Shown: piece after piece, positions 1-34,674 of the stretch
Numbering within the stretch: the stretch's first letter is position 1
Layout: every line of letters starts with the position of its first letter
From: an uncultured Bacteroidales bacterium
Lineage (GTDB): Bacteria; Bacteroidota; Bacteroidia; Bacteroidales; FEN-979
Assembly (NCBI GenBank): GCA_903925275.1
Contig: CAIYES010000375.1
Coordinates: 1 to 34,674, forward strand
Length of the DNA: 34,674 bases
Direction of reading: 5' to 3'
The notes under the pieces: generated by a model
Told to the model about the DNA's origin: nothing
Seen by the model: the letters and a program-made list of their open reading frames with translations, nothing else
The model's database searches: none
Position numbers and translations under genes: made by a program

Positions 1-35
1 TCACCCGTTCACCCGTTCACCCGTTCACCCGTTCC
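1..35. repeat. 9-bp tandem array (CACCCGTTC family), cut by window edge
   Basis: About four perfect copies of CACCCGTTC read on the plus strand and run off the left edge. The array begins 8 nt beyond the stop codon of the minus-strand korB gene, so on the korB sense strand it reads as repeated GAACGGGTG in the 3' flank. The same unit recurs near 5.1-5.3 kb, 20.5-20.6 kb and inside the E2 gene near 26.56 kb. Confidence 0.9.
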
Positions 36-43
36 CTTGTCCC

Positions 44-1081
44 TCAAATCTCCCAGGTATCTCCCGAATTCAACAAATCATCTACATTCTTGATCTTAGA
101 AGTTTCCCTTGCATATTTAATCTGTTCTTCCACGAGATCATCATAGGTGGGATACATGGCCGAACGGATCACACCAAAAACCATCGGAAAATGAGGTGGT
201 GCCAGTTTGGCAAGCATGAGCTGTATTCCGGGATCCTGGCTGTACTGGTCATGAACGAGGATATCATCAATGCCAATGCCATTTTTCCCAATTTCAACCA
301 CTTCCAGCATGGTATCTTTCAGGATAAGACCCTTTTCGTTGTTTTTGCCGAAAACCATCGGTGCTCCGTTTTTAAGGATAAGCATGGTTTCGTCTTTCAC
401 ATCTTTGCCGGTTACAGGGGCATGGGCCTTATCCGCAAAAATGATGCAGTTCTCCATGATCTCGGTCACAGAGGTTCCATCGTGTTTTGCAGCTTCGAAC
501 ATGCATTCGGTCATCAAGGCGATGTTGTTATCAGGAACGCGGGCAAAGAAGGTGCCCTGGGCGCCCATCACAAGTTCACCGATGTTGAAAGGGTGCTCAA
601 TGGTTCCCATGGGCGAGGTTTTGGTGACCTTGCCCATCGGGGTAGTAGGTGAAAATTGTCCCTTGGTAAGTCCATATATCTGGTTGTTGAACAACAGGAT
701 ATTCAGGTCAACATTGCGGCGGATCACGTGGATGAAATGATTTCCGCCGATTGCCAGTGAATCTCCATCGCCGGTGACCGTCCATACGCTCAGGCGGGGG
801 TTGGCAATTTTCACACCTGTGGATATAGCTGCGGCACGTCCATGGATGCCATGGATGCCATAAGTGTTCACATAATAGGGAAACCGGGATGAACATCCGA
901 TACCGGACACCATACAGAAATTTTCCTTGCGATAACCTATTTTGGGGAATACACGTTCCACGGCGCTAAGAATGGCATGGCCTCCGCATCCCGGGCACCA
1001 TTTTACCATCTGGTCACTTTCAAAATCTGCTTTGCTGAGTTGAACATTGGTACGTTCAACAGTCATATTTATGAAATCCAT
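44..1081 (-). CDS. korB: 2-oxoacid (2-oxoglutarate-type):ferredoxin oxidoreductase, beta subunit
   Basis: Thiamine-diphosphate-binding beta subunit of a ferredoxin-dependent 2-oxoacid oxidoreductase, which decarboxylates a 2-oxoacid to an acyl-CoA and reduces ferredoxin in the cytoplasm. The N-terminus has WCPGCGGHA (Cys29 and Cys32, likely Fe-S ligands). The TPP motif GDGDSLAIGG is followed by NNQIYGLTKGQ, the usual beta-subunit signature. Length 345 residues fits the Bacteroidetes KorB type. The start at 1081 lies 1 nt after the korA stop, with GGAGG about 10 nt upstream inside the end of korA, so the pair is translationally coupled; Met6 is a less likely start. Substrate preference (2-oxoglutarate rather than pyruvate) is inferred from overall resemblance and the two-subunit layout. 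Confidence 0.9.
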   Translation of the reverse strand: MDFINMTVERTNVQLSKADFESDQMVKWCPGCGGHAILSAVERVFPKIGYRKENFCMVSGIGCSSRFPYYVNTYGIHGIHGRAAAISTGVKIANPRLSVWTVTGDGDSLAIGGNHFIHVIRRNVDLNILLFNNQIYGLTKGQFSPTTPMGKVTKTSPMGTIEHPFNIGELVMGAQGTFFARVPDNNIALMTECMFEAAKHDGTSVTEIMENCIIFADKAHAPVTGKDVKDETMLILKNGAPMVFGKNNEKGLILKDTMLEVVEIGKNGIGIDDILVHDQYSQDPGIQLMLAKLAPPHFPMVFGVIRSAMYPTYDDLVEEQIKYARETSKIKNVDDLLNSGDTWEI

Positions 1082-1082
1082 C

Positions 1083-2933
1083 TTATTTTTCCTCCAAAAG
1101 TTGGTTAAACTTATCTGTTAACTCGTTGATCATGAAAGGCAATCCCTGCACCTTGTTGAATTGAGAGATGTTGGGCATCGGGAACTTCATACGGAGGTAA
1201 TTCACAAATTGACCGCTGTTGAGTTCACAAACCACAATTTTTTTAAAGCCTTTCAGCACCTTTTCCGTATTCTTCGGAAGTGGCATGATGTAATGGAAAT
1301 GGGCATGGCTGATATTTCTGCCTTCCTTCTGCATCTGGCTTACAGCTGAATGAACGGCGCCAAAGGTGCCACCCCAGCTTACTACCAGTAACTCACCTTC
1401 TGCCGGACCATCAATATCCTGTTCAGGAATAAAATCTGCCACCTTTTCAACCTTTTGCGCCCGGAGGTTAGTCATGATCTGGTGGTTCATCGGATCGGTT
1501 GACACGACACCGGTAATATTCTCTTTTTCGAGGCCGCCAATGCGGTGGCGCAGGCCTTCTGTTCCCGGGATAGCCCATTGCCTGACGAAGGTTTCAGGAT
1601 CGCGCCTGTATGGTTTGAAATCGGGATCGTTGGGTTGAGCAATTGGCGGGTTGATTGCAGGCATATCGGCCATCTTCGGAATACGGAACAAAGCCGAACC
1701 AAAGCCAAGATAGCCATCGGTGAGCAGAATCGCGGGTGTCATGTGTTCCATCGACAGTTTCGCGGTCATATAAGCATAGTAAAAGCAATTTTCGGATGTT
1801 GATGCGGCAACAACGATCACAGGGCATTCGCCATTGCGTCCAAACAATGCCTGGTACAAGTCACTCTGTTCTGATTTTGTAGGCAATCCTGTTGATGGAC
1901 CGCCACGTTGAACATTGACGATCACCAAAGGCAATTCAGTGATCACGGCGAGGCCGATAGCTTCGCTCTTCAGCGAAAGACCAGGTCCTGATGTGGTGGT
2001 ACATGCCAGAGCACCGGTAAAGGATGCGCCAATTGCAGAGCATATCCCGGCGATTTCATCTTCTGCCTGAAAAACTTTTGCACCCAATGATTTATGTTTT
2101 GCAAGCTCCATCAGAATTTCAGTTGCCGGAGTGATGGGGTAAGAACCAAGGAACAGCGGGCGTCCGGATTTTTCGGAAGCAGCAAGCAATCCCCATGCAG
2201 TGGCAACGTTGCCGGTGATATTGCGGTAACGGCCTTTTTGCATGTTGGCCGGTGAAACCTGAATTACCGATTCAAGGGCTTCGATCGTGTCTGCGTAATT
2301 GTATCCCGACTGAAGAACAATTTTGTTGATTTCGATCAGTTCAGGCTTTTTCTTGAATTTTTGTTCAAAATATTTGAAAGAGGGTTTCAGATCACGGTTG
2401 AAAATATAATAAAGCATGCCAAGGGCAAACATGTTTTTGCTGCGTTCTGCAATTTTGTTATCTATCCCGAGTTCTTTCAGGCTTTCTTTTGTAAGTGTGG
2501 TTATGGGAGCCTTGATCATATTAAAGCCATCAAGGGAGTTGTCGAAGAAAGGATGCTTCTTGTAGCCTGCCTTTTCGATAGTTTTGTCATCGTAAGCATC
2601 GGTATCGGTGAGAATGGTAGCACCTTTTTTTGCCCACTTCAGATTCGCCCGGAGGGATGCAGGATTCATGGCAACAAGCACATCGACCAAATCGCCGGTT
2701 GTAAAAATTTTCGAACTGCCCATGTGTACCTGGAATCCGGAAACACCGGCCACGGTGTTTTGGGGAGCGCGGATTTCGGCAGGAAAATCAGGAAATGTAG
2801 CGAGGTCGTTTCCAACAAGGGCAGCCACATCCGAAAACATGCTGCCGGTGAGTTGCATGCCGTCGCCTGAGTCGCCGACGAATTTCACAACAACCTCTTC
2901 ACGTTCAATAACAGGTCTTTTTTTCTTAGCCAT
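1083..2933 (-). CDS. korA: 2-oxoacid (2-oxoglutarate-type):ferredoxin oxidoreductase, fused gamma-alpha subunit
   Basis: A 616-residue fusion. Residues about 14-190 form the gamma domain (VKFVGDSGDG near residues 16-25). From about residue 240 the alpha/pyrimidine-binding domain follows, with GSYPITPATE near residue 262 and TTTSGPGLSLKSE near residue 310. Together with KorB it converts a 2-oxoacid plus CoA to acyl-CoA, CO2 and reduced ferredoxin. The fused gamma-alpha plus separate beta arrangement is the common two-gene form in Bacteroidetes and differs from the four-gene enzyme at 17.5-20.3 kb. It is the first gene of a two-gene operon with its own promoter just upstream. A ferredoxin gene is transcribed divergently, a plausible electron acceptor. 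The start MAKKKRP is the first in-frame ATG. Confidence 0.92.
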   Translation of the reverse strand: MAKKKRPVIEREEVVVKFVGDSGDGMQLTGSMFSDVAALVGNDLATFPDFPAEIRAPQNTVAGVSGFQVHMGSSKIFTTGDLVDVLVAMNPASLRANLKWAKKGATILTDTDAYDDKTIEKAGYKKHPFFDNSLDGFNMIKAPITTLTKESLKELGIDNKIAERSKNMFALGMLYYIFNRDLKPSFKYFEQKFKKKPELIEINKIVLQSGYNYADTIEALESVIQVSPANMQKGRYRNITGNVATAWGLLAASEKSGRPLFLGSYPITPATEILMELAKHKSLGAKVFQAEDEIAGICSAIGASFTGALACTTTSGPGLSLKSEAIGLAVITELPLVIVNVQRGGPSTGLPTKSEQSDLYQALFGRNGECPVIVVAASTSENCFYYAYMTAKLSMEHMTPAILLTDGYLGFGSALFRIPKMADMPAINPPIAQPNDPDFKPYRRDPETFVRQWAIPGTEGLRHRIGGLEKENITGVVSTDPMNHQIMTNLRAQKVEKVADFIPEQDIDGPAEGELLVVSWGGTFGAVHSAVSQMQKEGRNISHAHFHYIMPLPKNTEKVLKGFKKIVVCELNSGQFVNYLRMKFPMPNISQFNKVQGLPFMINELTDKFNQLLEEK

Positions 2934-2955
2934 AGCTTCATTGAGTTTAGTTCAG

Positions 2956-2985
2956 CAAAGTTACTCAATAAACTCAAAAGGCAAA
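2956..2985 (-). promoter_or_regulatory. Bacteroidetes-type promoter of korAB
   Basis: On the minus strand TTTG (2985-2982) is followed after 18 nt by TAACTTTG (2963-2956). This fits the Bacteroidetes consensus TTTG-N(19-21)-TAnnTTTG apart from a slightly short spacer. The expected transcription start leaves a leader of about 16 nt before the korA ATG at 2933. The -33 element falls inside a degenerate heptamer array. Confidence 0.55.
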
Positions 2986-3013
2986 GTACAAAACTCAAAA
3001 CTTAAAGCCAAAA
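2972..3013. repeat. degenerate 7-bp tandem array (ACTCAAA-like)
   Basis: Six consecutive heptamers can be aligned: ACTCAAA, AGGCAAA, GTACAAA, ACTCAAA, ACTTAAA and GCCAAAA. They fill the middle of the divergent korA-ferredoxin gap. Each unit ends in AAA, so the array also sets the phase of A-runs in the promoter region. It is one of several period-7 arrays in the window. Confidence 0.5.
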
Positions 3014-3048
3014 AATGTTGTGAAATAGTCAATATTGCGGAAAAGTTT

Positions 3049-3056
3049 TATCTTTG
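3049..3056 (+). promoter_or_regulatory. -7 promoter element of the ferredoxin gene
   Basis: TATCTTTG is a full match to the Bacteroidetes -7 consensus TAnnTTTG and lies 60 nt upstream of the ferredoxin ATG. No convincing -33 element is seen at the right distance. Between it and the gene, the segment GTCCTG-7 nt-CAGGAC (3081-3099) can form a small hairpin in the leader. Confidence 0.5.
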
Positions 3057-3115
3057 CCATGAAAAACGCTTTATTAACTCGTCCTGAAAAATACAGGACT
3101 TAAACTCAATAAGTC

Positions 3116-3283
3116 ATGGCTTATAAAATTAATGATGATTGCACTGCTTGCGGAACATGCATTGATGAATGCCCGGTTGAAGCTATTGCCGAAGGTGATA
3201 TCTACAAAATTGATCCGGAAGTTTGCACCGATTGTGGCGCTTGCGCCGATGTATGCCCGGTTGAAGCAATCCATCCGGAGTAA
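3116..3283 (+). CDS. 2[4Fe-4S] ferredoxin, 55 residues
   Basis: A complete bacterial-type ferredoxin. It has two canonical CxxCxxCxxxCP motifs, at Cys9/12/15/19 and Cys37/40/43/47. Each is followed by VEAI, giving the internal two-fold repeat typical of clostridial-type ferredoxins. It is a small soluble electron carrier, probably the acceptor for the divergently transcribed KorAB and donor to the hydrogenase at the right end of the window; partner assignment is inference. The protein starts MAYKINDDC and the ATG at 3116 is the only sensible start. It has its own -7 promoter element upstream and a terminator directly downstream, so it is likely monocistronic and strongly expressed. Confidence 0.96.
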   Translation: MAYKINDDCTACGTCIDECPVEAIAEGDIYKIDPEVCTDCGACADVCPVEAIHPE

Positions 3284-3306
3284 TTAAACATTCTTCTTTT
3301 TAAAAC

Positions 3307-3339
3307 AGGTGGTTTCAATTTACAGAGGCCACCTTTTTT
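3307..3339 (+). terminator. rho-independent terminator of the ferredoxin gene
   Basis: AGGTGG and CCACCT form a stem of six pairs (the next pairs are imperfect) closing an 18-nt loop and followed by six T. It begins 24 nt after the ferredoxin stop codon. Confidence 0.75.
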
Positions 3340-3352
3340 GTTGTCGATAAGT

Positions 3353-3482
3353 ACAGGCTGTCCCAAAAGTCTGAAATTCTTTCTTCACCATGAAGACGCA
3401 AAGGCCCAAAGAATTGAAAATCAATAAAGTTGTTTTTCGCGTCTTTGCGACTTTGCGGTGAAAAATGGCTTTTAAGACAACC
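3353..3482. repeat. 130-bp interspersed palindromic element, copy 1
   Basis: This segment is closely similar to 5905-6033 along its whole length. The ends are inverted repeats (left GGCTGTCCCAAAAG, right CTTTTAAGACAACC). The inside is also an imperfect palindrome built from AAGACGCAAAGGC and GCGTCTTTGCGAC blocks. It fills the gap between the convergent ferredoxin and lpxH genes and ends 1 nt before the lpxH stop codon. It encodes no protein, so it looks like a MITE- or REP-like element. Confidence 0.85.
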
Positions 3483-3483
3483 T

Positions 3484-4245
3484 CTACCGGTCAAAAACCC
3501 GCAATTCCAGGTCTTTTCCGTCGAACAGGGCGTATGTAAAATGCGTTATCCAATCGCCAAGCACGATTTGTCTTGCATTGCCTGCTAGAGGGGTATCAAG
3601 CGGATAGTGATAATGGCCATAAATCAGGAAATCCAGTTCAGGATGGAGTTTCAGCAGCTCCGTTGAATGTTTGGTTATACGCTGTTGAATGAGTTTAAGT
3701 GTAATATCCTGCTCCTTCTTCTCCTTTTCGATGCTTGCACTCCGGCTTTTTCGCGACCAAAAGAGCGCCATTCTGATCCCGAAATCGGGATGCAACTGGC
3801 GGAATAACCACTGATTGAACGGATTTGCAAATACTTTCTTGATGAATTTATATCCTTTATCGCCTGGGCCGAGTCCGTCACCATGTGCCAGATAAAAGTG
3901 TCTGCCATTGAATTCACGAAATTCAGGGTCGCGGTGAAGCTGAATATTCAATTCTTTGGTCAGGTAATCAAAAGCCCACATATCGTGATTACCCCGGAAT
4001 AGATGAACGGGAATACCGGAATCTGTAATCTCTGCAAGTTTCCCTAAAAGTCTGGCATATCCGCGTGGGATGGCTGTTTTGTATTCAAACCAGAAATCAA
4101 ACAGGTCGCCCATCAGGAAAATTTCGGCAGCATCGGCACGCGCCATCTCAAGCCAGGCTACAAGTTTCTTTTCCCGCTCAAGACTGGTTGTGTGATCAGG
4201 TATCCCCAGGTGAAAATCAGAGGCAAAATAAATCTTATGGCGCAT
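3484..4245 (-). CDS. lpxH: UDP-2,3-diacylglucosamine diphosphatase (LpxH)
   Basis: Calcineurin-like metallophosphoesterase that hydrolyses UDP-2,3-diacylglucosamine to lipid X in lipid A synthesis, at the inner membrane surface. All metal-site motifs are visible: DFH (Asp10, His12), GDLFDFW (Asp47, Asp50), RGNHD (Asn86, His87), HGDGLG (His121) and GHYHYP near residue 218. The stretch after HGDGLGPGDKGYKFIKK and the late GDWITHFTYALFDG are characteristic of the Bacteroidetes LpxH branch. The chosen start is the ATG at 4245 (MRHKIYFAS); the frame is open further upstream but only with a TTG. The lipoprotein gene lies just upstream on the same strand with a 33-nt gap. The stop codon abuts the 130-bp palindromic element. 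Confidence 0.9.
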   Translation of the reverse strand: MRHKIYFASDFHLGIPDHTTSLEREKKLVAWLEMARADAAEIFLMGDLFDFWFEYKTAIPRGYARLLGKLAEITDSGIPVHLFRGNHDMWAFDYLTKELNIQLHRDPEFREFNGRHFYLAHGDGLGPGDKGYKFIKKVFANPFNQWLFRQLHPDFGIRMALFWSRKSRSASIEKEKKEQDITLKLIQQRITKHSTELLKLHPELDFLIYGHYHYPLDTPLAGNARQIVLGDWITHFTYALFDGKDLELRVFDR

Positions 4246-4278
4246 GTATGAAATTTGGGGCAATTTACGGAAAAATGT

Positions 4279-5031
4279 TCAATGAGCCGGGGTCTGTTGC
4301 CTTCTTATGGACGCTTTGCGTTGGAATTCCAACACCCGCTGGTGATGGAATTTCACATGTTTGTTCTCAGGAAATTGCCTGTACAGGGTTGATTCCAGCT
4401 TTTGATAGTACACAAAGTCCTTTTCAGGACTGAGTACCGGGCTCATACCGAATGAATAGTTCAATACGATCAGGGAAGCAAGTGAATGGGGATTTTTAGC
4501 GATAAAGGCCATTTCAGAAGATCTTTGCCGTTCCCAGATCTGCCGGAAGGATGAGTCAACTTTTTGTGTCAGTTCGAAATACGCGGCACTATCCTGCCTG
4601 TCAATAAGCAACATTTCGAGTGAATCAACTTCGCGCTCATTTTTCCGGGTGAAGCGATAGAACTCGTTTAATAACATGGCATCCTGCGGGCCATTTACAA
4701 TAACATTGTCGGGGAAGTCACGGGCGCTGCCGGTTAATTCAACCTTGTCGCCGGCATTCAGCGGTAGCACCAGGATTTTTCCGGTAGGCGCCTTTATGAG
4801 CCAGAATCCCGATTCCAGGATAACCGGGATGAAATTGAACTCCCCACTTGGGTCGGCAACAATTGAATCCATAGAATGAATCTCCTTCGTATCCAGCTCC
4901 TGGAGTACCAGTGTTAACCCTTTAGCATCTGCTAATTTTCCATGAACAACAGCCCGGTTTCGCGATTGATGCTGACACGAGGAACAAAAAAGCAGGATCA
5001 GTAGTCCCCATGAAACAATAGATTTTATCAT
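4279..5031 (-). CDS. lipoprotein with N-terminal DUF4369-like domain
   Basis: A 250-residue protein starting MIKSIVSWG with a hydrophobic stretch and a likely lipobox ending in Cys near residue 19 (FCSSC), so a predicted lipoprotein. The following segment (GKLADAKGLTLVLQEL, VDSIVADPSGEFNF-like pattern, then a beta-rich GDKVELTGSA segment) resembles DUF4369, a domain usually found in front of a thioredoxin/TlpA domain in Bacteroidetes. Here the C-terminal half is a charged helical region ending RRQQTPAH, with no CxxC thioredoxin motif, so the usual redox domain is absent. Function unknown. It probably shares a transcript with lpxH. The ATG at 5031 gives the signal sequence; upstream in-frame codons use TTG and spoil it. 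Confidence 0.75.
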   Translation of the reverse strand: MIKSIVSWGLLILLFCSSCQHQSRNRAVVHGKLADAKGLTLVLQELDTKEIHSMDSIVADPSGEFNFIPVILESGFWLIKAPTGKILVLPLNAGDKVELTGSARDFPDNVIVNGPQDAMLLNEFYRFTRKNEREVDSLEMLLIDRQDSAAYFELTQKVDSSFRQIWERQRSSEMAFIAKNPHSLASLIVLNYSFGMSPVLSPEKDFVYYQKLESTLYRQFPENKHVKFHHQRVLEFQRKASIRRQQTPAH

Positions 5032-5094
5032 GAAAATAATGTCATTAATTTTCTTCAAAGTTAACAAACTTGCACATCCTGGTTAACTTAAGTC

Positions 5095-5316
5095 CACCCG
5101 TTCACCCGTTTACCCGTTTACCCGTTCACCCGTTTACCCGTTTACCCGTTCACCCGCTCACCAGTTCACCCGCTCACCAGTTCACCCGTTCACCCGTTCA
5201 CCCGTCTACCCGTTTACCCGTTCACCCGCTCACCCGTTCACCCGCTCACCCATTCACCCGTTCACCCGCTCACCCGTTCACCCGTTCACCTGTTTACCCC
5301 CTCACCCGCTCACCAG
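5095..5316. repeat. large 9-bp tandem array (CACCCGTTC family), about 24 units
   Basis: About 24 copies of CACCCGTTC and variants (CACCCGTTT, CACCCGCTC, CACCAGTTC) fill the whole gap between the lipoprotein start and the Nudix gene, and extend into the Nudix 3' end. Because the period is a multiple of three, the plus strand stays open over the entire array and would encode repeated VHPFTRLP-type peptides. That plus-strand frame has no start context or non-repeat sequence, so I do not call it a gene. Confidence 0.93.
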
Positions 5317-5745
5317 CATACCAACAATAAACCTATCAATCGGAAAAGTGAAAATCTCCTCATTCAGTTCATCAAGTCTCACCCACCGGAAACTTTGTGC
5401 CCCATCAAATGGAGGGATATCATTTTTTTTAAGCGTGGTTTGAAAACGATAAGGTTTTTCGGCTTTCACCCGGTAGTAAATATTAAAAAGCTGCATATCA
5501 GATGGGAGAAGGGTGGTAGGCTGATAGAAGTCAGTTGTATAAAAATGTGAAATGATTTCAATCGGGGTGTTCAGTTCCTCCATAAATTCACGTTTCAGGC
5601 AGTCAATCGTACCTTCACCAAATTGAAGTCCTCCACCAGGAAACTTGGTCATGTAAATTCCAAGCCTGAATTCATCGGTAACAAGAACACTGCCTTCGTC
5701 AAGGAGAAATCCGTAAACCCTGATGTTGAACTGATTGACTGCCAT
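5302..5745 (-). CDS. Nudix hydrolase
   Basis: A 147-residue Nudix-fold protein. The Nudix box is readable as GGLQFGE-x7-REFMEELNT, i.e. the metal-binding REUxEE core is intact while the usual Gly after it is replaced. The family hydrolyses nucleoside diphosphates linked to another group; the substrate cannot be told from sequence. The start is set at MAVNQFNIRVYGF (5745), since the upstream in-frame start is GTG and the added residues are not conserved-looking. The last residues (VSG) and the TGA stop are written in units of the adjacent 9-bp repeat, so the array has become the end of the gene. The upstream region carries copy 2 of the 130-bp palindromic element. Confidence 0.85.
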   Translation of the reverse strand: MAVNQFNIRVYGFLLDEGSVLVTDEFRLGIYMTKFPGGGLQFGEGTIDCLKREFMEELNTPIEIISHFYTTDFYQPTTLLPSDMQLFNIYYRVKAEKPYRFQTTLKKNDIPPFDGAQSFRWVRLDELNEEIFTFPIDRFIVGMLVSG

Positions 5746-5904
5746 AGCACAATTTGCCGGCAAAATTAGCTGAAATTGTGAATTGTATTGAGTTAACACC
5801 AGATAATACTTGATATAAACTGATGTATATTTTCTAATTTGAGTCCACTCCGAAAACTCCTTTTCATCGCAGATGGTTGACTAAAGCCAACTGCCAAACT
5901 CAAG

Positions 5905-6033
5905 ACAGGCTGTCTCAAAAGCCTGAAATTCTTTCTTCACCGCGAAGACGCAAAGGCGCAAATAATTGAAAATCAATAAATTTATTTTTCGCGTCTTAGC
6001 GTCTTAGCGGTAAAAAATGGCTTTTGAGACAAC
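5905..6033. repeat. 130-bp interspersed palindromic element, copy 2
   Basis: This copy has the better preserved ends: GGCTGTCTCAAAAGCC at 5908-5923 and GGCTTTTGAGACAAC at 6019-6033 are inverted repeats matching at 14 of 15 positions. Inside, ACCGCGAAGACGCAAAGG and GCGTCTTAGCGTCTTAGCGG form a second, imperfect inverted pair, so the single strand can fold into one long hairpin. It ends 13 nt from the 3' end of the exonuclease gene at 6047. Confidence 0.87.
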
Positions 6034-6046
6034 ATCCAATAGATAA

Positions 6047-6778
6047 TCATATTCCGACGATCTGAATGGAATCTTCCCCAATCATGGGCTTGCCTTTAAA
6101 TCGTAAGAGCAGGTTCACGATGGTTGTCACATCTTTCTGACAGTATGTGACAATGCGGGGAATATCATGTTCCTGCCAGTAAACCCGAGCCACATCGCTC
6201 CCTTTTATGTCGTCTTTCGGGGTGGGAATGCCAAAAACGGTGGCCAGCAATTCAAGCGAAGTATAATTCTTATAGTCTCCAAACTTCCACAATTCCATTG
6301 TGTCGAGATGATTCACTTCCCAGGGTTTCTTCCCTGAAAGATCAAGGATGGCAGGCACTTCCAAACCATTGATCAGCATCCGCCGGATAAGATACGGATA
6401 GTCAAATTCCTTACCATTGTGCGCACAAAGGTAGCTGATGCCTTTATCTCTGGCTTTGTTAAGCATATCGTTGAAACTGATGAGCAGATCTTTTTCATCA
6501 TCGCCAAAAAATGATTTGATCCAAAGTGTTCCACTGCGCAAAATCCCTGTAGAAATGCAAACGATTTTACCGAATTCGGCATAGATTCCCGCCCGGCTGT
6601 AAACCTCATCAGGCTTCAGCATGCCATCCGTGCTAAATTTTTCGATTCGTGAAAGCTGACCGGACTTCTTTTCCCATAGCGCAGTAAAATTCATCGGAAG
6701 CTGTTCATAGGTTGAATATTGCGGCACGGTTTCGATATCCAGGAACAGGATGTTTTCAATGTTATAGTTTTCCAGCAT
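6047..6778 (-). CDS. PolB-like 3'-5' exonuclease
   Basis: A 243-residue DEDDy-type exonuclease of the predicted PolB-exonuclease family. Exo I is LFLDIETVP (near residue 12), Exo II is CAHNGKEFDYPYL, and Exo III is TYCQKDVTT, giving the two-metal acidic site plus the Tyr expected of DEDDy enzymes. No polymerase domain is present, so it is a stand-alone nuclease, presumably acting in DNA repair or RNA/DNA processing; the substrate is unknown. The ATG at 6778 (MLENYNIENILFLD) is preferred over an upstream TTG. It stands alone between two repeat-rich gaps. Confidence 0.85.
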   Translation of the reverse strand: MLENYNIENILFLDIETVPQYSTYEQLPMNFTALWEKKSGQLSRIEKFSTDGMLKPDEVYSRAGIYAEFGKIVCISTGILRSGTLWIKSFFGDDEKDLLISFNDMLNKARDKGISYLCAHNGKEFDYPYLIRRMLINGLEVPAILDLSGKKPWEVNHLDTMELWKFGDYKNYTSLELLATVFGIPTPKDDIKGSDVARVYWQEHDIPRIVTYCQKDVTTIVNLLLRFKGKPMIGEDSIQIVGI

Positions 6779-7050
6779 GGTTTCAGTTTTTAACAAAAAT
6801 GTGAAATATTCTGATGCTCTATCGCTGAATTATCAAAAGGTCGACACATTGTTCAAAACTTCTGTGATTGACCACGATGTTACAAAAACCCCAACAAGCT
6901 GATGAAAAAAGTCATTTAGACTATTTTTTGACAACAGTAACTTTTATAGAAAGATGGGGCAAAATTATGATATTGGACTAAAAAAAACTGATTGAAGCAC
7001 AATCATACCAGTAAAAAGCTGAAATTACTAAAAGACCGGTTAAAAAAAAT
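6779..7050. other. AT-rich intergenic stretch without recognisable gene
   Basis: This part of the 626-nt gap before the next gene has frequent stops in all frames and no RNA-like or promoter-like pattern that I can support. It presumably carries the exonuclease promoter at its left side. The rest of the gap holds the nested palindrome (7051-7249), about 95 nt of unassigned sequence and a terminator. Confidence 0.6.
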
Positions 7051-7249
7051 CAGCGCTGAAAGCGCGTAATATTATTAACCGTGGGTGAAGCCCACGGAAA
7101 TCATGCTACAATCCAAACCTGAGCCCTGAAAGGGCGATATATTTCACTGTAGCAGCAATATACCGCCCTTTCAGGGCTAAAGTTGAGCGTGATTTGCAAC
7201 AACCGTGGGCTTCACCCACGGTTATTGATATTTTGCCACTTCGTGGCTG
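7051..7249. repeat. 199-bp nested palindromic element
   Basis: Two copies of CCGTGGGTGAAGCCCACGG in inverted orientation (7079-7097 and 7203-7221) flank two inverted copies of AGCCCTGAAAGGGCG (7122-7136 and 7164-7178). The outermost pair is CAGCGCTGAAAGCGC against GCCACTTCGTGGCTG. Every block is also a hairpin on its own, so the element is a palindrome made of palindromes. No ORF is present. It resembles REP/BIME-like or MITE-like elements rather than a gene. Confidence 0.88.
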
Positions 7250-7345
7250 ATTGCTGACCAAATCCATCACTGGCATGATTGCGCTCAATCAGAAAAAAAT
7301 CAAATTCTGTAAACTGGAATTCAGCTTTTCCCCTACCGGCGAAAA

Positions 7346-7382
7346 AGTAAAAAGGCTGTCTCCCAAGTAAGGAGGCAGCCTT
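7346..7382 (-). terminator. rho-independent terminator of the ECF/Spy operon
   Basis: On the minus strand AAGGCTGCCTCC and GGAGACAGCCTT form a 12-bp stem with one mismatch-type pair and a short loop. It is followed by a T-run (TTTTTAC). It lies 23 nt after the stop of the last gene of the operon. Confidence 0.82.
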
Positions 7383-7404
7383 ATACATTATCCCAAGCAA
7401 CGTG

Positions 7405-7932
7405 TTACTTTCCCCTGCGAAGAAACGGTTTGGGGCGGGAATCAAATACCACCTGTTGCTGTGGAGTGAGCAGGTTTCGCAATATCTGGTCGTGACGGAT
7501 CATTTCCTTTAACATTCCGGTTTCAATCTTTCCCAACTCTTCTGCAACCTGCTCTGCTGTTTTAGCATCAAAAGGCGAGGTTGTAAGAATCGTTTGAAGC
7601 CGTGCCTTTTTTTCCCGGATCTGATTGTGAAAAGGAGTCATCGCTTTCATATGTTCAAGGCTGGCCTGGTGGATCTTATCCCGTTGTTCATCGGAGAGAC
7701 CGGGCAGGTCAAGTTGAGGAGGAGCCTGCATTTCAGGATTGTCAACAACAGGCGGCGGAGGAGGCGGTGGCGGGGGAATGGGTGCACTGGGAGGCATTGG
7801 AAGTGCCTGTTCCTGGCTTACACCATCAGAGCGATTCTCTTTGTTCGGTTTCTGGGCATACAGCGATGTAATCATCATGCTGAACAAGATTGTCATCATG
7901 ATTGCCTTTACGATATTTCTTTCAGTTTTCAT
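7405..7932 (-). CDS. Spy/CpxP-like periplasmic protein with N-terminal polyproline tract
   Basis: A 175-residue exported protein. It has a signal peptide (MKTERNIVKAIMMTILF... ending SLYAQ), then a Pro-rich linker with nine consecutive prolines after API. A helical domain follows, with LSDEQRDKIHQ and a late LTPQQQVVFD, the LTxxQ motif of Spy/CpxP-type chaperones and metal-sensing periplasmic proteins. It is the last gene of the ECF operon. The role is inferred as an envelope-stress or metal-responsive periplasmic helical protein. The start at 7932 gives a standard signal peptide; an ATG at 7956 would add eight residues (MLPTKPTR) in front. Confidence 0.78.
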   Translation of the reverse strand: MKTERNIVKAIMMTILFSMMITSLYAQKPNKENRSDGVSQEQALPMPPSAPIPPPPPPPPPVVDNPEMQAPPQLDLPGLSDEQRDKIHQASLEHMKAMTPFHNQIREKKARLQTILTTSPFDAKTAEQVAEELGKIETGMLKEMIRHDQILRNLLTPQQQVVFDSRPKPFLRRGK

Positions 7933-7981
7933 ACGAGTTGGTTTTGTTGGTAACATTAATTATTGCAGGTCATTAGGAAAT

Positions 7982-8503
7982 TTATTTTGACGGTTTGTCC
8001 GGTAGTGGAGGTGGTGGTGGTGGTGGTGGTGGCGACTGCGGCGGTGGTGGTGGTAGCGGAGGCATCACACATTCGATGGCCTGCCGAAAAACCCGATGGA
8101 AATTATGTTTCTGTTCCTCCGTAAGCATTTGTTTGATTTGACGGAAATGTTCAAATGTGAGGAGCTCCATCTGCATCCGAAGATCTATTATGGAATCGGC
8201 AAATATTTTCGCAATTGAAGTATCCGCGTTGGGAAGAAAAAGCGTTTCGAAAAAACGGTAATGCAATTTACGATCCTGTTCCTGAAGGATTCTCATCCTT
8301 TCATGGTTTTCGTCACTGAGCTTCCCGAATTCATCCTGTTGCATGGGCGTCAGCATAAGTTCGCGGATGAGAAATTCGGACGCATGGCCGGGAACAGGGA
8401 CTCTTGCAGTTCGGGGTTTTCCGAACCACAAAAAAATAAGCGTGCTCACATTGACCAGTACCAGGATTATGATTACGACTTTATAAAAACGAATGTTATT
8501 CAT
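7982..8503 (-). CDS. membrane-anchored Spy/CnrX-like sensor protein with C-terminal polyproline tail
   Basis: A 173-residue protein with one N-terminal transmembrane anchor (residues about 8-27) and a helical periplasmic domain. Both LTPMQQDEF (near residue 50) and LTEEQKHNF (near residue 125) match the LTxxQ pattern of the Spy/CpxP/CnrX-like superfamily. The tail is almost all proline (PPLPPPPPQS, then a run of nine P) ending LPDKPSK. No C-terminal second membrane segment. It starts 4 nt after the stop of the anti-sigma-like gene, so it is translationally coupled to it. By analogy with CnrYXH-type loci, it is a plausible periplasmic sensor that controls the anti-sigma protein; that is inference from order and fold. 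Confidence 0.78.
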   Translation of the reverse strand: MNNIRFYKVVIIILVLVNVSTLIFLWFGKPRTARVPVPGHASEFLIRELMLTPMQQDEFGKLSDENHERMRILQEQDRKLHYRFFETLFLPNADTSIAKIFADSIIDLRMQMELLTFEHFRQIKQMLTEEQKHNFHRVFRQAIECVMPPLPPPPPQSPPPPPPPPPLPDKPSK

Positions 8504-8507
8504 TGGA

Positions 8508-8804
8508 TCAGAGGTTAATGGGGCTTAAGTAAGAAAGATAATCGGTTGCAACTGCAGTAGGAACTTCCAGTGATGAGGTTTGACCTTGCTGGTAATACAA
8601 AGTACCAAAAATGTTCAGTGTTATCAGGAATGCAAGTCCGGCTGCGATGGGCCAGTAGTTGGTCCTCCACAACCCGGATGTTGTTTTTCCCGGAAGAATC
8701 GCCCTTGCCTGTACTTTCAGGTAGAGATCAGGATCAGCAGGAGCTCGCCGGATTCCGTCCAGCGAATTCAATGTTTCATCGATCCAGGTTTCTTTTGTTT
8801 GCAT
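8508..8804 (-). CDS. small membrane anti-sigma-like protein
   Basis: A 98-residue protein. The cytoplasmic N-terminal part (WIDETLNSLDGIRRAPADPDL) resembles the short segment seen in Bacteroidetes proteins encoded next to ECF sigma factors. A single transmembrane helix follows (about residues 50-69) and a short periplasmic tail of about 29 residues. It has no zinc-finger HxxxCxxC motif. The position directly after the sigma gene (35-nt gap) and before the periplasmic sensor suggests a membrane anti-sigma factor. Direct sequence evidence for sigma binding is weak. Confidence 0.65.
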   Translation of the reverse strand: MQTKETWIDETLNSLDGIRRAPADPDLYLKVQARAILPGKTTSGLWRTNYWPIAAGLAFLITLNIFGTLYYQQGQTSSLEVPTAVATDYLSYLSPINL

Positions 8805-8839
8805 ATTTGTTTGATGTTATCAGAATTAAAATCCTGCGG

Positions 8840-9418
8840 TCAACACTCATTTTTTTCATAATAATCCGAAAGTAGCACCCTGAGTTTCCTGAGAGCTCTG
8901 ACGATCAGCGATTCGACAGATGAAACGGAGTTTTCCATGATACCGGCAATTTCCGTGTGTGAAAGTCCTTCCACTTTGTGCAGGATGAAAGCAGTGCGCT
9001 GGTTCAACGGTAACGCTGAAATAGCATGGAACAAGATGGCTGCGCGCTCCTTGTTTTCCAGCCGGATGCCTGGGTGATAGAATTGGGAATCTGCCGCCAC
9101 ATTTACCCGATCCTCCTTACCGAAAAGGCTGAAAGTTATTCCGGAACGCTTACTGCGGTTACCTGTGAGTATATATTCCAACGATTTCTGCACCGTAATG
9201 CGGTATATCCAGGTAGAAATGCTGCAATCGCCTCTGAAACGGTCAATCGAGCGGAAAACCTCCACGAAAACATCCTGGGTCACGTCTTGGGCGTTTTCAT
9301 AATGTTGCAGTATGCCAAGGGCGGTATTGAACACACGATCGCGATGCTTGTCAACCAGTTGCCGGAAGGTTTGTTCGTCTCCTTCCATGAGTTTAATTAT
9401 TTCCTGCGATGCGCCCAT
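8840..9418 (-). CDS. ECF-family RNA polymerase sigma factor
   Basis: A 192-residue sigma-70-family ECF factor. Region 2 is clear (HRDRVFNTALGIL, NAQDVTQDVFVEVFRSIDRF, STWIYRITVQKSLEY). Region 4 follows (LPLNQRTAFILHKVEGLSHTEIAGIMENSVSSVESLIVRA), with the helix-turn-helix, and the region-2-to-4 linker is about 40 residues. It is the first gene of a four-gene unit with the anti-sigma-like and two Spy-like proteins, so it probably directs its own operon and envelope-stress genes. No recognisable ECF promoter could be assigned in the 91-nt gap upstream. The start MGASQEII is the first in-frame ATG. Confidence 0.9.
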   Translation of the reverse strand: MGASQEIIKLMEGDEQTFRQLVDKHRDRVFNTALGILQHYENAQDVTQDVFVEVFRSIDRFRGDCSISTWIYRITVQKSLEYILTGNRSKRSGITFSLFGKEDRVNVAADSQFYHPGIRLENKERAAILFHAISALPLNQRTAFILHKVEGLSHTEIAGIMENSVSSVESLIVRALRKLRVLLSDYYEKNEC

Positions 9419-9509
9419 TCTCTGTTTACATTTTAGATGCTGCCTGAGAAAAAAACCTGCGGAGGTGACTGGGGTTTATGGCAATTTTCCGCAAAATGGT
9501 TGCAGCCAT

Positions 9510-10205
9510 TCATTTTTTCGTTGCGCGCAGTACATGCCTTTTCCCTGGAGGACCGGGTAATTTTTCGGTACTGAATCCTGCTGCATGCAACGCCCTTACT
9601 ACAATACCCTTTACGGAATAGGTCACCAATATACCCGACGTTGACATTCCGTAGCAGAGCTGATGGAATATTTGCTCAGTCCAGAGTTCCGGCTGGGCAT
9701 CCGGACCAAACGCATCAAAATATACGAGGTCGGACGAACCAGGTGGAGGCAGATACGTTTCGATTGTGCCATGGATCTTTTCAAGCGTGAAATGCGGGGA
9801 GATCTCTTCAGGTACGTTCCAGTTTGCAAGGTGCAGTTTCGCAAAGAGGTGCGAATAATCAGCTGAACCGAACAGATGCGGGTAGTTCAGCGCTTGCCAG
9901 TAGTTCATTTCCAGCGGAAATGGCTCAATGGCAGTATAGTGTACACTGATTCCATATTTTTCAGCCTCTGCCAGGGTCAGGAAGGCATTTAGGCCGGTAC
10001 CGAAACCGATTTCAAGGATATTGAGGAACCCAGCACTGTTGCCGATACCGGGATGAAATTTCCCGATTGCACACAGGAAGCCGTTTTCAATAAAAATATG
10101 CTTTGATTCCTGCAAAGCCCCATGGATGGAATGATAATGTTGATTCAAATCGCGCCTGAAAAGCGTGTCGGAGCCATCAGCAGTTTTTATTAACGCTAAC
10201 ACCAT
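9510..10205 (-). CDS. mnmD: tRNA (mnm5s2U34) methyltransferase MnmD
   Basis: A 231-residue stand-alone methyltransferase of the MnmC/MnmD (DUF752) family. It transfers a methyl group from S-adenosylmethionine in the last step of 5-methylaminomethyl-2-thiouridine formation at the tRNA wobble position. The SAM motif is LEIGFGTGLNAF; the family-specific YFDAFGPDAQPELWT and PGPPGKRHVLRA segments are present, and the N-terminal DGSDTLF...QHYHSIHGALQES is typical. There is no FAD oxidoreductase domain fused at the C-terminus, as usual outside Proteobacteria. The ATG lies inside a short 9-bp repeat run 17 nt after the E1 stop codon, so the gene is probably co-transcribed with E1. No Shine-Dalgarno-like sequence is seen. 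Confidence 0.9.
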   Translation of the reverse strand: MVLALIKTADGSDTLFRRDLNQHYHSIHGALQESKHIFIENGFLCAIGKFHPGIGNSAGFLNILEIGFGTGLNAFLTLAEAEKYGISVHYTAIEPFPLEMNYWQALNYPHLFGSADYSHLFAKLHLANWNVPEEISPHFTLEKIHGTIETYLPPPGSSDLVYFDAFGPDAQPELWTEQIFHQLCYGMSTSGILVTYSVKGIVVRALHAAGFSTEKLPGPPGKRHVLRATKK

Positions 10206-10228
10206 CTCACCATTTCACCATTTCACCA
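10203..10228. repeat. short 9-bp repeat run at the E1-mnmD junction
   Basis: On the minus strand three units of the type GAAATGGTG/GAGATGGTG join the two genes. The first unit contains the TGA stop of E1 and the last contains the ATG start of mnmD. It is the CACCATTTC variant of the 9-bp family seen pure at 20571-20612. Confidence 0.75.
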
Positions 10229-12625
10229 AATCCTTGGATACCTGTTGGGATTGTACTCATGCATCATGCCGTAAACAGTTTCGAACACATCTTCGGCATT
10301 GGGGTTGGAAAAGTAATCGCCATCGTTGGTATACGCCGGTCGATGGTCATTGGCTGTGAGGGTACGTGGTTCAGCGTCGAGGAATCGATAACCGCCCTGG
10401 TCTTCCATGACCTTTTGCATCATGAATGCAGTAGCGCCACCGCTGCCATCTTCGTCGAAAAACAGGATCTTATTGGTCTTTTTAAGTGATTTCAGAATGT
10501 CATGGTTGATATCAAATGGGAGAAGGGTCTGCACATCGATCAGTTCGACAGAAATGCCAAAATCCATGATCTGAGGAAGAGCTTCCTGGGCGATCTTTAC
10601 ACATGATCCATAGGTGACGATGGTAATATCGGAACCCTCCTGCAATACTTCAGGGGCGCCTAGCGGGATGCGGTAGTTCCCGATGTTCGCCGGCATCTGT
10701 TCCTTCAGGCGGTAACCATTAAGCGGTTCGATAATCAGTCCTGCATCATCTGAAGCCATCATGGTGTTGTAAAATCCTGCTGCCTGAGTCATGTTACGGG
10801 GAACCATAACATAGATGCCCCTGATGGAATTGATCACCATGCTCAGTGGGGAACCTGAATGCCAGATTCCAACAAGACGGTGGCCACGGGTGCTGATGAT
10901 AAGGGGTGCCTTTTGCCCGCCAACGGTGCGGTATTGCGTAGTAGCAAGGTCGTCGCTCATCACCTGCAGGCCATAGAGCAGATAGTCGAAATATTGAATT
11001 TCAGCAATGGGGCGTAAACCGCGTAACGCCATCCCAAGTCCCTGCCCGATAATAGTGGCTTCGCGGATGCCGGTATCTGAAATCCGCGTTTCACCGTACT
11101 TTAACTGCATTCCTTCCAGCGTTTGGTTAACACCGCCGATCTTACCGACATCTTCTCCAAAGATCAGCGCCAGCGGGTTGTTTTTGAATAGAATGTCATA
11201 GTTGGCGTTCAAAATTTCACGTCCGGTTACCACAGGGGAGTTTTCGTTGAATACCGGCGGGATACCGGCAATCTTAAGGGCGCTCTGTGCCGATTCACTG
11301 TAAAGATGAGAACTGTAGCGGGCTACGTTGAGTTTACGCTGTTCGGCCATCCAGATATCGAGGTCGGCTTTCATCGGCTTTTTCATGCTGCATGAGGTAC
11401 ATACATCCCGCATGATTTTTTTAGCTGCTGAAATGATGTCTTTTCGGATAGGCTCCGAAATGGCTTCGAGGTCAGCCACGATCTTGTCGATGCGGGCCTG
11501 TTTCTTGCAGGGGCAGTGGGTTGTTTTTACAACACTGACAAGATGTTCCCGTTCAGTTTTAAATGGGGTAAGAAATGCTTTCCATCCCCTGTCACGGGCG
11601 CTTTTAGCAGCAATAACTGCACCGTTTTCGATATCATCCAACTCTTTGGCGGTCGCAATTTTTTCGCCGAGAATCCATTCGCGCATCCTTGGAATACAAT
11701 CGTGATCTTTTTCCCAGGCCAGACGCTCTGCTGATTTGTAGCGTTCGTGCGAACCTGAAGTGGAGTGACCCTGGGGCTGGGTCAGCTCTGTTACATGAAA
11801 CACTACAGGCACCTGCTCTTTTCTGCAGATCGCCATTCCTTCTTCATACATATCATACAACGCTGCATAATCCCATCCATTGGCCGTATAAAGGCGGATA
11901 CCGGGCTTCTGCTCATCAGCAACAAAGCCTTTCAGCAGCGCCGAGATATCCTCTTTGGTCGTCTGGTATTTCTTTGGAACGGAAATCCCGTAACCATCGT
12001 CCCATATTGAAAGCGCCAGTGGCACCTGCAAAACCCCGGCTGCATTGATGGTTTCAAAAAAATGGCCTTCGGAGGTAGATGCATCGCCGATCATCCCAAA
12101 GGCAATTTCATTTCCCTTGACAGTGAATTTTTTAGCCGCATCCCACATTTCGGGACTATTGCGAAATACTTTCGAAGCAAGGGCTAGTCCAAGCAACCGG
12201 GGCATCTGCCCTGCCGTGGGTGAAATATCCCCCGAAGAATTCTTCTGCCGGGTGAGATCCTTCCATTCTCCTTTCTGGTCGAGGCTTCGGGTGGCAAAAT
12301 GAGAGTTCATCAACCGTCCGCCATTATCAGGATTACGAGTCAGATCAGTGTCCCCGTATAACTGTGCAAAAAATATGTCGAGTGATGATAATCCCGCAGC
12401 CATCATGAATGTCTGGTCACGATAGTAACCCGAACGCCAGTCGCCATCCTGAAAAAATTTAGCTTTCACAATCTGTGGAATCTCTTTCCCGTCACCGAAA
12501 AGCCCGAAGTTAGCCCTTCCACCTAGAACCTCACGCCGCCCAAGTAAACTAACCTGACGGCTCTCGTTTGCTAATTTATAATCCTTAAGAACCTCCTCTT
12601 TGCTGAATTTCCTCTTTTTTGCCAT
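10223..12625 (-). CDS. fused alpha-beta E1 component of a 2-oxoacid dehydrogenase complex (branched-chain/pyruvate type)
   Basis: An 800-residue TPP enzyme. The N-terminal half is the alpha domain (FGMIGDASTSEGHFFETINAAG with IWDDGYGISVPKKYQTT, near residues 175-225). The C-terminal half is the beta domain (IFGEDVGKIGG, TRGHRLVGIWHSGSP, VTYGSCVKIAQEAL, FFDEDGSGGA). It decarboxylates a branched-chain 2-oxoacid or pyruvate and passes the acyl group to lipoyl-E2. The matching E2 is encoded at 26.2 kb; no E3 is visible. The alpha-beta linker carries two cysteine pairs (Cys371/Cys373 and Cys409/Cys412), which I do not expect from the core fold. Substrate is uncertain between branched-chain 2-oxoacids and pyruvate. 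The mnmD gene follows 17 nt downstream. Confidence 0.85.
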   Translation of the reverse strand: MAKKRKFSKEEVLKDYKLANESRQVSLLGRREVLGGRANFGLFGDGKEIPQIVKAKFFQDGDWRSGYYRDQTFMMAAGLSSLDIFFAQLYGDTDLTRNPDNGGRLMNSHFATRSLDQKGEWKDLTRQKNSSGDISPTAGQMPRLLGLALASKVFRNSPEMWDAAKKFTVKGNEIAFGMIGDASTSEGHFFETINAAGVLQVPLALSIWDDGYGISVPKKYQTTKEDISALLKGFVADEQKPGIRLYTANGWDYAALYDMYEEGMAICRKEQVPVVFHVTELTQPQGHSTSGSHERYKSAERLAWEKDHDCIPRMREWILGEKIATAKELDDIENGAVIAAKSARDRGWKAFLTPFKTEREHLVSVVKTTHCPCKKQARIDKIVADLEAISEPIRKDIISAAKKIMRDVCTSCSMKKPMKADLDIWMAEQRKLNVARYSSHLYSESAQSALKIAGIPPVFNENSPVVTGREILNANYDILFKNNPLALIFGEDVGKIGGVNQTLEGMQLKYGETRISDTGIREATIIGQGLGMALRGLRPIAEIQYFDYLLYGLQVMSDDLATTQYRTVGGQKAPLIISTRGHRLVGIWHSGSPLSMVINSIRGIYVMVPRNMTQAAGFYNTMMASDDAGLIIEPLNGYRLKEQMPANIGNYRIPLGAPEVLQEGSDITIVTYGSCVKIAQEALPQIMDFGISVELIDVQTLLPFDINHDILKSLKKTNKILFFDEDGSGGATAFMMQKVMEDQGGYRFLDAEPRTLTANDHRPAYTNDGDYFSNPNAEDVFETVYGMMHEYNPNRYPRIW

Positions 12626-12670
12626 GGGTTGATTGATTGGTTGTTGGTTGGTGAACGCGTGGCTAATTTC

Positions 12671-12698
12671 AATTAATAATTAAAAATTAATAATTACG
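12671..12698. repeat. 7-bp tandem array (AATTAAT family)
   Basis: Four heptamers AATTAAT, AATTAAA, AATTAAT, AATTACG follow without spacing. The array lies upstream of the E1 gene and 18 nt from a second heptamer array of unrelated sequence (12717-12779). A 4-bp simple repeat (TTGA/TTGG) fills 12627-12654, so almost the whole 155-nt gap is repeat. Confidence 0.6.
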
Positions 12699-12716
12699 AA
12701 TGACTATATCCCAAAA

Positions 12717-12779
12717 TCACTTGTCACTTGTCACTCGTCACTTGTCACTCGTCATTTGTCACTCGTCATTTGTCACTCA
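12717..12779. repeat. 7-bp tandem array (TCACTTG/TCACTCG family), nine units
   Basis: Nine heptamers in perfect register: TCACTTG twice, then alternating TCACTCG, TCACTTG and TCATTTG forms. It ends 1 nt before the rubrerythrin stop codon. Read on the rubrerythrin strand it is repeated GTGACAA/GTGACGA, the same family and same orientation relative to the gene as the array after the hydrogenase at 34624-34674. Confidence 0.9.
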
Positions 12780-12780
12780 A

Positions 12781-13359
12781 TTAATAGTTTTCCTGCATCA
12801 CCTCAAAATAGGCTATGGGATGGTTGCAAGCCGGGCAGTTTTGCAATGCTTTGATTCCGTAATGGACATAGCCGCATTTTCGGCAGATCCAGTATGTTTT
12901 TTCATCTTTTTCAAAGACCTTGTTTCTTTCAAGGTTATTCAACAATTTACGATAACGTTTTTCATGATGTTCTTCAACCGTAGCGATCAGTTTAAATGCT
13001 ATGGCAGCTTTTTGAAATCCTTCCTCTTCAGCAATTTTGGAGAATTCAGGATATAATTCCGTCCATTCTTCATGCTCCCCTTCAGCAGCGGCTTTCAGGT
13101 TCTCAGCGGTAGTACCGATGATACCACCCGGATAAACTGCCGTGATTTCAATGGCGCCTCCCTCAAGGAAACGGAAAAAGCTTTTGGCATGTGACTCCTC
13201 ATTCAGAGCAGTCTCGGTAAAGATTGCGGCGATTTGTTCAAATCCCTCTTTTTTTGCCTGTTTTGCAAAAAAAGTATACCGGTTTTTTGCTTGTGATTCC
13301 CCTGCAAATGCTTTCAGCAGGTTCTTTTCTGTGCGGGTTCCCCTGATGCTCTTTTCCAT
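12781..13359 (-). CDS. rbr: rubrerythrin
   Basis: A 192-residue two-domain peroxide-scavenging protein. The N-terminal ferritin-like four-helix domain carries the di-iron ligands (AGESQAKNRYTFF, NEESHAKSFF, AEGEHEEW, VEEHHEKRY). The C-terminal rubredoxin-like knuckle is WICRKCGYVHYGIKA...CPACNHP with four Cys. It reduces hydrogen peroxide to water with electrons from rubredoxin in anaerobes. A rubredoxin gene lies immediately upstream on the same strand and a peroxidase pair follows beyond it, forming an oxygen-defence neighbourhood. The start at 13359 (MEKSIRGTRTEKNLL) is the family-typical one; an upstream extension of eight residues is not conserved-looking. Confidence 0.95.
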   Translation of the reverse strand: MEKSIRGTRTEKNLLKAFAGESQAKNRYTFFAKQAKKEGFEQIAAIFTETALNEESHAKSFFRFLEGGAIEITAVYPGGIIGTTAENLKAAAEGEHEEWTELYPEFSKIAEEEGFQKAAIAFKLIATVEEHHEKRYRKLLNNLERNKVFEKDEKTYWICRKCGYVHYGIKALQNCPACNHPIAYFEVMQENY

Positions 13360-13384
13360 AATTGAATGGTTAATTTTGAACAAT

Positions 13385-13392
13385 CAAAAGTA
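13385..13392 (-). promoter_or_regulatory. -7 promoter element of rubrerythrin
   Basis: On the minus strand TACTTTTG matches TAnnTTTG and lies about 25 nt upstream of the rubrerythrin ATG. A good -33 element was not found, so confidence is moderate. It would give rubrerythrin its own transcript separate from rubredoxin. Confidence 0.45.
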
Positions 13393-13444
13393 ACTATAAA
13401 ATCCGGTTTTTCAGCGTTTCCCATTTTTACGAAACACGTTTCTT

Positions 13445-13606
13445 CTAAGGCATCTTTATGTAATCCTCTTTTCCAACACCACAAATCGGGCAAACCCAAT
13501 CGTCGGGGATATCCTGAAAAGCAGTCCCGGGAGCAATTCCCGAGTCGGCATCGCCATTTACAGGATCGTATACATGGCCGCAAACAGTACATTTATATTT
13601 GTTCAT
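13445..13606 (-). CDS. rubredoxin, 53 residues
   Basis: A complete small rubredoxin with two iron-binding knuckles: [10 protein letters not shown] (Cys6, Cys9) and [12 protein letters not shown] (Cys39, Cys42). The central [15 protein letters not shown] is the standard rubredoxin signature. It carries single electrons in the cytoplasm and is the expected donor for the rubrerythrin encoded 85 nt downstream. The length is normal for the family, and the ATG at 13606 gives the usual M-x-K-Y-x-C start. Confidence 0.97.
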
Positions 13607-13686
13607 CTTATGCAGTATTAAAGTGTCTCTGAAAAGTGAAATCTTTGCAGGGGCATAATTTTTCTCCCTACATATAATTGGTGAAT

Positions 13687-14232
13687 TTAGTTTTTTTCAA
13701 TCCAGTCAACAATTTTAGCATCAAATGGTTTGTCGCCCGGAGCTGCATAATCAACCACTTGTCCTTGTTCGTTTATCATGAACTTCTGGAAGTTCCACTT
13801 AACCGGGGCATCCAGAACTCCATTAAGCTCCCTGGAGGTAAGCCATTGATAAAGTGAATCCATATCCTTGCCCTTTACTGAAATCTTTGACATCATCGGG
13901 AACGTTACGTTGTACTTGGTGGTGCAAAATTCTTTGATCTCTGCATTGGTGCCGGGTTCCTGTCCCATAAAATTGTTGGCCGGAAAGCCAATGATTACAA
14001 AGTTGCGATCCTGGTACTTCAAATACAGCTCTTCAAGTTGGGCATATTGCGGCGTATGACCGCATTTTGATGCCACATTTACAACAAGCACCTTTTTACC
14101 CCTGAGGGTTGAAATATCAAAAGGCTGGCCATCAATAGTAGTTACTTTGAAATCGTAAAATGTTGTTTTGTGCTGGGCGTCGGCTATAGTTGTCATGGTT
14201 AATAAAATTATAATTATAATTATTGTCCTCAT
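13687..14232 (-). CDS. exported glutathione-peroxidase-family thiol peroxidase
   Basis: A 181-residue GPx-fold peroxidase. The peroxidatic Cys57 is in [13 protein letters not shown], followed by [13 protein letters not shown] and WNFQKFMIN, all family landmarks. The N-terminus is a hydrophobic signal peptide (six Ile in a row after MRT) with a cleavage site near ADAQ (residues 17-20), so the enzyme is predicted periplasmic, whereas most bacterial members are cytosolic. Electron donor unknown; non-animal GPx proteins usually use thioredoxin. It is transcribed divergently from a lipoprotein-type peroxiredoxin with only 29 nt between the two start codons, which implies overlapping control regions. 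Confidence 0.9.
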
Positions 14233-14261
14233 TTTTGTTATCTTTAGATTTTATTTGTCGG

Positions 14262-14843
14262 ATGATGATGCAAAGATACAAAATCTTTTTCTTATTTATA
14301 TTTATTCTAAACTGTTATCTGGTATCATGCAACTGTGAATCATCACAAAAAACCATTCAGCCGAAAGGTTCCTATACAATTGATATGGCACAAAATATTG
14401 AAATCGGGAGTAAGGCTCCTGAATTTTCATTGCCCGACCAACAGGGCAAACGTGTAAACCTCAGTGATTTTTTAGGCAAGACAAACCTTGTGGTATATTT
14501 TTATCCCAAAGATGAGTCGTATGGCTGCACAAAGGAGGCGTGCAGTTTCCGCGACAATTACGAAGTTTTCAAGGAGGCAGGTGCCGAGGTTATCGGCATC
14601 AGTTCCGATGATATTGCCTCACACCAGGCATTTGCCGCCAACCACAAGTTACCATTCATTCTCCTTTCGGATAAAGACAAGACAGTTGCCGGGAAATACG
14701 GAGTTGGCAAATCGCTGGGTATCTTACCCGGGCGGGTCACCTTTGTCATCGACAAACATGGCATTATCCGGATGATGTTTTCGTCGCAACTGAATTTTGA
14801 AAAACATGTCGAGGAAGCAATCGCAGTGCTAAAGGGGCTATAG
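14262..14843 (+). CDS. peroxiredoxin of the BCP/PrxQ family with lipoprotein-type leader
   Basis: The catalytic domain (about the last 152 residues) has IGSKAPEFSLPDQQGK and PKDESYGCTKEACSFRDNY. The peroxidatic Cys is in PxxxSxxC, with Ser in place of the usual Thr, and a second Cys five residues on can act as resolving Cys. It reduces peroxides using thioredoxin-type donors. In front is a hydrophobic leader (QRYKIFFLFIFIL) with a possible lipobox LVSC, so the product is predicted to be a membrane-anchored lipoprotein. Three ATG codons in a row (14262, 14265, 14268) can start it. An internal ATG at 14385 would give a normal cytosolic BCP, so localisation depends on which start is used. Confidence 0.85.
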   Translation: MMMQRYKIFFLFIFILNCYLVSCNCESSQKTIQPKGSYTIDMAQNIEIGSKAPEFSLPDQQGKRVNLSDFLGKTNLVVYFYPKDESYGCTKEACSFRDNYEVFKEAGAEVIGISSDDIASHQAFAANHKLPFILLSDKDKTVAGKYGVGKSLGILPGRVTFVIDKHGIIRMMFSSQLNFEKHVEEAIAVLKGL

Positions 14844-14862
14844 CTCGGCAGGTAATGATTTC

Positions 14863-15861
14863 TCAATCCTGGACTACAATCCGGTGAACCTCTGAATAAT
14901 TTTGATTCACAGATATTTTTAACAGGTATATTCCTGCCGATAAACTGCCCCGGTTCAGGGTAAATTCACTGCATTTCCCGGGGTTCCCATGCATGATCAC
15001 CCTTCCTGATGGATCAAGCAGCTGGTATTCCACATGGCTGTAAGTCTTGTCAAACGTAACATCAGCACTGATCTTCAATGGATTTGGAACCACATACGCT
15101 TTCTTTGTACCTGAGAGGTATTCACTGATGCCCGATCCAAGGTCCATGGAAAAAATCCGAATCTGGTCAATCATCCAGCCCTCTTTGTTGTAGTCGATAT
15201 CATCAGAAATGAAGTTGAACCTCAGGAACATGGTATCAGGGAGCGTAAAAAAATCAGGATGCTTCACGGGTAAGTTATACCAGGCCATGCAGGAATGAAC
15301 CCAGCCATTTGATTTTCCGGAAAATCCATGTTCTCCATTGAAGAGGGTATTCTCTGATGAATACAAGTTGGTATTACCCCACCACAACCCGTGGGAAGGG
15401 GTGGCCCAAAAATAGTATCCGGGAACGGTATCATCCAGGATGTTCATCCAGGTCTGACGATGATCCCAGGAAACACTGATATACCCGCCATCTTTCAGGG
15501 TATCGGTGTCGAATTTATGCCGGAAGTCGATAAACAGGTCCATCTGATACCCCCAGTTTGAGTTAAAATCCCCGATACACAGGTCGAACGACGACTGGTT
15601 ATTGATCGGGTAGGAATTCATCGCATCCGTCACAATGGCGTTGGGCAAAGTATAGGCCGCTGAAAAATAAGGTTTCTGCGGAATGCCAATCTGCCAGAGA
15701 TTCTGGGTCGAAGGAACGATGTGAATGTAGTCAGTAGGCTCTTCAAAAGAAATCACACTCCAGGGCCCCAGGGTGTCGCCGTACCAAACAGGCTGCTTTA
15801 TCTGTGCAGAAAGAGAGAGGAAATTACAAACCAGAAAGGCTAATAATATCATTTTTTTCAT
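14863..15861 (-). CDS. secreted protein with T9SS type A sorting domain
   Basis: A 332-residue exported protein. The signal peptide is MKKMILLAFLVCNFLSLSAQ. The middle has aromatic-rich beta segments (WDHRQTWMNIL, GWMIDQIRIF) of the kind seen in concanavalin-like or MAM-like domains; no catalytic motif is recognised. The last 75 residues (VVPNPLKISADVTF...YQLLDPSGRVI...GSLSAGIYLLKI...HRIVVQD) match a type A sorting domain for the type IX secretion system of Bacteroidetes, so the protein is expected at the cell surface or outside. Function unknown. It is convergent with the peroxiredoxin (19-nt gap). Confidence 0.82.
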   Translation of the reverse strand: MKKMILLAFLVCNFLSLSAQIKQPVWYGDTLGPWSVISFEEPTDYIHIVPSTQNLWQIGIPQKPYFSAAYTLPNAIVTDAMNSYPINNQSSFDLCIGDFNSNWGYQMDLFIDFRHKFDTDTLKDGGYISVSWDHRQTWMNILDDTVPGYYFWATPSHGLWWGNTNLYSSENTLFNGEHGFSGKSNGWVHSCMAWYNLPVKHPDFFTLPDTMFLRFNFISDDIDYNKEGWMIDQIRIFSMDLGSGISEYLSGTKKAYVVPNPLKISADVTFDKTYSHVEYQLLDPSGRVIMHGNPGKCSEFTLNRGSLSAGIYLLKISVNQNYSEVHRIVVQD

Positions 15862-15921
15862 AACAAACGAATTGGTGATGCTAAGATAAGGAACTTATTG
15901 CATTTTTGTAACGGGTTAACA

Positions 15922-16356
15922 TTATTTTTTCTTCAGATCATTTTCAATTCCTTCCGGTGTGAGCAGATCTTTCTTTTCCTTTGGATAAAATGAGGCCGGC
16001 AGCAGTTGAATATTCATACTCAGCAGGAGGTGATCCATGATGATGAGCAGAATCGTTCCTACAAATGGCAATGGGATCAGCATAAGCGGAACGACGACCC
16101 CGGAACTTTTCAAAATATCCACGACCTGTCGTTTAAATTTGTTTTTCTCTTCCCGGGTGATCTTTTCCTTTTTAATATACTTTGTCAGGATGGTAAAAGT
16201 CTCTTTGCCCTGGGTGGCTTCAACTTTGATCCCTGTGGAATATCTGCTCGCATCACCCATAAACACCCTTGCATAGCCGGCAACAACCTCCTTCACCCGG
16301 GGCAGGGTAAAGAGACTCAGTAAGTAGGCTATGATTTTTTTCCTGAATGTGTTCAT
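15922..16356 (-). CDS. conserved membrane-associated protein, possible LETM1-like segment
   Basis: A 144-residue protein that I do not recognise firmly. The N-terminus is basic and amphipathic (MNTFRKKIIAYLL), the middle is charged (KKEKITREEKNKFKRQ). The C-terminal third is a hydrophobic hairpin (VVVPLMLIPLPFVGTILLI) followed by NIQLLPASFYPKE. The pattern of hydrophobic segment, PF and LLPxxF is reminiscent of the core of LETM1-type membrane proteins, but the similarity is weak. Likely inner-membrane associated. No operon partner is evident. Confidence 0.55.
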   Translation of the reverse strand: MNTFRKKIIAYLLSLFTLPRVKEVVAGYARVFMGDASRYSTGIKVEATQGKETFTILTKYIKKEKITREEKNKFKRQVVDILKSSGVVVPLMLIPLPFVGTILLIIMDHLLLSMNIQLLPASFYPKEKKDLLTPEGIENDLKKK

Positions 16357-16403
16357 CCAAGAGGAGTATACTTACAAATGTACAATTATAATGGACTGGT
16401 TTT

Positions 16404-16559
16404 TTAGTCTCTCCTCATATTAAAAACGATCGCGGCGATCACACCCGGGATCCAGCCGCAACAGGTGAGGATCAACACCAGCAAAATTGCACCGCAACCC
16501 CGGTCAAGCACAGCCAGCGGCGGGAAAATGATACAAATGATTGCTCTGAGTAGGCCCAT
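16404..16559 (-). CDS. Pmp3/YqaE-family small membrane protein, 51 residues
   Basis: A tiny hydrophobic protein with two transmembrane segments. The family pattern is clear: LRAIICIIFPPLAVLDRGCG, then ILTCCGWIPGVIAAIV and a short basic end (NMRRD). Members are proteolipid stress proteins of the inner membrane implicated in membrane-potential or salt responses; the exact role in this organism is unknown. The length of 51 residues is typical. The start at 16559 (MGLLRAI) is the only suitable ATG. It lies upstream of the hypothetical membrane gene ending at 15922, same strand, 47-nt gap, so they could be co-transcribed. Confidence 0.88.
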   Translation of the reverse strand: MGLLRAIICIIFPPLAVLDRGCGAILLVLILTCCGWIPGVIAAIVFNMRRD

Positions 16560-16635
16560 GGTGAATTTTTGATTTTGGATTTACGGTTTTTTTTTTAAAC
16601 TGTTATTTGTCAATATATATGATTGATGGAAACTT

Positions 16636-17388
16636 TCAGAACTTCTCAAAAACACCCAGTCCAAAAAGGGCAAAATCATATTTCACCGGATCACCGGGAT
16701 TAAATTTCCGCAGGTTAGCTGTAAGTTCTTCTGCTGCTTTCCAGTCGTTGTTAATTCGTTGAAGCAATCCGAGTTTACGGGCAACGTTTCCAACGTGTAT
16801 ATCCAAAGGGCAAATCAGGTGAGACGTATCTATGGATGGCCATAACCCGAAATCCACACCACGCTTATCACGTCGTACCATCCACCGCAGGAACATGTTG
16901 ATCCGTTTGGTTGCTGATCCTGCCATCGGGTTTGAGAGGTGTTTTTCTGACCGGGGAAGATGATCAACAGCGAGGAATGTTGCTCTGAAACTGCTGATGG
17001 CATGGGCTGCACCATGCTCATTCAGGGTACTGAAGAGCGGTTCCAGACTGTGATATTGCCTGTAAATGCTTTGCAGGGATGTGATAAAAAAGAGGCAATC
17101 GTCACCATTGAAAGTGCGGTGAGCAAATTTCAGAAATGGTTTGAAATCCCACGCTCGGGCATTGAGAAGAAAATCGTATGGGGAGTCGTCCATCATCCCG
17201 ATCAGACGGCTGGCATTGGATACAATCGATTTCCGGTTTCCCCAGGCGATGGTTGCACTAAGGAATCCGGCAATTTCGATATCCTGTTTTAGGGTAAACC
17301 GGTGAGGAACTGAGATCGGATCAGATTCAATAAAAGATGGCTGGTTATACTTATTGTATGTTTCTTCCAGAAAAGAAAAAAGGTCCAT
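16636..17388 (-). CDS. TIGR02757/DUF2400 family protein
   Basis: A 250-residue protein whose features fit the TIGR02757 (DUF2400) family common in Bacteroidetes and epsilon-proteobacteria: an N-terminal DPISVPHRF-x-QDIEIAGFLSATIAWGNR, a central NPMAGSATKRINMFLRWMVRRD, and a late PLDIHVGNVARKLGLL followed by DPVKYDFALFGLGV. The architecture (helical, with a late Asp after a G-N motif) has been noted as distantly like helix-hairpin-helix DNA glycosylases, but function is not established. The ATG at 17388 (MDLFSFLEETYNKY) is used because the upstream in-frame start is TTG. It follows the vorC gene on the same strand after 89 nt. Confidence 0.82.
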   Translation of the reverse strand: MDLFSFLEETYNKYNQPSFIESDPISVPHRFTLKQDIEIAGFLSATIAWGNRKSIVSNASRLIGMMDDSPYDFLLNARAWDFKPFLKFAHRTFNGDDCLFFITSLQSIYRQYHSLEPLFSTLNEHGAAHAISSFRATFLAVDHLPRSEKHLSNPMAGSATKRINMFLRWMVRRDKRGVDFGLWPSIDTSHLICPLDIHVGNVARKLGLLQRINNDWKAAEELTANLRKFNPGDPVKYDFALFGLGVFEKF

Positions 17389-17477
17389 TATTGTCAATTC
17401 GCTGGGATTGATAACCCTGTCAACCGTTCTCTTGTCCACCCGACCACATCTTAACAAACTGGGATCAGAATGGTTGA

Positions 17478-18032
17478 TTACTGCACCAAATGTACCGCTT
17501 TGAGCAAACTCTTCCCGATTTCAATTGCTTTTTCATTCTCAGGAATGAGGGCATGGTGGCGTGCCGGAAGTGACTTTTCGAGTCCTTTGTGGATGTATTC
17601 GGGAGCTACCAGTGGTTTTAATTTCAAAAATCCGCCGAGCACGACCATGTTGAAAATCTTTGAGAGACCCTGCCTAGCCGCTTCATCTGCTGCCTCGATC
17701 GAGTAGATGTTAATGTCTTTGCGTTCCGGGAAGCGGGTGAGTCCATTGGGGTCATAAATGAGTAATCCGCCAGGTTTGACAGTTTTCTCAAATTTATCCA
17801 TTGATTGCTGGTTCAGGATGATGGCTGTATCGTAGGAGTTCAGGATAGGAGAACTGATACGCTCGTCGCTGATGATTACGGTAACATTGGCTGTTCCGCC
17901 ACGCATTTCAGGCCCGTAGGATGGCATCCAGCTCACCTCCTTATTTTGCATTACACCCGAATAGGCGAGAATCTTTCCCATGGATAGGACTCCCTGTCCA
18001 CCAAAACCTGCAATAATAATCTCTTCAGTCAT
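17478..18032 (-). CDS. 2-oxoacid:ferredoxin oxidoreductase, gamma subunit
   Basis: A 184-residue gamma subunit. It has the N-terminal IIIAGFGGQGVLSMGKIL motif and SWMPSYGPEMRGGTANVTV, both diagnostic for the POR/KOR gamma family. It is the last gene of a delta-alpha-beta-gamma set and completes the four-subunit enzyme that oxidises a 2-oxoacid (branched-chain or 2-oxoglutarate) with reduction of ferredoxin. It is separated from the beta gene by 167 nt, while the other junctions are 2-20 nt, and that gap contains a heptamer array ending directly at its start codon. It could therefore be a separately translated or separately transcribed unit. Confidence 0.9.
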   Translation of the reverse strand: MTEEIIIAGFGGQGVLSMGKILAYSGVMQNKEVSWMPSYGPEMRGGTANVTVIISDERISSPILNSYDTAIILNQQSMDKFEKTVKPGGLLIYDPNGLTRFPERKDINIYSIEAADEAARQGLSKIFNMVVLGGFLKLKPLVAPEYIHKGLEKSLPARHHALIPENEKAIEIGKSLLKAVHLVQ

Positions 18033-18033
18033 A

Positions 18034-18075
18034 ATATTGGAATATCGAATATTGAATAACGAATTTCGAATTTCG
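18034..18075. repeat. 7-bp tandem array (AATATCG/AATTTCG family)
   Basis: Six heptamers in register: ATATTGG, AATATCG, AATATTG, AATAACG, AATTTCG, AATTTCG. On the minus strand the array runs straight into the start codon of the gamma subunit, so it occupies the ribosome-binding region of that gene. The rest of the 167-nt gap has no recognisable feature. Confidence 0.7.
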
Positions 18076-18199
18076 AACGGATTGTTATGATAAACTTCGA
18101 TGTATGAACAAGAAATACTACCCTTTAATTCACAAATCAGTTTTATTCTTAATCATTGAGCCTGGACCTGAAAGTCAAAAAAAATATTTCAACTTGAAA

Positions 18200-19012
18200 T
18201 TATTCCTTCCCGGCAATTTCCTTCTTCTCAACGAGTTTTCCATCTACCTTGATATCCCCCAGTTGATAGAAAGGAAACATATTGTCCTCCATCCATTTAT
18301 TTGACTGTACCGGGGTCATTTTCCAGCCGGAATTGCAATTGGAAACTATCTCGATAAAACTTAATCCCTTGTTCTCTTTTTGAAGTTCAAATGCTTTTCG
18401 GAGGGCTTTTTTCGTTTTGCGCACATGGTTTGGCGTATGAACAGCCTGGCGTGTTACATAGTACACTCCCGGCAAATGCGCAACCAATTCTGTAATCTTC
18501 AAAGGGTGTCCCATGGTAGCAACATCCCGACCATAGGGCGATGTGGATGATCGCATCCCAGGCAGGGTTGTCGGCGCCATCTGACCTCCGGTCATCCCGT
18601 AGATCCCGTTGTTGATGAAGATGATGGTTATGTTTTCACCGCGATTACATGCATGAATCGTTTCGGCGGTACCAATGGCAGCAAGGTCGCCATCGCCCTG
18701 GTAGGTAAAGACAAAGTGATTGGGCCACATGCGTTTGATGGCTGTTGCGAGCGCGGGGGCACGGCCGTGGGCTGCTCCCAGCATGTCGATGTTGAGAAAG
18801 TCATAAGCCAGTACGGAACAACCTACAGGCGAAACGCCTATGGTTTTATCCTGAATGTTCATCTCTTCAATTACCTCCATAAGCATACGGTGGGCAGTGC
18901 CATGTCCGCAACCCGGGCAATAACTCAAGGGCCGATCGACCATCAGGTCGGTCTTTTTATAGACAATATTTTCCGGCTTATGTATTTCTGTTTTTGCGAA
19001 TGTATCTTCCAT
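18200..19012 (-). CDS. 2-oxoacid:ferredoxin oxidoreductase, beta subunit
   Basis: A 270-residue TPP-binding beta subunit. Signatures are YCPGCGHGTAHRML near the N-terminus (Fe-S and TPP region), YQGDGDLAAIGTAETIHA (TPP diphosphate/Mg site), and FINNGIYGMTGGQMAPTT. It acts with the adjacent alpha, gamma and ferredoxin-like delta subunits. The start is the ATG at 19012, 2 nt after the alpha stop, with GGAGGT 6 nt upstream, a stronger Shine-Dalgarno than most genes here. Overall likeness is to the beta partner of VorB; KorB-like activity on 2-oxoglutarate cannot be excluded. Confidence 0.9.
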   Translation of the reverse strand: MEDTFAKTEIHKPENIVYKKTDLMVDRPLSYCPGCGHGTAHRMLMEVIEEMNIQDKTIGVSPVGCSVLAYDFLNIDMLGAAHGRAPALATAIKRMWPNHFVFTYQGDGDLAAIGTAETIHACNRGENITIIFINNGIYGMTGGQMAPTTLPGMRSSTSPYGRDVATMGHPLKITELVAHLPGVYYVTRQAVHTPNHVRKTKKALRKAFELQKENKGLSFIEIVSNCNSGWKMTPVQSNKWMEDNMFPFYQLGDIKVDGKLVEKKEIAGKE

Positions 19013-19014
19013 AA

Positions 19015-20097
19015 TCAACCTCCGATAATTTTTTGTTCAAGGGCTCTTACAACTTCATCCGGCGAAGGGATGATGCCGCCAAAACGACCGAAATGTTCGA
19101 TCTTTACTTTACAGCCAACCGAAAGTTTAACATCTTCGATCATTTGCCCTGCATTCATCTCCACGACCAGGATTCCTTTTACGCGGTTACCCACATTTGA
19201 TACCTCTGTTACCGGGAAGGGGAAGAGGGTGATCGGGCGAAACAGCCCTACTTTGATACCTTTTGCACGGGCCAGGTCAATGGCTTTCTGACAGATACGT
19301 GCCGAGAGTCCAAAAGCGACAAACAGGTATTCAGCATCTTCGCATTGAATCTCCTCATACAAAACCTCATGTTGCTCCATCAATTTATACTTTGCCTGAA
19401 GTTTCAGGTTTACCCGTTCCTGCCCGGCAGGATCGAGATCGAGGGAGGTGATGATGTTGTGGTTGCGTGTTTGGGGCCGTCCATTCGACGCCCAAGGGCA
19501 TTGTGCGATAACCTCTTCATCGGTCCGGCGGGGAATCTGGTCGAAAAGAACGACCTTTTCCATCATCTGACCGATGGCACCATCGGAGAGGATCATCACC
19601 GGAGTGCGGTACTGATAGGCTTTATCAAAACCGAGTTTAACATGGTCGCACATCTCCTGTACTGATGCAGGTGCCAATACCAGCAATTTATAATCACCAT
19701 GTCCTCCGCCTTTTACAGCCTGGAAATAGTCGGCCTGTGAGGGTTGGATGGTCCCAAGCCCGGGGCCTCCGCGAACAATGTTTACAATCAATGCAGGAAG
19801 TTCGGCACCAGCCATATAACTGATTCCTTCCTGCATCAGGCTGATACCGGGACTTGAGGATGATGTCATCACCATTTTTCCGGTTCCGGCACCGCCGTAA
19901 AGCATGTTGATGGCTGCTACTTCGCTTTCAGCCTGAAGCACTACCATTCCAGTACGTTCAAATGGCTTTTCAGCCATGAGGTATTCCATTACCTCCGACT
20001 GGGGCGTGATCGGGTAGCCGAAATATCCATCGCAACCGGCGCGGATGGCGGCTTCGGCTACAGCTTCATTGCCCTTCATTAATTTAAGTTCACCCAT
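19015..20097 (-). CDS. vorB: 2-oxoacid:ferredoxin oxidoreductase, alpha subunit (3-methyl-2-oxobutanoate type, VorB)
   Basis: A 360-residue alpha subunit. MGELKLMKGNEAVAEAAI, GYPITPQSEVMEYL, TSSSSPGISLMQEGISYMAG and GGPGLGTIQPSQADYFQAVKGGGHGDY follow the VorB pattern closely. It binds the substrate and the TPP pyrimidine side. The enzyme makes branched-chain acyl-CoA and CO2 from branched-chain 2-oxoacids (valine, leucine, isoleucine breakdown) and reduces ferredoxin. The start at 20097 is family-typical; an upstream extension reads through the delta-alpha junction and is not real. Substrate assignment rests on family resemblance. Confidence 0.9.
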   Translation of the reverse strand: MGELKLMKGNEAVAEAAIRAGCDGYFGYPITPQSEVMEYLMAEKPFERTGMVVLQAESEVAAINMLYGGAGTGKMVMTSSSSPGISLMQEGISYMAGAELPALIVNIVRGGPGLGTIQPSQADYFQAVKGGGHGDYKLLVLAPASVQEMCDHVKLGFDKAYQYRTPVMILSDGAIGQMMEKVVLFDQIPRRTDEEVIAQCPWASNGRPQTRNHNIITSLDLDPAGQERVNLKLQAKYKLMEQHEVLYEEIQCEDAEYLFVAFGLSARICQKAIDLARAKGIKVGLFRPITLFPFPVTEVSNVGNRVKGILVVEMNAGQMIEDVKLSVGCKVKIEHFGRFGGIIPSPDEVVRALEQKIIGG

Positions 20098-20117
20098 TGA
20101 GTATCGTTTTTTGATTT

Positions 20118-20348
20118 TTATTCGGTTGTCACTTTGGCCCTGTAAACGGTTATCACACCGTCGGGACAAACCAGGGCACAATTGGTGCAACCCGTGCATT
20201 CACCATTCACTTTCATTGCGAAATGATATCCTTTGCTGTTCACTTCCTTCGACATTGCAATCACAGTGAAGGGACAGGCAGCAAGGCATACTTCACAGCC
20301 TTTGCATCGCTCGGTGTTGATCACGATATCACCTTTGATTTTTGCCAT
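20118..20348 (-). CDS. 2-oxoacid:ferredoxin oxidoreductase, delta (ferredoxin-like) subunit
   Basis: A 76-residue 2[4Fe-4S] protein. Clusters are coordinated by Cys15/18/21/25 (CKGCEVCLAACP) and Cys51/54/57/61 (CTGCTNCALVCP), separated by a longer connecting loop (residues 26-50) than in the free ferredoxin at 3.1 kb. It is the electron-transfer subunit that accepts electrons from the alpha/beta core. It is the first gene of the delta-alpha-beta-gamma operon (20 nt before alpha). Start MAKIKGDIVI at 20348. Confidence 0.93.
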   Translation of the reverse strand: MAKIKGDIVINTERCKGCEVCLAACPFTVIAMSKEVNSKGYHFAMKVNGECTGCTNCALVCPDGVITVYRAKVTTE

Positions 20349-20515
20349 ATGGTAAGGGTTGAGTTGTTAACAAATTAACACGGGCGAAAATACGAATTTT
20401 TGTTTGAATCAGCAGCCATTCCCCCGTGGGAAATTGTTGCATTTAGTCTAATTTAGAACTGATTTAAGTTCCTGCTGAGAAAAAAGAAGATAAAATGAAC
20501 AATTGAGAAACCTTT

Positions 20516-20612
20516 TTCACCCCTTCACCCCCTCACCCGTTCACCCGCTCACCCGTTTACCCCTTCACCCGTTCACCATTTCACCATCTCCCCATTTCAC
20601 CATCTCACCATT
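20516..20612. repeat. 9-bp tandem array, two variants joined
   Basis: The left part is CACCCGTTC-type (20516-20573). The right part is CACCATTTC/CACCATCTC-type (20574-20612). Together about ten units fill the 3' flank of the aminotransferase gene, starting 15 nt after its stop. The two variants meeting in one array show that they belong to one family. Confidence 0.88.
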
Positions 20613-20627
20613 TTCTTCTCTACCTCA

Positions 20628-21944
20628 CTACCCACTGTGGTTTTCCCTGAACTTTCTCAGCCGTTCTTCAAGTGCAGGAAACTGATCCCGTTTGACTAAC
20701 GAAACGCAGGCCCGGATACCCTCTTTTCGATGGCTGCCGGTTATGCTGAGGGCGATGGCGCTGATACCATAATATAATAGCTCTTCCAGCAGGGCTTCCC
20801 CATCGATACCGGGAAAAGAAAAAGTAAAGTAAAATCCGTCGGCAAGGGGTACTCCTTCATCCTGGTCATAAACGATCCTGAATCCGTTGTCGATGAACAA
20901 CTTTTTCATGATTTTCGCCTTTTCGCCATATTCCCTTACCACCTCCACGAAATCGAAAGTACCGTCGTTAGCGGCTTTCAGCATTGCTGCCATGCCATAT
21001 TGTGTGGAATGGGCCGTACCGGCGCTCAATGCGTATACAGTACCATAAATCAGCGCCCTTCCAACGATGTCGGTTGAGTAGTATCTGAGCAGGTCGGCTG
21101 AGCAGGTATTGAAAAGTTTATTCGATACGATCATCATCCCGATGCGTTGCCCGGCGTAGCTGAATGCTTTTGAACTTGAGATCAGCAACACATAGTTGTC
21201 GGTGTACTTGGCCACTGTTGGCTGGTAGGGAGGCTGCCCGGGTTTTGAATAATCTTTGCGAAAATCCATGGCAAAATAAGCAAGGTCTTCGATGATGATC
21301 ACATTGTACTGGTTGGCGAGTTCGCCGATGATCTGCAATTCATGATCAGTGAAGCATATCCAGGAGGGGTTGTTCGGATTTGAATACAAAACTGAATGAA
21401 TGTTCCCCTTTTCAAAATAGCTTATTAGCTTATCTCTCAGTTTATCTCCGCGGAAATCATATACATCAAAAGTCTCGAATTTCTGTCCCAGCACTTTATG
21501 CTGCTGATGATGTACCGGAAAACCTGGGTCGATGAAAAGCGTGGTATCTTTGTCACGATGGATCTTCGAAAAGGTCAAAAATGCGGCAAACCCTCCCTGC
21601 ATGCTACCAACGGTCGGCACACAATTGGCGGCATCTACATCAATGTCGAGGAACAGTTTGACAAACCGGGCAGCCTCTTTTTTCAGAACAGGTGTTCCTT
21701 CAATGTCGGGATAGATCGCGGCAACTCCATTACGCAAAGCCTCAATCTCAGCCTCTATACCTATTGCAGTAGCCGGGAGACCAGGAACTCCCATCTCCAT
21801 CCGGATAAATTTTTCACCGGTTTCCGTTTCAATGCCATTAATCAACCGTTTTATTTCGCGGATGGTCGCTTTTCCGATGTTACGGATTTTGCTTTCCTGT
21901 ATATGCCGGTGAACCACTTCGTAACTGATAGGTGTATCTTTCAT
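20628..21944 (-). CDS. PLP-dependent aminotransferase, class I/II
   Basis: A 438-residue fold-type I aminotransferase. Landmarks are YPDIEGTPVLKKEAA, YSNPNNPSWICF (substrate/PLP region), IIEDLAYFAMDF (Asp contacting PLP) and SSSKAFSYAGQRIG with the Schiff-base Lys. A late SITGSHRKEGIRACVS provides the conserved Arg. It is a little longer than typical (about 400). The amino-acid substrate is not identifiable; location between a VorB-type enzyme and a T9SS protein is consistent with amino-acid catabolism but does not prove it. The start at 21944 is the first ATG; the extended N-terminus (SYEVVHRHIQESKIRNIG) is family-like. Confidence 0.87.
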   Translation of the reverse strand: MKDTPISYEVVHRHIQESKIRNIGKATIREIKRLINGIETETGEKFIRMEMGVPGLPATAIGIEAEIEALRNGVAAIYPDIEGTPVLKKEAARFVKLFLDIDVDAANCVPTVGSMQGGFAAFLTFSKIHRDKDTTLFIDPGFPVHHQQHKVLGQKFETFDVYDFRGDKLRDKLISYFEKGNIHSVLYSNPNNPSWICFTDHELQIIGELANQYNVIIIEDLAYFAMDFRKDYSKPGQPPYQPTVAKYTDNYVLLISSSKAFSYAGQRIGMMIVSNKLFNTCSADLLRYYSTDIVGRALIYGTVYALSAGTAHSTQYGMAAMLKAANDGTFDFVEVVREYGEKAKIMKKLFIDNGFRIVYDQDEGVPLADGFYFTFSFPGIDGEALLEELLYYGISAIALSITGSHRKEGIRACVSLVKRDQFPALEERLRKFRENHSG

Positions 21945-22076
21945 AGGAGTAATTGAGAAATAGAGGTTAAAAAATCAGCTAGCAAAATTGCTTATTTATT
22001 TTCAATTATCCAATGTTTATCAGGCAGTAAATGAGAATATTTACTTTATATTTTTTGTCGAAATAAAATTCAGGGA

Positions 22077-24227
22077 TTACTTAACCAATGTTATATTCCC
22101 GGATAAAGTTTTGAACTCCGGCGGTGTTAGCGATGATTCATAAACGATAATATATACATAATTTCCATCGGGGCATGGCAGACCTTCATACGTCCCATCC
22201 CAACCATCGGAAATTTGTCCGGAGGTGAAAACCAATTGCCCTGTCCGGTTGTAAATATTCATGCTGAATTGCCTGACATTTAATGCAACAGGGCGAAAAA
22301 CATCGTTCAATCCATCGCCATTGGGTGAAAATGCATCGGGGACCCAGATAATTATTTCACATTCATGGCCATTGGTTAAAAAAATGGTGGTACTGTCAGA
22401 ATTTGCACATCCATTTCCATCGGCATAGCGATAAACAACTGTGTGGCTGCCTGGTCCATTCCCAACAGGATCAAAAACAGTTTCAGCTGATCCATTTATA
22501 TAATAGGTTCCTCCGGGTGGCGTTCCGCCGGCAAGTTGAAATGCAGGTGCATTGTAACACACCGAATCGAAATTCCCTATTGTCACAACAGGCGGAGGTA
22601 TGATACTGATCGGCAGGTTTGAAGCCGGACCGTTGCCACACTCCGCGTTATAGCCTGAAACAGTAAGCGTTCCAGCGGTTGAGTTATCAGAAAAACTGAT
22701 GTTGATTACTGAACTGTTACCGGTAATCGTTACACCTGATCCGGAATAAGTCCAGGTATAGGAAGTTGCATTGGAATCAGGAATGACAGAATATGTATTG
22801 GTGATACTTCCTCTGCAAATCGAGGGATCTCCGCTGATGGCTCCCGGGGGAAGCGGAGCACGCTTTAACGTAAACATTACATCAGGCGCCGTTGCACTTG
22901 CCACATACCACCATGAGTTGATGGTATTGGTGTCACCGATCATAATATCCCACAGGTGACATCCGGATATTGCATTGCAACCGTTGAGATTGACCGTGCC
23001 CCAATTGGGAAGAAGGCTGTCGTCCCAGTATATCGATGGACTGATTCCCGGGGGACGGACTACATCAACAATATAGCCATTGTCATTGTATTCAATATCA
23101 TAGATCGGGAGGTGGGTAATGCCATGGATGAACCGGACAGTGGCTGTGACAATTGTCCCGCTTTTTACCGGGTTCCCTCGTCCGTCATTTCCATTCCAAT
23201 GGATAATGTTGTATCCGGTGCCACCGGGATTTGCATATACATTAGCCGTGAGTTTCAAATCCTGCGGATCAGCTCCTGGATTAGGGTTGACTTCGATAAA
23301 AACATCGACCAGCCCATCCATCGTGACTTTCACACCGATATCAGCAGATCCGGTTGCACAATTGGTTGTTGTTGTAATGGGCAGGATAATTCCTGCCACA
23401 GCCTTTCCGGTGGGAAAAATAATGCTGTCGGGATCAGATAAAAAAACTTTGTACTGAGGATAGGTATGGAAGCCGGTGCGCGATTGCCGGTCGACAGCTA
23501 TGACCCCTGTGGTTGAACATCCTGTTTGGTTGCTTGAAATTGAAAAAGTTCCCCCCACAAACCCATTGCAGTTGACACTTGTCACAATGCTGTCATCGGA
23601 AAGGATGAACATTGTTGCCCAGAAACGATCCTCCGTAGGGGGTGCGTTGGTTGATCCGCTGTTAAATTGCCACGCCTTCGACCATACCCTTCCCGGGATT
23701 GGCTGGTTGGCTGAACCCACCACCGTGATGTCAAAGTATCTGAATTGGATCCGGCCAGCCTCTGTGTAATATCCGAAGCCATCGGGCAGGTAATAAAATT
23801 CAAGGGAATAGTTACCTGTAATTAAAGGAGTGTATTGTATTGGATTGTATCCTCCCGCACCAACGAAAGGACCAATGACTGCCGGGTCGTAAGAGGTGAT
23901 AAATCCCTGTCCGGAAAGGGGAACAGGATTAGGGCCAAGTACGATGTTCCCGGAGGGGTCCTTTATGCGGTATTGTACATCAACCGGTGTTACCGGACTC
24001 GTCATAAATCCCAGTCCAAAATTGATAGTTTCCGAGACGTTAGCAATGTAAATATTGATCCTGAATTCAGAGGGTGCATCAAAAAAACCAAAATTGTTGC
24101 GCGATTTATCAATGCAAAGCTGGCCTGCAGCGGTTATGAAGGGTGTAATCTCCCTGGTTCCTTCAGCAAAAAGAACAAATGGAAACAATGTGAGGAGCAA
24201 AATGGAAAATGAAAATCTTATTCCCAT
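22077..24227 (-). CDS. large secreted protein with T9SS type B (CHU_C) sorting domain
   Basis: A 716-residue surface or secreted protein. It has a signal peptide (about residues 1-21, ending FAEG), an N-terminal beta-rich region of about 200 residues, and a PKD/Ig-like segment near residues 460-560 (GDPSICRGSITNTYSV...TSYTWTYSGSG). A second repeat-like unit contains VCYNAPAFQLAGGTPPGGTYY. The C-terminal domain of about 85 residues begins VPDAFSPNGDGLNDVF and continues MNIYNRTGQLVF and DGWDGTYEGLPCPDGNYVY, the classic gliding-motility-associated type B sorting domain. So it is exported by the type IX system and probably anchored at the surface. Role (adhesin or matrix) is not known. Confidence 0.88.
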   Translation of the reverse strand: MGIRFSFSILLLTLFPFVLFAEGTREITPFITAAGQLCIDKSRNNFGFFDAPSEFRINIYIANVSETINFGLGFMTSPVTPVDVQYRIKDPSGNIVLGPNPVPLSGQGFITSYDPAVIGPFVGAGGYNPIQYTPLITGNYSLEFYYLPDGFGYYTEAGRIQFRYFDITVVGSANQPIPGRVWSKAWQFNSGSTNAPPTEDRFWATMFILSDDSIVTSVNCNGFVGGTFSISSNQTGCSTTGVIAVDRQSRTGFHTYPQYKVFLSDPDSIIFPTGKAVAGIILPITTTTNCATGSADIGVKVTMDGLVDVFIEVNPNPGADPQDLKLTANVYANPGGTGYNIIHWNGNDGRGNPVKSGTIVTATVRFIHGITHLPIYDIEYNDNGYIVDVVRPPGISPSIYWDDSLLPNWGTVNLNGCNAISGCHLWDIMIGDTNTINSWWYVASATAPDVMFTLKRAPLPPGAISGDPSICRGSITNTYSVIPDSNATSYTWTYSGSGVTITGNSSVINISFSDNSTAGTLTVSGYNAECGNGPASNLPISIIPPPVVTIGNFDSVCYNAPAFQLAGGTPPGGTYYINGSAETVFDPVGNGPGSHTVVYRYADGNGCANSDSTTIFLTNGHECEIIIWVPDAFSPNGDGLNDVFRPVALNVRQFSMNIYNRTGQLVFTSGQISDGWDGTYEGLPCPDGNYVYIIVYESSLTPPEFKTLSGNITLVK

Positions 24228-24293
24228 GCAACAACTGGTCTATCGAACTATAAAAATAAATAAAAAATTAACAGACTGGTTAAATTTGTTCTT

Positions 24294-24413
24294 AAATCCC
24301 GTTAGGGATTTTATGTGAGTAGAATAACAGGGATAGGTGCATTATTTCGTCCCGTACGGGACGAGATGGTTCTAGGAACATTCGATTTCTACCCAGATTT
24401 TGTGCCTACGGCA
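24294..24413. repeat. cluster of three short palindromes
   Basis: Three palindromes stand in a row in the 248-nt gap: AAATCCCGTTAGGGATTT (24294-24311), CGTCCCGTACGGGACG (24348-24363, perfect 16 bp) and TGCCTACGGCA (24403-24413). All have GC arms around a TA-containing core. No coding potential is seen. This looks like a compact REP-type repeat element; its copy number elsewhere in the genome is unknown from this window. Confidence 0.7.
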
Positions 24414-24475
24414 TAGTATTCCACACAGAAATAAAGTTAAACACGAAGTTAAACAGACTCTGAAAACGAAAAAAA

Positions 24476-25471
24476 TTAAAATGGGGTGTCGCTTCCGATA
24501 TAGCAATTAATTCCCAACGATGAAAATTGAGAGACAATCTTCTTCAGGTCATCCTTTGCCGGAATTTTAAAATCGGTTGTATAATATTTCTTGCCGATGA
24601 GGCTGTATTTTTCTCTTCCCAGGTGGTGCAGCGGAAGGATATTGATCTCATTGCGACCGGTTGACTGAATGAAACGGGCAGTCCGGTCGATATTTTCAGC
24701 ATCGTCGTTAAACCCCGGAATCACGGGTAATCTGAAGATCATGCGGCCGGTGAATTCACGGGCAAGCCGACGGGCGTTGTTGAGGATAAGGGGAACGGGT
24801 GAGCTGGATGACGGATGACCAGATTGATTTGCTGACAAGCGCGAAGGCGCACAAATTGACAGATGGCCCGGTGATTCATCAAGTGTTTTAAGATCAAAAA
24901 ATATCCAGTCGATATACGGCAGAGACTTTTCATAATTTTTCCAGGGAACATTGCCACATGTTTCAACCGCAGTATGAATGTATGCATCATAACAACGTTT
25001 CAGCATATCGCAGGCAAATTCAGGCTGGGTAAAGGGTTCCCCTCCGGTGAGCGTGATACCGCCAGCGGCACCCCAGTATTGGCGGTCGCGAATAACCTTG
25101 GCATACAGATCTTCAACTGAAATTTCATATCCGCCGATGTTGAGTGCACCGGAACAGCATGCTTTTGCACAATCATAGGCATTGCATTTCGCACAAATTT
25201 CCCTGTTGAAAGTCAATTGATCACTTTCGCCATTTTTCGATATGGATATAGCTTTATGGGGACATGCATTAACGCAAAGACCGTCGAAAGTACATTTAGA
25301 ATCCCTGTAAAGTGGTTCTGGAAAGAAGGATATCCCTTCAGGATTGGAACACCAGGGACATTCCAGTGAACAACCTTTGAAGAAAACCAGTGTCCGGCAA
25401 CCGGGACCATCGTGCACCGAAAAACCCTGAATGTCGAAAATATATCCCCTGGTTAATCTTGTTTGCACCAT
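24476..25471 (-). CDS. glycyl-radical enzyme activating protein (radical SAM)
   Basis: A 331-residue activase of the HpdA/CutD type. The radical-SAM Cys triad is Cys34/38/41 (GCSLECPWC), preceded by VHDGPGCRT. Two more ferredoxin-like clusters follow (CTFDGLCVNACP and CAKCNAYDCAKACC), then GGITLTGGEPF and a late RLPVIPGFND. It would install the glycyl radical on a partner enzyme using SAM. No glycyl-radical enzyme is encoded nearby; the upstream gene is an HpdC-like small subunit whose 3' end it overlaps by 19 nt. Residues about 202-227 are an unusual Ser/Pro-rich insertion whose DNA resembles the tandem repeat families (see findings). The start overlap with the upstream gene suggests translational coupling. 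Confidence 0.85.
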   Translation of the reverse strand: MVQTRLTRGYIFDIQGFSVHDGPGCRTLVFFKGCSLECPWCSNPEGISFFPEPLYRDSKCTFDGLCVNACPHKAISISKNGESDQLTFNREICAKCNAYDCAKACCSGALNIGGYEISVEDLYAKVIRDRQYWGAAGGITLTGGEPFTQPEFACDMLKRCYDAYIHTAVETCGNVPWKNYEKSLPYIDWIFFDLKTLDESPGHLSICAPSRLSANQSGHPSSSSPVPLILNNARRLAREFTGRMIFRLPVIPGFNDDAENIDRTARFIQSTGRNEINILPLHHLGREKYSLIGKKYYTTDFKIPAKDDLKKIVSQFSSLGINCYIGSDTPF

Positions 25472-25710
25472 TGAAAGTCAGCACATTTACTTGCGATCAT
25501 ATCCGGATAGGCCAGCACGGTATCCATACATTTGCCAAGGTAATCCTTTTCAGAAGAGTAGTTTGAACAGAATTTGCACTTAGCAATCTGCTCCGCCTGC
25601 TCACATGCCTGATCATCCGGGCCGGTTTTTTCCTTAGTGAGTTTGCATATACCCCTGAAAACATCTACAGGCAGGTAAAACTTACAATCTAAACAAGAAA
25701 AATCATTCAT
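25453..25710 (-). CDS. HpdC-like small subunit (4-hydroxyphenylacetate decarboxylase gamma-subunit family)
   Basis: An 85-residue Cys-rich protein. Eight Cys fall in two equal-spaced groups: Cys6/9/22/36 and Cys45/48/61/76, i.e. CxxC-12-C-13-C followed by CxxC-12-C-14-C. That pseudo-repeat and the length match HpdC, the [4Fe-4S]-binding small subunit of 4-hydroxyphenylacetate decarboxylase and related HiPIP-like domains of arylalkylsuccinate synthases. The start is MNDFSCLDC. Residue 3 is Asp; from memory HpdC uses His3 as one cluster ligand, and here Cys9 could take that place. It overlaps the activase gene. The catalytic subunit (HpdB-type) is not in the window, so the functional enzyme is unresolved. 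Confidence 0.7.
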   Translation of the reverse strand: MNDFSCLDCKFYLPVDVFRGICKLTKEKTGPDDQACEQAEQIAKCKFCSNYSSEKDYLGKCMDTVLAYPDMIASKCADFQWCKQD

Positions 25711-25772
25711 AATATTATTGTTATTGCGCTTTTGAGCTGTTAAAAAGTCTCACATTCACGTCAAACCTGCCA

Positions 25773-25786
25773 ACACTTCGAAGTGT
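25773..25786. promoter_or_regulatory. 14-bp perfect palindrome upstream of the HpdC-like gene
   Basis: ACACTTCGAAGTGT is a perfect palindrome located 63-76 nt upstream of the HpdC-like start codon. It may be an operator. The left side (CCTGCCAACACTTCG) could also be half of a longer decayed inverted repeat, so a repeat-element remnant is an equal alternative. Confidence 0.4.
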
Positions 25787-26178
25787 AAGCCATCAACAAT
25801 AGGTTAATTTTTGCATTCATGATTATACTTTCAGTTCAACCCGGATGATTCGGTCCCGGATATCCACGGTAAATAGTAATCATTTGAATTGTTTTCATTT
25901 TTTCCGGATAAATGTTATATCCGTTAATCAGGTTTGAATTACAAACATACATAATAATTGCGATTCATACACACACCGCATAAAAATCAACCACAACAAC
26001 TTTGGCATAGTGTATTCTAATGTGATTTCCTACTGTGTCCTATGTGCCTATTGTGTTTAATATTTGCAAGTTGTATCTCGCAACATCAAATACAACAGGT
26101 CACAATAGAAAATCTCATCGGATAATTCAGGGCTGAAACTATTGCCATACGATTGCCAAAGGGGTTTCATGGGTAAGG

Positions 26179-26211
26179 TTGATTTTACATCCCGAAGATT
26201 CTATATCTTTG
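26179..26211 (+). promoter_or_regulatory. Bacteroidetes-type promoter of the E2-nadB unit
   Basis: TTG (26179-26181), a 22-nt spacer and TATCTTTG (26204-26211) fit the Bacteroidetes sigma consensus. The predicted transcription start leaves a leader of about 11 nt before the E2 ATG. Confidence 0.6.
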
Positions 26212-26228
26212 TATTTTAATTCAAGGAT

Positions 26229-27479
26229 ATGGCAATAGAAATTAAAGTTCCCAGTCCGGGGGAATCGATAACCCAGGTACAGCTTGCCAAATGGCTCGTT
26301 TCTGATGGTGAAACCGTGGAAAAAGATCAGGAAATTGTTGAAATCGATTCCGACAAAGCGTCATTTCCGGTTACTGCACCCGAAGATGGTGTGATAAAAA
26401 TTATGGCGAAGGAAGGTGAGACCATTGCCGTGGGGGCAGTACTGGCGATTCTTGAAGAGCTGAACGGACAAACTCAAAAATCAAAAGTCAAAAATCAAAA
26501 TGAACCCATAAAAATCACCACTCCGGACCCTGCACCATCTCCGGTTCAAAACATACCTGTTCACCCGTTCACCGGTTCACCAGTTAATTTACACGCTTCT
26601 CCACTCGCCTTGAAAATTATCGGAGAGAAACAGGTGAATCCAATTGACCTGAGCAATGCTTTCCCTGGGAAAAAAATAACACGGAAAGATATCGAATCGT
26701 TTATCAATCTTAAAAAAGAGCAATCGGCCACAGTGGCCTTTACCGGTTCACGCGAAGTTGACCGTAAAAAACTGACCACCCTTCGGCTGAAACTTGCAGA
26801 ACGCCTGGTTGCAGTAAAGAACCAAACAGCCATGCTGACGACCTTCAACGAGATCAACATGCAGGGGATCCTGAAAATCAAAGATAAATACAGCGAATCA
26901 TTCAGGGAACGGTTTGGTGTTGGCATCGGATTCATGTCGTTTTTTACCAAAGCTGCCATCATTGCATTGAAGGACTTTCCTCAGGTCAACTCGATGCTCG
27001 ATGGCGATGACCTGGTCACCCCCCGTTATGTTGACATCGGCATAGCTGTCAGCGCCCCCAAAGGTTTAGTCGTTCCTGTGTTGCGCAATGCAGAGATGAT
27101 GAGTATTGCAGAAATCGAACTTAAAATTAAAGAGCTTGCCGGTAAAGCCCGTGAAAACAGGATAACGATCGACGACATGAAGGGAGGAACCTTTACCATT
27201 ACCAATGGTGGAGTTTTTGGATCGCTCATGTCAACACCGATTTTAAATCCGCCGCAGAGTGCGATTCTCGGCATGCATAAAATCCAGGATCGTCCGATTG
27301 CGGTAAACGGCCAGATAGTCATTGCTCCCATGATGTATGTCGCACTGTCCTATGATCACCGTGTAATCGATGGCCGTGAATCGGTGAGTTTCCTCATCAG
27401 GATAAAGGAGTTATTGGAGGACCCGGCTAAGATGCTTACAGAAGGATTGGATCCGATCAGGTTATTGCTCGACCTATAA
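26229..27479 (+). CDS. dihydrolipoamide acyltransferase (E2) of a 2-oxoacid dehydrogenase complex
   Basis: A 416-residue E2. Lipoyl domain at residues 1-77 with lipoyl-Lys43 (EIDSDKASF), peripheral subunit-binding domain near residues 122-160 ([19 protein letters not shown]...[11 protein letters not shown]), and catalytic acyltransferase domain from about residue 180 with the active-site HRVIDGR (His377, Asp381). It transfers the acyl group from lipoate to CoA. The likely partner is the fused E1 at 10.2-12.6 kb. The first linker (residues about 82-120) is built largely from a heptamer and a 9-bp DNA repeat, giving NQ/KSK-rich and [10 protein letters not shown] peptides. The nadB gene follows 9 nt downstream. 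Whether it serves branched-chain, pyruvate or 2-oxoglutarate E1 is open. Confidence 0.88.
26474..26585 (+). repeat. coding heptamer and 9-mer arrays in the E2 linker
   Basis: Four heptamers (TCAAAAA, TCAAAAG, TCAAAAA, TCAAAAT) occupy 26474-26501. A three-unit run of the 9-bp family (CCTGTTCAC, CCGTTCACC, GGTTCACCA) occupies 26556-26585. Both are read in frame. Only the stop-free strand of the 9-bp repeat is on the sense side. Confidence 0.85.
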
Positions 27480-27488
27480 CATAAACCC

Positions 27489-29066
27489 ATGAGAAAACAT
27501 GTTGATTTCTTAGTTATCGGATCGGGCATTGCAGGATTGACCTTTGCACTCAAGGTTGCGAAACATGGAAAAGTATGCATCATCACCAAATCGGGGATGG
27601 ATGATACCGCGACAAGCTGGGCCCAGGGAGGAATTGCCGCAGTTATGTACAACCCCGATTCATTCGAAAAGCATATCCGTGATACCATCATAGCAGGTGA
27701 TGGCCTTTGTGATGAAAACGTGGTTCGGTTTACGATCCGTGAATCAACCGAACGCATTAAAGAATTGGTGAAATGGGGAACAAAATTCGATAAGACAAAA
27801 AGCGGGAGATACGACCTGGCAAAAGAGGGCGGCCATTCCGAATACCGGGTGCTGCATCACAAGGACAGTACCGGACGGGAAATTGAAAACACACTGCTCG
27901 ATCAGGTAAGGAAACACCCGAAAATCGAGATTCTTGAAAATCATTTCACCATCGACATCATTACCCAGCACCATCTTGGCGTGGAGGTCAACAGCCGTAC
28001 GGCCGGGATCACCTGCTTTGGCGCATTTGTCATGAATCCCAGGACAAAACTGGTTGATACCATTTTGTCAAAAATAACGCTGATCGCAACCGGAGGTGCA
28101 GGAAACGTTTATAACAATACCACAAACCCGCTTATTTCCACTGGCGACGGCATTGCGATGGTTTACCGTGCCAAAGGAAGGATTGAGAATATGGAGTTCA
28201 TTCAGTTTCACCCGACTGCCCTCTACAATCCTGACGAAAAACCGGCTTTCCTGATTACGGAAGCCATGCGTGGATTTGGCGCTGTTCTGAAAACCCGGGA
28301 TGGAAAGGAGTTCATGCACAAATATGATGCAAGGCTTTCATTGGCTCCCCGCGATATTGTGGCTCGGGCAATCGATAATGAGTTAAAGCTGAGCGGGGAG
28401 GATTATCTCTGGCTCGACTGTCGTCATCTGAATAAAAATGAGCTGATCCACCATTTCCCTACCATCTATGCCAAATGTCTGAGTATTGGCATAGACATAA
28501 GGAAAGATATGATTCCCGTGGTTCCTGCTGCACATTATACCTGCGGTGGGATCAAGGTGGATGAATTCGGCCGCAGCACGATTGTGAATCTTTTTGCTTC
28601 GGGCGAATGTTCATCAACCGGATTGCACGGAGCAAACCGGCTCGCCTCAAACTCCCTGCTCGAATCACTGGTTTTTTCACACCGTGCCAGTGTGGAGGCC
28701 ATTAACCAAAGTCAGCATATCACGTTGTGCCATGAAATCCCCGATTGGAATGCCGAGGGGATGGTGCTGAATGAAGAGATGATCCTGATCACCCAGTCGA
28801 TGAAGGAGTTGCAGGCCATTATGAGCAGTTATGTGGGCATTGTACGGTCAAACCTGCGGTTGCAACGTGCATTCGACAGGCTTGAACTACTGTATCGTGA
28901 ATCGGAAGATCTCTACAAGAAGTCGATCCTGACCCCCCGGTTGTGTGAGTTGCGAAATCTGATCAACATCGGCTATCTGATCATCAAGGCAGCAAGTCGC
29001 CGGCACGAGAGCAGGGGTTTGCATTACTCACTCGACTATCCAAGGATTGTTCCGCCCGTATCCTGA
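27489..29066 (+). CDS. nadB: L-aspartate oxidase
   Basis: A 525-residue flavoprotein, first enzyme of de novo NAD synthesis, oxidising L-aspartate to iminoaspartate. FAD motif VIGSGIAGLTFAL near residue 8; TSWAQGGIAAVMY, YRVLHHKDSTGREIE, a late CGGIKVDEFGRS and GLHGANRLASNSLLESLVF are NadB/fumarate-reductase-family markers, and the C-terminal helical domain (ELQAIMSSYVGIVRSN) is that of NadB rather than SdhA. In anaerobes fumarate is thought to be the electron acceptor. No nadA or nadC is adjacent. It overlaps the transcript of E2 (9-nt gap), an odd operon partner. Confidence 0.95.
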   Translation: MRKHVDFLVIGSGIAGLTFALKVAKHGKVCIITKSGMDDTATSWAQGGIAAVMYNPDSFEKHIRDTIIAGDGLCDENVVRFTIRESTERIKELVKWGTKFDKTKSGRYDLAKEGGHSEYRVLHHKDSTGREIENTLLDQVRKHPKIEILENHFTIDIITQHHLGVEVNSRTAGITCFGAFVMNPRTKLVDTILSKITLIATGGAGNVYNNTTNPLISTGDGIAMVYRAKGRIENMEFIQFHPTALYNPDEKPAFLITEAMRGFGAVLKTRDGKEFMHKYDARLSLAPRDIVARAIDNELKLSGEDYLWLDCRHLNKNELIHHFPTIYAKCLSIGIDIRKDMIPVVPAAHYTCGGIKVDEFGRSTIVNLFASGECSSTGLHGANRLASNSLLESLVFSHRASVEAINQSQHITLCHEIPDWNAEGMVLNEEMILITQSMKELQAIMSSYVGIVRSNLRLQRAFDRLELLYRESEDLYKKSILTPRLCELRNLINIGYLIIKAASRRHESRGLHYSLDYPRIVPPVS

Positions 29067-29119
29067 CGGGTTGGGGGAATCCTGACAGGGTGATCGAAAT
29101 CTGTAAATCTGAATCCAAC

Positions 29120-29638
29120 ATGGCTTTAATCAAATCAGTAAAAGGAGTCCTGCCGCAAATTGGCAAAAACTGTTTCCTGGCCGATAATGCCACACTCACC
29201 GGCGATGTGGTTATGGGCGACGACTGCAGCGTATGGTTCAATGCGGTGGTTCGCGGCGACGTTCATTCCATCCGTATCGGGAATAATGTGAACATCCAGG
29301 ATGGTGCAATTATTCATTGTACCTACCAGAAAGCACCGGTACACATTGGCAATAATGTTTCAATTGCCCACAATGCCATCATCCATGGATGCACCATTCA
29401 CGACAATGTGCTGATTGGCATGGGTTCCATCATCATGGATGGAGCGGTCATCAACAGCAACTCCATTGTTGGCGCAGGAGCCCTGATCACCGAAGGAACA
29501 ATAGTCGAATCAGGTTCGGTATGGGCAGGCCTACCAGCCAGGAAAGTCAAAGACATAGATCAGGCGCTGCTCGAAGGCCAGGTGAATCGCATCTCCCGGA
29601 ACTACAACATGTACGCGGGTTGGTATGACCAGGAATAA
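29120..29638 (+). CDS. gamma-class carbonic anhydrase family protein
   Basis: A 172-residue left-handed beta-helix protein of the YrdA/gamma-CA family. Hexapeptide-repeat turns are visible throughout (LTGDVVMGDDCSVWFNAVVRGDVHSIRIG, NVNIQDGAIIH, HIGNNVSIAHNAIIHGC). The metal-ligand histidines lie in the HCTY, SIAHNAIIHG region. Members bind zinc and some have carbonic anhydrase activity, but many have no proven function. The ATG at 29120 (MALIKSVKGVLP) is family-typical. It lies 53 nt after nadB, same strand. Confidence 0.87.
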   Translation: MALIKSVKGVLPQIGKNCFLADNATLTGDVVMGDDCSVWFNAVVRGDVHSIRIGNNVNIQDGAIIHCTYQKAPVHIGNNVSIAHNAIIHGCTIHDNVLIGMGSIIMDGAVINSNSIVGAGALITEGTIVESGSVWAGLPARKVKDIDQALLEGQVNRISRNYNMYAGWYDQE

Positions 29639-29714
29639 TTTTATCATAATCCCCTCTTTCAGGAGGGTTGTCAGATTTCAAATTTCATATAGCAATTAAG
29701 CATTGGAGGAAGGT

Positions 29715-30416
29715 ATGGATAAAAAAAATAAAATATTGCTGGTTGAGGATGATCCAAATTTCGGCTCAATCATGAAATCTTACCTTGAATTAAATGATTT
29801 TGCGGTAGTGCTCAAACCTGACGGGAAACAAGGCCTGGCCGCATTTAAGGCAGACCCTTATGATATTTGCATTCTTGATGTAATGATGCCTGAAATGGAT
29901 GGATTCACGCTGGCCAAAGAAATAAAAAAATTCAATGCTACGATACCGTTTATTTTCCTGACAGCAAAATCACTGAAAGAAGATATGCTTGAAGGTTTTA
30001 AAACAGGTGCTGACGATTATATAACCAAACCATTCGATTCGGAGGTCCTGCTTTTTAAATTACATGCTATTTTAAAACGCAACAACCAGCGAGCTGAAGT
30101 TGAAGCAGATGTCAACGAAATGAAAGTCGGAAAGCTTTTATTCAACTATAATCTGCGCACTTTATCTCATGATAAAACCACCCAACAACTTTCCCCAAAG
30201 GAAGCCAGTCTTCTTAAAATGTTAATCAATGCCAAGGATGGCATTCTGCTGCGTAAAGACGCATTGGAAAAAATATGGGGTAACGACAATTACTTCAACG
30301 GCCGCAGCATGGACGTTTTTATTGCCCGTCTGCGTAAATGCCTTAAAGCCGATCCCTCCATCGAAATTGCCAATATCCACGGGAATGGATTCCGGATCAT
30401 TATTGGTCAGCAATAA
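29715..30416 (+). CDS. OmpR/PhoB-type response regulator
   Basis: A 233-residue regulator. The receiver domain has the acidic pair Asp12/Asp13, phospho-acceptor Asp55 (ILDVMMPEMDG), a conserved Thr in FLTAKS and Lys in TKPFD. The C-terminal winged-helix domain has TTQQLSPKEASLLKML and GRSMDVFIARLRKCL, with GNGFRII at the end. It binds DNA to control transcription. No histidine kinase gene is next to it, so its sensor is unknown. The start at 29715 has GGAGGAAGG 1-9 nt upstream; a TTG start 12 nt earlier is rejected. It is followed, on the same strand, by the hydrogenase operon with its own promoter. Confidence 0.9.
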   Translation: MDKKNKILLVEDDPNFGSIMKSYLELNDFAVVLKPDGKQGLAAFKADPYDICILDVMMPEMDGFTLAKEIKKFNATIPFIFLTAKSLKEDMLEGFKTGADDYITKPFDSEVLLFKLHAILKRNNQRAEVEADVNEMKVGKLLFNYNLRTLSHDKTTQQLSPKEASLLKMLINAKDGILLRKDALEKIWGNDNYFNGRSMDVFIARLRKCLKADPSIEIANIHGNGFRIIIGQQ

Positions 30417-30493
30417 TTAATTCAATACCCAAGATCTTCTTTAACAATGCGTTAATTCATTATTCGATATTTTTTCTGTGAATTTATTAACAT

Positions 30494-30509
30494 TGTGAAA
30501 TAAATCACA
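30494..30509. promoter_or_regulatory. CRP/FNR-type palindromic operator candidate upstream of hndBCD
   Basis: TGTGAAATAAATCACA is TGTGA-N6-TCACA, an exact match to the E. coli CRP consensus arms. Its centre is near 30501.5, about 53 nt upstream of the predicted transcription start and directly upstream of the -33 element. This is the position where an activator of this family can touch RNA polymerase. The Bacteroidetes regulator that might bind is unknown. Confidence 0.6.
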
Positions 30510-30516
30510 TAAAATA

Positions 30517-30548
30517 TTTGCATAAGATTTTCAGAGGTGATAAATTTG
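30517..30548 (+). promoter_or_regulatory. Bacteroidetes-type promoter of the hydrogenase operon
   Basis: TTTG (30517-30520), a 20-nt spacer and TAAATTTG (30541-30548) match the consensus TTTG-N(19-21)-TAnnTTTG exactly. The predicted start near 30555 gives a leader of about 70 nt before hndB. Confidence 0.8.
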
Positions 30549-30624
30549 CACCGGATTTCGTGAAAAATATTCTGTTAAAATCCGTGTAGATTGCCTCCGC
30601 ATAAACGATACAATTCTATTATAT

Positions 30625-31023
30625 ATGGAAAAAATTAAATCATTGGCCGATTTAAAAAAGATGCAGGAAAACCTGTGTGCCAAAATTGACATGCGTGAAA
30701 ATAATAATGATGGGGATACCCGTATCAAGGTTAAAATTGCTATGGCAACCTGTGGCATTGCCTCGGGTGCCAAAGAGGTAATGGAAGTATTCATTGAAGA
30801 ATTTACCAAACGAAATATTGACGCGGTGGTTACACAAACGGGCTGTATGGGTTACTGCTATGCAGAACCTACGGTTGAAATCACGAAACCAGGGTATGAG
30901 CCGATCACATTCGGTTACGTGGATGTGAAGAAAGCAAGCAAACTCATCGACAAATACATTTTAAACAACGAACTGGTTGATGGGATTATCCCGGTAAATT
31001 ATGAAAAAATCGATAACAAATAA
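30625..31023 (+). CDS. hndB: HndB-type [2Fe-2S] thioredoxin-like hydrogenase subunit
   Basis: A 132-residue small subunit of the HndABCD-type electron-bifurcating/NADP-reducing hydrogenase. The thioredoxin-like ferredoxin fold shows Cys43 (MATCGIASGAKE) and Cys74/Cys78 (TGCMGYCYAEP); only three Cys are in the usual places rather than four, with Cys18 a doubtful fourth. It starts MEKIKSLADLKK and precedes hndC by 17 nt. The NuoE-like HndA, which normally comes first in Hnd operons, is not in the window; the gene upstream is a response regulator. Confidence 0.82.
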   Translation: MEKIKSLADLKKMQENLCAKIDMRENNNDGDTRIKVKIAMATCGIASGAKEVMEVFIEEFTKRNIDAVVTQTGCMGYCYAEPTVEITKPGYEPITFGYVDVKKASKLIDKYILNNELVDGIIPVNYEKIDNK

Positions 31024-31040
31024 AATCCGGAAACAATCAG

Positions 31041-32834
31041 ATGGCAAAAATTAAATATCATATACTTGTTTGTGGCGGAATTAGTTGTCACGCTTCAAAA
31101 AGCGAAGATATCCTGAAAAATTTTCAGGATTTAATTAAGATGAAGGGACTTGAAAACGAGGTTCAGGTAATCAGGACAGGTTGTTTCGGATTTTGTGAAA
31201 AGGGTCCCATCGTCAAAATGATGCCTGACAATACTTTTTACTTTCAGGTCAAACCCGAAGATTGTGCGGAAATCCTTGAAGAGCATATTATCAAAGGAAA
31301 AAGAGTTAACCATTTGCTTTACCGGGATCCTGTAACTCAGGAATACAAAAGCGATTCACAGCCCATCGGTTTTTACAAAAAACAGATCCGGATTGCCTTG
31401 CGGAATTGCGGGTTCATCAACCCTGAAAATATTGACGAGTACATCGCACGGGATGGTTATCAGGCATTGGGAAAGGTTCTTACGGAATTAACGCCTGAAG
31501 CCACCATCGAAATACTTAAGAAATCAGGACTTCGCGGACGTGGCGGCGGTGGATTCCCTACTGGTATCAAATGGGAAATCACGCGTGCTGTCAAAGCCGA
31601 TCAGAAATATGTTGTTTGCAATGCTGACGAAGGAGACCCGGGAGCTTTTATGGACCGGTCTGTTCTGGAAGGCGACCCGCATAGCGTACTCGAGGCAATG
31701 GCCATCAACGGTTATTGCACCGGCGCTGATAAGGGTGTCATCTACATCCGTGCTGAATACCCGTTAGCCGTTGAACGCCTTAAAATCGCCATGAAACAGG
31801 CCAGGGAATATGGTCTGCTTGGAAAAGATATTCTTGGCACCGGTTTTAATTTCGACATTGAAATCCGGTATGGTGCCGGTGCCTTTGTTTGCGGTGAAGA
31901 GACAGCATTGATTCATTCAATGGAAGGACTTCGGGGTGAACCAACGGTTAAACCTCCATTTCCCTCCGAATCAGGATTTCTTGGCAAACCTACCAACGTA
32001 AATAATGTTGAAACCTATGCCAATATCCCGGCAATTTTTCTAAAAGGTGCGGAATGGTATGCAAGCATCGGTACTGCAAAATCAAAAGGAACAAAAGTCT
32101 TTGCACTGGCAGGTAAAATTAACAATGTGGGTCTCATTGAAGTGCCCATGGGAATTACCCTTCGCGAAATTATCTTTGAGATCGGCGGCGGGATAAAAAA
32201 CGACCGGAAATTCAAAGCCGTCCAAACCGGTGGGCCTTCCGGAGGTATGCTTACCGAAAAAGACCTCGACACGCCAATTGACTATGATAATCTGATCGCT
32301 GCAGGATCCATGATGGGATCAGGCGGAATGATCGTGATGGACGAAGATGACTGTATGGTGGCCATGGCTAAATTCTATCTTGAGTTTACGGTTGAAGAAT
32401 CCTGCGGAAAATGTTCACCCTGTCGCATCGGCAACAAGCGGTTGTTTGAAATGCTTGAAAAGGTCACCCAGGGTCACGCCGTCATGGAAGATCTCGATAA
32501 ATTGCGCAACCTGAGTTTTGTGATTAAAGATACTTCGCTTTGCGGACTTGGTCAAACTTCTCCGAACCCTGTTCTTTCATCATTGGATAATTTCTACCAC
32601 GAATATCTGGAACATGTTGGCGATAAAAAATGCCGTTCCGGGAGTTGTAAGTCCCTTATGCAATACATCATCAATGCGGAAAACTGCATTGGATGTACCC
32701 TGTGTGCCAGGAATTGTCCGGTCGACGCCATTGCAGGCGAACGCAAGCAGGCACACCTGATTGACCAGGAAAAGTGCATCAAATGCGGAGCATGCATGGA
32801 GAAATGTAAATTCAATGCGATTTTTATTAAATAA
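31041..32834 (+). CDS. hndC: NuoF-like NAD(P)H/flavin subunit of bifurcating [FeFe] hydrogenase
   Basis: A 597-residue HndC/HydB-type subunit. An N-terminal [2Fe-2S] thioredoxin-like domain has Cys11/16 (LVCGGISC) and Cys48/52 (TGCFGFC). The FMN/NADH region follows (GRGGGGFPTGIKWE, NADEGDPGAFMDRS, YGAGAFVCGEETALIHSMEG). A [4Fe-4S] motif (ESCGKCSPCRIG with a later Cys) and two C-terminal [4Fe-4S] clusters (CIGCTLCARNCP, CIKCGACMEKCK) complete it. It exchanges electrons between NAD(P)H, ferredoxin and the hydrogenase subunit in the cytoplasm. hndD follows after 13 nt. Confidence 0.92.
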   Translation: MAKIKYHILVCGGISCHASKSEDILKNFQDLIKMKGLENEVQVIRTGCFGFCEKGPIVKMMPDNTFYFQVKPEDCAEILEEHIIKGKRVNHLLYRDPVTQEYKSDSQPIGFYKKQIRIALRNCGFINPENIDEYIARDGYQALGKVLTELTPEATIEILKKSGLRGRGGGGFPTGIKWEITRAVKADQKYVVCNADEGDPGAFMDRSVLEGDPHSVLEAMAINGYCTGADKGVIYIRAEYPLAVERLKIAMKQAREYGLLGKDILGTGFNFDIEIRYGAGAFVCGEETALIHSMEGLRGEPTVKPPFPSESGFLGKPTNVNNVETYANIPAIFLKGAEWYASIGTAKSKGTKVFALAGKINNVGLIEVPMGITLREIIFEIGGGIKNDRKFKAVQTGGPSGGMLTEKDLDTPIDYDNLIAAGSMMGSGGMIVMDEDDCMVAMAKFYLEFTVEESCGKCSPCRIGNKRLFEMLEKVTQGHAVMEDLDKLRNLSFVIKDTSLCGLGQTSPNPVLSSLDNFYHEYLEHVGDKKCRSGSCKSLMQYIINAENCIGCTLCARNCPVDAIAGERKQAHLIDQEKCIKCGACMEKCKFNAIFIK

Positions 32835-32847
32835 CCGGGAGGAATAC

Positions 32848-34620
32848 ATGGAAATGGTAAAACTGACCATCGACGGAAAACCTGTTGAGGTCGAAAAAGA
32901 TACAACGATTTTAAAAGCTGCCAAAACAATTGGCATAGATATACCTACCCTTTGCTACTTTCAACTCAAAGACATGAACATTGAAAACCGTCCGGGCGGT
33001 TGCCGCATTTGTGTGGTTGAAGTGGTCGGGCGGCGAAACCTCGCTCCTGCCTGTTCTACCAATGTAGCTGAGAAAATGGTTGTTAATACACACTCTATCA
33101 GGGTACTTAACGCACGTCGTACTGTTCTGGAGTTAATTCTCTCCGATCATCCTGCTGAATGTCTAACCTGTGCCAAATCGGGCTATTGTGAGCTCCAGAC
33201 CATGGCACAGCAACTCGGCGTACGCGAATTACCTTATCAGGGTGAGCAATCCACCTACCGCAAGGATACTTCACCTGCCATTATCCGCGACGTTGACAAA
33301 TGCATCATGTGCAGACGTTGCGAAATGATGTGCAATGATGTACAAACAGTTGGTGCGCTTTCGGCCGTCAACAGAGGGTTTATGGCTGTTGTGGCTCCGG
33401 CATTTGAAATGAATCTTGAGAAATCTCCCTGTACTTACTGTGGCCAGTGTGTTTCTGTTTGTCCAACCGGTGCACTGACCGAAGTGGATCACTCGCGCAA
33501 CGTGATCAATGCATTGGCAGATCCGAAAAAGACAGTGGTTGTTCAAACAGCGCCTGCCGTTCGCGCTGCACTTGGAGAAGAATTTGGCCTTGCGCCAGGC
33601 ACTCTTGTAACGGGTAAGATGGTCGCAGCACTCAGACGACTAGGCTTTGACTACGTGTTCGACACCGATTTTGCTGCCGACCTGACTATCATGGAAGAAG
33701 GAAGCGAATTACTCGACCGCCTTACCCGTTACCTTAAGGGTGACAAAAATGTAAAACTACCCATCCTCACCTCCTGTTGCCCGGGTTGGGTGAATTTCTT
33801 TGAGCATAACTTTCCCGATCTGATGGATGTTCCTTCAACGGCCAAATCGCCTCAGCAGATGTTCGGCCCCATTGCAAAGGAATATTTCGGCAAGAAACTT
33901 GGCATTGAACGCAAGAACATGATTGTAGTTTCAATCATGCCTTGCTTAGCCAAAAAATATGAATGTCAGCGCGATGAGTTTAAAGTAAATGGAGATCCTG
34001 ATGTTAACTTCTCCTTGTCAACCCGTGAACTGGCACATCTGATCAAATTTGCCAACATTGACTTCAACAGTTTACCCGATGAGGATTTTGACAACCCCCT
34101 TGGTGAATCTACCGGCGCCAGTGTTATCTTTGGAAATACCGGTGGTGTGATCGAAGCTGCATGCCGCACTGCTTATGAACTTTATACAGGTAAAAAACTT
34201 GAAAAAGTTGAATTCAATGAATTGCGCGGTTTGGAAAATATTCGTCATGCCACGCTTGATTTCAATGGTTTACCGATTAATATAGGCATCGCCCACGGAC
34301 TTGGGAATGCGCGGAAACTTCTTGAAGATGTTCAGGCCGGCAAGAGCCAGTTCCATGCAATCGAAATTATGGCCTGTCCGGGCGGTTGCATCGGAGGTGG
34401 TGGCCAGCCATTCCATCATGGTGATTCAGAGATAATTAAACAACGTGCTGCGGCACTTTACCGTGAGGATGCCGGGAAACCAATTCGTAAATCGCACGAG
34501 AACCCATTCATCCTTGAACTTTATAAAGAATTTTTAGGTAAACCATTGAGCGAAAAGTCGCACCACCTGCTGCATACCCATTACTTCGACAAAAGTAAGG
34601 GATCGTTTGTGGAAGAGTAG
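32848..34620 (+). CDS. hndD: [FeFe] hydrogenase catalytic subunit (HndD/HydA-type)
   Basis: A 590-residue multi-domain [FeFe] hydrogenase. Order: plant-type [2Fe-2S] domain (residues 1-80, with GGCRICVVEV), His-Cys [4Fe-4S] motif (HPAECLTCAKSGYCELQ), two bacterial [4Fe-4S] motifs (CIMCRRCEMMC, CTYCGQCVSVCP), then the H-domain. All three H-cluster signatures are intact: L1 TSCCPGW (308-314, with the proton-relay Cys after Cys310), L2 MPCLAKKYE (364-), L3 EIMACPGGCIGGGGQP (Met508-). It makes or consumes H2, coupled to ferredoxin and NAD(P)H through HndB/HndC. The ATG at 32848 has GGGAGGA upstream, so the 29-residue upstream extension is rejected. The stop is followed at once by a heptamer array. 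Confidence 0.95.
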   Translation: MEMVKLTIDGKPVEVEKDTTILKAAKTIGIDIPTLCYFQLKDMNIENRPGGCRICVVEVVGRRNLAPACSTNVAEKMVVNTHSIRVLNARRTVLELILSDHPAECLTCAKSGYCELQTMAQQLGVRELPYQGEQSTYRKDTSPAIIRDVDKCIMCRRCEMMCNDVQTVGALSAVNRGFMAVVAPAFEMNLEKSPCTYCGQCVSVCPTGALTEVDHSRNVINALADPKKTVVVQTAPAVRAALGEEFGLAPGTLVTGKMVAALRRLGFDYVFDTDFAADLTIMEEGSELLDRLTRYLKGDKNVKLPILTSCCPGWVNFFEHNFPDLMDVPSTAKSPQQMFGPIAKEYFGKKLGIERKNMIVVSIMPCLAKKYECQRDEFKVNGDPDVNFSLSTRELAHLIKFANIDFNSLPDEDFDNPLGESTGASVIFGNTGGVIEAACRTAYELYTGKKLEKVEFNELRGLENIRHATLDFNGLPINIGIAHGLGNARKLLEDVQAGKSQFHAIEIMACPGGCIGGGGQPFHHGDSEIIKQRAAALYREDAGKPIRKSHENPFILELYKEFLGKPLSEKSHHLLHTHYFDKSKGSFVEE

Positions 34621-34623
34621 TCC

Positions 34624-34674
34624 AAGTGACAAGTGACGAATGACAAGTGACGAATGACAAGTGACAAGTGACAA
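34624..34674. repeat. 7-bp tandem array (GTGACAA/GAATGAC family), cut by window edge
   Basis: Seven heptamers, AAGTGAC and GAATGAC types, begin 3 nt after the hndD stop codon and run off the window. They are the reverse complement of the TCACTTG/TCACTCG array after rubrerythrin, so relative to the upstream gene both arrays point the same way. Confidence 0.9.

Follow-up and report, generated by a model that had tools for sequence, protein, structure and literature searches.

Tandem arrays with 7-, 8- and 9-bp units at the gene borders of a Bacteroidales genus, and the strand on which they lie

A contig of 34,674 nucleotides from an uncultured Bacteroidales bacterium, referred to here as the window, carries short tandem arrays at a number of its gene borders, and raises the question of what holds the length of the repeated unit while its sequence changes, and of what decides where, and on which strand, such arrays lie. 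The window is one contig of a 5.65-Mb genome in 574 contigs, hereafter the own genome. An initial annotation, made from the window alone, proposed that heptamer arrays of unrelated sequence recur through it with a period that is always 7, and that a common generating mechanism, rather than the spread of one sequence, lies behind them.

Arrays in the window and in the genus

The heptamer arrays are real at five sites. Tandem Repeats Finder places period-7 arrays at 12671-12696, 12717-12777, 18040-18077, 26470-26500 and 34623-34674, every one with a score of at least 45, which no period-7 row reached in 60 Markov-shuffled windows. The ACTCAAA array claimed at 2972-3013 is recovered at 2970-3006 with 70% matches and a score of 32, and is not beyond chance, since 0.58 period-7 rows with a score of at least 30 are expected per shuffled window. 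The array described as coding at 26474-26501 does lie in a gene, that of the acyltransferase at 26229-27479. The period, however, is not always 7, for the largest array of the window is octameric (5095-5314, 27.5 copies by Tandem Repeats Finder), other octamers are found at 1-34, 10200-10228, 20516-20613 and 26555-26585 (the last with a score of 41), and the genome also has 9-bp arrays. Nor do the heptamers all differ in sequence, as the two strongest share one unit on opposite strands, TCACTTG at 12717-12779 being the reverse complement of CAAGTGA at 34624-34674, and a view of the arrays as all unrelated is at odds with the count for three TCACTYG units at up to two mismatches, which match the own genome 451 times with overlaps counted, against once for the reversed control pattern. 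A heptamer (26470-26500) and an octamer (26555-26585) both fall in the interval between the lipoyl and catalytic domains of one E2 gene, so arrays occur in a protein linker too.

Table 1. Tandem arrays of the window and the genes that adjoin or contain them
Feature	Position	Strand	Remarks
Octamer array AACGGGTG	1..34	minus	past stop of gene 44-1081 (minus); contig start falls inside array
ACTCAAA array	2970..3006	.	weak, within chance
Octamer array AACGGGTG	5095..5314	minus	27.5 copies; overlaps TGA stop of NUDIX gene
NUDIX gene	5302-5745	minus	TGA stop covered by array 5095-5314
Octamer array AAATGGTG	10200..10228	minus	spans TGA stop of gene 10223-12625 and start of gene 9510-10205
E1-dehydrogenase/transketolase-like gene	10223-12625	minus	
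AATTAAT heptamer array	12671..12698	minus	start side of rubrerythrin gap; 45 bp before start of gene 10223-12625
Heptamer array	12717..12779	minus	purine strand AAGTGAC on minus; starts 5 bp past rubrerythrin gene stop
Rubrerythrin gene	12781-13383	minus	Pfam PF02915
POR gene (Pfam POR)	17478-18032	minus	
Heptamer array GAATATC/AATTTCG	18040..18077	minus	7 bp before start of gene 17478-18032
Octamer array AAATGGTG/AACGGGTG	20516..20613	minus	starts 16 bp past aminotransferase gene stop
Aminotransferase gene	20628-21944	minus	
2-oxoacid dehydrogenase acyltransferase (E2) gene	26229-27479		Pfam domains at residues 4-75 and 176-403
Heptamer array	26470..26500	plus	within acyltransferase gene 26229-27479, between lipoyl and catalytic domains
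Octamer array	26555..26585	plus	coding stretch of acyltransferase gene 26229-27479
Iron-only-hydrogenase-like gene	32761-34620		stop 2 bp before array 34623-34674
Heptamer array	34623..34674	plus	purine strand AAGTGAC on plus; 2 bp past stop of gene 32761-34620

Beyond the window, the own genome was sampled as 61 sequences, namely 20 contigs taken at even steps, 20 of which 8 had AAGTGAC hits, 20 that all had such hits, and the window itself. Stretches of a second genome of the genus (G018) were placed at AAGTGAC-family hits and contigs of a third (G003) were taken from those named in hit lists; because part of the contigs and stretches was chosen by such hits, array densities are biased upward for the AAGTGAC family. 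Among periods 4-13, 40 contigs and the window hold 23 arrays of period 7, 13 of period 8, 9 of period 9 and 1 of period 6 with a score of at least 16, and none of periods 4, 5 or 10-13; Markov-shuffled sequence gave none at any of these periods and the same score. With stricter scoring and periods 3-24, the 20 even-step contigs (154 kb) contain six arrays of period 7, three each of periods 8 and 9, two each of periods 14 and 16, and one each of periods 12 and 21, heptamers being the largest class (6/18), and in the whole own-genome sample, with contigs partly chosen for AAGTGAC hits, heptamers make up 68 of 124 arrays. Across the seven genomes sampled in the genus, the period is 7, 8 or 9 in 307 of 316 arrays; for G013 and G009, whose samples are small, octamers equal or outnumber heptamers. 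The excess at 7 that a period histogram was expected to reveal is therefore present, but 7 is only one of three neighbouring periods.

The leading families are AAGTGAC at period 7, AACGGGTG and AAATGGTG at period 8, and AATGCAGAC at period 9, and the recurrence of one or two such families per period throughout the genome speaks against the initial dismissal of the spread of one sequence. Within arrays, neighbouring units differ (1109 transitions and 446 transversions), and species differ in their GTGACNN-family unit spectra (n = 6 to 280 units). Of 61 genomes, 14 have TCACTYG arrays: the genus accounts for 13 (out of 19, with the own genome among the 13) and another family for one. Octamer arrays are present in congeners; among 119 genomes drawn from the order, with the own genome as the sole member of its genus, the octamer pattern occurs in one genome (the own) and the nonamer in two. 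In the phylum as a whole, the TCACTYG heptamer is found in 16 of 395 Bacteroidota genomes, mostly with few matches. At least 250 matches are found in four genomes (G254, G266, G274 and G289) of two other families, three being from one family and two of these congeneric; some congeners of the four in the phylum sample have no TCACTYG matches. The reversed control pattern reaches 24 matches in one Bacteroidota genome, and other heptamers therefore behave similarly.

Placement and strand at gene borders

With genes called by a custom, simple hexamer-based caller in place of a standard one, 283 of the 316 arrays lie outside genes or at a gene edge, and 33 inside. Many start right at a stop codon, and in gaps between co-directional genes 117 of 198 arrays are closer to the stop, the median gap being 15 bp to the stop and 56.5 bp to the start. 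Where an array covers the stop codon, that codon is TGA in 36 of 46 cases, against 341 of 1135 genes without a stop-adjacent array (p = 5.6e-11), and the arrays themselves thus supply stop codons; where the array starts past the stop, TGA is found in 15 of 83. In the window, arrays overlap two stops, that of the NUDIX gene (5302-5745) and that of the gene at 10223-12625. At two loci (L065 847-1051 and L047 3981-4093), an AATGACA-type unit and its near complement lie head to head in called ORFs, a few bases apart, and could form long hairpins.

The unexpected part of the finding is the dependence of the strand on the side of the gap. In co-directional gaps, 75 of the 86 arrays that lie no more than 15 bp from a stop have their purine-rich strand in sense, but only 9 of the 47 that are no more than 40 bp before the next start and not near a stop do (p = 4.7e-15); the remaining 65 arrays are balanced (35 purine-sense), and gaps free of arrays display no difference between stop and start (127 and 150 of 308). 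Leaving out the AAGTGAC family gives 41/48 near stops versus 9/34 near starts, and AAGTGAC itself flips with place, as its purine strand is in sense beside 20 of 24 stops but beside none of 6 starts, the units AAAACTT and AAATCGT being exceptions to the rule. When stop codons alone are used, with no start calls, the purine-rich strand is sense at 111 of 127 gene ends, a count from which exactly half-purine arrays are left out (elsewhere they are scored as not purine-rich).

The cut-offs were picked after inspection of the data, and a re-test over 20 settings gave p values from 1.6e-15 to 3.2e-7; a nearest-end rule with no cut-off, which omits three arrays equidistant from both genes, gave 92/117 purine-sense at stops versus 25/78 at starts. 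Convergent and divergent gaps, which played no part in setting the rule, follow it as well: at the nearest stop of convergent gaps 23 of 26 arrays are purine-sense (26/34 with no distance limit), and near the starts of divergent gaps 11 of 16 are not (17/24 with no distance limit). Array pairs within one gap run purine first and then pyrimidine in 23 of 28 cases, one stop-side array entering two pairs. Polarity is significant in each of the own genome, G018 and G003, the other four samples being too small to test; in the count by stop codons alone, G014 by itself has 3 purine-sense and 3 antisense arrays. Some arrays may be shared by descent among related genomes, and the counts are therefore not fully independent.

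Outside the genus the picture is mixed. In 59 viral stretches, where related phages have possibly been counted repeatedly, arrays other than TAACTGA are purine-sense in 25 of 28 cases at stops versus 9 of 24 at starts (p = 1.2e-4), and TAACTGA arrays take the opposite orientation at stops (32 versus 1) and are split 13 and 9 near starts. At 68 Bacteroidota loci from outside the genus the polarity was not seen (purine-sense in 11/17 at stops and 5/7 at starts), and neither these loci nor the viral TAACTGA arrays support a universal polarity. Four IMG/VR stretches (L269-L272), with a GC content of 0.58-0.65 and phage-like by eye, have AAGTGAC arrays at gene borders, L269 among them carrying seven heptamer arrays that comprise several units. 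TCACTTG is not special in viral contigs, its exact 25-mer being found in 4 stretches, that of its reversal in 3 and that of TAACTGA in 52 (L283-L334). For the 58 viral TAACTGA arrays with two flanking genes, the gene orders are << in 42, >> in 11, >< in 3 and <> in 2, and most arrays are antisense to both genes.

The gap beside the rubrerythrin gene allows one site to be followed across species. It was compared in 13 genomes, the window included, whose 800-aa neighbour protein is at least 90% identical, with records of the same place (L096/L182, L254/L152 and L264/L150) each counted once. In eight of the 13, an array begins no more than 8 bp past the same stop, and these arrays have seven different units: AAGTGAC (twice), ACGCGTG, ACGAGTG, ACACGTG, AAATAAC, AACTGCC and the octamer ACTGGCGG. 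The period is 7 in seven of the eight, and all but AACTGCC are purine-rich in sense. On the start side, five of the 13 genomes have an octamer, four of which are pyrimidine-rich in sense and one (AAAGTAAC) purine-rich. A fixed period with a changing unit at one gap fits turnover by slippage, that is, the gain and loss of units. No array was found in the rubrerythrin gap of five more distant relatives, and the other orthologous gaps examined were mostly free of arrays or had them in few species. The 800-aa protein of a record titled Alphaproteobacteria bacterium (L157) is 86% identical to that of the own Bacteroidales genome, and the record is therefore probably misnamed or misbinned.

Origin of the arrays and of their polarity

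The best explanation, to which we give a probability of roughly 0.55, is that these arrays are border satellites grown by slippage, with the strand set by the adjoining transcript. It takes as its observed part the periods, the placement, the differing units at one gap, the TGA stops within arrays and the polarity. Satellites of 7, 8 or 9 bp would grow by slippage at gene borders, where the gain or loss of whole units would hold the period, and point mutations spreading within an array would let its sequence drift. Coding sequence would limit the arrays, many of which start at the stop, and those that cross a stop provide one, mostly TGA. The neighbouring transcript would then set the strand, purine-rich in sense after a stop and pyrimidine-rich in sense before a start. 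The common generating mechanism first proposed is supported by the preferred unit length and by the orthologous gap that keeps its period while the unit changes.

On the start side, the cause may be the removal of extra ATG or GTG codons, which are present in the sense unit of 52 of 86 arrays near stops and 2 of 47 near starts. Near starts, units with no ATG or GTG on either strand lean weakly (purine-sense in 8 of 25), and the avoidance of false starts may be enough to account for this side. Where the two strands of a unit do not differ in stop and start codons, arrays are purine-sense in 8 of 11 cases at stops versus 4 of 11 at starts (p = 0.2). On the stop side, the cause would sit in the stretch of transcript directly after the stop, which ribosomes no longer cover, and would act on the growth or the survival of arrays; this site is favoured since the polarity is not explained by stop codons within the unit. 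Neutral slippage with a stop-codon filter and nothing else, by which arrays that invade a gene survive if their sense strand brings a stop, would account for the TGA stops covered by arrays, and for the 82 sense against 11 antisense cases among units in which the purine strand alone carries a stop (units with stops on both strands are 3 sense and 3 antisense). We nonetheless regard such a filter as a doubtful explanation. At gene ends, units whose two strands are both free of stops are purine-sense in 21 of 21 cases, in 14 of which the array leaves the stop codon uncovered; where only the pyrimidine strand of the unit carries a stop, 5 arrays are purine-sense and 2 antisense; and arrays separated from the stop by 3-15 bp are purine-sense in 29 of 38 cases, or 20 of 22 where the next start is more than 40 bp away. 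Since the stop-free units are wholly polar, stop codons cannot be the whole cause on the stop side, and as the sole cause of gene-end polarity they are rejected. A more general reading, which we put forward tentatively, is a strand code of gene borders, under which only arrays with a purine-rich sense strand would be born or kept past a stop, where ribosomes have left the transcript, and only those free of start codons would survive before a start, with little dependence on the unit and in common with unrelated phages, TAACTGA being the exception to explain. For instance, purine-rich nascent RNA might re-anneal to the template and promote slippage past the stop.

An alternative origin of the arrays is a mobile or copying mechanism that would seed one unit at many gene ends in a fixed orientation. 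REP elements, for instance, have a palindromic unit and are spread by a RAYT transposase; the arrays described here are direct repeats. The presence of a single unit at many sites of the own genome, the patchiness of the TCACTYG family among Bacteroidota (four genomes, from two other families, reach at least 250 matches) and its occurrence in viral contigs all favour copying, but unit spectra vary by species, and neither element ends, target duplications nor a clear junction between empty and filled sites was evident by eye in the printed orthologous gaps, so that seeding of this kind seems unlikely. A one-directional mutational bias of transcription is also unlikely on its own, because polarity flips inside one gap in most of the array pairs. 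That ordering is what would be expected if the purine and pyrimidine arrays of a gap paired in RNA, as a stem-loop that serves as terminator or barrier to decay; some arrays of one gap form near-exact inverted repeats with each other, and Xanthomonas has convergent inverted pairs according to the available text of PMC4692102. Many partners, however, have unrelated units or different periods, and real partners pair no better than those swapped between gaps (-15.25 versus -14.69 kcal/mol, 0.36 of permutations being as good), which leaves same-gap hairpins without support and makes this alternative improbable.

There is very little chance that the arrays are an artefact of assembly, a possibility raised at the outset. 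In the own genome, where contigs were partly selected for arrays, 12 of the 88 contig ends sampled lie no more than 60 bp from an array, although arrays make up 1.16% of bases, and the window itself both starts (1-34) and ends (34623-34674) within one. Many arrays are nevertheless internal to contigs and lie between conserved genes, and an artefact is unlikely because one gap holds arrays in MAGs from several different lakes, and arrays are also present in viral contigs. The arrays do seem to break contigs, and their lengths are for that reason unreliable.

Relation to known repeats

Heptanucleotide tandem arrays are known in cyanobacteria as STRR. The arrays of this genus resemble them, as far as the available description goes, in being tandem heptamers, and occur in other hosts. 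A search of open-licence papers on repeats and R-loops returned no described rule of array orientation, and the literal string CACTTGTCACTTG was found in the full text of one fungal paper only. To judge from the available parts of PMC4679880 and PMC4692102, the heptamer excess, the closeness to gene ends and the mixture of heptamers in Bacteroidetes are already published. The initial suggestion that a multi-family set had not been described in Bacteroidetes was too strong, as arrays mixed with other heptamers are reported for Gramella, Aequorivita and Elizabethkingia in the portion of PMC4679880 consulted.

That account concerns TAACTGA direct repeats, which are distributed patchily among marine Beggiatoaceae, Cyanobacteria and some Bacteroidetes (PMC4679880, in part). 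Heptamer arrays, mixed heptamers in Bacteroidetes and patchiness are shared with the arrays here. In the type genome, however, the same available text places TAACTGA mostly just upstream of start codons and in forward orientation, whereas the arrays of this genus lie mainly after stops and have other units, TAACTGA being absent from the listed arrays of the own genome and G018. The viral TAACTGA arrays, mostly antisense, likewise differ from those of Beggiatoaceae, reported as forward in that text.

A second likeness is to the GGGAATC repeats of Xanthomonas, which, in the available part of PMC4692102, are dispersed, mostly intergenic heptamers lying 28 nt from the 5' ORF versus 160 nt from the next. 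Dispersed intergenic heptamers, a position nearer the 5' ORF and convergent inverted pairs are features common to both. The orientations of the Xanthomonas repeats relative to co-directional genes are about equal in that text (30%/35% and 35%/35%), in contrast to the count at stops given above (111/127), and the octamer and nonamer families present here do not figure in it. A GGGANTN unit with a G-tract is not seen among the leading units of the genus, which are AAGTGAC, AACGGGTG, AAATGGTG and AATGCAGAC. The tandem repeats of Borgs, according to the part of PMC9879509 at hand, have perfect units of 18-21 nt and lie in ORFs in about half of cases; strand-biased A-rich units, some of them starting inside gene ends, and rapid evolution recall the arrays here, whose units, by contrast, vary within arrays and are mostly of 7-9 bp.

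The closest general class is that of prokaryotic long simple sequence repeats, with units of 5-11 nt among which heptamers are commonest (Mrazek et al. 2007, as related in the available parts of PMC4679880 and PMC4692102). The arrays here have units of 5-11 nt beyond chance length, and heptamers are commonest in the own-genome sample; unit length, heptamer excess and slippage as the proposed cause are common to both. A settled answer on the preference for units of about 7 bp and on the sites of growth is absent from the literature examined here, and a single genus with many arrays, many units and a simple strand rule at gene ends makes the role of transcription and translation in array growth testable. 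What distinguishes the arrays of this genus from long simple sequence repeats, as these are portrayed in the available accounts, is the strand polarity at gene borders and the turnover of units at the same site.
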